64,000 nt of DNA. Source: Oceanibacterium hippocampi (GTDB lineage Bacteria; Pseudomonadota; Alphaproteobacteria; Sneathiellales; Sneathiellaceae). Position numbers and translations under genes: made by a program. Below are positions 1-64,000 of this stretch, one piece after another; position 1 is the first letter of the stretch, and the number at the start of each line of letters is the position of its first letter. The stretch spans positions 558,001 to 622,000 of the forward strand of contig NZ_FWFR01000001.1 in assembly GCF_900172325.1 (NCBI RefSeq), in the 5' to 3' direction. The notes below the pieces were generated by a model. It was not told the DNA's origin. It did no database searches and was given only the letters and a program-made list of their open reading frames with translations.

Positions 1-566
1 AGCAGCCGCCTCCGGAGCGTTATTCCGGCAAGCCGCTGGAGGATGACGCGGCCACGGACGAGAAAGTCGTCAAGCTGCCGCATCGCAAGGGATCGCAGGA
101 TACCCTGTCGCCCGAACTCCGTGCCGTGCTCACCCGCGTCCATGTCGCCGACCGCGGTTTCGACGAGGCGCATTTCATGCAGGGCGCCCAGTGGGCCTAT
201 GAAACGATCGTCAACGGCTTCGCGAAAGGCGACCGGGAAGCGCTTCGGCCGCTGCTGACCGACGATGTCTTCGCCAGCTTCAACGCCGCGATCGAGGCTC
301 GCGAGGCGGCCGGACATGACATGCATACCGAGATCACCGACTATCGTTCGGCCGAGATCGAGGAAGCCACTTTCGAGGACAATGTCGCGGATATCACGGT
401 ACGTTTCGTTACCGAAATGGTGACCTTCACCAAGAATAGCGACGGTGTCGTGATCTCCGGCGATCCGACGACCGGAAAACCGGTCATCGACATCTGGACC
501 TTCCGGCGCGATACCGGCAGCAAGGATCCGACCTGGTATCTGTCGGCGACCCGTTCCGAGACCTGA
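1..566 (+). CDS. Tim44-domain membrane-associated protein (5' end outside window)
   Basis: The open frame runs in from the window edge (first full codon at base 3), leaving about 187 C-terminal residues. They form a Tim44-like (TimA-type) domain: a helical start around FDEAHFMQGAQWAYETIV, then a sheet-rich half ending in DIWTFRRD and PTWYLSATR. Alphaproteobacterial members are usually about 220-240 residues with one N-terminal membrane helix, which would lie upstream of this window. The exact role in bacteria is not settled; the mitochondrial relative tethers the import motor. It sits 5 bp before mltA, a pairing common in alphaproteobacteria, so the two are probably cotranscribed. Family assignment is confident; function is not. 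Confidence 0.8.
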   Translation, partial: QPPPERYSGKPLEDDAATDEKVVKLPHRKGSQDTLSPELRAVLTRVHVADRGFDEAHFMQGAQWAYETIVNGFAKGDREALRPLLTDDVFASFNAAIEAREAAGHDMHTEITDYRSAEIEEATFEDNVADITVRFVTEMVTFTKNSDGVVISGDPTTGKPVIDIWTFRRDTGSKDPTWYLSATRSET

Positions 567-571
567 CACCG

Positions 572-1810
572 ATGCGCCAGAGACTGCGCCGCTGGCTCTT
601 TCCGGTCTTCAACCTCGCCATCGTCATCGCCATCGTCTACGGCTTCCTGCTCTGGTTCGAGAAACCGGAAGTACCCGAACCGGTCGAGGCGATGCTGACC
701 CTGGTACCGGTTTCCTTCGCCGATCTGCCGGGCTGGGACGACGATGACGGCGTAGGCGCGCTCGATGCCTTCGGGCGCTCCTGCGCCAGGCTGATGGCGC
801 AGCCGGCCGACCGAAGCATGGGCGGCACGGGCGAGGCCGGGACGCTGGCCGACTGGCAGCCGGTCTGCGCCGCCCTCGACACGGATCCGCCGCCGCAGGC
901 AGCCCGGGCGTTCTTCGAAAGCCATTTCACGCCCTACATGGCCCGGTTCGGCGATGATCCGGAGGCCCAGCTTACCGGCTATTTCGAGCCGACCTATCCC
1001 GGCAGCCTGACGCGTTCGGAAACCTTCGACGTGCCGCTCTATCGTCGTCCGCCGGATCTGGTGAATGTCGATCTGGGCGCGTTCCGCGAGGAATTGCGCG
1101 GCGAACGTATTGCCGGTCGCGTTGTCGGCGGGGAATTGCGGCCTTACGCCGACCGGGCCGCCATCGATACCGGCGCGCTCGCCGAGAAGGGTCTCGAACT
1201 CGCCTGGCTTGCCGATCCGGTCGATGCCTTCTTCCTGCAGATACAGGGGTCGGGACGGGTCGCGTTCGACGACGGCACGGAAATGCGGGTCGGCTACGCG
1301 GCCCAGAACGGACATCCCTATTTCGCCATCGGCCGGGAGCTGATCGCCAGTGGCGCGATCCCGAAGGAAGAGATGTCGATGCAGGCGATCAGGGCCTGGC
1401 TGGCAACGCACGGCACCGAGGCGGCCCGGGTCATGCAGCTCAACAAGTCCTACGTGTTCTTCCGCGAACTCGAGGGCGAGGGGCCGATCGGCGCCCAGGG
1501 AGTCGCGCTCACGGCGGAGCGGAGCCTCGCCGTCGACCGCAAGTGGCTGCCGCTCGGCGTGCCCCTGTGGCTCGAGACGACGATCCCGGCCGAGGCCGTT
1601 CCCGGGTCCGCGCCGGCTTCCGGCGAGCCCTATCGGCGGCTCATGGTTGCCCAGGATACCGGCGGCGCGATCCGAGGTGCGCTGCGTGGGGACATCTTCT
1701 TCGGTCACGGCCCGCTTGCCGCCGACCGGGCCGGGCGGATGAATGCCACGGGCCGGTTCTGGCTGCTGCTCCCGAAGACCCTCGCGGCGCGGACGGCGCC
1801 GAGCGGCTGA
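572..1810 (+). CDS. mltA: Membrane-bound lytic murein transglycosylase A
   Basis: Cleaves the glycan strands of peptidoglycan, leaving 1,6-anhydro-muramyl ends, in the periplasm. The 412-residue protein has one N-terminal hydrophobic segment (about residues 8-28), so it looks anchored by a helix or uncleaved signal; no lipobox is visible. The MltA domain follows (LTGYFEPTYPGSL, VPLYRRPPDLV). The C-terminal 3D domain holds the expected catalytic aspartate in VAQDTGGAIRG (D362) and ends FWLLLPK. The start is 5 bp after the Tim44 gene stop. Its products feed the AmgK/MurU recycling pair found at 61-63 kb. Confidence 0.93.
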   Translation: MRQRLRRWLFPVFNLAIVIAIVYGFLLWFEKPEVPEPVEAMLTLVPVSFADLPGWDDDDGVGALDAFGRSCARLMAQPADRSMGGTGEAGTLADWQPVCAALDTDPPPQAARAFFESHFTPYMARFGDDPEAQLTGYFEPTYPGSLTRSETFDVPLYRRPPDLVNVDLGAFREELRGERIAGRVVGGELRPYADRAAIDTGALAEKGLELAWLADPVDAFFLQIQGSGRVAFDDGTEMRVGYAAQNGHPYFAIGRELIASGAIPKEEMSMQAIRAWLATHGTEAARVMQLNKSYVFFRELEGEGPIGAQGVALTAERSLAVDRKWLPLGVPLWLETTIPAEAVPGSAPASGEPYRRLMVAQDTGGAIRGALRGDIFFGHGPLAADRAGRMNATGRFWLLLPKTLAARTAPSG

Positions 1811-1835
1811 ACGGCTGCTGTGCCCCGGGCCCGTC

Positions 1836-1864
1836 TGGTCAAGCGGGAGGCGGCATCCTATAGT
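1836..1864 (+). promoter_or_regulatory. Candidate sigma70 promoter of lutABC
   Basis: TGGTCA at 1836-1841 and TATAGT at 1859-1864 are separated by 17 bases, about 40 bp before the lutA start. Four of six -35 bases and five of six -10 bases match consensus. It is the best such pair in the gap between mltA and lutA. Inference from sequence only. Confidence 0.35.
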
Positions 1865-1902
1865 CGCCGCATCACCGGAACGCGCATGAAACGGGGCGAC
1901 AG

Positions 1903-2667
1903 ATGACGAAGCAATCGGTACGGGTCGGGCTGTTTGTCACCTGCCTTGTCGACCTGTTCCGGCCGAGCGTCGGTTTCGCCGCGGTGAAGCTCCTGGAAGC
2001 GGCCGGATGTGTAGTCGAGGTACCGGCGGCACAGACCTGTTGCGGCCAGCCGGCCTACAACAGTGGCGACCGGGCAGATACCGCGGCGCTCGCCCGCAAC
2101 GTCATCGCCGCCTTCGAGGGCTTCGACCATGTGGTTGCGCCGTCCGGTTCCTGCGCCGGCATGCTGAAACATCATTATCCGCGCCTGTTCGACGATGACC
2201 CGGCGATGAAGGCGCGCGCCGAGCGTTTTGCCGACAAGGTCCATGAACTGGTCTCCTTCCTCGTTGACGTGATGGAGATGCCGGACCAGGGAGTGCGCTG
2301 GGAAGCGACCGCGACCTACCACGATTCCTGCAGCGGCCTGCGCGAACTGAAGGTCAGGGAGCAGCCCCGCGCGCTGCTCGGCAAGGTCGAGGGCCTGACC
2401 CTCACGCCGTTGCCCGGCGCCGAGACCTGCTGCGGCTTCGGCGGGACCTTTGCGGTCAAGTACGGCGAGGTCTCGACCGACATGGTGAGCCGGAAATGCG
2501 ACGATGTCGCCGCGACCGGCGCCGACCTCTTGCTGGCGGGCGATCTCGGCTGCCTGATGAACATCGCCGGCCGCTTCCGCCGCGAGGGAAAGCGCGTCGA
2601 ATGCCGCCATGTCGCGGAAGTGCTGGCTGGCCTCCGCGATGTGCCGGCGATCGGCGAGGGGGGCTGA
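1903..2667 (+). CDS. lutA: L-lactate utilization protein LutA, CCG-domain Fe-S protein
   Basis: First subunit of the LutABC complex that oxidises L-lactate to pyruvate in the cytoplasm. The 254-residue protein has two CCG (cysteine-rich) domains, with signatures QTCCGQPAYNSGD near residues 43-55 and ETCCGFGGTF near 172-181. These are the typical cluster-binding pairs of the LutA/LldE/YkgE family. The ATG follows a GGGG stretch. lutB starts 3 bp after the stop. No lactate permease or LutR/LldR regulator is adjacent. Some CCG proteins serve glycolate oxidase (GlcF), but the LutB and LutC partners make the lactate assignment firm. Confidence 0.92.
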   Translation: MTKQSVRVGLFVTCLVDLFRPSVGFAAVKLLEAAGCVVEVPAAQTCCGQPAYNSGDRADTAALARNVIAAFEGFDHVVAPSGSCAGMLKHHYPRLFDDDPAMKARAERFADKVHELVSFLVDVMEMPDQGVRWEATATYHDSCSGLRELKVREQPRALLGKVEGLTLTPLPGAETCCGFGGTFAVKYGEVSTDMVSRKCDDVAATGADLLLAGDLGCLMNIAGRFRREGKRVECRHVAEVLAGLRDVPAIGEGG

Positions 2668-2670
2668 GCG

Positions 2671-4092
2671 ATGCAGACGACCAGTCACGCCTTCAAGGAC
2701 AATGCCCGCAAGGCCATGGCCGACGTCGATCTCCGGACGGCGCTGAAGCGAGTCGAGACCGGGTTCACGACGGCGCGCCGAAAGGCCGCCGACCGATTGC
2801 CGGAGTTCGAGGACCTGCGCGACGCCGGGCGCGACATCAAGAACCATGTGCTGGAGAATCTCGACTTCTATCTCGAGCGTTTCGAGGAGCGCGTGATCGC
2901 CCAGGGCGGCAAGGTCCATTGGTGCAGCACGCCGCGCGAGGCCCGGGAGACGATCCTCAAGCTTTGCCGCAGCGTCGATGCCCGGACCGCGACCAAGGGC
3001 AAGTCGATGATCGCCGAGGAAATCGCCCTCAATCCCTTCCTCGAGGCGAACGGGATCGAGCCGATCGAGACCGATCTCGGCGAATATATCATCCAGCTCG
3101 CCGACGAGCCGCCGAGCCATATCATCGGACCGGCGGTGCACAAGACCAAGGACCAGGTCTCGGACCTGTTCCTTGAACATCACTGGAAATACGGCCGCAC
3201 CGAGCGTCAGACCGACCCGCAGGCGCTGGTCAACGAGGCCCGCGAGATCCTGCGCCAGAAGTATGTCGATGCCGACGTCGGCATCACCGGCGCCAATTTC
3301 CTGGTCGCCGAAACCGGCTCGACGATCATCGTGACCAACGAGGGCAACGGCGATCTGACGCAGATGCTGCCGAAGATGCATATCGTGATCGCCAGCCTGG
3401 AAAAGATCGTCCCGACCCTCGATGACATGGCGACCATCATGCGGGTCCTGGCGCGCTCCGCGACCGGGCAGGAAATGTCGGTCTATACCACGCTGTCGAC
3501 CGGGACCCGGCGCGAGGGCGATCTGGACGGGCCGGAGGAATTCCACGTCGTGCTGCTCGACAACGGGCGCAGCGAAATGGTCGGGACCGAGCTCCAGGAA
3601 CTGCTGCGCTGCATCCGCTGCGGCGCCTGCATGAACCATTGCCCGGTCTATCACACCGTCGGCGGCCATGCCTACGGATGGGTCTATCCGGGCCCGATCG
3701 GGGCGGCGCTCGATCCGCATTTCCTCGGTATCGAGGAGGCCCGTCACCTGCCCAGCGCCTCGACCTTCTGCGGCAAGTGCGAGGAGGTCTGCCCGATGCG
3801 CATCCCCTTGCCCCGGATCATGCGCTACTGGCGGGAACAGGCCTTCGAGCGTCGGGTCGGACCCCCGCTCGAACGCGCCGGGATCCGTTTCTGGGCCTTC
3901 TTCGCGCGCCGTCCGGCGCTCTACCGGCTCGCGACACGGCTGGCGATCCGTGTTCTCCGACGCCTTGCCGGCCGGCGAGGCGTGCTCACCGCCCTGCCCT
4001 TCGCCGGCGGCTGGACCGACGGTCGCGACCTGCCGGCGCCCGAGGGACGGACCTTCCAGGAACTCTGGAAAAGCGGCCGGAGGAGCCCGTGA
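2671..4092 (+). CDS. lutB: L-lactate utilization protein LutB, ferredoxin-type Fe-S protein
   Basis: The 473-residue subunit has an N-terminal LUD domain (about residues 70-300, with SMIAEEIALNPFLE and GANFLVAETGSTI). Two cysteine motifs for 4Fe-4S clusters follow: CIRCGACMNHCP (C314, C317, C320, C324) and CGKCEEVCP (C367, C370, C374). An arginine-rich C-terminal tail follows, as in LutB/YkgF proteins. It should pass electrons from lactate through its clusters. The stop codon overlaps the GTG start of lutC (GTGA), which suggests translational coupling. Confidence 0.94.
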   Translation: MQTTSHAFKDNARKAMADVDLRTALKRVETGFTTARRKAADRLPEFEDLRDAGRDIKNHVLENLDFYLERFEERVIAQGGKVHWCSTPREARETILKLCRSVDARTATKGKSMIAEEIALNPFLEANGIEPIETDLGEYIIQLADEPPSHIIGPAVHKTKDQVSDLFLEHHWKYGRTERQTDPQALVNEAREILRQKYVDADVGITGANFLVAETGSTIIVTNEGNGDLTQMLPKMHIVIASLEKIVPTLDDMATIMRVLARSATGQEMSVYTTLSTGTRREGDLDGPEEFHVVLLDNGRSEMVGTELQELLRCIRCGACMNHCPVYHTVGGHAYGWVYPGPIGAALDPHFLGIEEARHLPSASTFCGKCEEVCPMRIPLPRIMRYWREQAFERRVGPPLERAGIRFWAFFARRPALYRLATRLAIRVLRRLAGRRGVLTALPFAGGWTDGRDLPAPEGRTFQELWKSGRRSP

Positions 4093-4784
4093 CCGTGTCG
4101 AGCCGCGAGAAGATCCTGTCCGGCATTCGGCGCGGACTGAAACGGGGACCGCTCGAAGGGTCGGCGCGCGACGCGGTCGAGGCCCGGCTTGCCGACCTGA
4201 AACGAAACCTGATCCCGGCCCGTGGTCAGCTCGACAGGGCGGGCCAGCTTCGGCTGTTCCGGGAAATGGCCGAGATGCTCGATGCGACCGTCGAGATCGT
4301 CGACGGGCCGGATGCGGTGCCGGCGGCGGTCGACGGCTTTCTCGGTCGCCACAACCTGCCGAAAACGCTGCGCATGGCGCCGCACGAGACCCTCGAGGCA
4401 CTGCCCTGGGCGGAGAAGGCGCCGCTCCTCGAACTCAATCGTGGCGCTGCCCGGGTCGAGGACCAGGCGGGTCTCGGGATGGCCTTCGCCGGCGTTGCCG
4501 AGACCGGGACGCTGGTCTTCCTGTCCGGCGGCAACTCCCCGGCGACGGTCAATTTCCTTCCGGACAATCATGTCGCGGTGCTGCGCGCCTCGGACATCGC
4601 CGGTGCCTACGAGGAGGTCTGGACGCGGATCCGCGCCGATCGCGAGCCCGGCACCCTGCCGCGCACCGTGAACCTGATCAGCGGTCCCTCGCGAACCGCG
4701 GATATCGAACAGATGCTGATCAAGGGTGCGCACGGACCCCGGCGGCTCCACATCATCATCGTTCCGGATGACGAGGCCGCCTAG
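4089..4784 (+). CDS. lutC: L-lactate utilization protein LutC, LUD domain
   Basis: Third LutABC subunit, 231 residues, a single LUD (YkgG) domain. Recognisable parts are FAGVAETGTLVFLSGG, NFLPDNHVAVLRASDI and the terminal LISGPSRTADIEQ, the usual LutC signature. I take the GTG at 4089 because it overlaps the lutB stop and gives the family length; the open frame continues upstream but only as antiphase sequence within lutB. The next gene (Smr protein) starts 17 bp inside its 3' end, so the lut genes and smr are likely read from one transcript. Confidence 0.92.
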   Translation: MTVSSREKILSGIRRGLKRGPLEGSARDAVEARLADLKRNLIPARGQLDRAGQLRLFREMAEMLDATVEIVDGPDAVPAAVDGFLGRHNLPKTLRMAPHETLEALPWAEKAPLLELNRGAARVEDQAGLGMAFAGVAETGTLVFLSGGNSPATVNFLPDNHVAVLRASDIAGAYEEVWTRIRADREPGTLPRTVNLISGPSRTADIEQMLIKGAHGPRRLHIIIVPDDEAA

Positions 4785-5397
4785 GCGCCGGCTGCCGACG
4801 GCCGCCGAGTACGAGCTCTGGCTGCGCGCAATGCGCGACACGCAGCCATTGCCGAAGCGGTCGCCCGAGCCTGCGTCGGAAAAACCTGCCCTGCCTGACC
4901 GGGAGGGGCCAACAAGCACCGCCCGCCCGGCGCGTGAGCCCGGTCCGCCGCCGCCGGCGCCGCGGCTGCCGGCCGGCGCTTCCGTGCCGGACGGGCCCGA
5001 ACCCGGCACCGCGGGTGTCGACCGGCGCACTGCAGACCGGCTGCGCAAGGGCAAGATGACCGTCGAGGGCGTCGTCGACCTGCACGGCCTGACCCGCGAC
5101 GAGGCGCACCAGATGCTGACCCGTTATCTCGCCCGCGCCCAGGCTACCGGCAAGCGCTGCATCCTGGTGGTCACGGGCAAGGGCGGTGCGCGCAAGGATT
5201 TGTCCGACGCGGAGAATGCCGACTGGATGAGCGCGCGGGAACGCGGGGTGCTGAAGCGCGAGGTGCCGATCTGGCTCAGCCAGTCGCCGAACCGCGAACG
5301 GATCGTGATGACGGCCGCCGCCCGGGCCGGGCATGGCGGTTCCGGCGCGATATATGTCCTCCTGCGCCGCCGCCGCGCAACCGGGGCCGGGAAGTGA
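4768..5397 (+). CDS. Smr-domain protein
   Basis: A 209-residue protein. The basic N-terminus (MTRPPRRRLPTAAEYELW) leads into a proline- and alanine-rich linker (about 30-90). A C-terminal Smr domain follows, with the LDLHG-type motif VDLHGLTRDEAH, a central VVTGKGG and the terminal RAGHGGSGAIYVLLRR. Smr domains are small nucleases or nucleic-acid-binding modules related to the MutS2 C-terminus; the target of this stand-alone form is not known. The ATG lies inside lutC. In many alphaproteobacteria smr directly follows mltA, so the lut operon appears to sit between the two. Confidence 0.85.
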   Translation: MTRPPRRRLPTAAEYELWLRAMRDTQPLPKRSPEPASEKPALPDREGPTSTARPAREPGPPPPAPRLPAGASVPDGPEPGTAGVDRRTADRLRKGKMTVEGVVDLHGLTRDEAHQMLTRYLARAQATGKRCILVVTGKGGARKDLSDAENADWMSARERGVLKREVPIWLSQSPNRERIVMTAAARAGHGGSGAIYVLLRRRRATGAGK

Positions 5398-5406
5398 GCC
5401 AGGACA

Positions 5407-5907
5407 ATGGGTGACGAAACCACGGTTCCGGACTGGGATGGGCTCGGCGGCCGCGAGGTCGCGCCGGCGCTGGCCCGCGCGGTGCTCCGGCTGCTCGCTG
5501 CGCTCGGCGCGCATGGGATCGCCGAGGTGCCGCTGCGCAGCGGCCGGCGGGTCGATGTCATGGCGCTCGACCGGAACGGCGCGATCACCGTGGTCGAGAT
5601 CAAGTCGAGCATCGCCGATTTCCGGAGCGACCGGAAATGGCCGGAATATCTCGATTACTGCGAGCGCTTCTTCTTCGCCGTGCCGGCCGGCTTCCCCGTG
5701 GAGATCCTGCCCGCCGAACAGGGCCTGATCGTGGCCGACCGCTTCGAGGCCGCCATCGTCCGGGAGGCGCCGCTCCGTGTCCTGAACCCGGCGCGGCGGA
5801 AGAACCTGACGCTCCGCTTCGCCCGGACAGCGGCCGAACGGCTGCGCCAGCGCGACGATCCGGGACCGGCTTTCCAGGGTGCTACCCTGTCCGGGGTTCA
5901 GCGATAG
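5407..5907 (+). CDS. mmcB: MmcB family PD-(D/E)XK nuclease-like DNA repair protein
   Basis: A 166-residue protein of the MmcB family, named in Caulobacter for mitomycin C sensitivity. The PD-(D/E)XK core is visible: E40 before the first strand, D50 in GRRVDVMAL, and the E-x-K pair E64/K66 in VVEIKSS, then DFRSDRKWPEYLDYC. It should act on damaged DNA, but no enzymatic activity is established for the family as far as I know. It starts 9 bp after smr. Its end overlaps the convergent hldD by 10 bp, so no terminator separates them. Confidence 0.85.
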   Translation: MGDETTVPDWDGLGGREVAPALARAVLRLLAALGAHGIAEVPLRSGRRVDVMALDRNGAITVVEIKSSIADFRSDRKWPEYLDYCERFFFAVPAGFPVEILPAEQGLIVADRFEAAIVREAPLRVLNPARRKNLTLRFARTAAERLRQRDDPGPAFQGATLSGVQR

Positions 5908-6893
5908 GGGTCGTCTGCCTCCAGGTAGCGCCGGACATAGTCGGCCACGCCGTCCTCCAGACTGGTGAAGGGCGCGTTGTATCCCGCCTTGCGAAGCCGC
6001 TCCATGCGCGCCTCGGTGAAATACTGGTATTTCGGACGGATTTCCTCGGGCATCGGGATGAAGCGGATGTCCGCCGGCAGGCCAAGCGCTGCGTAGACCG
6101 CGTTCGCGAGATCGTGAAAGCTGCGCGCCCGGCCGGTCCCGACATTGAAGAGCCCGCTCGCGGCGGGATTATCGAGCAGCCAGAGCACGATATCGACGCA
6201 ATCCCCGACGTGGACGAAATCACGCCTCTGGCCGCCGTCCGGATAATCCGGATGATGCGAGGTGAAGAGTTCGACCGGGCCGCCGTCCCGAATGGCGCGG
6301 TGGGCCTTGGCGACGACAGACTGCATGGCGCCCTTGTGGCCCTCGTTCGGGCCATAGACGTTGAAGAATTTCAGGCCCGCCCAGCGCGGCGGGGTCGGTC
6401 CGCCATCGGCGACGATGCGGGCGACGCGGCGGTCGAAGAGATGCTTGCTCCAGCCGTAGACATTCATCGGGCGGAGCGTCGCCAGGCCTTCGATCGAGCC
6501 GTCGTCGTCGAAACCGCGGCTGCCGTCGCCGTAGGTCGCCGCCGACGAGGCATAGATGAGCGGGGCTTCCGCCTCCGCGCACCATTGCCAGAGCATCAGC
6601 GAGAGCGAAAAATTGCTGTCGACAACGAGATCGGCGTCGCGCTCGGTGGTCGACGAGATCGCGCCCATATGGACAACGGCCTCGACCCGGTCGCCTTCGA
6701 CATCCAGCCAGTCGCCGAGCAGTTCCGGCAGGACGAAATCGGCCAGCTCCCGCTTGGCCAGGTTCCGCCACTTGTCGTCGGTGCCCAGGCGATCGCAGAT
6801 CGCGACCCGACGGCCGCGATCGACGAGGCCGGCGACGATGTTGGAGCCGATGAAGCCGGCACCGCCGGTGACGAGGACGAGTTTGTCGTTCAT
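5898..6893 (-). CDS. hldD: ADP-L-glycero-D-manno-heptose 6-epimerase
   Basis: Epimerises ADP-D-glycero-D-manno-heptose to the L-glycero form, the last step of heptose precursor synthesis for the LPS inner core. The 331-residue short-chain dehydrogenase-type protein has the NADP-binding motif VTGGAGFIGSNI at residues 6-17, the YASSAATYG strand, and a YGWSK motif with the catalytic Tyr and Lys. The C-terminal half binds sugar nucleotide (LKFFNVYGPNEGHKG). The ATG at 6893 overlaps the hldE stop by 4 bp. It is the last gene of the glycosyltransferase-gmhA-hldE-hldD run. Confidence 0.94.
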   Translation of the reverse strand: MNDKLVLVTGGAGFIGSNIVAGLVDRGRRVAICDRLGTDDKWRNLAKRELADFVLPELLGDWLDVEGDRVEAVVHMGAISSTTERDADLVVDSNFSLSLMLWQWCAEAEAPLIYASSAATYGDGSRGFDDDGSIEGLATLRPMNVYGWSKHLFDRRVARIVADGGPTPPRWAGLKFFNVYGPNEGHKGAMQSVVAKAHRAIRDGGPVELFTSHHPDYPDGGQRRDFVHVGDCVDIVLWLLDNPAASGLFNVGTGRARSFHDLANAVYAALGLPADIRFIPMPEEIRPKYQYFTEARMERLRKAGYNAPFTSLEDGVADYVRRYLEADDPYR

Positions 6894-8359
6894 GGGCTCT
6901 GTCTGTTCATCCGCGCGATGGTTCGGGTCGTGCTGTAGCCGTCCTCGAGCCGGGCGAGCATCACCTTGCCGCCATTGGCGCGGACGATGTCGCCACCGAC
7001 GACCTGATCGGGAGCATAGTCGGCTCCCTTGACCAGCACGTCCGGCTTCAGCGTCTCGATCAGCCGGATCGGCGTGTCCTCGGCGAAGACGATCACGAGG
7101 TCGACGCTGGCCAGCGAGGCCAGCACGATGGCGCGCGCCGCCTCCGCCTGGATTGGCCGGTCCGGGCCTTTCAGGCGGGCGATGCTCTGGTCGCTGTTGA
7201 GGCCGACGATCAGCCGGTCGCAGGCCGCCCTGGCCTGGCCGAGCAGCGAGACATGGCCCGGGTGGACGAGGTCGAAGCAGCCATTGGTGAAGCCGACGCG
7301 CAGGCCCTGGGCGCGCCACTTCCGGACCCGTTCGAGCGCGCTTTCCAGGCCGACGATCTTGATCTCGGCCGCGTGCATGTCGGCGGCATGGACGGCCGCG
7401 CCGAGCTCGTCGAGGCCAACCGTCGCGGTCCCCGCCTTGCCGACCGCGATACCGCCCGCGAGATTGGCGATCGCCGCCGCCTCCGGCGAACCGACGCCGG
7501 CGGCGAGCGCGATGGCGAGTGCCGCCGCCACCGTGTCACCGGCACCCGACACATCGAACACTTCCCGCGCCTGTGTCGCCACGTGACGTACTTCGCCTTC
7601 CGTGACGAGGGTCATTCCGGCACCGGATCGTGTTACCAGGAGCGCCGGGATGTTCAGCCGGGCGCGCAGCATCTCGGCCGCATCGGCGACCTCGGCATCG
7701 CTGCCGCAGGGCGCGCCGGTGAAGTCAGCGAGCTCCTTGAGGTTCGGTTTCAGCAGGGTGACGCCACGATAGCGTTCCACGTCGGCGCCCTTCGGATCGG
7801 CGATCACAGGGATCCCGGCGGCACGGCCGAGACGGATTGCCTCGGCCAGCACCGGCGCGGACAGGACACCCTTGCCATAATCGGAAAGCACCATCGCCTG
7901 CACCGTTGGCAGCGCGGCGCGCACCGCCTCGATCAGCGCCCCGGCGGTTGCCTCATCGACCGCGCCGGCCTCTTCCCGGTCGGCCCGGAGAAGCTGCTGG
8001 GCACCCGCGACGAAGCGGGTCTTGAGCGTCGTCGGCCGCTTCGGGGACACGATGAAACGAGTTTCGAGTCGGGTGTCGGCCCGGGCCGCCTCGCGCAACG
8101 TTTCCGCCGCCTGATCCGCGCCGACGGCGGCGATCAGGGTCGCTGAGGCGCCGAGTGCGGTGATGTTGCGCGCGACGTTGCCGGCGCCGCCCATCATCGC
8201 CTCTTCGCGCTGGACATGGACCACCGGGATCGGTGCCTCGGGCGAGATCCGCGAAACCCTTCCATAGACGAAGCGGTCGAGCATGACGTCGCCGAGGCAG
8301 AGGACGCGGAGTCCCGGGGCGGCCTCCTCGAAGGCCGCGAACGCGGCGAATTCGTTCAT
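6890..8359 (-). CDS. hldE: Bifunctional heptose-7-phosphate kinase / heptose-1-phosphate adenylyltransferase
   Basis: A two-domain, 489-residue enzyme. The N-terminal PfkB/ribokinase domain (about 1-315) shows GGAGNVARNI, DPKGADVERY and the catalytic DVSGAGDTVAAAL. It phosphorylates heptose 7-phosphate at C1. The C-terminal nucleotidyltransferase domain (about 345-489) has FTNGCFDLVHPGH, GLNSDQSIARLKG and DVLVKGADY, and transfers AMP. I start at MNEF (8359), which follows gmhA by 10 bp; an upstream in-frame start would run into gmhA. The phosphatase GmhB, needed between the two reactions, is not in the window. Confidence 0.95.
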   Translation of the reverse strand: MNEFAAFAAFEEAAPGLRVLCLGDVMLDRFVYGRVSRISPEAPIPVVHVQREEAMMGGAGNVARNITALGASATLIAAVGADQAAETLREAARADTRLETRFIVSPKRPTTLKTRFVAGAQQLLRADREEAGAVDEATAGALIEAVRAALPTVQAMVLSDYGKGVLSAPVLAEAIRLGRAAGIPVIADPKGADVERYRGVTLLKPNLKELADFTGAPCGSDAEVADAAEMLRARLNIPALLVTRSGAGMTLVTEGEVRHVATQAREVFDVSGAGDTVAAALAIALAAGVGSPEAAAIANLAGGIAVGKAGTATVGLDELGAAVHAADMHAAEIKIVGLESALERVRKWRAQGLRVGFTNGCFDLVHPGHVSLLGQARAACDRLIVGLNSDQSIARLKGPDRPIQAEAARAIVLASLASVDLVIVFAEDTPIRLIETLKPDVLVKGADYAPDQVVGGDIVRANGGKVMLARLEDGYSTTRTIARMNRQSP

Positions 8360-8369
8360 CGGTCCCGTC

Positions 8370-8984
8370 TCACAGCAGGCCGAGGCGGCGTTCGAGCGCA
8401 CCGCAGAGGATATGGCCGATCAGGATATGCATCTCCTGTATGCGCGCGGTGTCGTCGTCCGGAATGACCAGCAGCGGATCGGCGAGCCCGGTCATGGCGC
8501 CGCCGTCGCGGCCAGAAAGGCCGGCCGCAACCATGCCGCCGGTCTTCGCCGCGCTCAGCCCGGCCAGGATATTGGGGCTGGAGCCTGAGGTCGAAATCCC
8601 GATCGCGAGATCGCCGGGCCGGCCGAGCGCCGCGATCTGGCGGGCGAACACGGCCTCGAATCCGTAATCGTTGGCGATCGCCGTCAGCGCCGAACTGTCG
8701 GTCGTCAGCGCGATCGCCGGGATCGGCGCGCGGTCGGCCGCCAGCCGCCCGACCAGTTCGGCGGCAATATGCTGGGCGTCCGAGGCGCTGCCGCCATTGC
8801 CGAACAGGAGGATCTTGCCGCCCTTCCCGATCGTCCGGGCGGCGATATCGACCAGCGCGGGGAGGCGGTGTTGAAGGGCGCTCCGGGTGGCGGAAAAGGC
8901 GGCCTGGTGGGCGTCGAAGATCGTCGCGCAGTAAGCAGCGATGGCGTCCGGGTCGCTCGGCGGGGTCATGCGGGGGGCATCCAT
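8370..8984 (-). CDS. gmhA: Phosphoheptose isomerase (SIS domain)
   Basis: Converts sedoheptulose 7-phosphate to D-glycero-D-manno-heptose 7-phosphate, the first committed step of heptose synthesis. The 204-residue protein is a single SIS domain: LLFGNGGSASDAQHIAAEL carries the phosphate loop and the metal and active-site side chains, with ISTSGSSPNIL and QEMHILIGHILC (catalytic His region) further on. A second in-frame ATG at 8969 is possible. It is followed at once by hldE and hldD, the next enzymes in the pathway. Confidence 0.94.
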   Translation of the reverse strand: MDAPRMTPPSDPDAIAAYCATIFDAHQAAFSATRSALQHRLPALVDIAARTIGKGGKILLFGNGGSASDAQHIAAELVGRLAADRAPIPAIALTTDSSALTAIANDYGFEAVFARQIAALGRPGDLAIGISTSGSSPNILAGLSAAKTGGMVAAGLSGRDGGAMTGLADPLLVIPDDDTARIQEMHILIGHILCGALERRLGLL

Positions 8985-9069
8985 GATCGCCGGGTTTTAG
9001 ACCAGCAATCGTCCGGCCGCAACGGAACGACGGGCGTGCGGGCCGGGCTCGTCGCCTCGGCGGCCGTGT

Positions 9070-10353
9070 TCATTCCGCGCCGCCGGTACCGGTCGCCATC
9101 GTTTCCTGCTCCGGCGCCAGCGGCACGCGGGGCGGAATGCGTCCGGCGGCGATCTCGCCGATCAGCGACAGATGGCGCGGCAGCAGCCTGGAAAGGGCGT
9201 ATTGCTCGACGATCGTCCGCCGGGCGTTGCGGCGGAGACGTTCGAACTCGGCCTTCTTCTCGAGTGCGAGGTCGATCCCTTCGGCCAGTGCCTCGACGTC
9301 GAAGAAATCGACGAGCAGGCCGTTGTGGCCGTCGCGCAGCACCTCGCGAACCGGCGGCGTGTCGGACGCGACGATCATGCAGCCCGTGGCCATCGCCTCC
9401 ATCAGTGACCATGAGAGCACGAACGGCACCGTCAGGTAGACATGCACGGTCGAGGCCTGCAGGACCTTCAGATAGTCGCTGTAGGGCAGGAGCCCGGTGA
9501 AATGAATGCGCTTCGGGTCGAGCTCGAGTTCGAGTTCGCTCAGCATGCGCTTCTTCCAGCTTTCGCCGTCGGGCAGGCGTTTGCCATAGGCGACCCGGTC
9601 GTCGCCGACCACGACCACATGGGCGCCCGGGCGCATTTCCAGTAGCTGGGCGGCGGCACGCATGAACTCGGGAAAGCCGCGGTAGGGCTCCATTCCGCGC
9701 GTCGCGTAGGTGATGATCTCGTCGACCCCGCTGAGGTCGAGGCCGTCAAGCTTGAGGGTGGCGTCGCGTGCCGGGCGGAAGAAATCGGTGTCGACCCCGT
9801 CATGCAGCACCGACATGCGCGGGCGGAAAATGTCGGGAAACTGCGACTGCTGCCACATAGTCGGGGTCAGGCCCCAGTCGCACTGGGCGAGGTCGAGCAG
9901 GATCGGTGCGTTTCGCGTGCGGATCCGGCAGGCGTCGTCGTGGGTGATCACCGAATCGATCAGGAAGTCCGCATCGCTGCCGCGGGCGTGGTAATACCAC
10001 TCGAAGTAGCAGAGCAGCCGGGCTTCCGGGAAGATATCCTTCACGTAGAGCGTCGGGCCCCAGCCCGAATGACCGCAAATCACATCCGGTATGAAGCCGC
10101 GCTTGCGCAGTTCGATGCAGGCGCGAAAGACCGCCTGGCCGTTCAGGACCGCCGATTCCGTGCCGCGAAGATAGTGATGGGTCTCCTTCGCCGGCTCGCG
10201 GCTGGGCTTGAACAGCAGCTTGCCGACGCCCGGCAGGTTGCCCTGCCGGTTATGCGTCGCGAAGACCACGGAATTAGCCGGATCCTGCGCGAGCGCTGCC
10301 GCGACATGCCGATACTGGGCGGGAAAGTTGTTATGGAGAAACAGGACCTTCAT
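9070..10353 (-). CDS. Family 4 glycosyltransferase
   Basis: A 427-residue GT-B glycosyltransferase. The N-terminal half (MKVLFLHNNFPAQYRH, CGHSGWGPTLYVKDIFP) matches the GT4-associated N-terminal family found in several uncharacterised transferases. The C-terminal half has the nucleotide-sugar site: VVVGDDRVAYG, a GLLPYSDYLKVLQAS loop, and LSWSLMEAMATGC with the usual glutamate. Donor and acceptor cannot be named. It lies 85 bp upstream of gmhA on the same strand, which suggests a role in LPS core or surface polysaccharide assembly. Confidence 0.82.
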   Translation of the reverse strand: MKVLFLHNNFPAQYRHVAAALAQDPANSVVFATHNRQGNLPGVGKLLFKPSREPAKETHHYLRGTESAVLNGQAVFRACIELRKRGFIPDVICGHSGWGPTLYVKDIFPEARLLCYFEWYYHARGSDADFLIDSVITHDDACRIRTRNAPILLDLAQCDWGLTPTMWQQSQFPDIFRPRMSVLHDGVDTDFFRPARDATLKLDGLDLSGVDEIITYATRGMEPYRGFPEFMRAAAQLLEMRPGAHVVVVGDDRVAYGKRLPDGESWKKRMLSELELELDPKRIHFTGLLPYSDYLKVLQASTVHVYLTVPFVLSWSLMEAMATGCMIVASDTPPVREVLRDGHNGLLVDFFDVEALAEGIDLALEKKAEFERLRRNARRTIVEQYALSRLLPRHLSLIGEIAAGRIPPRVPLAPEQETMATGTGGAE

Positions 10354-10531
10354 CGCACCGCTTCTGCAAAACCGTCATTGCTCCATACCTGTATAACGCC
10401 AATCGGAAGGGGGCGGCAGCCCGATTGCGGGAAAGTTTTCACGGTTCACTAACTCTTTGCCATTACGGTGATGGCCGTTGGACAGAAGGCCGGTTTCAGT
10501 AAGGTACGTCAAGGACGGGACGGAACGCTCC

Positions 10532-11722
10532 ATGTTGCCCAATCAGGATTCAGTTCTCGAAGAAGTGACCCGCAGGCTGGCCAAGGCACCTTCCGGCTTC
10601 CGCGCCGTACAGGTTCATCTGGCACGGCTCGACCCGTGGAATTGCCGCGACCATCATCGGCGGATCGCCGCCGAGTGCTTCGATGTCCTGAAACGACACC
10701 GGGATGGCCAGCTCTTTCACCTGTCCAACAGCGATATCGTCTTTATTTGCCGGCGACCCGCCGACGGCGAGCTCGAGGCTGTCATCGGCCACCTCTCGAA
10801 ACTCTTTGCCGACGACCCGCTGCTCGAGCATCCCGAACAGTTCCGGACCTTCTTCAATCTGGAAACCAATATCGGCGCTTTCGCGCTCATTCCGGTGAAG
10901 CTCCGGGAAGAGAACCTGGCGCGTGGCGGCGCGGTCGCGAATGCGATCGAGCTCGAGCCGCTCGATCCGCGCCGCCTCGGACTGCTCGAGGATCAGCTCA
11001 TGGGAGTTGATCTGGAGAATATCGTCCGGCGACAGGCGGTCTGCTCGGTCGACGAGGCCGGCGTGGTCAAGCCGCTGTTCAACGAACTTTACGTGGCGAT
11101 CGCGGAGCTGGCGCGCTCGCTCATGCCGAATGTCGACCTGGCCGCCGATCCGTGGCTGTTCCGCCGGCTCACCGCCACACTCGATCGTCGGATGCTCAAG
11201 CTCATTCCCAAGCTGCAGAGCGTCACGTCGATGCCGACGTCGATCAACGTCAACGTCTCCTCCGTGATCACCGAGGATTTCCTGGCCTTCGACCAGGTCA
11301 TGCGGTCCCGCAACGAACAGCGGATGATCATGGAATTCCAGCCGGTCGACGTCTGTGCGGACTACCAGAGCTTTTCGTTTGCCTGCGCCTTCCTGCGGGA
11401 GAAGCAGTACCGCGTCTGTCTCGATGCATTGACCAGCAAGAACCTTCCGTTCCTCCGCCCCGGGCGCCTTGGCGTCGACATGTGCAAGCTGTTCTGGAGC
11501 CCCGAGCTCGAGGGCAAGACGCCGGAGACCCTGGCCAAGGATCTGCTCGGCGCGATCCAGGAAGTCGGCAAGCAGCGCCTGATCCTTGCGCGCTGCGACG
11601 GGCCGGAGGCGATCGCGTTCGGTCACACGCTCGGACTCAGGCTGTTCCAGGGCCGCCATGTCGACGTGCTGCTCCGGAAGCATCTTGCCGAACAGCGCGT
11701 GAAGCAGGCGGCGAACGGCTGA
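10532..11722 (+). CDS. Degenerate GGDEF-EAL family protein, probably non-catalytic
   Basis: A 396-residue soluble protein. Residues 20-130 resemble a worn GGDEF fold: the signature strand reads LSNSDIVFIC (64-73), where active enzymes have a GGDEF loop. Residues 165-380 follow the EAL barrel. E185, N241, E268, D298, K319 and Q373 sit where EAL metal and substrate residues fall, but the DDFG pair is D298-A299 and the AEGVE loop is ARCDGPE. By eye, c-di-GMP synthesis is unlikely and hydrolysis doubtful; a binding or scaffold role is more plausible. ATG 10532 is preferred over a TTG 54 bp upstream. Standing alone between LPS and redox genes, it has no obvious partner. Confidence 0.7.
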   Translation: MLPNQDSVLEEVTRRLAKAPSGFRAVQVHLARLDPWNCRDHHRRIAAECFDVLKRHRDGQLFHLSNSDIVFICRRPADGELEAVIGHLSKLFADDPLLEHPEQFRTFFNLETNIGAFALIPVKLREENLARGGAVANAIELEPLDPRRLGLLEDQLMGVDLENIVRRQAVCSVDEAGVVKPLFNELYVAIAELARSLMPNVDLAADPWLFRRLTATLDRRMLKLIPKLQSVTSMPTSINVNVSSVITEDFLAFDQVMRSRNEQRMIMEFQPVDVCADYQSFSFACAFLREKQYRVCLDALTSKNLPFLRPGRLGVDMCKLFWSPELEGKTPETLAKDLLGAIQEVGKQRLILARCDGPEAIAFGHTLGLRLFQGRHVDVLLRKHLAEQRVKQAANG

Positions 11723-11752
11723 GCCGCGGGTCGGCGCCGGACTTTCCTGTCT

Positions 11753-12571
11753 TCAGATCAGGTCCGCCTGCCGGTCTTCGCCCGGCTGGTCGCGAGACAC
11801 CCGGCCGGCGCGCGGGTCTTCCGAATCGAAGCCCGTGAAGGGACGCGCGAGCCGCGCCTCGGTCAGCGCGACATAGTCCGGATTGATATCGAAGCCCAGA
11901 TAATCGCGGCCGAGCGCCTTGGCGACCCGCGCGGTCGTGCCGCTGCCGACGAAGGGGTCGAGGACCAGTTCGCCCGGCCGCGAGCTCGCCCGAACGATCC
12001 GGGCGATCAGCGCCTCCGGTTTCTGGGTCGGATGGGGCTCCCGCTCCTCGGCGCAATAATGCACATGGCTGAACTGCCAGACGTCGCCAGGATTGGCGCC
12101 GGCCATGTTGTTCCGTTTGCGGAAATATTTCTGCGGGATCCGGACATCGTCGAGATTGAAGGGCGGCCGCTCGGCCGGCGAGAACCACAGGATATCCTCG
12201 TGGCGCGGCGAGAAACCGCGCTTGCGGCCCATGCCCTGCGTGTAGTGCCAGGTGATCCAGCCCTGCGGATGCAGGCCGAAATCCTCTTCCAGCATCAGAT
12301 AGAGCCGGGCGATGAAACGCACGCCCATGAAGACGTAGATCGAGCCGTCCGGCCGGATCACGCGGGTCGCCTCGGCCAGCCAGTCGCGGCAGAAGCCGGT
12401 GTAGGCGTCGCGTTCGCGGAGGTCGATGTTGTTGCCGAAATTCTTCCCGAGATTGTAAGGCGGGTCGGCGATCAGCAGGTCGACCGAGGCATCGGGCAGG
12501 GTCTTCATGAGTGCCGCCGCGTCGCCGACAAGAACGCGGTTGCGGGGCGGAGGTGCGGTAGCGGTCGGCAC
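11753..12571 (-). CDS. Solitary beta-class DNA methyltransferase (N6-adenine or N4-cytosine)
   Basis: A 272-residue SAM-dependent amino-methyltransferase. Catalytic motif IV DPPY is at 36-39 and the SAM-binding FVGSGTT at 207-213, the order of the beta class. HPTQKPEALI (about 180-189) and GRDYLGFDI are also typical. DPPY suggests adenine-N6, but N4-cytosine enzymes share the fold. It is shorter than CcrM (about 358 residues) and lacks that C-terminal domain. No restriction endonuclease is adjacent. The ATG lies 4 bp after the regA stop, so it looks like the third gene of regB-regA-methyltransferase. Target sequence unknown. Confidence 0.85.
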   Translation of the reverse strand: MPTATAPPPRNRVLVGDAAALMKTLPDASVDLLIADPPYNLGKNFGNNIDLRERDAYTGFCRDWLAEATRVIRPDGSIYVFMGVRFIARLYLMLEEDFGLHPQGWITWHYTQGMGRKRGFSPRHEDILWFSPAERPPFNLDDVRIPQKYFRKRNNMAGANPGDVWQFSHVHYCAEEREPHPTQKPEALIARIVRASSRPGELVLDPFVGSGTTARVAKALGRDYLGFDINPDYVALTEARLARPFTGFDSEDPRAGRVSRDQPGEDRQADLI

Positions 12572-12575
12572 CGGT

Positions 12576-13136
12576 TCAGCGCGGCGAATGCTTGGCGAGG
12601 ATCCGCTGGAGGGTCCGCCGGTGCATGTTTAGCCGTCGCGCGGTTTCCGAAACGTTGCGGTCGCAGAGCTCGAACACGCGCTGGATATGTTCCCAGCGGA
12701 CCCGGTCGGCGGACATCGGATTCTCCGGCGGGACCGGCATCTCGCTGTCGGATTCGAGCAGCGCGGCCTCGATCGCATCGGCATCGGCCGGCTTGGCGAG
12801 ATAGTCCACCGCGCCCGCCTTGATCGCCGCGACCGTGGTTGCGATGTTGCCGTAGCCGGTCAGCATCACGATCCGCATCGACGGATTGATGGCGCGGAGC
12901 TCCGGCACCATGTCGAGGCCGCTAGCCTGGCCGAGCTTGAGGTCGATGACGGCGAAGTCCGGCTGCTCCCGCCGTGCCGCGCCAAGGGCCTCCTCGACCG
13001 AACTGGCAAGCGCCACGGTGAATTCCCGACGTTCCATGGCGCGGCCGAGGCGGCGCAGGAAGATCTCGTCGTCGTCGACGATGAGCAGCCGGCGCTCGCC
13101 GATCGCCCCGTCGTCTGTCGCCTTGCCCTCAGACAT
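12576..13136 (-). CDS. regA: RegA/PrrA/ActR family redox response regulator
   Basis: DNA-binding partner of RegB, controlling energy-generating and energy-using genes in response to redox state. The 186-residue protein has a receiver domain with phospho-acceptor D65 (FAVIDLKLG), the acidic DDDE pocket at 21-24, and a lysine in LAKPADAD. A proline linker follows. The C-terminal Fis-type helix-turn-helix (161-186, NVSETARRLNMHRRTLQRIL) is the near-invariant RegA signature. I start at MSEGK; an ATG 33 bp upstream is an alternative. It lies 40 bp after regB and 4 bp before the methyltransferase. Confidence 0.94.
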   Translation of the reverse strand: MSEGKATDDGAIGERRLLIVDDDEIFLRRLGRAMERREFTVALASSVEEALGAARREQPDFAVIDLKLGQASGLDMVPELRAINPSMRIVMLTGYGNIATTVAAIKAGAVDYLAKPADADAIEAALLESDSEMPVPPENPMSADRVRWEHIQRVFELCDRNVSETARRLNMHRRTLQRILAKHSPR

Positions 13137-13176
13137 TGCCTCTCCACTTGCAAAGACGGCACAACCCATAGTCGCC

Positions 13177-14535
13177 TCAGGGGCTGCCCGGCTCCTCTAA
13201 TATCCCACGCGGCCAGACGATGACAACCTTGGCGCCCCGGTCCCTTTCGTTGCCGAAACGGATCTCCGCGCCGGTCCGCTCCAGCAAGGTCTTGGCGATG
13301 AAGACGCCAAGACCCATGCCGCCGTTGCCGGTTCGCGTCGAGACATAGGGCTCGCCGAGCTTCTGCATGATGTCGAACGGGATGCCGGGCCCGTCGTCGG
13401 CGATCTCGATGCGGGCCTCCCGATCGTCCCAGGACAGGCGGATCTCGACCAGGCCGGCGGCGAAATCGAGCGCATTCTCGATCAGGTTTCCGAGCCCGTG
13501 CTCGGTCTCGGGCAGGCGGACGAAGCGGGGTTCGGGTCCCTGGTTGTCGGCAGCGGTGACGATCCGGAGAACGATGCCGTTCGGCTGATGGCGTTCGGCC
13601 GCGCTGGCCACCAGGGCCCTGAGGCCCAGGACGGCAAGCGGGCGCTCGTGGCCGCTCTCCGGCTGTTGCGTGAGCTCCGCCAGCAGCCGGGCGCAACGGT
13701 CCGCCTCGGTCGCCAGTATGGAGATGTCCTCGCGATAGGGACTTCCCGGTTCCACATCGCGGACCAGTTCGTGGCTGATCAGCTTGATCGTGCCGAGCGG
13801 CGTGCCAAGCTCATGCGCCGTTGCCGCCGCCAGCGCGCCGAGCGCGGAGAGTTGCTGTTCGCGGGCGAGCGCGAGGTGGGTGGCGGCCAGCGCGTCCTGC
13901 ATGCGCCGGGCCTCGGCCGCGACCCGCCAGGCATAGACGGTGATGAAGACCACGCCGAGGGTAAGCGCCGACGCGATTCCGGCGACATAGAGCCCCGGCA
14001 GCGCGAAGCCCTCGGCGACCCAGGGAAGCGGCTGGTGGCGGACCGAGAGCAGAAGAATGATGGCGACCGCGATGGTGACCAGGAGGAGCGTCGAGGAGAA
14101 CGACAGCACGGTCGCGGAAATCGTCACCGGGACGATGAGGAGAAGCGCGAACGGGTTGTCGAGACCACCGGTCAGGTAGAGCAATGCCGCGAGCTGCAGC
14201 ACGTCGTAGCAGAGCGAGAGCGTGGCGCCGCGGTTGCTGAGCCGGGCGCCGGTCGGATAACTGAGCGAGACCGCGAGGTTCAGCACCGCGCTCGCGGCGA
14301 CGATGCCGAGGCACAGGAAGAAGGCGAACTCGAACTCGAGGGCGACGCGCACGAACAGCAGCGCGAAGGTCTGCCCGGCGACGGCGATCCAGCGGCTGAT
14401 GACAAGTGTCTGCAGACGGACGCGACGCTCGTGGTCGGGCAGAGGCGGCGAACCGGAGCGCGTACCCGACTGATCGGGCCCGGCGAGCGAAGGCTGGCCG
14501 CCGCCGGGATCGCCAGATGTCGACGGGTCGCTCAC
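13177..14535 (-). CDS. regB: RegB/PrrB/ActS family redox-sensing histidine kinase
   Basis: Membrane sensor kinase, 452 residues from the GTG at 14535. That start is chosen because an AGGAGGGAAC Shine-Dalgarno lies directly before it; an in-frame ATG at 14574 has none. Six hydrophobic segments lie between about 43 and 205. The quinone-binding signature GGxxNPF is present (GGLDNPF, 123-129). The H-box is HELGTPL with H241, and the redox-active cysteine of the family is present at C281 (TEADRCARLL). The ATPase domain shows NLIENALDFA, DDGPGIPF and GGMGLGVFIAKTLLE. Transcribed with regA and divergently from the ABC exporter. Confidence 0.93.
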   Translation of the reverse strand: MSDPSTSGDPGGGQPSLAGPDQSGTRSGSPPLPDHERRVRLQTLVISRWIAVAGQTFALLFVRVALEFEFAFFLCLGIVAASAVLNLAVSLSYPTGARLSNRGATLSLCYDVLQLAALLYLTGGLDNPFALLLIVPVTISATVLSFSSTLLLVTIAVAIILLLSVRHQPLPWVAEGFALPGLYVAGIASALTLGVVFITVYAWRVAAEARRMQDALAATHLALAREQQLSALGALAAATAHELGTPLGTIKLISHELVRDVEPGSPYREDISILATEADRCARLLAELTQQPESGHERPLAVLGLRALVASAAERHQPNGIVLRIVTAADNQGPEPRFVRLPETEHGLGNLIENALDFAAGLVEIRLSWDDREARIEIADDGPGIPFDIMQKLGEPYVSTRTGNGGMGLGVFIAKTLLERTGAEIRFGNERDRGAKVVIVWPRGILEEPGSP

Positions 14536-14561
14536 GTTCCCTCCTGTGCTGCGGACGATGC

Positions 14562-14591
14562 TTGGCAACGGCATAGAACCCGAACCATATT
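14562..14591 (+). promoter_or_regulatory. Candidate promoter giving a leaderless ABC-exporter mRNA
   Basis: TTGGCA (14562-14567, five of six) and CATATT (14586-14591, four of six) are 18 bases apart. Transcription would begin about 7 bases after the -10 box, which is the A of the ATG at 14598. No Shine-Dalgarno precedes that ATG, in keeping with a leaderless message. It lies in the 62 bp regB/ABC divergent gap. Confidence 0.4.
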
Positions 14592-14597
14592 AGGTCA

Positions 14598-15407
14598 ATG
14601 TCCACAAACGAACCTATTCCGCCCTCGGCGGTCGCCGTCGACCGACTGAGCAAGAACTACGACGGCATTCTCGCGGTCGACGAGATTTCCTTCACCGTCC
14701 CCGCGGGCAGCGTGATGGCGCTGCTCGGCGGCAACGGCGCCGGCAAGACGACGACGATCTCGATGCTGCTCGGGCTGCTGACCCCGACCAGCGGTGGCAT
14801 CACCGTGCTCGGACACGACATGCTGGCCGATCGCTATGCGGTGCTGCCGCGGATGAACTTCTCCTCGCCCTATGTCGATCTGCCCCATCGCCTGTCGGTG
14901 CGCCAGAACCTGCTGGTCTATGCCCGCCTTTATGGCATCGCCAGGCCGCGGGAGCGGGTCGAGCAACTTGCCGAGGCGCTCGACCTGACCGGCTTTCTCG
15001 GTCGCTGGACCGGTCAGCTCTCGGCCGGCCAGAAGACCCGGGTGGCGCTGGCCAAGGCGCTGATCAATCAGCCCGACCTGCTCCTGCTCGACGAGCCGAC
15101 GGCGTCGCTGGACCCGGATACCGGCGACTGGGTGCGGCAGTATCTCAAGGATTACCAGGCCAAGACCCGGGCGACGATCCTGCTTGCGAGCCACAACATG
15201 GCGGAGGTCGAGCGGCTTGCGGACCACGTCCTGATGATGCGGGCGGGGCGGATCGTCGATCGCGGGGCGCCGGCGGCCCTGCTCGCGCGCTACGGCCGCA
15301 ACAACCTGGAGGAGGTCTTCCTCGACATTGCCCGCGACCGGCGGCGCGCCGTCGCGACGGTCTCCGCGGCCGGGCTGGCGGCGGACGACGACGTGAGCGT
15401 GCTATGA
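14598..15407 (+). CDS. ABC-2 type exporter, ATP-binding protein
   Basis: A 269-residue ATPase. Walker A is LLGGNGAGKTTT, with the helix TISMLLGLLTPTSG behind it. The signature loop is the variant QLSAGQKTRVALAKAL, the Walker B is LLLLDEPTASLDPDTG, and the switch histidine is in ASHNMAEVERLADH. The sequence resembles NodI/CcmA-like ATPases of small two-gene exporters; the substrate cannot be told. Its stop overlaps the permease start by 4 bp (ATGA). No Shine-Dalgarno precedes the ATG, and a promoter just upstream suggests a leaderless transcript. Located back to back with the regBA operon. Confidence 0.9.
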   Translation: MSTNEPIPPSAVAVDRLSKNYDGILAVDEISFTVPAGSVMALLGGNGAGKTTTISMLLGLLTPTSGGITVLGHDMLADRYAVLPRMNFSSPYVDLPHRLSVRQNLLVYARLYGIARPRERVEQLAEALDLTGFLGRWTGQLSAGQKTRVALAKALINQPDLLLLDEPTASLDPDTGDWVRQYLKDYQAKTRATILLASHNMAEVERLADHVLMMRAGRIVDRGAPAALLARYGRNNLEEVFLDIARDRRRAVATVSAAGLAADDDVSVL

Positions 15408-16252
15408 GTGCCGGAGCCCCCGAATATACCCCGCAGGCGCTGCGACAGAACAATCCCGCCTTCAGCGCCGGCCGCGTGCTCGCCATGGTGTCGCGGCATG
15501 TCTACCTGATCAGGAGTTCCTGGCCGCGGCTGCTGGAGATGGCCTACTGGCCGACCGTGCAGATGATCATGTGGGGCTTCATGACCCAGTATCTGGCCGG
15601 GCATGCGAATTTCTTCGCGCAGTCGTTCGGGTTGTTGCTTGCGGCGGTGCTCCTCTGGGACGTGCTGTTCCGTGGCCAGATCAGCTTCTCGGTCTCGTTT
15701 TTCGAGGAAATGTGGTCGCGCAATCTCGGTCATCTGTTCGTCAGCCCGTTGCGTCCGGCGGAGATGGTCGCGGCGCTCATGACGATGAGCCTGCTCCGGA
15801 CGATCCTCGGCGTCGTCCCGGCGAGCCTGCTCGCGATCGCCTTCTTCGGGTTCTCCATCTACGAACTCGGCCTGTCGCTGGCCGCCTTCTTCTTCTCGCT
15901 GATCATGTTCGGCTGGGCGATCGGAATGGTGGTTTCGGGCCTCGTGATGCGCTTCGGTCTCGGCGCGGAGAACCTCGCGTGGGCGGCGATTTTCGCGCTG
16001 CTTCCGATCAGCGGAGTCTATTATCCGATCGCGATACTGCCGGAATGGGTGCAGCATGTTTCCTATGCCCTGCCGTCGGCCTATGCCTTCGAGGGCATGC
16101 GGAGCGTTATGATCGACGGCACGGTGCCCTGGGGCCTGATGCTTCGGGGCTTCCTGCTGAACGCGGTCTATCTCGCGATCGGCGCATGGATTTTCTCGCT
16201 CTTCTTCCAGGCCGCCCGGCGACGCGGCCTCTTGCTGCAGATCGGAGAATGA
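15404..16252 (+). CDS. ABC-2 type exporter, permease protein
   Basis: A 282-residue membrane protein with six hydrophobic segments in the ABC-2 arrangement. After an N-terminal cytoplasmic stretch come MAYWPTVQMIMWGFMTQY, then LLLAAVLLWDVLFRGQ, and a C-terminal block including ISGVYYPIAILPEWVQ, the conserved ABC-2 motif before the fifth helix. It pairs with the overlapping ATPase gene to export a small or lipid-like molecule of unknown identity. No accessory (periplasmic or outer-membrane) gene lies next to it; the following SYLF gene has its own ribosome-binding site 71 bp downstream. Confidence 0.88.
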   Translation: MSAGAPEYTPQALRQNNPAFSAGRVLAMVSRHVYLIRSSWPRLLEMAYWPTVQMIMWGFMTQYLAGHANFFAQSFGLLLAAVLLWDVLFRGQISFSVSFFEEMWSRNLGHLFVSPLRPAEMVAALMTMSLLRTILGVVPASLLAIAFFGFSIYELGLSLAAFFFSLIMFGWAIGMVVSGLVMRFGLGAENLAWAAIFALLPISGVYYPIAILPEWVQHVSYALPSAYAFEGMRSVMIDGTVPWGLMLRGFLLNAVYLAIGAWIFSLFFQAARRRGLLLQIGE

Positions 16253-16323
16253 AGCCCGGGCCTTTCTTCCGACATCATTGGACATTAAATGCCGACGAAC
16301 CGGCACCGAAAGGGAGCGACACG

Positions 16324-17001
16324 ATGCTTAGAGCGTTGACCACCGCCATCGCCGCGATGGCCGTCCTGATATCCGGCGCCATATCGGCGCAGGCCAACGA
16401 TCAGCAGGTCCTGATCGACCAGTCCAAAGCGACCATGGAAAGCCTGGCCGGCCAGTCGGACCTGGAAGGCATGCGGATCCTGCTGAAGCAGGCCAAGGGT
16501 GTTCTCATCGTCCCGCAGCTCCTCAAGGCCGGCTTCATCATCGGTGGCGAGGGCGGCAGCGGCGTGCTGCTGGCCCGACAGGCCGACGGCAGCTGGTCGG
16601 CCCCGGCCTTCTATACGCTTGGCGCCGCGAGCCTCGGCCTGCAGATCGGCGCGGAGGCGAAGGAAGTCGTGCTCCTGATCATGAATACCGAGGCGCTGAA
16701 CGCGGTCATCAACAACCAGGTGAAGCTCGGCGCGGACGCCAGCGTCGCGGTCGGCCCGGTCGGCAAGAATGTCGAGGCGGCCACGACCACCAACCTGAAT
16801 GCGGATATCTATTCCTACGCGCGCGCCAAGGGGCTGTTCGGCGGCGTCTCGGTTGAAGGCGCGGTCATTGCCGCCCGTGACAAGTGGAACCAAGCCTACT
16901 ACGGGCAGGCGGTCACGACCGGCGATATCGTGGCCCGCGGCAAGGTCGATGCCGAAGGCACGAAGGCGCTTCGCATGACGGTCAGGAATTCGGAACTCTG
17001 A
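16324..17001 (+). CDS. Secreted SYLF (lipid-binding) domain protein
   Basis: A 225-residue protein with a signal peptide (hydrophobic 4-20, cleavage likely after AQA at about 24). A full SYLF domain follows: AKGVLIVPQLLKAGFIIGGEGG, then VLLIMNTEALNAVINN and a C-terminal YSYARAKGLFGGVSVEGAVI. SYLF/DUF500 domains bind phosphoinositides in eukaryotes; the bacterial periplasmic role is not established. An AAAGGGAG ribosome-binding site precedes the ATG. The convergent ankyrin gene ends 16 bp away, so any terminator would overlap coding sequence. Confidence 0.86.
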   Translation: MLRALTTAIAAMAVLISGAISAQANDQQVLIDQSKATMESLAGQSDLEGMRILLKQAKGVLIVPQLLKAGFIIGGEGGSGVLLARQADGSWSAPAFYTLGAASLGLQIGAEAKEVVLLIMNTEALNAVINNQVKLGADASVAVGPVGKNVEAATTTNLNADIYSYARAKGLFGGVSVEGAVIAARDKWNQAYYGQAVTTGDIVARGKVDAEGTKALRMTVRNSEL

Positions 17002-17017
17002 TCCGGCGGCCGATGCG

Positions 17018-17617
17018 CTAGTTCTTCAGTCTCTCGAGCAGCTTGGCGACCCGGTAGCGGCGTGCCGCGGCGGCATAGTCGAGTGCGGTCCGGCCGGTGA
17101 AGTCGGCCGCGTCGATATCAACCCCGGCCTCGACCAGAAGCTTGGTCACGTCGACCGCGCCGAACCGGGCGGCGCGGATCAGCGCGGTTTCGCCCTGGCG
17201 ATTGGTGCGGCGCGGATCGGCGCCCTTGGCGATCAGCAGCGAAACGCTTTCCGCCTGGCCGCGACCGGCGGCGCGGATGATCGCGGTATTGCCTTCCCGG
17301 TCCTGCAGGTCGACGGCCGCGCCGCGCTCGATCAGCAGCTTGGCGATGTCCACCAGACCCGCCTCGGCGGCCAGCACGAGAGCCGGGGAACCGTCGGAAT
17401 TGCGGACGTTGACGCTCGACCCCCGGAGCAGCGCCTGCAGCGCCTCGTTCTTGCTGCCGTCCTGGATCGCCTCGAGAAGGGGGTCCTGGCCGAAGAGCTG
17501 GGCAAGGAGAACCGGCCCCGCTTCGTCCGCCCGGGCGCCGGAAGAAGGCGTGAATCCGCCGGCCACGAAGAGCAGCGTGGCAGCGAGGCCGAGGCGAATG
17601 ATAGTGCGGTGCCGCAT
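17018..17617 (-). CDS. Exported ankyrin-repeat protein
   Basis: A 199-residue protein with a signal peptide (MRHRTIIRLGLAATLLFVAG, cleavage probably near ARA at 34-36). Four or five ankyrin repeats of about 33 residues follow, for example SPALVLAAEAGLVDIAKLLI, NTAIIRAAGRGQAESVSLLI and ETALIRAARFGAVDVTKLLV. The start at 17617 is set by the AGGGAGGGGAGCG sequence directly before ATG; an upstream start at 17635 would lie before it. The repeats imply protein binding in the periplasm; the partner is unknown. It lies divergent from phaZ and convergent with the SYLF gene. Confidence 0.82.
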   Translation of the reverse strand: MRHRTIIRLGLAATLLFVAGGFTPSSGARADEAGPVLLAQLFGQDPLLEAIQDGSKNEALQALLRGSSVNVRNSDGSPALVLAAEAGLVDIAKLLIERGAAVDLQDREGNTAIIRAAGRGQAESVSLLIAKGADPRRTNRQGETALIRAARFGAVDVTKLLVEAGVDIDAADFTGRTALDYAAAARRYRVAKLLERLKN

Positions 17618-17756
17618 CGCTCCCCTCCCTTGCAAGCGAACGCCGACGAAGGAACATGATCGCCGATCCTGCCCGTCGCACTCAAGACCTTATCGTAAAT
17701 GAAAGCTTAGCGAATATGTCCGATGATGCGAGGGCCAGAATATCTGTGCTATTGTT

Positions 17757-17787
17757 TTCGCAATTGCGAAGGTCAATGTTAACATTG
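17757..17787. promoter_or_regulatory. Two perfect palindromes overlapping a candidate phaZ promoter
   Basis: TTCGCAATTGCGAA (17757-17770) and CAATGTTAACATTG (17774-17787) are both perfect 14 bp dyads, three bases apart, 39-69 bp before the phaZ ATG. A -35-like TTCGCA (17757-17762) and -10-like TAACAT (17780-17785) with 17 bp spacing fall inside them. A repressor bound here would block transcription. A further TTGCGAAA copy lies at 17793. The binding protein is not known; PhaR-type regulators are one possibility. Confidence 0.5.
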
Positions 17788-17825
17788 GTGCGTTGCGAAA
17801 TCGGAAAGTGAGTGGGATAGTGGGT

Positions 17826-19046
17826 ATGCTTTATCAGATGCATGAGTTCCAGCGTGTTGCCCTCGAACCCCTGAGGCTGATGGCCGGAGCGCAGCAGCAG
17901 TTCCTCCAGAATCCCTTCAATCCCGTGTCTTACCTGCCACCGGCGCGCGCGATGTCGGCGGCCTTCGAACTGTTCGACGATGTGACGCGGGCTTACGGAA
18001 AGCCGGCATTCGGCCTCGATCGGGTGACCGACGACGGCATCGTCTACCCGATCCAGGAAACGATCGTCGCCCGCAAGAATTTCTGCCAGCTCAAGCATTT
18101 CGAACGTCCGAATGCCGGGCGCCATCCGCGCATGCTGGTGGTCGCACCGCTGTCCGGTCATTACGCGACGCTGCTGCGCGGCACGGTCGAGGCCCTGCTC
18201 CCCGATCACGACGTCTATATCACCGACTGGCGGGACGCCCGGATGGTGCCGGTGATGAAGGGTCATTTCGACCTCGACGATTACATCGATTACGTGATCG
18301 AGTTTCTCCAGGTGCTGGGTCCGGATACCCATGTCATGGCGGTCTGCCAGCCGAGCGTGCCGGTTCTTGCCGCCGTTGCGCTGATGGCCGAGGCCGGCGA
18401 TCCCTGCGCACCGGCCAGCATGACACTGATGGGTGGCCCGATCGATACCCGGCGCAACCCGACGCAACCCTGCAAGCTCGCCGAGGAGCATTCGATCGAG
18501 TGGTTCGAGAACTCGGTCGTGCAGCGCGTACCGTTCGCCTATCCGGGTTTTCTCCGGCGCGTCTATCCGGGCTTCCTGCAGCTTTCCGGTTTCATGGCGA
18601 TGAACCTCGACCGCCATGTCGACGCCCACATGCAGTTCTTCCAGCATCTCGTCGAGGGCGACGGCGAAAGCGCCGACAAGCATCGGGAATTCTATAACGA
18701 GTACCGCTCGGTCATGGATCTGCCGGCGGAATATTACCTGCAGACCGTCGAGGCGGTTTTCCAGCGCCAGGCGCTGGCCAAGGGCGAACTGACCCATCGC
18801 GGACATCGCGTCGATACCGGCGCCATCGAGAAGACCGCGCTGATGACCGTCGAGGGTGAACTCGACGATATCTCGGGAGTCGGCCAGACCCAGGCCGCCC
18901 ATGACATCTGCACACGGATTCCCGACAAGAAGCGCGTCCACTTCCTGCAGGAGAAGGTCGGCCACTACGGTGTCTTCAACGGATCGCGCTGGCGCACCTC
19001 GATTTATCCGCGCATCCGCGAGTTCGTGAAGAACAACGTCGGCTGA
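17826..19046 (+). CDS. phaZ: Intracellular polyhydroxyalkanoate depolymerase
   Basis: Degrades stored poly-3-hydroxybutyrate granules in the cytoplasm. The 406-residue alpha/beta-hydrolase has no signal peptide. The nucleophile is the cysteine of the lipase-box-like AVCQPSVP (C174), as in intracellular PhaZ of Cupriavidus and relatives. The family stretch [19 protein letters not shown] is at 104-122. Catalytic Asp and His candidates fall in [10 protein letters not shown] and [10 protein letters not shown]. The start ATG ([10 protein letters not shown]) matches the family start; an upstream TTG is unlikely. Paired palindromes lie in the promoter. The YcgN gene begins 1 bp after the stop. Confidence 0.93.
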
Positions 19047-19047
19047 C

Positions 19048-19488
19048 ATGGACGGCGAGGAACCGTTCTGGCGCCGGAAGGGGCTCCGCGAACTGGACGC
19101 GCAGGAATGGGAAAGCCTGTGTGACGGCTGCGGAAAATGCTGTCTGCACAAGCTCGAGGATGTCGACAGCGGCGAGATTGCCTTCACGAACGTCGCCTGT
19201 CGGCTGCTCGACCTGGGAAGCTGCCGCTGCAGCAACTATCCGGAACGCCGGCGACTGGTTCCCGATTGCCTCGTGCTCACCCCCGACATGTTCGATGACC
19301 TGAGCTGGCTGCCCGGTACCTGTGCCTATCGGCTGATTGCCGAAGGCAAGGATCTCGCCTGGTGGCACCCGCTGGTCTCGGGCGATCCGGAAACCGTGCA
19401 CCAGGCCGGGATCTCGGTTCGCGGCCGGGTCGTCTCGGAACGCCGGGTGCGCGATCTCGAGGACCATATCGTCGACTGGCCGGCCTGA
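19048..19488 (+). CDS. YcgN family cysteine-cluster protein
   Basis: A 146-residue cytoplasmic protein of the YcgN/UPF0260 family, which carries a CxxCxxCC zinc- or iron-binding motif. The N-terminal cluster is CDGCGKCC (C25, C28, C31, C32), followed by [18 protein letters not shown] with three more cysteines and [12 protein letters not shown]. No biochemical function is established for the family. It starts one base after the phaZ stop, so it is cotranscribed, but that alone does not tie it to PHB metabolism. Confidence 0.85.
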
Positions 19489-19522
19489 GCGAGCGGCCGA
19501 GGTCGCACGGTGCGCCCGCCGA

Positions 19523-20596
19523 TCAGAGGCGTCGCCCGCTCTCCGAATCGAAGAGATGCAGAAGCTCCGCCCGGGTGTCGAGCAGCACGCTCGCGCCGGC
19601 GGCGATATGCCGGCCGCCGGGCAGCCGCGCGGTCAGCGGAGTGTCGCCGAGGCGGCCATGGACCAGGGTGTCTGCGCCGAGCTCCTCGGCGATCTCGACC
19701 TCGACCTGGAAGGTTTCCGGCCCCCTTTCCTGCACGACCGAGAGATGCTCGGGCCGGATGCCGAGCGTCACGCGGCCGCTGGCATGGTCCGGCACGCCGC
19801 CGTTGGGTAGGGCGATGGTCTCGCCCGATGGCAGGCGCACGGCCTTGCCGCCCTCGACCGCCTGGCATTCGATCAGATTCATCGATGGCGAGCCTATGAA
19901 GCCGGCGACGAAGGTCGTGGCCGGCCGCTCGTAGACCTCCATCGGCGTCCCGACATGCTCGGCGACACCTGAATTCATGACCACCAGCCGGTCGGCGAGG
20001 GTCATCGCCTCGACCTGGTCATGGGTGACATAGACCGAGGTGACGCCGAAGGTGCGATGCAGCCGCTTGATCTCGATCCGCATCTGCACGCGCAGCTTGG
20101 CGTCGAGATTGGAGAGCGGTTCGTCGAACAGGAACACCGACGGCTGGCGGACGATCGCCCGGCCCATTGCCACGCGCTGGCGCTGGCCGCCGGAGAGCTG
20201 GCGCGGCTTGCGCTGCAGATAGTCGCCGAGCTGCAGCGTTTCGGCGGCGACATTCACCCGCGCCTCGATCTCGGCCTTCGACATGCCGCGAATCTTCAGC
20301 CCGTAGGCCATGTTGTCGTAAACCGACATATGCGGGTAGAGCGCATAGTTCTGGAACACCATGGCGATATCGCGGTCGCCGGGCTCGACCTCGTTGACCA
20401 CGCGTTCGCCGATCATGATCTCGCCGGCGCTGATCCGCTCCAGCCCGGCGATCATGCGCAGGAGGGTCGACTTGCCGCAGCCGGACGGCCCGACGATCAC
20501 CACGAATTCGCCGTCGGCGATCCGCAGATCGACGCCGTGGATCACTTCCAGTTCGCTGTACGATTTTCGAACGCCCGCCAGGGTCACTTCGGCCAT
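19523..20596 (-). CDS. ugpC: UgpC-type ABC transporter ATP-binding protein
   Basis: ATPase of the sn-glycerol-3-phosphate importer, 357 residues. Walker [10 protein letters not shown] lies at 36-44, with the [17 protein letters not shown] signature, the [15 protein letters not shown] Walker B, and the switch histidine in [15 protein letters not shown]. The C-terminal TOBE/OB region (about 240-357, [10 protein letters not shown]) is the regulatory domain of MalK-like proteins. The start at MAEVTL follows ugpE by 14 bp. The same ATPase type serves several sugar importers, so the glycerol phosphate call rests on its UgpB, UgpA and UgpE neighbours. Confidence 0.92.
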
Positions 20597-20610
20597 GTTC
20601 TGAATCCCTG

Positions 20611-21456
20611 TTATTTCTCGACTTCGACGAGGCCCTTGACGAACAGCCGCTGCATGAACACGACCACCGCGACCGGTGGCAGCAGCGCGAGGATCGCCGT
20701 CGCCATCGTCAGGTTCCATTCGGCAACCGTGTCGGCAACGTTCACCATGCGCTGGATGCCCATCACGATGGTGTTCATGCTTTCATCGGTGGTGACCAGC
20801 AGCGGCCAGAGATACTGGTTCCAGCCGTAAATGAAGAGAATGACGAACAGCGCCGCGATATTCGTCCGCGACAGCGGTATCACCACATCGAAGAAGAAGC
20901 GCAGCGGCCCGGCCCCGTCGATCCGCGCTGCCTCGGTCAGCTCGTCCGGGATCGTCAGGAAGAACTGCCGGAACAGGAAGGTCGCCGTCGCCGAGGCGAT
21001 CAGCGGCAGGATCAGGCCGGCGTAGGAATTCAGCATGTTGAGCTGGGCGACGACTGCAAAGGTCGGGATGATCCGGACCTCGACCGGCAGCATCAGCGTA
21101 ATGAAGATCAGCCAGAAGCAAAGCATGCGGAAGGGGAACCGGAAATAGACGATTGCATAGGCCGACATCAGCGAGATGATGATCTTGCCGACGGCGATGC
21201 CGATCGCCATGACCAGGCTGTTCAGCATCATGATGCCGACCGGCGAGCCGCCGGCGGACACCATGCCCTGCCCGAGCACGGTCGTGTAGTTCTCGTAGGC
21301 ATTGCTCCCGAACCAGCCGGGCACCCGCGCGATCAGGTCGTTGGCCTCGTGTGTCGAGGCGACCAGCGCGATGTAGAGCGGGAAGCAGACGATCCCGATG
21401 CCGCCGATCAGCACGGCATGGGAGAGGAAGGTGAGCCAGGGGCGGTTCTCGACCAT
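20611..21456 (-). CDS. ugpE: sn-glycerol-3-phosphate ABC transporter permease
   Basis: A 281-residue inner-membrane protein with six membrane helices. It carries the MalG/UgpE-type EAA loop [20 protein letters not shown], which docks on the ATPase. The first helix starts right after [14 protein letters not shown]. The start codon shares one base with the ugpA stop (TGATG-type overlap), a sign of coupled translation. The gene order B-A-E-C is a standard ugp arrangement; no glycerophosphodiesterase (ugpQ) follows. Confidence 0.92.
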
Positions 21457-22337
21457 CAGTATTCCACCCGCCGTTCGATGTACTTGAACTGCACCACCGT
21501 CAGCGTGATGACGATCGCCATCAGGATCACCGACTGCGCCGCCGAGCCGCCCAGATCCTGGGCGATGAAGCCGTCGTTGAAGACCTTGTAGACAAGGATC
21601 TCGGTCGAGCCCGCGGGCCCGCCCTGGGTGATGCCGTGGATGATCCCGAAGGTGTCGAAGAAGGCATAGACGATGTTGACGACCAGCAGGAAGAAGGTCG
21701 TCGGCGAAAGCAGCGGGAAGACGATCGTCCAGAAACGCCGCGACGGCGAGGCGCCGTCGATCGCCGCCGCCTCGATCAGGCTTTTCGGGATCGCCTGCAG
21801 GCCGGCAAGGAAGAACAGGAAATTGTAGGAGATCTGTTTCCAGGTGGCCGAGATGATTACCAGCACCATCGCCTGGTTGCCGTTCAGCACATGGTTCCAG
21901 TCAACCCCAACCGCGCGCAGCGAGAGCGCCAGAATGCCGTTGCTCGGGTTGAACATGAAGAGCCAGAGCACGCCGGCGATCACCGGGGCGACCGCGTAGG
22001 GCCAGATCAGCAATGTCTTGTAGATCGTCGCGTTCTTGATGGCGCGGTCGGCCATGACGGCGAACAGCAGCGACACCAGGAGACCGAGCGCGGCGGTCGA
22101 GACGCTGAACACCACCGTGTTCTTGAGTGCCCGCAGGTAGTAGGGATCGTGAAACAGGAACTCGAAATTCTCGAACCAGACGAATTCCCGGTTCAGTCCG
22201 AAGGCGTCCTCCAGCAGCAGCGACTGATACAGCGCCTGGCTGGCCGGCCAGAGGAAGAAGATGAAGGTTACCAGAAGCTGCGGCGCGACCAGCATGAAGG
22301 CCAGGCCGTTATTCTGAAAGCTGACCCGTTTCAGCAT
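21456..22337 (-). CDS. ugpA: sn-glycerol-3-phosphate ABC transporter permease
   Basis: A 293-residue inner-membrane protein of the MalF/UgpA type with six helices. The EAA loop is [20 protein letters not shown]. The N-terminal region ([20 protein letters not shown]) is the usual first helix, followed by the [17 protein letters not shown] periplasmic segment seen in UgpA proteins. Separated from ugpB by 76 bp that hold a stable hairpin, and overlapping ugpE by one base. Confidence 0.92.
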
Positions 22338-22372
22338 ATATCCCCGCCCGTGTGGCGCGACGAGACGAAGCC

Positions 22373-22396
22373 GGGCCGCCCCTTCCGGAGCGGCCC
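22373..22396 (-). promoter_or_regulatory. Stem-loop between ugpB and ugpA
   Basis: GGGCCGC (22373-22379) pairs perfectly with GCGGCCC (22390-22396) around a 10-base loop in the 76 bp ugpB-ugpA gap. No U-run follows, so full termination is unlikely. Hairpins of this kind after binding-protein genes often stabilise or partly separate the upstream message, giving more binding protein than permease. The structure is seen; the role is inferred. Confidence 0.6.
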
Positions 22397-22413
22397 GTGC
22401 GACGACGTCATGG

Positions 22414-23733
22414 TCAGTTCATGCGCTCGAACTTGCGGAGCAGTTCGTTGCCGCGGGCAACAGCGCTGTCCAGCGCCGTCTTGGCGTCCTTGTCGCCGGC
22501 CCAGACGCCTTCCAGCTCTTCGTTGATGATGTCCCGGATCTGCACGAAGTTGCCGAGACGGAGGCCCTTCGAGTTGGCCGTCGGCGCCTTGTTGGTCATC
22601 TGCAGGATGGCCGTCTCGGTGCCGGGGTTCTCCTCGTAGTAGCCGGACTTCTTGGTCATCTCATAGGCCGCCTTGGTGATCGGCAGGTAGCCCGTGAAGG
22701 TGTGCCAGTCCATCTGCACTTCCGGCTGCGAGAGATAGCTCAGGAACGCCGCGACGCCCTTGTACTCTTCCGCCGGATGGCCTTCCAGGACCCACAACGT
22801 GGCGCCGCCGATGATCGAATTCTGCGGTGCGCCCGCGACTTCCGGCCAATAGGGCAGCCGGCCGACGCCGAACTCGAAGCCCTGCACGCCGCGCTTCACG
22901 CCGGCATAGGCGGCCGAGGAGTTCATGTACATCGCGCATTCGCCGTTCAGGAACTTCGGCGCGGAATCGGAGCGGCGTCCGCCGTAATCGAAGATCTTGC
23001 TCTTCTGCCAGTCGGCAAGCTGCTGGATATGCTTGACGTGGGTCGGGCTGTTGAAGGTGAACTCGGTATCGGTGCCGTCGAAGCCGTTCGACTGGGTGGC
23101 GAAGGGAATGTTGTGCCACGCCGAGAAGTTCTCGAGCTGCACCCAGGACTGCCAGCCGCTGGTGAAGCCGCAGGGATATCCGGCCGCCTGCAGCTTCTTC
23201 GCCGCCTCGCCGAGCTCCGGCCAGGTTTTCGGCGGGCTCTCCGGGTCAAGGCCGGCCTTCTTGAAGGCGTCCTTGTTGTAATACATCACCGGCGTCGAGG
23301 AATTGAACGGCATCGACAGCATTTTGCCGTCCGAGGTGGTGTAGTAGCCGACGACCGACGGCAGATAGGCGTCCGTGTCGAAGTCGCCGCCAGCCTCGGC
23401 CATGACCTCGTAGACCGGCTTGACGGCGCCCTTGGCGGCCATCATCGAGGCGGTTCCGACCTCGAAGACCTGCACGATGTGCGGCTGTTCCTTGGCGCGG
23501 AACGCGGCGATCGCGGCGGTCATCGTCTCGGTGTAGTTGCCCTTGTAGACCGGCACGACCTTGTAGTCGGCCTGCGAGGCATTGAAGCCGTCGGCGATCT
23601 CGACGACCTTCTCGCCGAGCGCGCCGCCCATGGCGTGCCACCATTCGATCTCGGTCGCGGCCTGGGCCTGGGCCACCTGGCCCATGGCGAAGGCGGCTAC
23701 CGCGCCTGCCAGGATCTTGCGATAAGCTGTCAT
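22414..23733 (-). CDS. ugpB: sn-glycerol-3-phosphate ABC transporter substrate-binding protein
   Basis: Periplasmic receptor, 439 residues. The signal peptide [20 protein letters not shown] ends near [10 protein letters not shown] (about residue 25). Family features are [14 protein letters not shown] at the mature start, [16 protein letters not shown]-type hinge sequence, and [20 protein letters not shown]. Substrates in characterised homologues are glycerol 3-phosphate and glycerophosphodiesters. The start is set by a GGGAGG box 8-13 bp upstream. The promoter must lie in the 345 bp upstream gap. No PhoB box could be confirmed by eye. Confidence 0.93.
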
Positions 23734-24078
23734 GTGAGAAACCTCCCGGGTAGTGGTTGAGTCCTGCTCTCGTCGTTGCTTGGTATGGGGCAGGATCAAG
23801 ACGGTTCGTTTGCGCCTCTATGACATATTTATTGCAGCTAGAACCGGCAAATTGAAGCGCGGAATCGCCGGACTGTGTAGGAATGCGAACAAGAGTGAAC
23901 CGGAACCGGACGGAATCTGTCGCTTGTCCTTCGTTCGGCGGGTGCGCGGCAGGCGTTCCGGCTCTCTCGATCGGGCGCCGGAATACGCCTGAACTTTCTG
24001 CCGGAACCCTTATTGTCCTGTACAACAGCGTCCCGGCCCGGGAATGTCTGTCCGGGCATTCCGTGAACGAAGACAAAA
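23734..24078. other. Intergenic gap between divergent ugpB and the metallopeptidase gene
   Basis: 345 bp without a supported gene. It must hold the ugp promoter and that of the metallopeptidase gene. Near 23815-23835 there is an A+T-rich patch (CTATGACATATTTATTGCAG), a likely ugp promoter area, but no clear -35/-10 pair or PHO box can be picked. TTGTCCTGTACAA around 24013-24025 is a partial dyad. Short open frames here overlap each other and have no ribosome-binding sites. Confidence 0.5.
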
Positions 24079-24804
24079 GTGACTGAGCGGAAACAGGTCA
24101 TTCTCCTCGACAGCGACGACGGTGCGGTCGAGATCCGTATCCGCCGCTCGACCCGGGCCCGGCGGATGCGCCTGTTGCTGCGCCCCGGTGAGCCAATGGT
24201 GACGCTGGTGCTGCCGTCCGGTACGGACGAACGACGCGGCCGGGCCTTCGCCGAACGCGAACGGTCCTGGATCATGGCCCGCCTGGCCGAACGGGATCTT
24301 CCAGTCGCCTTCGCCGACGGCGCCGAGATACCCTATCTGGGGCGCCCGCACGCAATCCGGCACCTGGGCGAACGGCGCGGCGTGGTCAGGCTGGAAGAGG
24401 ACCGGATCGTCGTCCCCGGCGACCCCGCCCACCTGCCGCGGCGGGTGGGTGACTGGCTGCGCGGCCAGGCCCGTGCCGCGGTGTCTCCGCTGGCGCTCGA
24501 CTTCGCCGCCAGGCTGGATCGCCGTGTCACCGGGATCTCGATCCGCGATCAGCGAAGCCGCTGGGCGAGCTGCAGTTCGAGCGGGCGGCTGAATTTCTCC
24601 TGGCGGCTGATCCTGACGCCGCCCGAAATCCTCCGTTACGTGGTCGCTCACGAAGTTTCGCATCTGGTCGAGATGAACCATTCGCCACGCTTCTGGGCTG
24701 TGGTCGGACGCCTCGATCCCGGTTACCGGAAGGCACGCGACTGGCTGCGGCGAAACGGACCGGCGCTCCATCGCTTCGGCGGACATCCGGACGGCGCGGA
24801 CTGA
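24079..24804 (+). CDS. YgjP/SprT-like zinc metallopeptidase (DUF45)
   Basis: A 241-residue soluble protein of the YgjP/M48-related family. The zinc site is HEVSH (191-195) with a third ligand region at MNHSPRFW (H201), and the family signature RSRWASCSSSGRLNFSWRL precedes it. The N-terminal half (about 10-110) is beta-rich with an RRSTRARRMRLLLRPG entry. Substrate unknown; E. coli YgjP has been linked to nucleotide or ubiquitin-like roles only by homology. GTG start at 24079; no clear Shine-Dalgarno. Confidence 0.82.
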   Translation: MTERKQVILLDSDDGAVEIRIRRSTRARRMRLLLRPGEPMVTLVLPSGTDERRGRAFAERERSWIMARLAERDLPVAFADGAEIPYLGRPHAIRHLGERRGVVRLEEDRIVVPGDPAHLPRRVGDWLRGQARAAVSPLALDFAARLDRRVTGISIRDQRSRWASCSSSGRLNFSWRLILTPPEILRYVVAHEVSHLVEMNHSPRFWAVVGRLDPGYRKARDWLRRNGPALHRFGGHPDGAD

Positions 24805-24832
24805 ACTTCCCGCGCCGGGTCATCGCCGGCGT

Positions 24833-26893
24833 CTAACGTCGATTGTCGGCCGGGAAGTCGCTCGGGGCGGGGCGATTCGCCGGCGCGGTGCGGCTGCCGC
24901 TCCCCGCGCTGCCGCTGCCGGCCGCGTTGCCGCCGCCCGAGATTGCCGAATCGATCGCCGACCGGATCGTTTGCCAGATCGATTCCCGCCAGTCGCCGTC
25001 GCCGCCACCGTCGGCGAGCAGCGGGCCCGCATCGAAGTCGTGAACGGGTTTGCCCTCGAGCGCGGCCCTGACGAAGCGACCCCAGGTCCGCGCCGGGGCG
25101 CCGCCGCCGGTGACATTCTTCATCGGTGACGCATCGTCGTTGCCGAACCAGACTCCGGCGACCAGCTCCGGCGTGAAACCGATGAACCAGGCGTCGCGGA
25201 AATCCTGGCTGGTCCCGGTCTTGCCGGCGGCCGGCCGACCCGGATCGGCGCCCCGGCCGGTGCCGCTGACGATCACCGACCGCAGCATGTCGCGAAGCTG
25301 GTCGTCGATTCGCCGGTCGACCACCCGGCCGAGCCCCGAGCCACGCCGCCGGTACAGCACGCGGCCGCTTTCCGCGCCACGGATCTCGACGATACCGAAC
25401 GGCAGCACGGCGCGCCCGTCCGCCGCGACCGTCCCATAAGCGGCGGTCAGTTCGAGGAGCGATACCTCCGAGGTGCCGAGCGCGATCGAGGGATGGTTGC
25501 GCAATTCGCTCCGGATCCCGAGCCGTTCCGCCGCATCGATCACGTTCTTGCGGCCGGCGCGCTCGGAAAGCTGGACGGCGACGGTATTGACCGACTGCGA
25601 GAAGCTCTCCTTCAGCGTCATCTCGCCCTTGTAATCGCCGCGATAGTTCTTCGGTTTCCAGCCGTCGATGCTGATCGGACCGTCGACGACCCGGTCGCTC
25701 GGCCGCATGCCGTTCTCGAGCGCCGCCGTATAGACGAAAAGTTTGAAGGCGGAGCCGGGCTGCCGGCGGGCCGAGACCGCCCGGTTGTAGGAGGATGCGG
25801 CATAGTCGCGGCCCCCGACCATGGCACGGACGGCGCCGTCCGGGGTCATTGCCAGCAGCGCGCCCTGGCCGATCGCCTGCTTCTTGCCGCTTTCGCCGAG
25901 CGTCGCGGCGACCGCCGCTTCCGCCGCCCGCTGCATGGCCGGATCGAGCGTCGTGACGATCACCAGGTCGTCGTCGGTGGTGCTGATGTAATCGGCAAGC
26001 TCGTCGACGATCCAGTCGGCGAAATAGCGCGTGTTCCGGGTAACGTCGCGGGGCGCTGACAGCTTGATCCGGCGGGCATCGCCGCGTTTCGCGTCGGCGT
26101 CGCTGATGAAGCCCGCGTCGACCATGTTGGCGAGCACCTGTTCCGCGCGGGCCCGGGCGAGGGCGAGATCGCTGGTCGGCGCATAACGCGACGGCGCCTT
26201 GACGAGCCCGGCCAGCATCGCCGCCTCGCCGAGCGTCAGCTCCCCCACATCCTTGTCGAAATAACGCGCCGCGGCGGCGCCGACGCCATAGGCTCCTGCG
26301 CCGAAATAGACCCGGTTGAGATAGAGGGCCAGGATTTCGTCCTTGGTGTATTTCACCTCGAGCCAGAGCGCCAGGACCACCTCCTGGATCTTCCTGCGAA
26401 CCGTCCGCTCGGGCGACAGGTAGAGATTCTTGGCAAGCTGCTGGGTGATCGTGGAACCGCCCTGTACCACGCGTCCGGCGCGATAATTGGCCAGGGCGGC
26501 CCGGAGCAGACCGATCGGATCGACACCGAAATGACTGTAGAAGCGCCGATCCTCGGTCGCCAGGAGGGCGATCGGCAGATAGGGCGGCATGTCGGAAAGC
26601 GGTACCGAGCCGGTGAAATAGCGGCCGAAATGCGCGACGGTCGAGCCGTCCTCGGCGAGCAGCGTGAGCGCCGGGCCGGCCTTCGGGCTTTCCAGCGCCT
26701 CGACGTCCGGCAGGTCGTAGGCATAGAAGGCGAGGATCGCGAATCCGGCAACCGCGAGCCAGATCAGCGCGATCGCGGCGAACCGGGCAAGCCAGAACAA
26801 TCGCCGCCAGACCGACGTCCGGGGCGTTTTCTTGCGGTCGGTCCTGCCGGCCTTGGCCTTGCGCGTCGGTGCGGCTTTCGGTTTCTTCGCCAT
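24833..26893 (-). CDS. Class A penicillin-binding protein (PBP1A family)
   Basis: Bifunctional peptidoglycan synthase, 686 residues, anchored by one helix (about 36-58) after a lysine-rich cytoplasmic tail. The GT51 glycosyltransferase has LLATEDRRFYSHFGVDP (catalytic E114) and GGSTITQQLAKN. The transpeptidase has PGSAFKLF (active serine in SAFK), SQSVN and KTGTS. The last 60 residues are a Gly/Ser/Pro/Ala-rich tail of low complexity. I start at MAKKPK; the upstream frame has no ribosome-binding site. It is read alone, downstream of gyrB on the same strand but 146 bp away behind a hairpin. Confidence 0.92.
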   Translation of the reverse strand: MAKKPKAAPTRKAKAGRTDRKKTPRTSVWRRLFWLARFAAIALIWLAVAGFAILAFYAYDLPDVEALESPKAGPALTLLAEDGSTVAHFGRYFTGSVPLSDMPPYLPIALLATEDRRFYSHFGVDPIGLLRAALANYRAGRVVQGGSTITQQLAKNLYLSPERTVRRKIQEVVLALWLEVKYTKDEILALYLNRVYFGAGAYGVGAAAARYFDKDVGELTLGEAAMLAGLVKAPSRYAPTSDLALARARAEQVLANMVDAGFISDADAKRGDARRIKLSAPRDVTRNTRYFADWIVDELADYISTTDDDLVIVTTLDPAMQRAAEAAVAATLGESGKKQAIGQGALLAMTPDGAVRAMVGGRDYAASSYNRAVSARRQPGSAFKLFVYTAALENGMRPSDRVVDGPISIDGWKPKNYRGDYKGEMTLKESFSQSVNTVAVQLSERAGRKNVIDAAERLGIRSELRNHPSIALGTSEVSLLELTAAYGTVAADGRAVLPFGIVEIRGAESGRVLYRRRGSGLGRVVDRRIDDQLRDMLRSVIVSGTGRGADPGRPAAGKTGTSQDFRDAWFIGFTPELVAGVWFGNDDASPMKNVTGGGAPARTWGRFVRAALEGKPVHDFDAGPLLADGGGDGDWRESIWQTIRSAIDSAISGGGNAAGSGSAGSGSRTAPANRPAPSDFPADNRR

Positions 26894-26979
26894 GTCTTTC
26901 GGTCGTCGGTTTCGGAGCCGCCGGTCGATCCTGTCAGACGGGCGCAGGTCCCGGACCCGGGATAGTCCTCGCAAACTGT

Positions 26980-27016
26980 GCGGCGGTCATGGCCAAAATG
27001 TGGCCGCGACCGCCGC
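26980..27016 (-). terminator. Hairpin downstream of gyrB, candidate terminator
   Basis: GCGGCGGTC (26980-26988) pairs with GACCGCCGC (27008-27016); inside, GGCC pairs with GGCC around a 7-base loop, with a 2x2 internal loop. On the minus strand it is followed by ACAGTTTGCG, a weak U-tract. It lies 23 bp after the gyrB stop and before the PBP gene. Confidence 0.5.
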
Positions 27017-27039
27017 TGTTCTCTCAGACAGCCCCGTGG

Positions 27040-29478
<2,439 letters not shown>

Positions 29479-29489
29479 CTACCTTCCAC

Positions 29490-30698
29490 TCACTCGTCAG
29501 TGACGACACGCGTGACGCTGCCGTCCTCTACCTTGAAAAATTGCGCGGCGCCGTCGAAACCCTCGAACAGCGACCGGTCGGTCCCGGTCAGCCATGCCTG
29601 GGCGCCGAGCGCGATGATTTCGTCGAGCAGCGCGGCGCGTCGGCCGGCGTCGAGATGGGCCGTGACCTCGTCGAACAGCAGCAGCGGCACGGCGCGCCGC
29701 CGTTCGACCAGAAGCCGGGCGTCGGCGAGCACGATGCTGACGAGCAGCGCCTTCTGCTCGCCGGTCGAGCAATGTTCGGCCGGCATGTCCTTGACGACAT
29801 GGCGGACCAGGAGGTCGCTGCGATGTGGCCCGGCGGCGGCGCCGCCGCTCTCACCATCGCGTGACCGGGCATCGGCGAGCGCGGCCCTGAGACGATCCTC
29901 GGCGGCGAGCGCCGGACCTTCATCGAGCCAGCCCTCGACATCGCCGGCAAGGGCCAGGCCGGCGCGCGGAAACGGGCCGCTCGCCTGGGCCATGACGCCG
30001 GCAAGCTCGCGCAGCAATTCCCGCCGGGCCGCGGCGATCGCCACCGCGAGCTCCGCCATGCCGGCTTCCAGCGCGTCGAGCCAGGTACGGTCGCCCCGCG
30101 ACTCGCGGAGCAGGCGGCTCCGTTCGCGCATGGTGCGCTCGTAGGCGTTGACCCGGCGGGCGTGGTCCGGATCGATGCCGTAGACCAGCCGGTCCAGGAA
30201 CCGGCGCCGGCCGGACGGCCCGTCCAGGAACAGGCGATCCATCTGTGGCGTCAGCCAGGTCGCCGCGAGCACGCCGCCGAGCGCAGCCGGACCGGATGCG
30301 GTCTCGCCGTCGATGCGGACAATCCGGCGCTCGCTGGCGGCGCCTTCGCCCTCGGCCGGGCGGAGACCCGATCCGATGCGATGCTGGCCGTCGAAGCCGG
30401 AGACGTCGGCGGCGATCGCCCAGCCACCGTCGCCGCCCTGCCGGGCCAGGTCGACCAGCCGCGCGCCCCGCAATCCGCGGCCGGGGACGAGCAGCGAAAG
30501 CGCCTCCAGCAGGTTCGTCTTGCCGGCCCCGTTCGGCCCCGTCAGCACCACCGGGCGCGGCTCGACCTCGAGGGTCAGCGCACGGTAGGAGCGGAAATCG
30601 GTCAGCCTGAGCCGTTCGGCCGCCAGCCTGCGGGCAGGCCGAACGGTGTCGGGCGCATGCAATGCGGCCGCTTCGTCATCCTCCCGCCCGGCCGGCAT
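29490..30698 (-). CDS. recF: DNA replication and repair protein RecF
   Basis: Loads RecA at gaps with RecO and RecR. The 402-residue SMC-like ATPase has Walker A GPNGAGKTN, signature STGEQKALLVSIVLA and Walker B FDEVTAHLD. The core begins at RLRLTDFRSYRAL; before it lies a 30-residue (from ATG 30698) or 47-residue (from a TTG at 30749 that overlaps the dnaN stop) unstructured leader. Neither start has a good ribosome-binding site, so the true N-terminus is open. Lies between dnaN and gyrB, the classic order. Confidence 0.93.
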   Translation of the reverse strand: MPAGREDDEAAALHAPDTVRPARRLAAERLRLTDFRSYRALTLEVEPRPVVLTGPNGAGKTNLLEALSLLVPGRGLRGARLVDLARQGGDGGWAIAADVSGFDGQHRIGSGLRPAEGEGAASERRIVRIDGETASGPAALGGVLAATWLTPQMDRLFLDGPSGRRRFLDRLVYGIDPDHARRVNAYERTMRERSRLLRESRGDRTWLDALEAGMAELAVAIAAARRELLRELAGVMAQASGPFPRAGLALAGDVEGWLDEGPALAAEDRLRAALADARSRDGESGGAAAGPHRSDLLVRHVVKDMPAEHCSTGEQKALLVSIVLADARLLVERRRAVPLLLFDEVTAHLDAGRRAALLDEIIALGAQAWLTGTDRSLFEGFDGAAQFFKVEDGSVTRVVTDE

Positions 30699-30745
30699 CA
30701 GGGCCGGCCCGCGAGCCTGGACGCTGGACGTCAGGGTACTTCTCC

Positions 30746-31864
30746 TCAAACGCGCATCGGCATCAGGACGTAGAGCGCGCTTTCCTCGGTGCCATCCCGT
30801 ACCAGCGTCGGGGACGACGCGTCGGCAAAAATGAACTGGGCGTTCTCGCCCTCGATCTGGGCCGCGATATCGAGCAGGTAGCGGGAATTGAAACCCACTT
30901 CCAGCGGATCGGAGCTGTAGTGGACGCTGATCTCCTCGGTCGCCGTGCCAGCATCCGGGCTGGTCGCCGACAGCGTCAGTTTCTCGCCCTGGACCGCCAG
31001 CTTCACCGCGCGCGAGCGCTCCGTCGAGATCGTCGAGACCCGGTCGACCGCCTTGGCGAAGACCTTGCCGTCGACCTCCATGACCTTGTCGTTGCCCGAC
31101 GGGATGACGCGCTCGTATTCCGGGAACGTGCCGTCGATCAGCTTCGAGGTCAGAACGGCGTTATCGAACGTGAAGCGGATCTTGCCGTCCGACAGCTCGA
31201 CGCGGACATGGTCCTCGCTGCCATCGATCAGCTTGCGGATCTCGGCCACCGTCTTGCGCGGGACGATGATGCCGGGCATCCCGGCGGCGCCTTCCGGCAG
31301 CGGTGTCTCGACCCGGGCCAGCCGGTGACCGTCGGTCGCGACCGCGCGCAGCATCGGCACGCCGGCCGATTCCGCGGCATGCAGGTAGATGCCGTTCAGA
31401 TAATACCGGGTTTCCTCGGTCGAGATCGCGAAGCGCGTCTTGTCGATCAGCCGGCAGAGCTCGGCCACCGAAAGCTTGAAGGAATAGGGCAGGTCGCCGC
31501 TCGTCATCAGCGGGAAGTCATCCTGCGGCAGGCAGGCGAGCGTGAATTCGGACCGTCCGGCCCGCAGGGTGAGCCGGCCGCTTTCGCTGGAATAGGCAAG
31601 CTCGATCTGCGCACCCTCCGGGAGCTTGCGGACGATGTCGTAGATCATGTGTGCCGGCACGGTGGTCCCGCCGGCGGTGACGATCGACGCCTCGACCCGT
31701 TCATTGATCGCCAGGTCGAGATCCGTCGCCGTCAGGGCGAGCGTGCCCGCATCGGCCTCGAGCAGGATGTTCGACAGGATCGGGATGGTATTGCGCCGCT
31801 CGACGGCACTCTGGACATGTCCCAGCGCATTGAGCAGCGCGGCGCGTTCGATCGTCAGTTTCAT
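30746..31864 (-). CDS. dnaN: DNA polymerase III sliding clamp (beta subunit)
   Basis: Ring-shaped clamp that tethers the replicative polymerase, 372 residues in three repeated domains. The N-terminus MKLTIERAALLNALGHVQ, the RRNTIPILSN stretch, ATDGHRLARVE in domain two and the C-terminal YVLMPMRV (partner-binding pocket) are all standard. A 334 bp leader separates it from dnaA, with its own candidate promoter, so it need not depend on dnaA transcription. Confidence 0.97.
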   Translation of the reverse strand: MKLTIERAALLNALGHVQSAVERRNTIPILSNILLEADAGTLALTATDLDLAINERVEASIVTAGGTTVPAHMIYDIVRKLPEGAQIELAYSSESGRLTLRAGRSEFTLACLPQDDFPLMTSGDLPYSFKLSVAELCRLIDKTRFAISTEETRYYLNGIYLHAAESAGVPMLRAVATDGHRLARVETPLPEGAAGMPGIIVPRKTVAEIRKLIDGSEDHVRVELSDGKIRFTFDNAVLTSKLIDGTFPEYERVIPSGNDKVMEVDGKVFAKAVDRVSTISTERSRAVKLAVQGEKLTLSATSPDAGTATEEISVHYSSDPLEVGFNSRYLLDIAAQIEGENAQFIFADASSPTLVRDGTEESALYVLMPMRV

Positions 31865-32198
31865 AATCGCTACGGAGTCCCGGCCTTTGTTGCGAAGGGC
31901 CGCCCCCGGACTGGTGTCTTGCCGTCCGGCCAGGCGCCGCCTTGCCGAAAGATCCTGACACCGATCCGCGTTCGCGGCCCGACTGTGTTGCAGTCTCCCC
32001 CGAGGGATCGGAATTCGACGGAAGTACGCCCCCTGGCGGCCCGTCGATCCAGGCGCAAAAGCACGCCGCTTCCCACAGCCGCCACTATAACAGAATCGAT
32101 CAGATTGGACGACTTTTTAGCGACAAACAAAGCCTTGCCGCGGCGCGTCGGGCAGCGCGGCTTCGGGCATCTTGTGCGGACGGCGCGCAGGACGCCGT
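31865..32198. other. Intergenic leader between dnaA and dnaN
   Basis: 334 bp without a gene. It contains a candidate dnaN promoter (extended -10 at 32084-32092) and hence a predicted leader of about 215 nt, long enough for regulation. No full DnaA box is present; the nearest is a 6-of-9 match at TTCCCACAG (32070-32078). ACGGCG/CGCCGT (near 32187-32205) can form a short hairpin at the dnaA end, without a U-run. Confidence 0.5.
32084..32092 (-). promoter_or_regulatory. dnaN: Candidate extended -10 promoter of dnaN
   Basis: Read on the minus strand, TGTTATAGT has an extended -10 (TGn) and a TATAGT box. No good -35 is found at 16-19 bp, as is common for extended -10 promoters. Lies about 220 bp before the dnaN ATG. 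Confidence 0.4.
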
Positions 32199-33623
32199 TC
32201 AATTCTCCAGCATGCGCCGGAGAAGCTCGAGATCTTCGGCGATTGTCGCGTCGAGACCGCGCAATTCCTCGATCTTTCGCAGCGCATGCATGACCGTCGT
32301 GTGGTCGCGGCCACCGAACTGACGGCCGATCTCGGGCAGGCTTCGCGAGGTGAGTTGCTTGGCCAGATACATCGCCACCTGCCGTGGCCGGGCGACGGCC
32401 CGGGCCCGGCGCGCCGACTGCATTTCGGCAAGGCGGATATTGTAATGCTCGGCGACCCGCTTCTGGATCTCCTCGATGGTGACCCGCCGGTCGTTGGCGC
32501 GCAGCAGGTCGCGCAACACTTCCTGGGTGCTCTCGAGGGTAATCGGCCGCTTGGTCAGGTCGGAATAGGCGACCACGCGGTTGAGCGCGCCCTCAAGCTC
32601 CCGGACGTTCGACACGATCTTGCGGGCGAGAAACTCCAGAACCTTCGGCGGCACTGCTTCGGCGCGCATCTGCTCCTGCTTCGATTGCAGGATCCCCAGC
32701 CGAAGCTCGTAGTCGGTCGGATGGATGTCGGCGACCAGTCCCCAGCCGAGGCGGGACCGCATTCGCTCCTCGATACCCTCCAGATCGGTCGGCGAGCGGT
32801 CGCCGGAAATGATGATCTGGCGGTTCTGGTCGACGAGCGCGTTAAACGTGTGGAAGAATTCCTCCTGGGTGGAGTCCTTGCCGGCGATGAACTGGACATC
32901 GTCGATCATCAGCACGTCGACCGAGCGGAACTGCTCCTTGAAGGTCATCGTGTCCTTGTATCGGAGTGCCCGGATGAACCGGTACATGAACTTCTCGGCG
33001 GACAGGTAGAAGACCCGCTTTTCCGGCGCGCTCTCGCGAAGCTGCAGGCCGATCGCATGCATCAGATGGGTCTTGCCGAGACCCACGCCGCCATAGAGAT
33101 AGAGCGGGTTGAAGGGCACGGTCTTGGCCTCCGCGACCCGACGTGCGGCCGCGTGGGCAAGCTCGTTCGACTTGCCGACGACAAAATTATCGAAGCTGAG
33201 CCGGGCGTCGAACGGCGCGCCGATCTCGTCCGGATCGTCGCCGGACCGGGCTTGCGCCGCCGGGGCCTGCTGGGCGGTTTTTGCCGCCGCCGGCGTCGCG
33301 TTCACCCGTGCGGTCTTGCCGGCAGCCTTGTCCGGCGCCGCACCCTGCCGTTCGCGGACGCCCAGGGTGACCTCCTGCACGGCGCTGTTTTCGTCACGCC
33401 AGAAGCCGAGGATCCGTTCGGCGTAGTGGCTGGAGACCCAGTCGCGCATGAAACGGGTCGGCGCCACGATCACGGCCCGCCGGTCGGCCAGCCCGTTGAA
33501 GGCAAGCGGCCGGACCCAGGAATTGTAGGTGGCCTCGCCCAGGTCCTTCTTGAGCCGGGCCTGTACGGCTGACCACTGACGCGCCGCCTCGGGATCCGGG
33601 GCGCAGACGTTACGACGGTTCAT
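32199..33623 (-). CDS. dnaA: Chromosomal replication initiator protein DnaA
   Basis: Binds DnaA boxes at the origin and opens the duplex; 474 residues. Domain I spans about 10-85. An Ala-rich linker (about 95-140) follows. The AAA+ domain has Walker A GGVGLGKTH (178-186) and Walker B LMIDDVQF (238-245). Domain IV has the DNA-binding signature GRDHTTVMHA near the C-terminus. Start MNRRN at 33623 is 4 bp after the rhodanese stop, so the two are probably coupled. Next gene dnaN follows after 334 bp. Confidence 0.97.
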   Translation of the reverse strand: MNRRNVCAPDPEAARQWSAVQARLKKDLGEATYNSWVRPLAFNGLADRRAVIVAPTRFMRDWVSSHYAERILGFWRDENSAVQEVTLGVRERQGAAPDKAAGKTARVNATPAAAKTAQQAPAAQARSGDDPDEIGAPFDARLSFDNFVVGKSNELAHAAARRVAEAKTVPFNPLYLYGGVGLGKTHLMHAIGLQLRESAPEKRVFYLSAEKFMYRFIRALRYKDTMTFKEQFRSVDVLMIDDVQFIAGKDSTQEEFFHTFNALVDQNRQIIISGDRSPTDLEGIEERMRSRLGWGLVADIHPTDYELRLGILQSKQEQMRAEAVPPKVLEFLARKIVSNVRELEGALNRVVAYSDLTKRPITLESTQEVLRDLLRANDRRVTIEEIQKRVAEHYNIRLAEMQSARRARAVARPRQVAMYLAKQLTSRSLPEIGRQFGGRDHTTVMHALRKIEELRGLDATIAEDLELLRRMLEN

Positions 33624-33627
33624 CGCG

Positions 33628-34074
33628 CTACCCCTGCGTCCAGGGAAGGCCTGCGACTTTCCAGCCGTTGACCGTGCCGCGGTGGCCGCGGGCATCGCGA
33701 TCGCCCTCGAACCCCTCGGCGATATTGTAGCAGCGCCGGTAGCCGGCGGCGGTCATCTCGATCGCCGCGTCGCGCGAGCGGGCGCCCGAACGACAGAGAA
33801 AGAGGATCGGCGCGTCGCGCTCGGCGACCAGCTTGGAGACCTCATCCACGAAACGTCCGTTGGGGCTCATGCTGGGAAACAGCTTCCAGGAAATATGCGT
33901 CGCCCTGTTCGGCAGGCCGGACAGGTCCGCGATGCCGACGAAGGACCACTCGGCGTCCGTCCGAACATCGACCAGCGTCGCCCGATCGTCCCCCTTCAGC
34001 ATCTCCCAGGCATCCCGCGGCGATACGTCCCCTGCATATGCCACGGCATCCGCGCCGTCATGTCCCCGCGCCAT
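33628..34074 (-). CDS. Rhodanese-like domain protein upstream of dnaA
   Basis: A 148-residue single rhodanese domain. The entry is SPRDAWEML, the CH2A-like strand is ATLVDVRTDAEW, and the active loop is CRSGARS (C94), typical of sulfurtransferases or arsenate-reductase-like rhodaneses. The C-terminal NGWKVAGLPW is conserved in bacterial single-domain forms. The sulfur acceptor is unknown. It stands between rpsT and dnaA with only 4 bp before dnaA, so it shares dnaA's transcript and might influence or share its regulation. A TAGGA box precedes the ATG. Confidence 0.88.
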   Translation of the reverse strand: MARGHDGADAVAYAGDVSPRDAWEMLKGDDRATLVDVRTDAEWSFVGIADLSGLPNRATHISWKLFPSMSPNGRFVDEVSKLVAERDAPILFLCRSGARSRDAAIEMTAAGYRRCYNIAEGFEGDRDARGHRGTVNGWKVAGLPWTQG

Positions 34075-34622
34075 TTCCTACGAGCCCTTTTGTTTCTTCA
34101 TGAAGTTAGAGAGCAAGACTGCCTAAACAACTCGATACGCGTACAAAATGACACCCATATGTCTTGAACTGATCTGCATCCACACACAAACAAATCAGGC
34201 GATTTCTCGCGCAGTTCATCGACCGAGTACTTTCCAGTAACCGTCGAATACATCCGGATTTTAGTCTGAGGACTGTCTCTGGCGTGCCCCGCCGCCTCGT
34301 GGCACAGGTTAGTCAGAGTGTCATGGCCTTGCAATAGGCTGCGCGGGACTCGCCGCGATTTCTACCCTGCGGTGGTTATCAGGCCACGCTATTACACCCG
34401 ACGTAGGGCGTATGTCGTATCTCGCGGATGGCCCGATACCAGATTTCGAATGAATCAATTTGTTACAGATTCATGCAACTGAACATCCGGATCCGGGTCT
34501 CCGTCCGGCGAGAGAATCACCTCGCAGGGCGCCAGTGCCGGGCCGGATCGCATGCCGTCCGCCGACACGAAAAAGCCGCGCCCGGAAGGCGCGGCGTCAT
34601 CGAATCCGGCGTCGAACCGAAG
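34075..34622. other. Low-GC intergenic region upstream of rhodanese-dnaA
   Basis: 548 bp with no supported gene, visibly richer in A and T than its surroundings. It must carry the promoter for rhodanese-dnaA and, at its far end, the rpsT terminator. ATGAATC (34450-34456) and GATTCAT (34468-34474) form a hairpin. GCATCCACA near 34171-34179 matches seven of nine DnaA-box bases; no perfect box is present. A 78-codon frame at 34098-34334 (-) has no ribosome-binding site or recognisable domain. Candidate origin or dnaA control region. Confidence 0.55.
34570..34595 (-). terminator. rpsT: Rho-independent terminator of rpsT
   Basis: GCCGCGCC (34575-34582), five-base loop CGGAA, GGCGCGGC (34588-34595), followed on the minus strand by a five-base T-run (34570-34574 in complement). 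It lies about 28 bp after the rpsT stop. Perfect 8 bp stem with U-tract; the clearest terminator in the window. Confidence 0.9.
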
Positions 34623-34889
34623 TCAGGCCGAGAGGCTCTTGACCCGCGCGGCGAGCCGCGAGGTCTTCCGCGACGCGGTATTCTTGCGAAGGATGCCCTT
34701 GCTCACGCCACGGGCCAATTCGGCCTGCGCGACACGCAGTGCCTGCGAAGCGGCATCCTTGTCGCCGGTCGTGATCGCCTCTTCGACCTTCTTGACGTAG
34801 GTCCGGATACGGCTGCGACGGGCACCGTTGACTTCGGTGCGTCGTGCCGTCTGGCGAATGCGCTTGAGCGCTGATTTGTGGTGCGCCAT
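34623..34889 (-). CDS. rpsT: 30S ribosomal protein S20
   Basis: Small, basic 88-residue ribosomal protein that binds 16S rRNA. The sequence begins [17 protein letters not shown], the usual S20 start, and keeps the long basic helices ([30 protein letters not shown]). It has its own strong promoter and terminator, so it is expressed as a single gene even though it lies in line with the enoyl-CoA hydratase and dnaA genes. The rpsT-dnaA adjacency is typical of alphaproteobacteria. Confidence 0.97.
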
Positions 34890-34924
34890 CGTTGGTCACG
34901 CTCCAAGGGAAATCGGAAGGCGGC

Positions 34925-34953
34925 GTTATAGCGACGCCGCGTCAAGCCGTCAA
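34925..34953 (-). promoter_or_regulatory. rpsT: Sigma70-type promoter of rpsT
   Basis: On the minus strand, TTGACG (34948-34953 in complement) and TATAAC (34925-34930 in complement) are separated by exactly 17 bases; both boxes match five of six consensus bases. The predicted start leaves a leader of about 30 nt before the rpsT ATG with a TTGGAG ribosome-binding site. Confidence 0.78.
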
Positions 34954-34981
34954 CCGGTGTTCGCCGGTCGAGAGCGGTGAA

Positions 34982-35758
34982 TTAGCGATTCTTGAACTGC
35001 GGCTTCCGCTTTTCGGCGAAGGCCGCCATTCCTTCCTTCTGGTCTTCGGTCGAGAAGGTCGAGTGGAAGATCCGCCGCTCGAACAGGATGCCCTCCCGAA
35101 GCGTCGTCTCGAAGGCCTTGTTGACCGATTCCTTGGCCATCATCACCGACGGCCGCGACAGGCTGCAGATCCGCTCGGCCACCTTGATCGCCTCGTCGAT
35201 CAGGCTGTCGGCGGGGACGATGCGGCTGACGAGGCCGGCGCGCTCCGCCTCCTCGGCATCCATCATGCGGGCGGTCAGGCACATCTCCATCGCCTTGGCC
35301 TTGCCGATCGCGCGGGTCAGTCGCTGGGTGCCGCCGGCGCCCGGCAGGGTGCCCAGATTGATCTCCGGCTGGCCGAAACGAGCGTTGTCCGCGGCGAGGA
35401 TGAAGTCGCACATCATCGCGACTTCGCAGCCGCCGCCGAGCGCGTACCCCGCGACCGCGGCGATGACCGGCTTGCGGCAGGTCGTGATCCGCTCCCAGTT
35501 GGCGGTGATGAAGTCTTCCTTGTAGACGTCCATGTAGGACTTCGACTGCATCTCCTTGATGTCCGCGCCCGCGGCGAAAGCCTTCTCGGAGCCGGTCAGG
35601 ACGATAGCGCCGATGGCGTCATCCGCCTCGAACACGTCGATGGCCTCGGCCAGCTCGGTCATCAGCGCCTTGTTGAGGGCGTTGAGCGCCTCCGGGCGGT
35701 TGAGGGTGATCAGGCCGACCGGCCCCTTGGTGCTGACAAGGATATTCTCGTAAGCCAT
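34982..35758 (-). CDS. Enoyl-CoA hydratase
   Basis: Hydrates trans-2-enoyl-CoA in beta-oxidation, 258 residues, cytoplasmic. It has both catalytic glutamates of the crotonase family: E112 in [12 protein letters not shown] and E132 in [15 protein letters not shown]. The CoA oxyanion-hole stretch is [11 protein letters not shown] (60-70). Both glutamates favour a true hydratase over the isomerase or decarboxylase relatives. The start is MAYEN, preceded by AAGGAAA and a GGAACCGTTCC dyad. It lies between mutM and rpsT, with no other beta-oxidation genes nearby except the thiolase at 46 kb. Confidence 0.93.
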
Positions 35759-35899
35759 GGAACGGTTCCGTTTCCTTCTGCCGACGCCACCGATACGGGG
35801 CGGCATCATGTCATGCGTGGCCGACTGTTTACGCCTACCGGGCCGGCGAGATCAACTGCCGTGACCGCCCGGCACGGCGTATCGATACTGGCGCCGTGC

Positions 35900-36730
35900 T
35901 CAGCGCTGGTGCACCGGACAATAATAGGTCGAGCGGCCGGACTGCACGATGCGGCGGATCGTGCCGCCGCAGCCGGGCGACGGACAGGCCTCCCCGGCGC
36001 GGTCGTACACGGCGAAGCTGTGCTGGAAATAGCCGAGTTCGCCGGACGCCTGCCGGTAGTCCCGAAGGCTCGATCCGCCAGCGGCGATCGCCCGGTTGAG
36101 AACGTCGCGAATCGCTGCCGCGAGGCGTTCGGCGCGGGCCGGCCCGACATTGGCGGCCAGCCTGCGCGGCGAGATCCCGGCCTGGTGCAGCGCCTCGGAG
36201 ACATAGATGTTGCCAAGCCCGGCAACGACACGCTGGTCGAGAAGCACGGCCTTGATCGGGCTATGCCGCCCGGCCAGCGCGGCAGCCAGGGCCTGGCCGT
36301 TGAACGCGTTGCCGAGCGGCTCCGGTCCCAGTCCGGCGAGGAACCGGTAGCCGGCCAGGTCGGGTTCCGCCACCAGGTCCATGAACCCGAAGCGGCGGTG
36401 ATCATTGAAGGTCACGATCATGTCGTCTTCGGTGACGAAGACGATGTGGTCGTGGCGGCCAGGCGTCGGCTCCGGCGGCGGCTGCACGTCGAAGCGGCCG
36501 GACATGCCGAGATGGACGATCAGCACGGTGCCGTCATCGAGATCGACGAGGATGAACTTGGCGCGCCGCCGCATGGTCACGACACGGCGTCCGGCGAGCC
36601 GTTCGGCGAACCGCTCGGGCAGCGGGAAGCGCAGGTCCGGACGGCGCTGGACGACGCGCGCAAGGCGACGTCCGACCATCACGGCGGCAAGGCCGCGGCA
36701 CACCGTTTCGACTTCGGGAAGCTCGGGCAT
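35900..36730 (-). CDS. mutM: Formamidopyrimidine-DNA glycosylase
   Basis: Removes 8-oxoguanine and other oxidised purines, then cuts the strand; 276 residues. The N-terminal MPELPEVET holds the catalytic proline (P2) and E3; K58 ([10 protein letters not shown]) matches the DNA-contact lysine. The helix-two-turn-helix lies mid-protein ([13 protein letters not shown]). The zinc finger reads C249-x4-C254-x16-C271-x2-H274, where E. coli has four cysteines with a two-residue first gap. Start at MPELPE, since the proline must be exposed. Divergent from ubiE. Confidence 0.95.
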
Positions 36731-36807
36731 GGGCGGCACTGTAGCTTATGGCAAATCGCTGCGCTATCTTGCCGCGAACCCAAGGCTCAGGCGCATCGAG
36801 GGCAGGC

Positions 36808-37557
36808 GTGACGGACAGGCAAACGGCCGATTTCGGCTTTCGCACGGTGGACCGGGAGGAGAAACCCTCGCTGGTCCGCGGCGTGTTCGACAGCGTCGCG
36901 CCCAAGTACGACCTGATGAACGATCTGATGTCCGGCGGCGTGCATCGGCTCTGGAAGGCCGACATGGTGACCAACCTGGCGCCGCGCCCGGGTCAGCATC
37001 TGCTCGACGTGGCTGGCGGGACCGGCGATATCGCCCGGCGCTTCCTGAAGGGGCTGGACGGTGACGGCCGGGTGACGATCGTCGATTATACGCCACGCAT
37101 GCTGGAGGTCGGCCGCGACCGGGCGATCGACGCGGGCATCGTGGAGGGTATTGGCTGGGTTGCCGGTGACGCTGCGCGGCTGCCGGTCGCCGACAATAGC
37201 GTCGACGCCTATACCATCGCCTTCGGGATCCGCAACGTGACCGACATCCCGGGCGCGCTGCGCGAGGCCCGCCGGGTAGTCCGGCCCGGCGGCCGCTTTC
37301 TCTGCCTTGAGTTCAGTCACGTCGCGGTGCCCGGCCTGGACCGGCTTTACGAAGAATTCTCCTTCCGCCTGCTGCCCCGTCTCGGCGGCCTCGTCGCCGG
37401 CGACCGGGACTCCTACCAGTATCTGGTGGAAAGCATCCGCCGCTTTCCCGATCAGGAGACTTTCGCGACGATGATCCGGGAGGCCGGGCTTTCCCGCGTC
37501 AGCTACCGGAATCTCTCCGGCGGTATCGCCGCGCTCCATTCCGCCTGGGTGGTCTGA
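36808..37557 (+). CDS. ubiE: Ubiquinone/menaquinone biosynthesis C-methyltransferase UbiE
   Basis: Adds the C2 methyl group in ubiquinone synthesis; 249 residues from the GTG at 36808. That start gives the usual alphaproteobacterial opening ([13 protein letters not shown]); an ATG at 36748 is only 17 bp from mutM and would add 20 unlike residues. Motifs: [17 protein letters not shown], the SAM site [14 protein letters not shown], and [14 protein letters not shown] with FLCLEFSHV. Followed by ubiB after 7 bp. Confidence 0.95.
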
Positions 37558-37564
37558 CACCGCC

Positions 37565-39130
37565 ATGCTGCGCTCGACGCGCCATATCGCACGGCTGATC
37601 GGCATTGGCCGGACGCTTGCCCGCCACCGCGCGCTCGAGCCGCTGGAGAAGGCCGACATCCCGCGCCCGTTCCTGTGGCTGCTGCGCCTGCTCGGCGGGC
37701 GAGGCAGACCGGTCGCGGGCAAGCGCCCCGGCGAGCGGCTGGCGGCGGCGCTGCACGAGCTTGGACCGAGCTTCATCAAGCTCGGCCAGGCGCTCTCGGT
37801 GCGCGCCGACCTGCTCGGCGAGGAGATCGCCAGCGATCTCGGCAGCCTTCGCGATCGCCTGCCGCCCTACCCGGCCGAGATCGTCCGCAGCGCGATCGAG
37901 AGCGAGCTGGGCAAGCCCGTATCCGCGCTGTACATCGATTTCTCCGACCGGCCGGTCGCGGCCGCGTCGATCGCCCAGGTTCACTTCGCGACCGTCGCCG
38001 ATCCGGAGACCGGCGAGACCAACGAGGTCGCGGTGAAGGTCCTGCGTCCGGGGGTCGAGGCCGCCTTCCGTCGCGACCTGGCGCTCTTCCGCTGGCTCGC
38101 CCACCAGCTCGTCCGGTTCGTGCCGGATGCGCGGCGGCTGCGGCCCGTCGAGGTCGTCGAGACGCTTGCCGCCTCGGTCGAGATCGAGATGGATCTGCGC
38201 CTCGAGGCGGCCGCCGCCTCGGAACTGGCGGAGAATTTCGCCGACGATCCGAATTACCGGGTGCCGACGATCGACTGGGAACGGACCGGGCGCCGCGTGA
38301 TGACGATGCAGCGTGTCCAGGGCCTCGGGATCGGCGATCGGGACGCACTTGCCGAGGCCGGCCACGACCTGCCGGCGATCGCCACCAACGTGATCCGGGT
38401 TTTCCTGCTGCAGGCCCTTCGTGACGGCCTGTTCCATGCCGACATGCACCAGGGCAACCTGTTCGTCGGCGAGGACGGGGCCTTCATTCCGGTCGATTTC
38501 GGCATCATGGGCCGGATCGACCGGCGCACCCGGCTGTTTCTCGCCGAGATGCTGCACGCCTTTCTGCAGGGCGATTACCGGCGTGCCGCCGAGGTCCATT
38601 TCGAGGCGGGCTACGTCCCGGCCAGCCAGTCGGTCGAGATCTTCGCCCAGGCCTGCCGGTCGATCGGCGAACCGATACGGGGCAAGCCGGTCAGCCAGAT
38701 CTCGATCGCCCGCCTGCTTCTGCAGCTGTTCCGGGTCACCGAGACCTTCGCCATGGAGACGCAGCCGCAGCTTCTGCTGTTGCAGAAGACCATGGTGACC
38801 GCCGAAGGCGTCGCCCGCGGCCTCGATCCCGACGTCAATTTCTGGGAGGCGGCAGAGCCGGTGATCGTCCGCTGGTCGGAAGACAATCTGGGCCCCGAGG
38901 GCCGGCTCAGGGACGCCGGCGACGCGGGCGCGCGACTGCTCCGTCGCCTGCCGGCGCTTGCCGACGAGGCCGAGCGCACCCTTGCGGCCCTGGTCGCCAG
39001 CCGCAACGGGCCGACGACGGAAAAGTCCGAGGCCGCGGCGCTCGCCCGGCTCGATCGCGGCCGCTGGCAGCGGGCGCTGGTGATTGCCGCGGCGATCCTC
39101 GTGCTCGCCGTATCCATCGCGGTGGGATGA
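37565..39130 (+). CDS. ubiB: UbiB, ABC1/ADCK-type atypical kinase for ubiquinone synthesis
   Basis: A 521-residue membrane-linked atypical kinase/ATPase needed for ubiquinone synthesis. The KxGQ motif is in FIKLGQALSVRADLL, the nucleotide lysine is in EVAVKVLRPG, and the catalytic loop is HADMHQGNLF with VDFGIMG following. The C-terminus ends in one hydrophobic helix (about 500-521). It likely acts with UbiE and other Ubi enzymes at the inner membrane. Seven bases after ubiE; coaBC follows after 101 bp. Confidence 0.95.
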   Translation: MLRSTRHIARLIGIGRTLARHRALEPLEKADIPRPFLWLLRLLGGRGRPVAGKRPGERLAAALHELGPSFIKLGQALSVRADLLGEEIASDLGSLRDRLPPYPAEIVRSAIESELGKPVSALYIDFSDRPVAAASIAQVHFATVADPETGETNEVAVKVLRPGVEAAFRRDLALFRWLAHQLVRFVPDARRLRPVEVVETLAASVEIEMDLRLEAAAASELAENFADDPNYRVPTIDWERTGRRVMTMQRVQGLGIGDRDALAEAGHDLPAIATNVIRVFLLQALRDGLFHADMHQGNLFVGEDGAFIPVDFGIMGRIDRRTRLFLAEMLHAFLQGDYRRAAEVHFEAGYVPASQSVEIFAQACRSIGEPIRGKPVSQISIARLLLQLFRVTETFAMETQPQLLLLQKTMVTAEGVARGLDPDVNFWEAAEPVIVRWSEDNLGPEGRLRDAGDAGARLLRRLPALADEAERTLAALVASRNGPTTEKSEAAALARLDRGRWQRALVIAAAILVLAVSIAVG

Positions 39131-39184
39131 GGCCGTCTGGCCATCTCCCGAATCGGCTTGTATCGTCGAACATGTGTGACTACT

Positions 39185-39193
39185 TTATCCACA
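39185..39193 (+). promoter_or_regulatory. Perfect DnaA box upstream of coaBC
   Basis: TTATCCACA is an exact match to the strong DnaA box, in the A+T-rich 101 bp gap between ubiB and coaBC and 39 bp before the coaBC ATG. TTATGGACA, a seven-of-nine match, overlaps the coaBC start (39229-39237). Either an origin element or DnaA control of coaBC-dut. Confidence 0.55.
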
Positions 39194-39231
39194 GCTCTAT
39201 TACGTGAATTCAAACATTAGCGCCTAAGGTT

Positions 39232-40437
39232 ATGGACAAGACGGTATTGTTGATCGTTGGCGGCGGCATCGCTGCCTTCAAGGCGCTGGAACTTGTCCGT
39301 CGCCTGAAGGAGCGCGGCGTCCGCGTGCGCGGCGTGCTCACCGGCGCCGGGAGCCAGTTCGTCACCCCGCTGTCGCTGGCCGCGCTCAGCGGCGAGAAGG
39401 TGCATATGGACCTCTTCTCGCTGACCGACGAAGCCGAGATGGGCCATATCGAGCTCTCGCGGGCGGCCGACCTGCTGGTGGTCGCGCCGGCGACCGCCGA
39501 CCTGATGGCGAAGATGGCGCACGGGCATGCCGATGATCTGGCCTCGACGCTGCTGCTCGCCACCGACAAGCGGGTCATGGTCGCGCCGGCGATGAATGTC
39601 CGGATGTGGGAGCATCCGGCCACGCGCCGCAACCTGGAGACGCTCAAGGGCGACGGCGTTCTGGTCGTCGGGCCCGAGGAAGGGTCCATGGCCTGCGGCG
39701 AGTTCGGCTATGGCCGGATGGCCGAGCCGGAGACGATTGCCGACGCCGTCATGGACTTCCTGCAGTCCGGCGGCCGCAAGCCGCTCGCCGGCCGGCGCGC
39801 CATCGTCACTTCCGGCCCGACGCACGAGCCGATCGACCCGGTGCGCTACATCGCCAATCGTTCATCCGGAAAGCAGGGTCATGCGATCGCCGCCGCACTC
39901 GCCCGTCTCGGCGCCGAAACGATTTTGGTGAGCGGCCCGTCCGGGGAGCCCGTGCCGTCCGGTGTTTCCATGGTCCGTGTCGAGACGGCGCGCGAGATGC
40001 TGGCTGCCTGCGAGGCGGCGCTGCCGGCCGATATCGCGGTCTGCGCCGCCGCGGTCGCCGACTGGCGGATCGATTGCGAGGCCGTCCAGAAGATCAAGAA
40101 GGAAGGCGGCGCGTTGCCGAGTCTCGCGCTGACGGAGAATCCCGACATCCTGGCCACCCTGAGCCGGCTGGCATCAGGCCGGCCGTCGCTGGTCGTGGGC
40201 TTTGCCGCGGAAACCGAGAAGGTCGTCGAACATGCGGTTGCCAAGCTCGGCCGCAAGGGCTGCGACTGGATTGTTGCCAACGATGTCGCGCCGGCGAGCG
40301 GGACCTTCGGCGGCCATGACAACCGCGTCCACCTGATTTCCGCGGACGGGGCCGAGGACTGGCCGAAGATGAGCAAGCAGGAAGTGGCCGGGCGACTGGC
40401 TGGCCGTATCGCCCGTTATTTCGAGGACCGAACGTGA
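39232..40437 (+). CDS. coaBC: Bifunctional phosphopantothenoylcysteine decarboxylase / phosphopantothenate-cysteine ligase
   Basis: Two steps of coenzyme A synthesis in one 401-residue protein. The N-terminal flavoprotein half (1-190) has [13 protein letters not shown], the histidine of [23 protein letters not shown] and the substrate-clamp region [13 protein letters not shown]. The C-terminal ligase half (about 190-401) starts [20 protein letters not shown] and has [15 protein letters not shown] and CDWIVANDV. The stop overlaps the dut start (TGATG). Confidence 0.96.
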
Positions 40438-40907
40438 TGAAGAGCATAGAGATCATCGTCCAGCGGCTGCCGCATGGCAGCGACCTGCCGCTTCCCGCCT
40501 ACGAAACCGCGGGCAGCGCGGGGATGGACCTGATCGCCGCGACCGAGACCGAGATCGAGCTGCTGCCCGGCGCGCGCGTGCTGGTGCCGACCGGTCTCAG
40601 CATTGCCCTGCCGGCGGGCTTCGAGGCGCAGGTCCGGCCGCGCTCGGGTCTTGCACTGAAGAAGGGGATCACCGTGCTCAACAGCCCGGGCACGATCGAT
40701 TCCGATTACCGGGGCGAGGTCGGCGTGATCCTGGTCAATCTCGGCAAGGAACCCCATCGCATTGTTCGCGGCGACCGCATCGCGCAAATGGTGATCGCCC
40801 CGGTGCTCCAGGCGACCTTCACCGAGGCCGCCTCGCTTCCCGACAGCGCGCGTGGCGCGGGCGGTTTCGGCTCGACCGGAACCGGTGCGGCCGGTCGCCG
40901 GACATGA
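40437..40907 (+). CDS. dut: Deoxyuridine 5'-triphosphate nucleotidohydrolase
   Basis: Hydrolyses dUTP to dUMP, keeping uracil out of DNA and supplying thymidylate synthesis. The 156-residue trimeric dUTPase has all five motifs: [30 protein letters not shown] with the catalytic aspartate, RGDRIAQMV, and the C-terminal [10 protein letters not shown] arm. ATG 40437 shares its A with the coaBC stop; a GTG three bases upstream is equally possible. The Rrf2 gene follows after 15 bp. Confidence 0.96.
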
Positions 40908-40922
40908 ACTAACGGAAGCCTC

Positions 40923-41378
40923 ATGCTGAAACTCCCGAAAAAAACACTCTTCGCCCTCGAGGCCGTCGTCGACATCGCCTACAACGCCCGGCCGGAACCG
41001 GTCCAGTCGAAGGAGATCACGCGTCGCCAGGGCATTCCGCAACGCTATCTCGAGCAGGTGATGCAGCAGCTTGTCCGGGCCGGAATCCTGAAAGGCGTCC
41101 GGGGTCCGCGTGGCGGTTACACGCTGGCCCGCGAAAGGCGCCGCATCTCGGTCGGCGAGATCCTCCGGGTCGTCGACGGCTTCGCCGAGGACGAGGCGGA
41201 TGCACGCGAGCCGCTCGGCTCCGCGATCGGCCGGGAAGTGGTCTATCCGCTATGGGACGAGTTGCGTGCCGACCTGGTGCGGCGGCTGGACGAGGTGACG
41301 CTCGAGGAACTCTGCCGGCGCGCCGGCAAGGTGGGAATCAGGGCGGAGAATCGCAACAAGCTGGATTTCACCATCTAG
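40923..41378 (+). CDS. Rrf2 family regulator without Fe-S cysteines, probable cysK regulator
   Basis: A 151-residue winged-helix repressor. The N-terminal HTH spans MLKLPKKTLFALEAVVDIAY to the wing GVRGPRGGYTLAR, where SKEITRRQGIPQRYLEQVM is the recognition region. Fe-S Rrf2 proteins (IscR, NsrR) have three cysteines near residues 90-105; this one has none there and a single cysteine near the C-terminus. That resembles CymR, which senses cysteine status through CysK. The next gene is cysK, 78 bp downstream, supporting that role. Family certain; target inferred. Confidence 0.85.
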   Translation: MLKLPKKTLFALEAVVDIAYNARPEPVQSKEITRRQGIPQRYLEQVMQQLVRAGILKGVRGPRGGYTLARERRRISVGEILRVVDGFAEDEADAREPLGSAIGREVVYPLWDELRADLVRRLDEVTLEELCRRAGKVGIRAENRNKLDFTI

Positions 41379-41456
41379 CGACCGGAACAATGAGCCGGCC
41401 GCCCGCGTCAGCCCGGGTGGCTATCCAAGGAAATTCTGACAAGCGGGGCTCCCGAA

Positions 41457-42437
41457 GTGACGAAGAACGAGAAACCACTGACCGGCCGCAAGGCGGCGCC
41501 ACGCGGACGGATCTACGATTCGATCATCGACACGATCGGCGGGACGCCGCTCGTCCGGCTCAACCGTTTGGCGGCCGAAGAGGGCGCCAAGGCGCAGGTG
41601 CTGCTCAAGCTCGAATTCTTCAATCCGATCGCTTCGGTCAAGGACCGGATCGCGGTCAGCATGGTCGAGGCGATCGAGGCCGCCGGCCGCATGAAGGCGG
41701 ACACGGTGCTTGTCGAACCGACTTCCGGCAATACCGGGATCGGGCTCGCCTTCGTCTGCGCGGCCAAGGGTTACCGGCTGATCCTGGTGATGCCGGAAAG
41801 CATGTCGGTCGAGCGGCGCAAGATGCTGAAGCTGCTCGGTGCCGAACTCGAGCTGACGCCGGCCGAGAAGGGGATGGGCGGGGCAATCGCCAGGGCCGAG
41901 GAACTGGTGGCCTCGCTGCCCGACGCGCTGATCCCGCAGCAGTTCAAGCATCCCGCGAACCCGGTCATTCACCAGGTCACGACCGGGGCCGAGATCTGGA
42001 CCGACACCGGCGGCAAGGTCGACGCGGTGGTCTCCGGCGTCGGCACCGGCGGCACGCTGACTGGTGTCGGGCGCTACCTGAAGGAAAGGAATCCGGCGAT
42101 CCGCATGATCGCCGTCGAGCCCGAGGACAGCCCGGTGATTTCCGGCGGCAAACCGGGACCGCACAAGATCCAGGGGATCGGCGCCGGTTTCGTGCCCGAC
42201 AATCTCGACACCAGCCTGATCGACGAGGTGCTGACGATCGGTAACGAGACCGCCTTCGAGACTGCGCGTCGCGTCGCCCGGCTGGAGGGCATTCCCTGCG
42301 GTATCTCGTCCGGCGCCGCGGTCGCCGCCGCCCTCGAGGTTGCCGAGCGTGACGACATGGCCGGCAAGACCATCGTCGTGATCATCCCCTCCTTCGCCGA
42401 ACGCTATCTCTCGACGGCGCTCTTCGAAGGACTCTGA
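41457..42437 (+). CDS. cysK: Cysteine synthase (O-acetylserine sulfhydrylase)
   Basis: PLP enzyme making cysteine from O-acetylserine and sulfide; 326 residues, with a basic extension of about 20 residues before the core ([20 protein letters not shown]). The PLP lysine is in [10 protein letters not shown], the substrate loop is [12 protein letters not shown], and the phosphate-binding loop is [12 protein letters not shown]. The C-terminus ends FEGL. GTG start at 41457. Follows the Rrf2 gene, which may repress it; the ThiF/MoeB gene starts 8 bp later. Confidence 0.96.
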
Positions 42438-42445
42438 GGCGGATC

Positions 42446-43240
42446 ATGGCGTTCACCGACGATCAGCTCGAACGCTATGCCCGCCACGTGATCCTGCACG
42501 AGATCGGTGGCGCCGGGCAGCAGCGGCTGCTTGGCGCCTCGGTCCTGATCGTCGGTGCCGGCGGGCTCGGCTCGCCGCTTGTGATGTATCTCGCAGCGGC
42601 CGGCGTCGGGCGGATCGGCATCGTCGACGACGATACGGTCAGCCTGTCCAACCTGCAGCGGCAGATCGCGCATGGCACCGAGCGGATCGGCATGACCAAG
42701 ACGGCGAGCGCCGGGGTCACCGTCGCCTCGCTCAATCCCGATGTCGAACTGGTCGGCCATACGGTTCGCCTCGATGCCTCGAACGCACTCGACCTCGTCG
42801 GTGCCTACGATATCGTCGCCGACGGCTCGGACAATCCCGAGACCCGGTTCCTCGTGAACGACGCCTGCTACCTCGCGCGCCGGCCGCTGGTCTCGGGCGC
42901 GATCCTCCGCTTCGACGGCCAGCTCACCACCTTCAAGGCGCATGAGCCAGGCGACAATCCCTGCTATCGCTGCCTGTTCCCGAGCCCGCCGCCGGCAGAC
43001 GTTGTGCCGAGTTGCGCCGAGGCCGGGGTGCTCGGCGCGCTTGCCGGCATCATCGGTTCGATGCAGGCGAACGAGGTGATCAAGGAAATCACCGGCGTTG
43101 GCGAGAGCCTGTCGGGCCGCCTGCTGATCTTCGATGCCCTGGCGACGGCGTTCCGCACCGTCCGGGTGCGCCGGGATCCGGCCTGCGCGCTTTGCGGCGA
43201 GGCGGCGACGATCCGCGATCTCCGCGCCCACGCCGCCTGA
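42446..43240 (+). CDS. moeB: MoeB/ThiF/HesA family E1-like adenylyltransferase
   Basis: Adenylates the C-terminal glycine of a ubiquitin-like sulfur carrier (MoaD or ThiS), 264 residues. The ATP site is VGAGGLGSPLVMYLAAAGVG (35-54), with DDDTVSLSNLQRQ and DGSDNPETRFLVND following. Two CxxC pairs, CYRCLF and CALCGE, probably hold structural zinc. The C-terminal rhodanese domain found in some MoeB proteins is absent. Next to cysK it may serve cysteine-derived sulfur transfer, so ThiF-like or HesA-like roles stay open. Confidence 0.88.
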   Translation: MAFTDDQLERYARHVILHEIGGAGQQRLLGASVLIVGAGGLGSPLVMYLAAAGVGRIGIVDDDTVSLSNLQRQIAHGTERIGMTKTASAGVTVASLNPDVELVGHTVRLDASNALDLVGAYDIVADGSDNPETRFLVNDACYLARRPLVSGAILRFDGQLTTFKAHEPGDNPCYRCLFPSPPPADVVPSCAEAGVLGALAGIIGSMQANEVIKEITGVGESLSGRLLIFDALATAFRTVRVRRDPACALCGEAATIRDLRAHAA

Positions 43241-43259
43241 CCGGCCCTGCCCGGGCCGG
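43241..43259 (+). terminator. GC-rich hairpin directly after moeB
   Basis: CCGGCCC (43241-43247), loop TGCCC, GGGCCGG (43253-43259), beginning at the first base after the moeB stop. No U-run follows, so it is a weak or Rho-assisted terminator at best. It separates the cysK-moeB block from the oxidoreductase gene. Confidence 0.3.
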
Positions 43260-43397
43260 CCGCGCTCGCCTATCCGCGGCAGATTCGGCATGATAATCGG
43301 CCGGACACGGCCTATCCTTTCGCCGGCCCTTGTTGGCGGTTCGGCCGAGGGCTAGTCTCGATACCGAATTCGACCAAACGACCGTTAGGGAAGCGTG

Positions 43398-44411
43398 ATG
43401 AAGGCCGCGATACTCAAGAGCCCCGGGATCGATAACCTGGTCGTCGAGGATCGTCCGGTGCCGAAGCCGGGTCCCGGCGAGGTGCTCGTCCGGCTGCGCT
43501 TCGCGACGCTCAATTTCCGCGACCTGCTGGTGATCAACGGCGGTTACGGCTCGCAACAGCGCCAAAGCGATCTCGTGCCGCTCTCCGACGGCGCCGGGGA
43601 GGTCGAGGCGGTCGGTGCCGGTGTCACCGGCTACAAGGCCGGCGATCGGGTGGTCGGGCATTTCTTCCCGGCCTGGCAGTCGGGCGAGCCGAGCGAGGCC
43701 AGGTTCTCGGTCAACCTCGGTGGCCGGATGGATGGTGTTGCCTGCGAATACCGGCTGTTTCGCCCGGACGCGATCGCGCATGTCCCTGAACATCTGAGCC
43801 TCGCCGAGGCCGCCGCCCTGCCCTGTGCCGGGTTGACGGCGTGGAACGCGGTGATCGCGCAGGGCGAGACCAAGCCCGGCGACTGTGTCCTCGTTCAGGG
43901 TACCGGCGGGGTCTCGTTGTTCGGACTGCAGTTCGCCCATGCCGCCGGCGCGACGGTGATCGCGACCTCCTCGTCCGACGCCAAGCTGGAGCGCTGCAGG
44001 GCGCTCGGCGCCGATCACCTGATCAATTATGTCGACGTCAAGGATTGGGGCGATCGCGCGCGGGCCCTCAGCAGCGAGGGCCAGGGCGTCGACCATGTGG
44101 TCGAGGTGGGCGGCGCCGGCACGATGAAGCAGTCGCTCCGGGCGGTTCGCGTCGGCGGCCGGATCAGCATGATCGGCGTGCTGGCCGGCAACCGGCACGA
44201 ACTGAACGTGCCGATCATCGTCATGAGGAGCATCCGTTTGCAGGGCGTGACCGTCGGCTCCTACGAACATTTCACGGCGATGCTTCGGGCAATCGCGCAG
44301 AGCCGGATCAAGCCGGTGCTGGACCGGACCTTCCCGCTCGCCGAGATCCGCGCGGCATTCGACCACCTGCAATCGGGCGGTCATTTCGGAAAGATCGTGA
44401 TCGAGATCTGA
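43398..44411 (+). CDS. Zinc-free MDR family NAD(P)-dependent oxidoreductase
   Basis: A 337-residue medium-chain dehydrogenase/reductase. The GroES-like catalytic half begins MKAAILKSPGIDNLVVED and has GDRVVGHFFPAW; the catalytic-zinc cysteine and histidine positions are not filled. The Rossmann half has GTGGVSLFGLQFAHAAGATV and GADHLINY. The lack of zinc ligands favours an enoyl reductase or quinone oxidoreductase over an alcohol dehydrogenase. ATG 43398 is taken over a GTG one codon upstream. It precedes the HMG-CoA-synthase-like/thiolase pair by 42 bp and could share its pathway. Confidence 0.83.
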   Translation: MKAAILKSPGIDNLVVEDRPVPKPGPGEVLVRLRFATLNFRDLLVINGGYGSQQRQSDLVPLSDGAGEVEAVGAGVTGYKAGDRVVGHFFPAWQSGEPSEARFSVNLGGRMDGVACEYRLFRPDAIAHVPEHLSLAEAAALPCAGLTAWNAVIAQGETKPGDCVLVQGTGGVSLFGLQFAHAAGATVIATSSSDAKLERCRALGADHLINYVDVKDWGDRARALSSEGQGVDHVVEVGGAGTMKQSLRAVRVGGRISMIGVLAGNRHELNVPIIVMRSIRLQGVTVGSYEHFTAMLRAIAQSRIKPVLDRTFPLAEIRAAFDHLQSGGHFGKIVIEI

Positions 44412-44453
44412 GCAAGATGAAGACAACAGCGCCTTGTGGAGGAAACGCGTCCG

Positions 44454-45896
44454 ATGGTTAGCATCCTGGCCTATGGCGGCTATGTCCCGCGGCTCCGGCT
44501 GTCGCGCGAAGCGATCGTCACCGCCAATTCCTGGTTCAATCCGGCGCTCAAGGCGCACATGGCCGGCGAACGGTCGATCTGCAACTGGGACGAGGACCCG
44601 CTGACCATGGCGGTCGCGGCCGCCCGAGACTGCCTGACCGGCGTGGCGAAGGAGTCTGTCACCGCCTGCCATCTTGCCTCGACCACCCTGCCCTTCGTCG
44701 ACCGCCAGAATGCCGGCGTCGTGGCCGCGGCCGCCGGCCTGCCCGAAACGGCGACGACGATGGACGTCACGGGTTCGCAACGGGCGGCGACCACGGCGCT
44801 CGCCGCCGCCTGCCGGGACGGCAGCGGCCGCACCCTTCTGATCGCCAGCGAGAAACGCGAGGCCCGTTCGGGGGCGCCGCAGGAGGCGCTTTACGGAGAC
44901 GGCGCGGCGGCACTGCTGATCGGGCCCGGCCCGGGCATCGCTCGCCTGGTCGCCAGCGCCGGCGTCGCGGTCGATTTCGTCGATCATTACCGCGCGCCCG
45001 ACCATCGCTTCGAATATGGCTGGGAGGAACGCTGGATCCGCGACGAGGGCTATCAGAAGATCGTACCCCGGGCGCTGGAACCGGCCCTTGCCGAGGCCGG
45101 GATCAGCGGCGCCGAGATCGATCATTTCGTAATGCCCTGTGTCTATCCGGCGGTAACCCGCAGCTTCGCGCGGACATACGGCATCCGGCCCGAGGCGGTC
45201 AGCGACACGCTGCAGGCGGTCATGGGCGAGGCCGGCGCGGCGCACCCGCTGGTCATGCTGACGCGTGTGCTGGAACAGGCAAGGCCCGGCCAGAAGATCG
45301 TGCTGGTCGGCTTCGGCCAGGGCGCCGACGCGCTCGTTTTCGAGGTCGAGGAGGGGATCGCCCGCCTCGAGCCCCGGATCGGCATCGGCGGCCACCTGGC
45401 GCGCGGGCGGCCGGAAACCAACTACCAGAAATATCTCGCGATGAACGGCCTCGTCGATCAGGAGCACGGCAAGCGCGCCGAGATCGACGGCCAGACCGCG
45501 CTGTCCACGCTCTATCGCAAGCGCGACATGGTCACCTCGCTGATCGGCGGAGTCTGCCGGACCTGCGGTACGCGGCAGTTCCCGAAAAGCGCGCTCTGCG
45601 TGAACCCGAACTGCGGCGAGTACGACAGCCAGGACGATTATCCCTTCGCCGACGAGCCGGCCAGGGTCCTGACCTGGTCCGCCGACCACCTGGTCTTCGT
45701 ACCGACCCCGCCGGCCCATTACGGGATGGTGCAGTTCGACGGCGGCGGCCGCTTCATGGCCGACTTCACCGATGTCGCCGAAGGCGAGGTCGAGGTCGGC
45801 ATGGACATGCGGATGGAGTTCCGCATCAAGGAAATGGACAGCGATCGGGGCTTCCGGAAATATTTCTGGAAGGCTGCCCCGGCGCGGCAGGGTTGA
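44454..45896 (+). CDS. HMG-CoA-synthase-like protein with fused DUF35 domain; nucleophile Cys appears replaced by Gln
   Basis: A 480-residue fusion. Residues 1-340 are a thiolase-fold protein of the HMG-CoA synthase/KAS III type (YGGYVPRLRLSRE; DVTGSQRAATTAL; LVGFGQGADALVFE). Where archaeal HMG-CoA synthase has the acyl-accepting cysteine four residues before a conserved threonine, this protein has Q109. Residues 365-476 are a DUF35 module: zinc ribbon CxxC...CxxxxC (C368, C371, C382, C387) and an OB fold. DUF35 proteins channel acyl-CoA between thiolase and synthase in archaea and in PhlACB. A GGAGGAAA box precedes the ATG. The thiolase gene follows by 11 bp. Chemistry unknown. Confidence 0.8.
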   Translation: MVSILAYGGYVPRLRLSREAIVTANSWFNPALKAHMAGERSICNWDEDPLTMAVAAARDCLTGVAKESVTACHLASTTLPFVDRQNAGVVAAAAGLPETATTMDVTGSQRAATTALAAACRDGSGRTLLIASEKREARSGAPQEALYGDGAAALLIGPGPGIARLVASAGVAVDFVDHYRAPDHRFEYGWEERWIRDEGYQKIVPRALEPALAEAGISGAEIDHFVMPCVYPAVTRSFARTYGIRPEAVSDTLQAVMGEAGAAHPLVMLTRVLEQARPGQKIVLVGFGQGADALVFEVEEGIARLEPRIGIGGHLARGRPETNYQKYLAMNGLVDQEHGKRAEIDGQTALSTLYRKRDMVTSLIGGVCRTCGTRQFPKSALCVNPNCGEYDSQDDYPFADEPARVLTWSADHLVFVPTPPAHYGMVQFDGGGRFMADFTDVAEGEVEVGMDMRMEFRIKEMDSDRGFRKYFWKAAPARQG

Positions 45897-45907
45897 GGGA
45901 GGAGACG

Positions 45908-47110
45908 ATGGCTACCGGAATCAAGGACAAAGTCGCCATTCTCGGCATGGGCTGCTCGAAGTTCGGCGAACGCTGGGACATGAGCGCCGACGACCTGATG
46001 CTCGAGGCCTTCCGTGAGGGACTTGCGGACGCGGGTATCGAGAAGAACCAGATCGACGCCGCCTGGCTCTCGACCTGCTTCGATGAGGTCAGCGTCGGGA
46101 AGTCGGCGGTGCCGCTCTCGGAAGCCCTCCGCCTGCCCTATATCCCGGTCACCCGGGTCGAGAATTACTGCGCTTCCGGAACCGAGGCGTTCCGTGCCGC
46201 CGCCTATGCGGTGGCCTCGGGGGCTTGCGATTTCGCCCTCGCCCTCGGCGTCGAGAAACTCAAGGATACCGGCTATGGCGGCCTGCCGGTGCAGGGCCGC
46301 GGCCCGCTGGTGCCGATGTGGTGGGCCAATGTCACCGCGCCCGGCAGCTTCGCCCAGCTCGCCTCCGCCTACCGTGCCAAGCACGGCATCGACAAGGAGA
46401 CCTTCAAGCGCGCGATCGCCCATGTCTCGGTCAAGAGCCACGACAATGGCACGAAGAACCCGAAGGCCCATCTGCAGAAGGCGATCACCGAGGAACAGGC
46501 GATCAATGCGCCGATGATCGCCGAGCCGCTCGGCCTGTTCGATTGCTGCGGCGTCTCCGACGGCGCGGCCTGCGCCATCCTGACCCGCCCGGAGATTGCC
46601 GAGAGCCTCGGCAAGAAGGATCTTGTCTCGGTCAAGGCGCTCCAGCTCTCGGTCTCGAACGGCGTCGAATCCCAGCACAATTCCTGGGACGGCAGCCATT
46701 TCAAGACGACCCGGATCGCCGCCAAGCGGGCCTACCAGGAAGCCGGGATCGAGACGCCGCGCGAGCAGATCAGCATGTTCGAGGTGCATGACTGTTTCTC
46801 GGTCACCGAGCTGGTGACGATGGAGGACCTGTTCATCTCCGAGGAGGGTCAAGCGGTCAGTGACGTGCTCGACGGCTTCTACGATGCCGACGGCGGTGTC
46901 CCCTGCCAGATCGACGGCGGCCTGAAATGCTTCGGCCACCCGATCGGTGCCTCGGGGCTCCGCATGATGTACGAGATGTACCTGCAGATCCAGGGTCGGG
47001 CCGGCGCGCGGCAACTCGCCGATCCGGTCTTCGGCATGACCCACAACTTGGGTGGCTCGCCCTGGCGGAATGTCTCCTCGGTCTCGATCGTCGGCCGCTA
47101 CGGCGCCTGA
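45908..47110 (+). CDS. Thiolase family protein (acetyl-CoA acetyltransferase / SCP-x-like)
   Basis: A 400-residue thiolase of the SCP-x/lipid-transfer branch. The nucleophile is C88 in VENYCASGTEAFRAA, HDCFSVTE follows later, and the catalytic His and Asn-loop motif GHPIGASGLRM is intact, so it should be active. The C-terminus ends VSIVGRYGA. A GGGAGGAGAC ribosome-binding site precedes ATG. It pairs with the upstream HMG-CoA-synthase-like/DUF35 fusion, as thiolase and synthase pair in archaeal mevalonate synthesis and in PhlACB. Substrate cannot be told; acetoacetyl-CoA formation or retro-Claisen cleavage are possible. Confidence 0.86.
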   Translation: MATGIKDKVAILGMGCSKFGERWDMSADDLMLEAFREGLADAGIEKNQIDAAWLSTCFDEVSVGKSAVPLSEALRLPYIPVTRVENYCASGTEAFRAAAYAVASGACDFALALGVEKLKDTGYGGLPVQGRGPLVPMWWANVTAPGSFAQLASAYRAKHGIDKETFKRAIAHVSVKSHDNGTKNPKAHLQKAITEEQAINAPMIAEPLGLFDCCGVSDGAACAILTRPEIAESLGKKDLVSVKALQLSVSNGVESQHNSWDGSHFKTTRIAAKRAYQEAGIETPREQISMFEVHDCFSVTELVTMEDLFISEEGQAVSDVLDGFYDADGGVPCQIDGGLKCFGHPIGASGLRMMYEMYLQIQGRAGARQLADPVFGMTHNLGGSPWRNVSSVSIVGRYGA

Positions 47111-47217
47111 CGGCCGGGTCCCGGCGACCGGTCGGGCCAGGCAAAACTGCTTCCCGTCCGGCCACGGCTTCCGGGGCTGCGCGGCCACGGCGCGATCGAT
47201 AGGATGGCGGCGGCCGG

Positions 47218-47237
47218 CGCTTCCGCCGGCGGAAGCG
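47218..47237 (+). terminator. Hairpin downstream of the thiolase gene
   Basis: CGCTTCCG (47218-47225), loop CCGG, CGGAAGCG (47230-47237): a perfect 8 bp stem about 110 bp after the thiolase stop, followed by GGGTTCCC rather than a U-run. It could mark the operon end or start the EamA leader. Confidence 0.3.
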
Positions 47238-47328
47238 GGGTTCCCGATGCGGCGTAACGACGGACTGAGAGACGGCAGCGACCCGATGCGCGAGGACCGG
47301 CCGCGCGCGCCGGCGCGACGCTGACCGC

Positions 47329-48252
47329 ATGCGCTGGCCCCTCCTTGATCGCCTCTGGCGGCTGCCCTATCTGCTGCTCACGCTGACGGCGCTGTTCTGG
47401 TCGGGCAATTTCGTCGTCGGCCGGGCCGTCAACGAGGCGGTACCGCCGATCGGCCTGGCCTTCTGGCGCTGGGCGATCGCCTCGCTGATCATCCTGCCGT
47501 TCGCCTGGCCGCACCTGGTGCGCGCCTGGCCGGAAATCCGCCGCCACTGGGCGGTCATACTGCTTCTCTCGATCTTCGGCGTCTCGTGCTTCAACACGAT
47601 GGTCTATGTGGCGCTGACGACGACCACGGCGCTCAACGCGACGGTGGTGAACTCGTCGATGCCGGTGCTGATCGTCCTCTTCTCCTGGCTGTTCTTCCGC
47701 GACGGGGTCGGACTTCGCGGCGGGCTCGGCATCCTGATGTCGCTGATCGGCGTGCTGACGCTGATCTCCAAGGGGACGCTGGCGATCCTGCTCGGCCTAT
47801 CGTTCGGCGCCGGCGATCTCTGGGTGGTCGCCGCCGCGGCCTCCTACGCGATCTATTCCGCCTGCTTCCGGCTCCGTCCGGCGATCCATCCGCTGGCCTT
47901 CGTCGCCGCGTCCTTCCTGATCGGGGATTTCTTCCTGCTGCCGTTCTACGGCTGGGAGATCGCCTCGGGCTCGGTCATGCACCTGAACACGGTCACGGTC
48001 GCGAGCGTGCTCTACGTCGCGATCTTCCCGAGCCTGCTCGCCTATCTTTTCTGGAACCGCGGTATCGAGCTGGTCGGCGCCAACCGGACCGGCCTGTTCA
48101 TTCACCTGATGCCGGTTTTCGCCGGGCTGCTGGCGATTCTGCTGCTTGGCGAAACCCTGCACGCCTACCACGTGATTGGCATGGCGCTGGTCCTGTTCGG
48201 CGTCTGGCTGACCGCGACCGGACGGCGCAAAGCGAAAACGCCCCGGGCCTGA
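47329..48252 (+). CDS. EamA/DMT family transporter
   Basis: A 307-residue inner-membrane protein with ten hydrophobic segments in two EamA repeats (about 15-145 and 160-300). The first repeat shows FWSGNFVVGRAVNEAVPPIGLAFWRW, typical of the drug/metabolite transporter superfamily; the second ends LLLGETLHAYHVIGMALVLFGVWL. Substrate unknown; members export amino acids, nucleosides or other metabolites. Its last codons form half of a terminator hairpin shared with the convergent pckA. Confidence 0.88.
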   Translation: MRWPLLDRLWRLPYLLLTLTALFWSGNFVVGRAVNEAVPPIGLAFWRWAIASLIILPFAWPHLVRAWPEIRRHWAVILLLSIFGVSCFNTMVYVALTTTTALNATVVNSSMPVLIVLFSWLFFRDGVGLRGGLGILMSLIGVLTLISKGTLAILLGLSFGAGDLWVVAAAASYAIYSACFRLRPAIHPLAFVAASFLIGDFFLLPFYGWEIASGSVMHLNTVTVASVLYVAIFPSLLAYLFWNRGIELVGANRTGLFIHLMPVFAGLLAILLLGETLHAYHVIGMALVLFGVWLTATGRRKAKTPRA

Positions 48253-48265
48253 CGGCCGCGGGGCG
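48235..48265 (-). terminator. Terminator of pckA, overlapping the EamA gene end
   Basis: CGCCCCGGGCC (48239-48249), loop TGAC, GGCC-G-CGGGGCG (48254-48265) form an 11-pair stem with one bulge. On the minus strand it is followed by four T's (complement of 48235-48238), fitting termination of pckA 33 bp after its stop. On the plus strand the tract is CTTCTC, weaker. Confidence 0.7.
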
Positions 48266-48297
48266 CTTCTCGATCGACGAAAGCTGGCGGAATCGTA

Positions 48298-49905
<1,608 letters not shown>

Positions 49906-49982
49906 CAGGCGTCTCCCGAATGCCATGTTCCTGCCGTTAACAGGCACGAATTTGCCGCGTTCCCGACCGTTACATCAAGCAA

Positions 49983-50008
49983 CGCAAATATTTGCGAAAT
50001 CGTTTCGC
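49983..50008. promoter_or_regulatory. Overlapping palindromes upstream of pckA
   Basis: CGCAAATATTTGCG (49983-49996) is a perfect 14 bp dyad, and GCGAAA-TCG-TTTCGC (49994-50008) overlaps it as a second one. With flanks, the first matches the 16-base PurR consensus of E. coli at 13 positions, so a LacI/GalR-family protein is a fair guess; LacI-type PckR/CceR regulators are known for pckA in other alphaproteobacteria. The regulator is not in the window. Confidence 0.5.
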
Positions 50009-50088
50009 GACGATCGACCGCCGTTGCCCGGTGGAGCATGGTCAATGAAAAATAGATAGCCGGTCGGGGGGGTGCAACCGAAATCCCC

Positions 50089-50823
50089 TCAATCGGCCGT
50101 GGCGCCCCGGCTCTGCGCCTCTCCCACCAGTTCGACCAGGACGGCCCGGGCGTCCGCCGCATCAGCGATCCGGCGGGGGAAGGCGAGTCGAGCGGTTTCA
50201 CCGGCCAGCGCGAGGTCGATTCCCTCGCCGTCGATACCGGTCATCCGCCAGCCCCGGCCGGAGCGGCCGAGCAACCGGGTCGCGTAGAGATCGAGGGCGT
50301 CCGCATGATCGTCGTTCATGTGCGCGACGATTCCCTCTTCCGCCTCGGCCAGCGGATCGGCCACCGGCGCCAGCAGTTCGGCGGCCGCGATCGCGACGAT
50401 CCGCCCGAAGCCGGCCACTAGATGGGCTTCCGCCGGTTCGACCTGGTAGAGCGCGAAATCGCCGAAGCCGACATAACCGGCGGCGCCCGGGTGGCGACGG
50501 AGGAATCGCTCCGCTCCGGCCCCGCTCTTGTCGATCCGCGCGATCCCGCCCTGCAGGCTGAGACGGGGCCCGGTCAGGCGTTCGGCAAGGCCGGCGGTCC
50601 CGTCGAACAAGAGCGAGACGCGGGGATCGGCGATCAGGTTGGCGGTGTGGCGGGCGAGGCCGGACAGCAGCAGCAAGGGTCGCCCGGCCAGGTCGGTCGC
50701 GACCTGGACGAGCGAGGCATAGGGTCCGCCACCGGCCACGTCCAGTGTCGCCAGTGTCGCCGTCCCGGTACCGCGCAACAGGCGCCGCGCCTCGACCGCC
50801 GCCGCGTCGTCGAAATCCGTCAT
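50089..50823 (-). CDS. HugZ-like pyridoxamine 5'-phosphate oxidase-fold protein with DUF2470
   Basis: A 244-residue protein. Residues 1-150 form the split-barrel flavin- or heme-binding fold (TLATLDVAGGGPYASLVQV, LLLLSGLARHTANL, VSLLFD). Residues about 165-240 form DUF2470, opening HMNDDHADALDLYA. This pairing is that of HugZ-type heme oxygenases and related proteins, whose heme site uses a C-terminal histidine. No heme-uptake genes are adjacent, so heme breakdown is possible but not shown. A stable hairpin (50844-50863) lies 20 bp upstream of the start. Confidence 0.78.
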   Translation of the reverse strand: MTDFDDAAAVEARRLLRGTGTATLATLDVAGGGPYASLVQVATDLAGRPLLLLSGLARHTANLIADPRVSLLFDGTAGLAERLTGPRLSLQGGIARIDKSGAGAERFLRRHPGAAGYVGFGDFALYQVEPAEAHLVAGFGRIVAIAAAELLAPVADPLAEAEEGIVAHMNDDHADALDLYATRLLGRSGRGWRMTGIDGEGIDLALAGETARLAFPRRIADAADARAVLVELVGEAQSRGATAD

Positions 50824-50843
50824 TCCGTCACCCGATAAGACCG

Positions 50844-50940
50844 CCGTGGCGATACCGCCACGGAGCAGACCCTAGCCGACCGGGCGCGGGAGGCAAGGGC
50901 GCGGGTACCGATCGAAGTGGGCGATTCCGCGAACGGAATC
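50844..50940. promoter_or_regulatory. Two hairpins in the HugZ-like/MATE divergent gap
   Basis: CCGTGGCG-ATAC-CGCCACGG (50844-50863) is a perfect 8 bp stem with a tetraloop, 20 bp before the HugZ-like start. GATTCCG-CGAA-CGGAATC (50923-50940) is a perfect 7 bp stem with a tetraloop. Neither has a U-run. They may be operators or leader-RNA structures in the 233 bp gap. Confidence 0.35.
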
Positions 50941-51056
50941 CAGTATGGTCAATTCCCGCGCTGTCGGTGGCGCCAGTAGCCCGATGCGTCTGGACCCCTC
51001 CACGAATGTGATTGATCGACGATGACGTTTCCCAGGCAATCCGACCGGTGGCGCCC

Positions 51057-52442
51057 ATGGCAAGTCCGCAACTGAACATCCGGCAGGGTACGGTCGGTCC
51101 GCCGGCGCAGGGCCTGGCCGAGCACCTCGGCCGGACGGCCCGTCTCGCCGCGCCGGTCGTGGTCAGCCGCATGGGGATGCTGGTCCTCGTCTCGGTCGAC
51201 ACCATGATGACCGGGCTGCATGCGAGCAACGAGCTCGCCTATCTCGCGCTCGGCTCGGCGCCGATGGTCATGCTGCTGTTGCTCGGCGTCGGCATGCTGA
51301 TGGGCACCGCGGTGATGACCGCCCAGGCCTGGGGCGCCGAGGAATACGGGCGCTGCGGGGCGATCTGGCGGGTCGGCCTGAAACATGCGCTCGGCATCGG
51401 CATCGTCTGGGGCGTGATCTGCCTGTTCGGCGAATTCTTCTATGCCGCGATCGGCCAGGAGGCCGATCTCGCGGCGGGCGCCGGCCGGGTGCTCGCCACC
51501 TTCGCCTGGCAGATGCCGGCACTGCTGCTCTACGTCGTTACAACGATGTTCCTGGAGGCGCTGAACCGGCCGCTGCCCGGGCTCGTCGTCATGGTCGTCG
51601 TCAACATCCTGAACATCGGCCTCAATCATGTCCTGATCGGCGGCGGCTTCGGCGTCCCGGCGATGGGAGCGGTCGGTGCGGTCGCCGCGACAGGGATCCT
51701 TCGCTGGCTCGCCGCGATCCTGCTGATTCTCTATGTGCTGACGATGGCCGGGCGAGACCGTTACGGCATCTTCGCGCCGTCCGGCGAGATCGCGGAGCTC
51801 GGCCGGAGTCTCCGCCGGATCGGCTATCCGATGGCGCTGGCCCAGGGGTCGGAAACCGCCGCCTTCATGATGATCATGATTTTCGCCGGCTATCTCGGAA
51901 CCGAAACGACCGCGGCCTACCAGATCTGCATCAACCTGCTGTCGCTCGCCTTCATGGCCGCCGTCGGCACCGGGGCAGCGACCGGAATCCGCGTCGGCAA
52001 CGCCGTCGGGCGCCGCGACCCGCGCGGCATGGCGATCGCGGGCTGGGCGGGCCTTTTCCTGAACGGCATCGTGACCTTGCTGCTGTCAGTGGTGTTCCTG
52101 ACCCTGCCCGATCGGCTGGCCGGCTTCTATTCGGCCGACCCGGCCCTGCTTGCCGTGGCCGTCCCGGCGGTCTTCCTCTGCGCCTTCGTGCTCATCCCGG
52201 ACGGGGCACAGGGCGTTCTGATCGGCGCGCTGCGCGGAGCCGGCGACGTCTGGGTGCCGCTGGTCATGCAGGTCACCGCCTTCTGGCTGCTGACGGTTCC
52301 GATCGCCGCCTACATGTGCTTCGTCGTCGAGAGCGGCGCGCGCGGGCTGGTCATGTCGATCCTGCCGGGCGTGATCGTCGCGACGCTTCTTGGCGCGTTG
52401 CGTTTCCACTATGTTACGAAACGGGGCGGGCGCCGCATTTAG
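51057..52442 (+). CDS. MATE family efflux transporter
   Basis: A 461-residue inner-membrane exporter with about 12 hydrophobic segments in two MatE repeats. Entry is RTARLAAPVVVSRMGMLVLVS with the conserved VSVDTMMTG; the second repeat has YPMALAQGSETAAFMMIMIF and ends GVIVATLLGALRFHYV. MATE proteins use sodium or proton gradients to expel drugs or metabolites; substrate unknown. ATG at 51057 is favoured; an upstream TTG would add 15 unlike residues. It lies 82 bp before chvI. Confidence 0.88.
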   Translation: MASPQLNIRQGTVGPPAQGLAEHLGRTARLAAPVVVSRMGMLVLVSVDTMMTGLHASNELAYLALGSAPMVMLLLLGVGMLMGTAVMTAQAWGAEEYGRCGAIWRVGLKHALGIGIVWGVICLFGEFFYAAIGQEADLAAGAGRVLATFAWQMPALLLYVVTTMFLEALNRPLPGLVVMVVVNILNIGLNHVLIGGGFGVPAMGAVGAVAATGILRWLAAILLILYVLTMAGRDRYGIFAPSGEIAELGRSLRRIGYPMALAQGSETAAFMMIMIFAGYLGTETTAAYQICINLLSLAFMAAVGTGAATGIRVGNAVGRRDPRGMAIAGWAGLFLNGIVTLLLSVVFLTLPDRLAGFYSADPALLAVAVPAVFLCAFVLIPDGAQGVLIGALRGAGDVWVPLVMQVTAFWLLTVPIAAYMCFVVESGARGLVMSILPGVIVATLLGALRFHYVTKRGGRRI

Positions 52443-52524
52443 GCCCATCTTCGGCCCCAATTCGGCCGGAACGGCGGGATTACATGGGCCGGGCGCGCCG
52501 CAGACGGATATCCGGGGGTGAAGT

Positions 52525-53226
52525 GTGAAACCAATGATCGCCCTGGTCGACGACGACCAGAACATCCTGACCTCGGTCTCGATCATGCTCGAGGCCGAAG
52601 GTTACGATGTGCGGACCTATCCGGACGGCGAACAGGCCCTTAACGGGGTCGCCGATCATCCACCGGACCTGATGGTGCTCGATATCAAGATGCCCCGGAT
52701 GGACGGCATGGAGACGCTCAACCGTCTGCGCCGGAACTCGGCCCTTCCGGTGATCTTCCTGACCTCGCGCGACGACGAGATCGACGAGGTGCTGGGGCTG
52801 AAACTGGGTGCCGACGATTACATCCGGAAGCCGTTCTCCCAGCGTCTCCTGCTCGAGCGGATCCGCGCCGTGCTCCGCCGCGCCCGCCCGCGCGAAGAGG
52901 GTGTGCCCGAGGACGGCGATTCCAAGCCGCTGGTTCGCGGCAACATGACGCTCGACCCGAATCGTCATCTCTGTACCTGGAAGGGCGAGGAGATCACGCT
53001 CACCGTCACCGAGTTCCTGATTCTACAGGCGCTCGCCCAGCGTCCCGGTCACGTGAAGACGCGCGACCAGCTGATGGATACCGCCTACGACGACAATATC
53101 TATGTCGACGACCGGACGATCGACAGCCACATCAAGCGACTGCGCAAGAAGTTCAAGGCGGCCGACGACAGCTTCAACGCGATCGAGACGCTTTACGGCG
53201 TCGGCTACCGCTACCGGGTCGAGTAG
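52525..53226 (+). CDS. chvI: ChvI-type response regulator
   Basis: OmpR-family regulator, 233 residues. The receiver domain has D9-D11, phosphorylation site D53 ([13 protein letters not shown]) and the [12 protein letters not shown] region. The winged helix (about 135-233) has [26 protein letters not shown] and ends GVGYRYRVE. With ChvG it controls envelope, acid and carbon responses in Agrobacterium, Sinorhizobium (ExoS/ChvI) and Brucella (BvrS/R). GTG start follows a GGGGGTGAA stretch. The kinase gene begins 9 bp later. Confidence 0.95.
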
Positions 53227-53235
53227 GGAGACCGG

Positions 53236-54900
53236 ATGACAGCGTCGCCGCCGCTACGGGCGGACGGGCCGGGCACCGGCTCGGCCAGCGCGGTCCGCCG
53301 GCGCTGGCCGTTCTCCTCGCTGACCGGCCGGATTCTCGCGATCAATGTCGTCGCGCTCGTCCTCATGGTCGGCGGCATCTTCTATCTCGACCAGTTCCGC
53401 TCCGGCCTGATCGAGGCGCGCATCCACTCGCTCAGGACCGAGGCGACGCTGATCGCCGGGGCGCTCGGCGAGGCGGCACTCCGCCATACCTCGGAATCCA
53501 GTGCCAGCACGGAGCTGACGCTGCGCAACGAGGCGACCCCCGGCATCCTGCGGCGGATGATGGTGCCGCTGCGCAGTACCGCCTTCCTGTTCGACGAGGA
53601 TGGCGTGCTGGTTGCCGACAGCCGCCGGCTGATCGCCGCCGGACGCGAGGTGCTGATCGAGCCCTTGCCGCCGCCGGAGGAATCGAGCTGGCCGACCGAG
53701 GTGGCCGAGGAGGCCTATGACGCGATTGCCGAGGTACTTGGCTCGGACGACGATCTGACGCCCTACATCGACCGGCTGACGCCGCGCTTCGAGGATTTCG
53801 AGGAGGCGGTGCTGGCGCTTTCGGGCGAAAGCGCCGAGCGTCTGCGGCGGCATATCTCGGGTCGCACCATGATCAGCGCGGCGATCCCGGTACAGGGCCT
53901 GAAACAGGTCCTCGGTGTGCTCGTGATCGTCACCGACAGCCGTCAGATCGACGAGACGGTGCGCTCCGAACAGCTTACGACACTCATGGTCCTGGCCGGC
54001 ACGCTCGGCGTGACCGCGCTGCTGTCGCTGTTCTTCGCGAGCACGATCGCGCGACCGATTCGCCGTCTCGCGCTGGCTGCTGAGCGGGTCCGCAAGGGCA
54101 TTGGCAGGCGCGCCGACATCCCCGATTTCCGCCGCCGCGGCGACGAAATCGGGGACCTGTCCGGGGCGCTCCGCGAGATGACCCGGGCGCTCTACCGGCG
54201 GATCGACGCGACCGAGAGTTTCGCCGCCGACGTCGCCCACGAGCTCAAGAACCCGCTGACCTCCCTGTCGAGCGCCGTCGAGACGCTGCAGCGCGACGTC
54301 GACCCGGACAAGCGCGCGCTGCTGCAGAAGATCATCCGCGACGATGTCGGCCGGCTCGACCGGCTGATCAGCGACATCTCCAATGCCTCCCGTCTTGACG
54401 CCGAACTCTCGCGGTCGGAAACAGAGGATGTCGACATGGGCGAGCTGCTCGACCGGGTGGTCGAGGTCTATCGCGCGACCCAGCCGGCCAGCCTGCCGCC
54501 GATCACCGTGGATGTCGGCAACGGCGACCCCCTGATCGTCGCCGGTCTCGAGATCCGGCTGGGCCAGGTGATCCGGAACCTGATCGACAATGCCCGCACG
54601 TTCACGCCCGAAGGGGGCTCGATAAGGCTGCGCGGCTATCGCGACGACGACGACGTGATCATCGAGGTCGAGGACGACGGGCCCGGCATTCCCGAGGCCA
54701 AGCGCCAGGCGATCTTCGACCGCTTCTATTCCGAACGTCCGCGGGGCGAGGCATTCGGCACCCATTCCGGGCTCGGGCTCAGCATTTCCAAGCAGATCAT
54801 CGAGGCCCATGGCGGCGCGATATCGGCGGAGAACCGCCGCAGGCCCGGTGGTGGCGTGATCGGCGCACGGTTCCGGATCGTTCTGCCGGCCCGATCCTGA
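53236..54900 (+). CDS. chvG: ChvG/ExoS/BvrS-type sensor histidine kinase
   Basis: Inner-membrane sensor kinase, 554 residues. Two membrane helices (about 36-55 and 245-267) flank a periplasmic domain of some 190 residues with the stimulator-domain signature LIAGALGEAALRH. A HAMP domain follows (ASTIARPIRRLALAAERVR). The H-box is ADVAHELKNPLTSLSSAVE, the N-box is IRNLIDNARTF, and the G-boxes are VEDDGPGIPE and HSGLGLSISKQIIEAHGG. Partner of ChvI; hprK follows after 89 bp, linking the system with the PTS. Confidence 0.95.
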   Translation: MTASPPLRADGPGTGSASAVRRRWPFSSLTGRILAINVVALVLMVGGIFYLDQFRSGLIEARIHSLRTEATLIAGALGEAALRHTSESSASTELTLRNEATPGILRRMMVPLRSTAFLFDEDGVLVADSRRLIAAGREVLIEPLPPPEESSWPTEVAEEAYDAIAEVLGSDDDLTPYIDRLTPRFEDFEEAVLALSGESAERLRRHISGRTMISAAIPVQGLKQVLGVLVIVTDSRQIDETVRSEQLTTLMVLAGTLGVTALLSLFFASTIARPIRRLALAAERVRKGIGRRADIPDFRRRGDEIGDLSGALREMTRALYRRIDATESFAADVAHELKNPLTSLSSAVETLQRDVDPDKRALLQKIIRDDVGRLDRLISDISNASRLDAELSRSETEDVDMGELLDRVVEVYRATQPASLPPITVDVGNGDPLIVAGLEIRLGQVIRNLIDNARTFTPEGGSIRLRGYRDDDDVIIEVEDDGPGIPEAKRQAIFDRFYSERPRGEAFGTHSGLGLSISKQIIEAHGGAISAENRRRPGGGVIGARFRIVLPARS

Positions 54901-54989
54901 GCGGACCGGCCAGGGGCGCTGCCCGGGCCCCGCGCGATCCGACGATCCGGTCATTGACTGGGCCGGTCCGATAGCGCACCTTCCGGGCC

Positions 54990-55463
54990 ATGATGGCGCT
55001 TCATGGCACCTGTGTCGCGATCGAGGAACGGGGCATCCTGCTGCTCGGGCCTTCCGGTAGCGGAAAATCGGATCTCGCGCTGCGCCTGATCGACGGCGGC
55101 GCGTTGCTGGTCGCCGACGACCAGGTGACGATCACGCGCCGCGCAGGCCGCCTGTTCGCCGCCTCTCCGCCCACGATTGCCGGACTTCTCGAGCTTCGCG
55201 GTGTCGGCATCGTCCGGATGCCGGCGCTGGCGGAAGTCGAACTGGCACTGGCGGTTTCGCTCGTCGATCCGGCCACGGTCGAACGGTTGCCTGGGAACGC
55301 CGACTACGAGATTGACGGCATCGCGCTGCCGCTGCTCCTTCTGGCGGCCTTCGAAAGCGCGACGCCAGCCAAGATCCGTCTCGCCCTGCCCCGGCTGGCC
55401 ATGCTTCGCGCGGATGACGAACCCTTGACAGCGGCACCGGTAACGGTGCTTCGGGGACGATGA
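54990..55463 (+). CDS. hprK: HPr kinase/phosphorylase, short alphaproteobacterial form
   Basis: Phosphorylates or dephosphorylates a serine of HPr. At 157 residues it has only the C-terminal catalytic half of the roughly 310-residue Gram-positive enzyme. Walker A is LLGPSGSGKSDLALRLID (GPSGSGKS at 20-27), LVADDQ follows, and GIVRMP and the terminal region are family-like. The stop overlaps the rapZ start (ATGA). With EIIA and HPr downstream it forms a regulatory PTS with no sugar permease here. Confidence 0.92.
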   Translation: MMALHGTCVAIEERGILLLGPSGSGKSDLALRLIDGGALLVADDQVTITRRAGRLFAASPPTIAGLLELRGVGIVRMPALAEVELALAVSLVDPATVERLPGNADYEIDGIALPLLLLAAFESATPAKIRLALPRLAMLRADDEPLTAAPVTVLRGR

Positions 55464-56365
55464 GCAACATCGCTGCAACGGCTGCCGGATCCGAGGGCGA
55501 CCGCCCGGAACGGGCGCGGGTGCTGCTCGTGTCGGGCCTCTCGGGCGCCGGCAAGACCTCGGCCCTGAAGGTTCTCGAGGATCTCGGCTGGGAGGTTGTC
55601 GACAATCTGCCGCTCAAGCTCATCGACGAGCTTCTCAACCCGCAATCGCTGACCCGGGAAAGCGCGATCGCCGTCGGCATCGACAGCCGGACGCGGCAGT
55701 TCAGCGCCGAGGATTTCACCCGCCACGCGGCAACGCTCGGCCGGCGCGACGACATCGACTGCAAGATCCTCTATTTCGATTGCGACGACGAGGTCCTGAA
55801 CCGGCGCTTCATGGCGACCCGACGCCGCCACCCGCTTGCCGTCGACCGCCCGGTGATGGAGGGAATAGCGAGCGAGCGCGCGCTGCTGCGCGAGGTCCAG
55901 GCCCATGCCGACCACGTGATCGACAGTTCCGCGCTCACCCTGCCCGAATTGCAACGTCGGCTGAGCGACAACTTCGCGCTGGTCGGCCGGCACGACATGC
56001 ATGTCACCGTGCTGTCCTTCTCCTACCGCCAGGGCGTGCCGCGCGATGCCGACATGGTCTTCGACGCCCGCTTCCTGAACAATCCGTTCTACAGCGAATC
56101 CCTGCGGGCCAAGGATGGGCGAGACCCGGAAGTCGCCGAATTCATCCGCCGCGAAGCGGTGCTGGAGGAGTTCATGTCCGGGCTCAAGCGCTTTCTCCTG
56201 CCGCTGCTGCCGCATTACGTGCGCCAGGGAAAAACCTATCTCACCATTGCCGTCGGATGCACCGGCGGCCAGCATCGGTCGGTGTTCGTGGCCGGCCTGA
56301 TTTCCGAGCTGCTGGACGAGGCGGGATACAGGCCACGTGTCCGGCACCGGGACTTGCAGGTCTAG
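55460..56365 (+). CDS. rapZ: RNase adapter / nucleotide-binding protein RapZ
   Basis: A 301-residue P-loop protein. Walker A GLSGAGKTS is at 26-34, followed by LEDLGWEVVDNLPLKLI; the middle has YFDCDDEVLNRRF and SFSYRQGVP; the C-terminus has VGCTGGQHRSVF. In E. coli, RapZ delivers the GlmZ sRNA to RNase E and senses glucosamine 6-phosphate; whether that holds in alphaproteobacteria is not shown. It overlaps hprK and precedes the EIIA gene by 62 bp. Confidence 0.93.
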   Translation: MSNIAATAAGSEGDRPERARVLLVSGLSGAGKTSALKVLEDLGWEVVDNLPLKLIDELLNPQSLTRESAIAVGIDSRTRQFSAEDFTRHAATLGRRDDIDCKILYFDCDDEVLNRRFMATRRRHPLAVDRPVMEGIASERALLREVQAHADHVIDSSALTLPELQRRLSDNFALVGRHDMHVTVLSFSYRQGVPRDADMVFDARFLNNPFYSESLRAKDGRDPEVAEFIRREAVLEEFMSGLKRFLLPLLPHYVRQGKTYLTIAVGCTGGQHRSVFVAGLISELLDEAGYRPRVRHRDLQV

Positions 56366-56427
56366 ACGCGGCGACATGGCCATGCGAACAATGCGCAATC
56401 AGAGCCGCTGATACGGACGGAAACTCG

Positions 56428-56835
56428 ATGATCGGCATGGTACTGGTAACCCACGGGCGGCTGGCCGAGGAATTCATTGCCGCGACCGAGCATGTCGTGG
56501 GGCCGCAGGAGAATGTGCGCGCCGTCTGCATCGGCGCGGACGACGACATGGAGGAACGCCGCAAGGAGATCCTCGAGGCGGTGAGTGCCGTGAACAGCGG
56601 CGCCGGCGTCATTCTGCTGACCGACATGTTCGGCGGGACGCCTTCCAACCTGGCGATCTCGATCATGGACAAGGCGAATGTCGAGGTGATCGCCGGCATC
56701 AACCTGCCGATGCTGATCAAGCTGGCCAGCGTTCGCGGCGACGACGACATGCAGGCGGCGGTCACTGCGGCCCAGGAGTCCGGGCGCAAATACATCAACG
56801 TCGCGTCGCATCTCCTGGCCCTGGACCGTGGCTGA
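56428..56835 (+). CDS. PTS EIIA component, mannose/EIIA-Man type
   Basis: A 135-residue phosphocarrier. The phosphorylated histidine is H9 in MVLVTHGRLAEEF, the usual EIIA-Man position. LLTDMFGGTPSNLA follows at about 59-72. It should accept phosphate from HPr and act as a regulator, since no EIIB or EIIC lies nearby. The HPr gene starts 8 bp inside its 3' end, a sign of tight coupling. Upstream starts lack family-like sequence. Confidence 0.92.
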   Translation: MIGMVLVTHGRLAEEFIAATEHVVGPQENVRAVCIGADDDMEERRKEILEAVSAVNSGAGVILLTDMFGGTPSNLAISIMDKANVEVIAGINLPMLIKLASVRGDDDMQAAVTAAQESGRKYINVASHLLALDRG

Positions 56836-57127
56836 CGGCAGTCCTGACAAATCCGGGGAGACTCTCGTCCGCCATGCGGTAATCGACAACCAGCGCGGCC
56901 TGCATGCCCGCGCGGCGGCGAAATTCGTGAAGTGCCTGAACGAGTTCGAGGCCGACGTGACGGTCGTGAAGGACGGTCAGCAGGTTTCCGGATTCTCGAT
57001 CATGGGCCTAATGATGCTGGCGGCGGCGAAGGGTACCGCGCTCGAGATCCGGGCCAGGGGTCCGCAGGCGGCCGAGGCAATCGACGCGCTCTGCCGGCTG
57101 ATCGCGGATCGCTTCCACGAGGACTGA
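56828..57127 (+). CDS. ptsH: HPr phosphocarrier protein
   Basis: A 99-residue HPr. The PTS site is H26 in NQRGLHARAAAKFV. The HprK-regulated serine is S57 in VSGFSIMGLMMLAAAKG, so both phosphorylation sites are kept. An N-terminal extension of about 10 residues precedes the fold. GTG start at 56828, overlapping the EIIA gene. Enzyme I (ptsP) is not in the window. A 155 bp gap with palindromes follows before ahcY. Confidence 0.94.
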   Translation: MADGSPDKSGETLVRHAVIDNQRGLHARAAAKFVKCLNEFEADVTVVKDGQQVSGFSIMGLMMLAAAKGTALEIRARGPQAAEAIDALCRLIADRFHED

Positions 57128-57153
57128 TCGCCGGTGTCTCCTGATTGCTGATA

Positions 57154-57187
57154 TCAAGATATAAAGATTTCTTTATATCGATCTTGA
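57154..57187. promoter_or_regulatory. Nested palindromic operator candidate upstream of ahcY
   Basis: GATATAAAG-ATTT-CTTTATATC (57158-57179) is a dyad with perfect 9 bp arms. TCAAGAT (57154-57160) and ATCTTGA (57181-57187) form a second, offset one around it. The A+T-rich DNA stands out from its surroundings. It overlaps the -35 box of the candidate ahcY promoter, so a repressor fits. SahR, an ArsR-family regulator of SAM-cycle genes in proteobacteria, is a candidate; no such gene is in this window. Confidence 0.55.
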
Positions 57188-57212
57188 ATCCCGCATTCGA
57201 GCCTGTTAAACA
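57184..57212 (+). promoter_or_regulatory. ahcY: Candidate ahcY promoter
   Basis: TTGAAT (57184-57189) and TAAACA (57207-57212) are 17 bases apart, about 70 bp before the ahcY ATG. The -35 matches at four bases and the -10 at three, so it is a modest call, supported by the overlapping palindromes. Confidence 0.33.
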
Positions 57213-57282
57213 CCCGACCTGCAGTTTCAGGCATCGTGCCCGCCGGCCGAGGCCTCCGCTCCGTCAAGACAGGTGAAAATCG

Positions 57283-58578
57283 ATGAGCGAGAATCAGGAC
57301 TACAAGGTCGCCGACATGTCCCTGGCCGAATGGGGCCGCAAGGAAATCGCGATCGCCGAATCCGAGATGCCCGGCCTGATGGCGCTGCGCGAGGAATTCG
57401 GCGATAGCCAACCGCTCAAGGGCGCGCGGATCGCGGGCTGCCTGCACATGACGATCCAGACCGCGGTGCTGATCGAGACGCTGATCGATCTCGGCGCCAC
57501 GGTCCGCTGGTCGTCCTGCAACATCTTCTCGACCCAGGATCAGGCCGCCGCAGCCGTGGCCGCCGCGGGTGTGCCGGTGTTCGCCTGGAAGGGCGAGTCC
57601 GAGGAGGAGTTCTGGTGGTGTATCGAGCAGACCATTCATGGTCCGGACGGCTGGACCCCGAACCTGATCCTCGATGACGGCGGCGACCTTACCCAGGTGA
57701 TGCACGAGAAGTATCCCGAGATGATGGAGGAGGTCCGCGGCCTGTCGGAGGAGACGACGACCGGCGTGCACCGTCTCTACCAGATGGAACGGGCCGGAAC
57801 CCTTCTGACCCCGGCGATCAACGTCAACGATTCGGTGACCAAGTCGAAGTTCGACAATCTCTACGGTTGCCGGGAAAGCCTGGTCGACGGCATCAAGCGG
57901 GCGACCGACGTGATGCTGGCCGGCAAGCTCGCCGTCGTGGCCGGATATGGCGATGTCGGCAAGGGCTCGGCGGCCGCGCTGCGCAGCCAGGGCGCGCGGG
58001 TCGTGGTGACCGAGATCGACCCGATCTGCGCGTTGCAGGCGGCGATGGAGGGCTACGAGGTCTCGACCATGGACGACGCGGTCGCCTCCGGCGACATCTT
58101 CGTCACCTGCACGGGCAATATCGACGTCATCACGCTCGACCACATGCGGCGCATGAAGGATCGGGCGATCGTCTGCAACATCGGTCATTTCGATTCCGAA
58201 ATACAGATTGCCGCGCTTCGCAATTACACCTGGGAGAATGTGAAGCCGCAGGTCGACGAGGTCGTTTTCCCCGACGGCAAGCGGCTGATCGTCCTCGCCG
58301 AGGGGCGGCTGGTCAATCTCGGCTGCGCGACCGGCCATCCGAGCTTTGTGATGAGCGCCTCCTTCACCAACCAGGTTCTGGCGCAGATCGAGCTGTGGAA
58401 CCGTGCCGACCGGTACGAGAACAAGGTCTATGTGCTGCCCAAGCATCTCGACGAGAAGGTCGCGGCGCTGCATCTCGCGAAGCTTGGCGCCAAGCTGACC
58501 AAGCTCACGCCGGAGCAGGCCAGCTACATCGACGTGACCGAGGCCGGCCCCTACAAGCCCGACCACTACCGCTACTGA
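57283..58578 (+). CDS. ahcY: Adenosylhomocysteinase
   Basis: Splits S-adenosylhomocysteine to adenosine and homocysteine, clearing the product inhibitor of methyltransferases; 431 residues, NAD-dependent. Family marks are [38 protein letters not shown], the NAD motif [14 protein letters not shown] and the C-terminal KPDHYRY with the lysine and tyrosine that close the site. Start MSENQD follows AGACAGGTGAAAATCG. The palindromes upstream suggest transcriptional control rather than a riboswitch. Confidence 0.97.
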
Positions 58579-58626
58579 GCGGCCGGTTCGTCCCGATCGC
58601 CCAAGTCCCGGTAAAGGCAGGCTTTC

Positions 58627-58655
58627 TAGGCATGACCGGCGCACTCTGCTACAGT
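58627..58655 (+). promoter_or_regulatory. Candidate promoter of the PAS kinase-tsaE-amgK-murU-addB run
   Basis: TAGGCA (58627-58632) and TACAGT (58650-58655), 17 bases apart, each with four consensus matches, 45 bp before the kinase start and 50-80 bp after ahcY. Confidence 0.33.
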
Positions 58656-58699
58656 GCCGCGCAGGGGATTTTCTGAACGGCAAGGCGAGGCGTGAAGCG

Positions 58700-60886
58700 G
58701 TGTATCGGATCGCCGTAATGGCCGGCGGCCTGACCTTTGCGGGGGTCGGGGCCAGTCTGGCAGCGGACGGCACCGGGGCGGCCTGGGATGGCAACATCAT
58801 GTTGCTGGCCCTGGCGCTTGCGATCGCGCTGGCGTTGGCGCTCGCGGTGCTCTGGTGGCGCGAGCGCACCAAGGCCGCCGAGGCCCAGGTCGCCGCGAAG
58901 GCGGCCGAGGACACCCTGCGGGGGCAACTGGCGGAACAGGGCGAAGAGCTTGCACGGATCCGGCTCCGGGTGTCCGGCCTCGAGGAGATGCTGCGCCATT
59001 CCGAGCATGAGCGCGATGCCTTCGAAGCGCTTCTTGAGGCGGCGCCGATCCCGATCTGGCAGCGCGACGCCGATCTGGAGATCGCCTGGCGGAACGCCGC
59101 CTATCGGCACATCGTCGAGGGGAACAAGCCGGACGGCGCGCCGGCCGAGCTGGTCTCGGCGCTCGACCCGGAACAGGCCCGGCGGCTCGCCCGTCGCGCA
59201 CTCGATGCCGGGCAGGAGCAGCGCGAGAGCCGCTATTTCGTGGTCGACGGCGACCGCCATGCCTTCGAGATCACCGAACGACCGGTGCGCCGCGACGAGA
59301 CCGTGCTGGCCGGCTTCGCGATCGACTTCACCGCCCTCGACGAGGTCCGAGCCGAGCTCAACCGGCATATCGACGCCCATGCCGAGGTGCTGGAGAACCT
59401 GCGCACCGCGATCGCCATCTACGGGGCGGACCAGCGTCTGGAATTCTACAACAAGTCCTATGCCCGGCTCTGGCGCTTCGACGAGGCATTTCTCGACGAG
59501 CGTCCGACCTTCGGCGAGGTGCTGGAGCGCCAGCGAGAGGAACGCCGCCTGCCCGAGCAGGTCGACTTCCAGGCCTACAAGGCAAAGCGTCGGCAACTGT
59601 TCACCTCCGTCCTGCAGCCGATGGAGGAACTGGTCCAGCTACCCGACGAGACGATGCTGCGTACGGTGATCACGCCGCACCCGTTCGGCGGCCTGCTGTT
59701 CCTGTTCGAGGACGTGACCGACAAGCTCGTTCTCGAGCGGGCGCGGAACACGCTGATCGCGGTCCAGCGGGCGACCCTCGACAATCTCTACGAGGGAGTC
59801 GCGGTGTTCGGTGCCGACGGCTGTCTGAAGCTGTCGAACGCGGCCTTCCGCCGGCTCTGGGACCTGCCCGAGGAGTTCCTCGCGGGTGAACCCCACATCG
59901 CGCAGATCTTCGACGAATACCTGGCGAGAACCGCCCTCAGCGGAAACGACGAATTGCGCAGCCGGGTGATCGCCTCGGCCACCGACCGGAACGCCAACAG
60001 CGGGCGGATGCGCGCCTCGGGCGACATCGTGCTCGACTATGCCTCGGTGCCGCTGCCGGACGGCAACGTCCTCTTCATTTACTTCGATGTCACCGATTCG
60101 CTGCGTATCGAGCATGCCCTGCGGGAGCGGAACGAGGCGCTGGAGGCAGCCGACCGGATGAAGTCGGAGTTCGTCGCCAATGTCAGTCACGAGCTGCGCA
60201 CCCCGCTCAATTCGATCATCGGTTTCGCCGAGATCATGGTGAACCGCTATTTCGGCGAGCTCAATCCGCGCCAGATCGAGTATGCCCAGGGCATCCTGGA
60301 CAGCTCGAACCACCTGTTGCTGCTGATCAACGACATCCTCGACCTCGCCCTGATCGAGGCCGGGCGGATGTCGCTCGAGCCGGCGCCGGTCGACCTCCAT
60401 GCGATGCTGGCCGGGTTGCTCACGCTGATCCGGGAACGGGCCCGCAACCGCAACCTGAAACTCGAGTTCGACTGCCCGCCGGATATCGGCTGGGTCGAAC
60501 TGGATGAGCGCCGGATCAAGCAGGTGATTTTCAACCTGCTCGGCAACTCACTGAAATTCACCCCCTCGGGCGGCCGCATCACGCTCCGGGCGGAGGAACG
60601 CGAGGGCGAAGTCGCGATCGTTGTTGCCGATACCGGTATCGGCATTCCCGAATCGGAGCAGGCCAGCGTCTTCGACAAGTTCAATGTCGGCCGGGGCGTG
60701 CGCCAGACCGGCGCCGGTCTCGGCCTCGCGCTGGTACGGAGCTTCGTCGAGTTGCATGGCGGCCGGATCGACCTGGTCTCCTCGCCCGCCGACGGCACGC
60801 GGATCACCTGCATCCTGCCGCTCACCCGGGCCGATGCGCCGCCGTCCGAGGACAGCGACGCATCGCTTCGATCCGCCTCGGCCTGA
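58700..60886 (+). CDS. PAS-domain sensor histidine kinase
   Basis: A 728-residue membrane kinase. A hydrophobic start (4-20, signal-like) and a helix at about 33-52 are followed by a coiled stretch. Three or more PAS-type segments (about 105-215, 228-345, 355-475) come next. The H-box FVANVSHELRTPLNSIIGFAEIM keeps its histidine. The ATPase domain has NLLGNSLKFTP, VADTGIGIPE and GAGLGLALVRSFVELHGG. No receiver domain or response-regulator gene is adjacent. The place between ahcY and tsaE matches DivL-like kinases in related genomes, but DivL of Caulobacter has Tyr at the H-box, so I leave it unnamed. GTG start; ATG 58718 is possible. Confidence 0.87.
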   Translation: MYRIAVMAGGLTFAGVGASLAADGTGAAWDGNIMLLALALAIALALALAVLWWRERTKAAEAQVAAKAAEDTLRGQLAEQGEELARIRLRVSGLEEMLRHSEHERDAFEALLEAAPIPIWQRDADLEIAWRNAAYRHIVEGNKPDGAPAELVSALDPEQARRLARRALDAGQEQRESRYFVVDGDRHAFEITERPVRRDETVLAGFAIDFTALDEVRAELNRHIDAHAEVLENLRTAIAIYGADQRLEFYNKSYARLWRFDEAFLDERPTFGEVLERQREERRLPEQVDFQAYKAKRRQLFTSVLQPMEELVQLPDETMLRTVITPHPFGGLLFLFEDVTDKLVLERARNTLIAVQRATLDNLYEGVAVFGADGCLKLSNAAFRRLWDLPEEFLAGEPHIAQIFDEYLARTALSGNDELRSRVIASATDRNANSGRMRASGDIVLDYASVPLPDGNVLFIYFDVTDSLRIEHALRERNEALEAADRMKSEFVANVSHELRTPLNSIIGFAEIMVNRYFGELNPRQIEYAQGILDSSNHLLLLINDILDLALIEAGRMSLEPAPVDLHAMLAGLLTLIRERARNRNLKLEFDCPPDIGWVELDERRIKQVIFNLLGNSLKFTPSGGRITLRAEEREGEVAIVVADTGIGIPESEQASVFDKFNVGRGVRQTGAGLGLALVRSFVELHGGRIDLVSSPADGTRITCILPLTRADAPPSEDSDASLRSASA

Positions 60887-60900
60887 CCGTCGGCGATGCC

Positions 60901-61374
60901 GTGACCACGATCATGATTCGCGAACTTGCCGACCAGGAGGAGACGGAGGCCGTCGCGCGCGCGCTGGCGGCCCATCTCCGGAACGGCGACGTACTGGCGC
61001 TGGAAGGCACGCTCGGCATCGGAAAGACCGTGCTCGCCCGTGCCATCATCCGCGTCTGCATGGGCGCCCCAGTCGAGGTTCCGAGCCCGACCTTCACCCT
61101 GCTCCAGAGCTACGAGGCGAAGGACGTCACCATCCATCATTTCGATCTCTACCGCATCGAGGCGCCCGAGGAAGCCTACGAACTAGGTATCGAGGACGCC
61201 TTCGAGGACGATGTCTCGCTCGTCGAATGGCCGGAGCGTATCGCCGGCCTGTTGCCGGCCGGCACGCTCGTCCTGCGCCTGGAACCGGGTCGCGGCGGCG
61301 ACGGAAGCCGCCGGCTCGCGATCTCGTCCGGGGATCCCGACTGGGTTGCCAGGCTCGCGGGGCTCGACACGTGA
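60901..61374 (+). CDS. tsaE: tRNA threonylcarbamoyladenosine biosynthesis ATPase TsaE
   Basis: ATPase needed with TsaB and TsaD to make t6A in ANN-reading tRNAs; 157 residues. Walker A is EGTLGIGKTVLARA (36-43); the family stretch PSPTFTLLQSYEA and HFDLYRIEAPEEAYELG follow, then VEWPER. GTG start 14 bp after the kinase. The stop overlaps the start of the amgK gene (GTGA). Its conserved position next to an amino-sugar kinase gene is typical. Confidence 0.95.
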   Translation: MTTIMIRELADQEETEAVARALAAHLRNGDVLALEGTLGIGKTVLARAIIRVCMGAPVEVPSPTFTLLQSYEAKDVTIHHFDLYRIEAPEEAYELGIEDAFEDDVSLVEWPERIAGLLPAGTLVLRLEPGRGGDGSRRLAISSGDPDWVARLAGLDT

Positions 61375-62375
61375 CCCCGGATGAGGCTGCGATCGAGGGC
61401 TTTCTGGCTGAATGCGGCTGGGCCGTCGCCGAGCAGTCGGTGCTGGCCGGCGATGCCTCGAGCCGGCGTTACCGGCGCCTTACGGCCGGCGATGGCCGTC
61501 GCCGGATTCTCATGATCGCGCCGGCCGACAGTCCGATCGGCGATTTCCTGACGATCGCAGGGATGCTCCGCGCCGGTGGCTTCAGCGCGCCCGAGGTCGA
61601 GGCCGCCGATCCGACGGCCGGACTGGCGCTGATCGAGGATCTGGGCGATGACCTGCTGGCGCGCGCCGTCGATGGCGGTGCCCCGGCGGACGCGCTCTAT
61701 GGCGCCGCCTGCGACATCGCGGCGGCGTTCGACCGGGTGCCCGGCGCCGATACCTTGCCGGCCTTCGATCCCGCCCACCTGGTCGCGCTCGTCGATCCCT
61801 TCGTCAGCGACTACCTGCCGGCGACCGGATTTCGCGGCGATCCCGAGGCGACGCTCGCCGGCTACCGGGACCTCTGGCGGGACCTCGCACCGCTGGCCGA
61901 CACTCTGCCCCGGCGCTTCCTGCACCGGGATTTCCACGCCGAGAACCTGCTCTGGCTGCCCGACCGCGCCGGGCTGCGCCGGGTCGGCCTGCTCGACTTC
62001 CAGGATGCCCGCTTCGGCCCGCCGGCCTATGACCTCGTCTCGCTGCTGCGCGACGCGCGCCGCGACGTCGATCCGACGATGGCCGAGCGTCTCCTGAAGA
62101 TCTATGCGACGGCTACCGGACTCAATCGTTCCGCATTGGAAACAAGCTTTGCGCTGCTTGTGGTGCATCGCCAGGCGCGGATTCTCGGGATATTCGCCCG
62201 CCTCGCCCGGCTGTCCGGAAAGACACGCTATCTGGTACATATCCCCCGGCTCTGGCGCCATATCGAGGCGGCGCTCGGCCATCCGGCGCTGCAACCGCTG
62301 GCGACATGGTATGACGCCCATGTCCCGGCGCCGCGCCGTGGCGTGCTTACGGAAGATGCGTTCGTCGGGGAGTAG
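61371..62375 (+). CDS. amgK: N-acetylmuramate/N-acetylglucosamine kinase AmgK-like phosphotransferase
   Basis: A 334-residue APH-fold kinase. The catalytic loop is HRDFHAENLLWL (185-196) and the metal aspartate is D209 in GLLDFQDARFG. The N-terminal lobe has AGDASSRRYRRL, typical of the AmgK branch. AmgK phosphorylates MurNAc at C1 so that recycled cell-wall sugar bypasses fosfomycin-sensitive MurA. The next gene encodes the matching uridylyltransferase, which makes the call stronger than the fold alone. GTG start overlaps the tsaE stop. Confidence 0.88.
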   Translation: MTPDEAAIEGFLAECGWAVAEQSVLAGDASSRRYRRLTAGDGRRRILMIAPADSPIGDFLTIAGMLRAGGFSAPEVEAADPTAGLALIEDLGDDLLARAVDGGAPADALYGAACDIAAAFDRVPGADTLPAFDPAHLVALVDPFVSDYLPATGFRGDPEATLAGYRDLWRDLAPLADTLPRRFLHRDFHAENLLWLPDRAGLRRVGLLDFQDARFGPPAYDLVSLLRDARRDVDPTMAERLLKIYATATGLNRSALETSFALLVVHRQARILGIFARLARLSGKTRYLVHIPRLWRHIEAALGHPALQPLATWYDAHVPAPRRGVLTEDAFVGE

Positions 62376-62382
62376 CGAAACG

Positions 62383-63105
62383 ATGCAGGGCAAGGGACCC
62401 GCGCAGGCAATGATTCTGGCCGCCGGACGCGGCGAGCGGCTCCGGCCGCTGACCGATTCGACCCCGAAGCCGCTGGTCCGGCTGGCCGGGCGGCCGGTCA
62501 TCGACCGGGTGATCGATCGTCTGGTCGCCGTCGGCGTCCGCCGCCTCGTGGTCAATGTCCACCATCTCCCGGACCAGGTGATCGACCATATGGGCAAGCG
62601 CGAGACGCCGACCGAGATCATCATATCGGACGAGCGCGACATGCTGCTCGATACCGGCGGCGGGATCGCCCGGGCACGGCACCATTTCGACGGAGAACCC
62701 TTCTATGCGGTCAACGGCGACGTCGTCTGGCGCGACGCGCTCGGTGATTCGCTTGCCGCCCTCGCCACTGCATACGATCCGGCGCGGATGGATGCGCTGC
62801 TGCTGCTTGTCCCGACCGTTTCCGCCCGGAACTATCAAGGGCGCGGAGACTTCCTGATGGCCCCCGACGGCCGTCTGATCCGCCGTCCCGAACGGAAACT
62901 GGCGCCCTTCGTCTATTCCGGCGTGCAGATCCTGTCGCCGGCGCTGTTCGACGGTTGCCCCGACGGCCGCTTCTCGCTCAATCTGCTCTATGACCGGGCG
63001 GCCGAGGCGGGCCGGCTGTTCGGCCTGCGCCACGACGGTGACTGGTTCGACGTCGGCACCCCGGAAACCCTCGCCCAGGCGGAGAAGGCACTGACAAGAC
63101 AATGA
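62383..63105 (+). CDS. murU: N-acetylmuramate alpha-1-phosphate uridylyltransferase MurU
   Basis: Makes UDP-MurNAc from MurNAc 1-phosphate in peptidoglycan recycling; 240 residues. The nucleotidyltransferase signature is MILAAGRGERLRPLTDSTPK (10-29), with VNGDVVW (metal aspartate) and GDWFDVGTPETL near the end. Start ATG 62383, 7 bp after amgK; the open frame upstream runs antiphase through amgK. The addB start overlaps its stop (ATGA). MltA at the left end of the window would release the anhydro-muramyl source. Confidence 0.9.
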   Translation: MQGKGPAQAMILAAGRGERLRPLTDSTPKPLVRLAGRPVIDRVIDRLVAVGVRRLVVNVHHLPDQVIDHMGKRETPTEIIISDERDMLLDTGGGIARARHHFDGEPFYAVNGDVVWRDALGDSLAALATAYDPARMDALLLLVPTVSARNYQGRGDFLMAPDGRLIRRPERKLAPFVYSGVQILSPALFDGCPDGRFSLNLLYDRAAEAGRLFGLRHDGDWFDVGTPETLAQAEKALTRQ

Positions 63106-64000
63106 GCGGCGAGGCCGAGACGCAGAGACTGGCGCCGTCGGCCGCGGCCCGACCCGCGGCGCGGAACGTCTTCGCGATCCCGGCCCATGTCCCGTTCGTC
63201 GATGCGCTGGCGCGCGGCCTGCTCGCCCGGCATGGCGACGATCCGCTGACGCTCTCGCGGGTGACGCTTTTCCTACCGACCCGCCGTGCCCTTCCCGCCC
63301 TCCGCTCCGCCTTCCTCCGGCAAATGGACGGCAAGGCGACCCTGCTGCCGCAGATGCGCCCGCTCGGCGACGTCGACGACATGTTCGAGGCGCCTGGTCT
63401 GCCGGCGGACGGTCCGGAACTGGCCGATCTGGCGCCGCCGATCTCGCAATTGCGCCGCCTGTTGATGCTGACCCGGCTGGTCCGCGCGCGGCCGCCGTCG
63501 CCGGGCTCGGCCCAGGCCGCGGCGCTCGCGGCCTCGCTCGCCCGCCTGCTCGACCAGATGCAGACGGAGGGCCGACGCTTCGACGACCTGGCACGGATCG
63601 TCCCGGCCGAGCTTGCCGTTCATTGGCAGGAGATTCTCGAATTCCTGACCATCGTCAGCGCGCGCTGGCCGGAAATCCTTGCCGAGCAGGGACTGACCGA
63701 TCCGGCCCTGCATCGCGATGCGCGGCTCCGCGCGCTGGCCTCGCGCTGGTCCGCAACGCCGCCCGGAGACCCGGTCTACGCCGCCGGTTCGACCGGTTCG
63801 ATCCCGGCGACGGCCGCCCTGCTCGGCATCATCGCCGGGCTGCCCGGCGGCGCCGTCGTCCTGCCGGGCCTCGATCGCGGGCTGGACTGGGCCGATGCCG
63901 CGCTGATCGCCGCCGACCCGGCTCACCCACAGCATGGCATGGTCAGCCTGCTTGCCGGTTTCGGCATGGCGCCCGAGGAGGTTCGCGACTGGCATCCCTG
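63102..64000 (+). CDS. addB: Double-strand break repair protein AddB (3' end outside window)
   Basis: First 299 residues of AddB, partner of AddA in the AddAB helicase-nuclease that resects double-strand breaks. The frame opens at ATG 63102, overlapping the murU stop, and stays open to the window edge. The N-terminal region shows NVFAIPAHVPFVDALARGLL, LTLFLPTRRALPAL-like RVTLFLPTRRALP, LLPQMRPLGDVDD and AGSTGSIPAT, matching alphaproteobacterial AddB. Its nuclease domain and Fe-S cysteines would be at the missing C-terminus; addA is expected next. Confidence 0.92.
   Translation, partial: MSGEAETQRLAPSAAARPAARNVFAIPAHVPFVDALARGLLARHGDDPLTLSRVTLFLPTRRALPALRSAFLRQMDGKATLLPQMRPLGDVDDMFEAPGLPADGPELADLAPPISQLRRLLMLTRLVRARPPSPGSAQAAALAASLARLLDQMQTEGRRFDDLARIVPAELAVHWQEILEFLTIVSARWPEILAEQGLTDPALHRDARLRALASRWSATPPGDPVYAAGSTGSIPATAALLGIIAGLPGGAVVLPGLDRGLDWADAALIAADPAHPQHGMVSLLAGFGMAPEEVRDWHP

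Follow-up and report, generated by a model that had tools for sequence, protein, structure and literature searches.

The two adjoining genes described here, one encoding an HMG-CoA-synthase-like (HMGS-like) protein fused to a DUF35 module and the other a thiolase, quite probably constitute one obligate two-component beta-ketoacyl-CoA thiolase in which the HMGS-DUF35 fusion is the non-catalytic subunit. They lie in the window, by which we mean the whole 64,000-nucleotide stretch of the Oceanibacterium hippocampi genome that was analyzed (Table 1). The sequences of the window and its relatives show that the HMGS site is lost, the thiolase site retained and the pairing obligate; the physical complex, the reaction direction and the substrate class we infer. 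In the proposed enzyme Cys88 of the thiolase would take the acyl group, with H294 and H344 completing the site, and CoA would be used to cleave a 3-ketoacyl-CoA as part of catabolism. This chemistry is deduced from the family and its invariant residues, and the reaction direction from neighbors of the beta-oxidation type. The fusion would act as an obligate non-catalytic subunit, a thiolase-fold homologue of HMGS which has lost Cys, His and Glu and is joined to DUF35, and its dead HMGS-like part is probably a scaffold that also forms a wall of the pocket. DUF35 would bridge the HMGS-like and thiolase dimers and help to form the CoA/substrate cavity, as in relatives. The assembly would resemble those of PhlABC and the archaeal enzyme, except that A and B form a single chain; its stoichiometry is presumed by analogy.

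Table 1. Features of the HMGS-DUF35/thiolase locus (nucleotide positions in the window, residues of the 480-aa fusion).
Feature	Position	Strand	Remarks
MDR (zinc-type dehydrogenase/quinone-reductase-like) gene	43395..44411	+	Pfam ADH_N/ADH_zinc_N; 42 nt upstream of the fusion
HMGS-like + DUF35 fusion ORF, 480 aa	44454..45896	+	GGAGG motif upstream (good Shine-Dalgarno)
Pseudo-HMG-CoA-synthase part	about residues 1-336		phmmer matches to PhlA and archaeal HMGS
T77, site of the lost HMGS catalytic Glu (archaeal Glu82, PhlA Cys83)	44682..44684	+	T in 129/132 homologues
Q109, codon CAA, site of the lost HMGS/KAS nucleophilic Cys	44778..44780	+	aligned with Cys114 of 6esq_I and Gly115 of PhlA
P228, site of the lost catalytic His (FHQ in archaeal HMGS)	45135..45137	+	P in 119/132, H in 2/132 homologues
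DUF35 zinc ribbon/OB-fold part	about residues 361-477		Pfam
Zinc ribbon zf-ChsH2 (PF12172), residues 363-388 (C368, C371, C382, C387)	45540..45617	+	above Pfam gathering score
OB fold OB_ChsH2_C (PF01796; DUF35/ChsH2 C-terminal), residues 403-457	45660..45824	+	3.5e-10, above Pfam gathering score
SCP2-type thiolase (PRK06157 family), 400 aa, proposed catalytic subunit	45908..47110	+	NF004810, 2.8e-210

In phmmer comparisons the fusion matches PhlA (4.5e-31) and archaeal HMGS (1.4e-15). The best structural match of its AlphaFold model (mean pLDDT 88, pTM 0.91) is archaeal HMGS 6esq_I (VIA Z 44.5, 1.8 A over 330 residues), and the model also matches PhlA (Z 41.5-42.6; 5m3k_A 41.5), the HMGS-like subunit of MucABC from Streptococcus macacae (Z 39.8) and FabH C112Q (9ka5). 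The C-terminal DUF35 module with its four cysteines, already recognized when only the sequence had been read, is borne out by both Pfam families, and the fusion thus has the two marks of DUF35/ChsH2 proteins, four zinc cysteines and an OB fold. Folded alone, the DUF35 part is modeled with moderate confidence (pLDDT 73) and matches DUF35 of 6esq, PhlB, MucABC, BbsA (benzoylsuccinyl-CoA thiolase) and ChsH2 (Ltp2-ChsH2). All four zinc cysteines are kept in 111/111 close homologues. Most of them are lost in the relatives L147, L148, L150, L152, L153, L156, L158 and L167 (e.g. GRCRETGVVQFPRTRISVAPNNP), which include Sphingomonadales plasmid members and in which both the fold region and the partner thiolase are kept; this loss took at least three changes on the tree. 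Residues E191, E192, R193 and W194 are nearly invariant and lie in a segment (181-200) that is modeled unsurely in the monomer (block pLDDT 57-72), a pattern which would be expected of an interface loop.

In the phmmer alignments the residue opposite Q109 is the Cys within ACKAGT for 6esq_I and the Gly within FAGKSGT for PhlA (5m3k_A). The nucleophile site has been described as Cys114 in archaeal HMGS and as Gly115, the lost nucleophile, in PhlA, and the catalytic glutamate site as archaeal Glu82 and PhlA Cys83 (PMC6392133). These residue numbers agree with the phmmer alignment, which confirms the register and identifies T77 as the glutamate site. The claim of the sequence-only reading that Gln occupies the expected nucleophile position is hence upheld, the residue numbers given there are correct throughout, and beyond that reading the HMGS Glu (T77) and His (P228) sites were found to be lost too. 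The whole catalytic site of the HMGS-like protein, and not the cysteine alone, is gone. The fusion scores below the cut-offs of TIGR00748 (80.6 vs 353 bits) and NF003274 (145.9 vs 244 bits), and of the features of an active HMGS it lacks the Cys in (A/N)ACxxGT, the catalytic Glu and the catalytic His. HMG-CoA reductase was not found in the genome while Dxr is present, which makes an HMGS role of the mevalonate type unlikely. An active HMG-CoA synthase for the mevalonate route was rejected on these grounds together with the loss of the triad.

To what extent Gln itself matters can be seen from the homologues, a set of 132 distinct sequences with relatives down to about 30% identity. No intact active-site cysteine came out of their alignment (Cys at position 109 in 0/132); the residues found there are Gln (103), Leu (14), Met (5), Arg (4), Ala (2) and one each of Ser, Pro, Gly and His. 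In the 111 loci of 49-59% identity the counts are Q 96, L 12, R 2 and M 1. The position ranks 196th of 480 columns in entropy, and at least 14 changes between Gln and other residues are needed on a tree built without the columns under test. Gln, Met and Arg are all found inside one genus of the same family. A merely sporadic Gln had been named beforehand as the outcome that would speak against a meaningful substitution, and this was borne out in part: Gln is in the majority, yet it is freely replaced (29/132).

These data bear on the earlier suggestion that the Cys-to-Gln change stands either for a changed chemistry or for a structural role. Under the former the protein would be a KSQ-type decarboxylase, with Gln109 in place of Cys and a malonyl- or methylmalonyl-type CoA ester decarboxylated for the thiolase. 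The substitution at the nucleophile site, the prevalence of Gln and the presence of FabH C112Q among the structural matches are all in accordance with this. However, the replacement of Gln by L, M, R, A, S, P, G or H, also within one genus, is not what such a catalyst would be expected to show. Decarboxylating ketosynthases keep the catalytic His and Asn residues. In the homologues the His site is mostly Pro (Table 1), the Asn site (E259 here) is Glu or Asp in 111/132, and neither acyl-carrier nor carboxylase genes recur near the related loci. Since Gln109 is variable and the His and Asn sites are changed, the analogy fails, and with the Glu site (T77) lost as well we rejected this chemistry, to which we give hardly any probability. 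The structural half of the suggestion stands. Q109 would not be a catalytic amide, because it is freely replaced by Leu, Met and Arg, and is better seen as what looks like a drifted position in an abandoned pocket.

T77 is near-invariant although position 109 drifts. This counts against the preferred explanation, for the former pocket may have kept some function. The other near-invariant positions are the zinc cysteines, D46-E47-D48, P80, D104, E191-R193, G258 and G261. It is possible, although rather unlikely, that the acyl-CoA, be it substrate or product, is bound in the retained pocket (T77, D46-D48, D104, E191-R193, H264), which would thereby decide what the thiolase accepts, in the manner of a second, non-catalytic active site. 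If this were true, it would mean specificity for unusual ring- or branch-bearing substrates in a catabolic enzyme.

The thiolase starts 11 nt past the stop codon of the fusion and is preceded by AGGGAGGAG. That this gene is complete, as had been read from its C88 and GHPIGASG, is confirmed by a score of 698 bits against NCBIfam PRK06157 (cut-off 403). The three residues expected of a catalytic thiolase, i.e. the nucleophilic Cys (C88), the HDxF His (H294 of HDCF) and the GHPxG His (H344 of GHPIGASG), are all present; C88 and H294 occur in 100% and H344 in 99% of 109 thiolase homologues. The thiolase is also better conserved than its HMGS-DUF35 partner (mean pairwise distance 0.31 vs 0.49).

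The three-part design shared by the archaeal and PhlACB assemblies, which had been pointed out from the sequence, is found here as well: thiolase, HMGS-like protein and DUF35 are encoded together and each has the fold of its counterpart, the thiolase being judged by its sequence only. In the archaeal complex (6esq) thiolase and HMGS are held together by DUF35 and share the CoA site (PMC12329534). It has the same three parts, is the best structural match and has a close thiolase (1.2e-52 for 6esq_A), but its HMGS is active (Cys114, Glu82) whereas the triad of the window protein is lost, its DUF35 is a separate protein, and the window's genome is without HMG-CoA reductase. PhlABC (PpATase 5M3K, CsATase 9SKH) resembles the pair in an HMGS-like subunit without Cys and Glu, a DUF35 subunit and a catalytic thiolase Cys88. 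PhlC alone catalyses, and PhlA, which is without the Cys and Glu, is needed together with PhlB for assembly (PMC6392133); PhlA has been termed an inactive member of the thiolase superfamily (PMC2954200). Unlike in PhlABC, the HMGS-like and DUF35 parts of the window are in one chain, the thiolase is nearer to CoA thiolases, and the context is catabolic, with no PhlD. MucABC (9VBO), proposed to acetylate tetramate (PMC10161427), is likewise a three-component thiolase/HMGS-like/DUF35 system whose HMGS-like subunit carries Glu in place of the Cys, but its subunits are separate and lie in a biosynthetic cluster. BbsAB benzoylsuccinyl-CoA thiolase (7PXP) is, like the proposed enzyme, a catabolic thiolase with a DUF35 partner in a beta-oxidation-like route, but its solved structure is without an HMGS-like subunit.

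Given these similarities, the pair could also be a PhlABC-like acyltransferase, whose thiolase subunit passes the acyl group to a small-molecule carbon nucleophile and not to CoA. Parts and fold are common to PhlABC and MucABC, PhlA is the best match by sequence, and the HMGS subunit is dead in all three systems. Nevertheless we consider this improbable: the thiolase resembles CoA thiolases and archaeal acetoacetyl-CoA thiolase (1.2e-52) more than PhlC (1.8e-13), the neighbors are CoA-dependent beta-oxidation genes and not phlD or NRPS/PKS genes, and the one type III PKS-like gene of the genome lies far off. This last gene is a single match to the chalcone/stilbene synthase N-terminal family, above the cut-off and far from both pairs of the genome (L213, G000:C6:147506-147916).

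The two-component beta-ketoacyl-CoA thiolase that we propose presupposes that the genes go together. In a class-wide sample of 289 alphaproteobacterial genomes HMGS-DUF35 and the thiolase were present in an identical set of 51, with no discordant genome, a count that is uncorrected for shared ancestry. Of the records in the plasmid collection, 34 have the HMGS-DUF35 gene and each of these has the thiolase too; the only other thiolase matches are four haloarchaeal records of 38-40% identity. Both genes are on one strand in 168/168 loci, mostly with 10-120 nt between them, and in a few loci the pair is interrupted by at least one further gene. Among L104, L123, L136, L072 and L113 are relatives with an amidohydrolase-like gene (MPYVENR-VHDADSHLMEL) in this place, and L072 and L113 have a nucleotide-sugar epimerase-like gene there. 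The distances of the partner proteins correlate (r = 0.91, 98 loci), a value that common descent by itself could also produce. No natural one-chain fusion of HMGS-DUF35 and thiolase was found among the 168 loci; long open frames over some thiolases were considered as fusions and rejected, the two genes lying in different frames. The genome of the window itself has a second pair (L032:7839-12325, G000 contig C6), 55% (HMGS-DUF35) and 73% (thiolase) identical to the first; it shares its operon with genes for MaoC hydratase and acyl-CoA dehydrogenase and likewise has Gln at 109. Against obligate pairing stands a lone extra thiolase copy in two genomes of one group (L214:4517-5725 and L215:907-2103; 75% identical), without adjoining HMGS-DUF35. 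Both of these genomes also hold a complete pair elsewhere.

The MDR gene upstream may be co-transcribed with the pair in the window, and the sequence-only reading held that the oxidoreductase may act on the product. The MDR neighbor is specific to the window and not enriched (2/52 related loci vs 1/20 control stretches taken from comparable genomes, a small set), and MDR was rejected as a pathway partner. The remaining neighbors in the window are housekeeping genes (ubiB, coaBC, dut, cysK, moeB, pckA, chvG), none catabolic, and point to no particular pathway, which counts against the explanation we prefer. Across the relatives, annotated loci adjoin genes for SDR, MaoC hydratase, acyl-CoA dehydrogenase, CoA transferase, AMP ligase and CoA ester lyase. 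At least one of seven beta-oxidation-like families is present in 39/52 loci vs 6/20 in the small control set; MaoC is found in 18/52 vs 0/20 and SDR in 25/52 vs 4/20. The context across relatives is that of beta-oxidation-like catabolism with the thiolase as the last step. Actinobacterial plasmid relatives (L163, L169, L170) have a ring-hydroxylating dioxygenase, a CoA ligase and several enoyl-CoA hydratases, apparently an aromatic-acid degradation module.

Such surroundings would also suit a retro-aldol or other retro-Claisen lyase, like Ltp2/ChsH2 or Sal/Shy, in place of a plain thiolase. ChsH2-Ltp2 (6ok1) and Sal-Shy (9myr) are among the matches of the DUF35 fold, a relative in an estrogen cluster adjoins a lipid-transfer/OB-fold pair, and the dioxygenase and CoA ligase beside the actinobacterial relatives form a layout which we take to resemble the deacylating ipf genes. 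The window thiolase, however, retains the nucleophile C88 and both the HDCF and GHP histidines, and the SDR so frequent near the related loci would make the 3-keto substrate. A lyase of this kind is improbable, and we hold to the two-component beta-ketoacyl-CoA thiolase.

The estrogen cluster just mentioned connects the pair with a published problem. In the edc cluster of Novosphingobium tardaugens an 'HMG-CoA synthase', EGO55_13555, adjoins the thiolase EGO55_13550; the authors left it unassigned, remarked that a condensation made no apparent sense there, and suggested 'other activities (e.g., thiolase)' (PMC7793797). In locus L168 of Novosphingobium sp. ES2-1 the gene order equals the published edc order, and its HMGS-DUF35 fusion, with the thiolase adjoining, is 32% identical to the window protein and has Leu at position 109. 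EGO55_13555 is thus presumably a distant relative of the window protein, by gene order and the ES2-1 relative and not by its own sequence. Regarding the HMGS-like protein as a dead partner would offer a role for EGO55_13555 and for similar 'HMG-CoA synthase' genes in degradation clusters.

From all these results we conclude that the pair is a fused, catabolic, two-gene variant of the known thiolase/HMGS/DUF35 enzymes, and that its family is widespread and misnamed. In hundreds of genomes the gene is annotated as hydroxymethylglutaryl-CoA synthase, 3-oxoacyl-ACP synthase III C-terminal or OB-fold protein. The sequence argues against the biosynthetic or mevalonate role that these names imply. 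With the reading proposed here the PhlABC-like enzymes gain a catabolic branch of two genes, which is useful for biocatalysis and for the annotation of degradation pathways.
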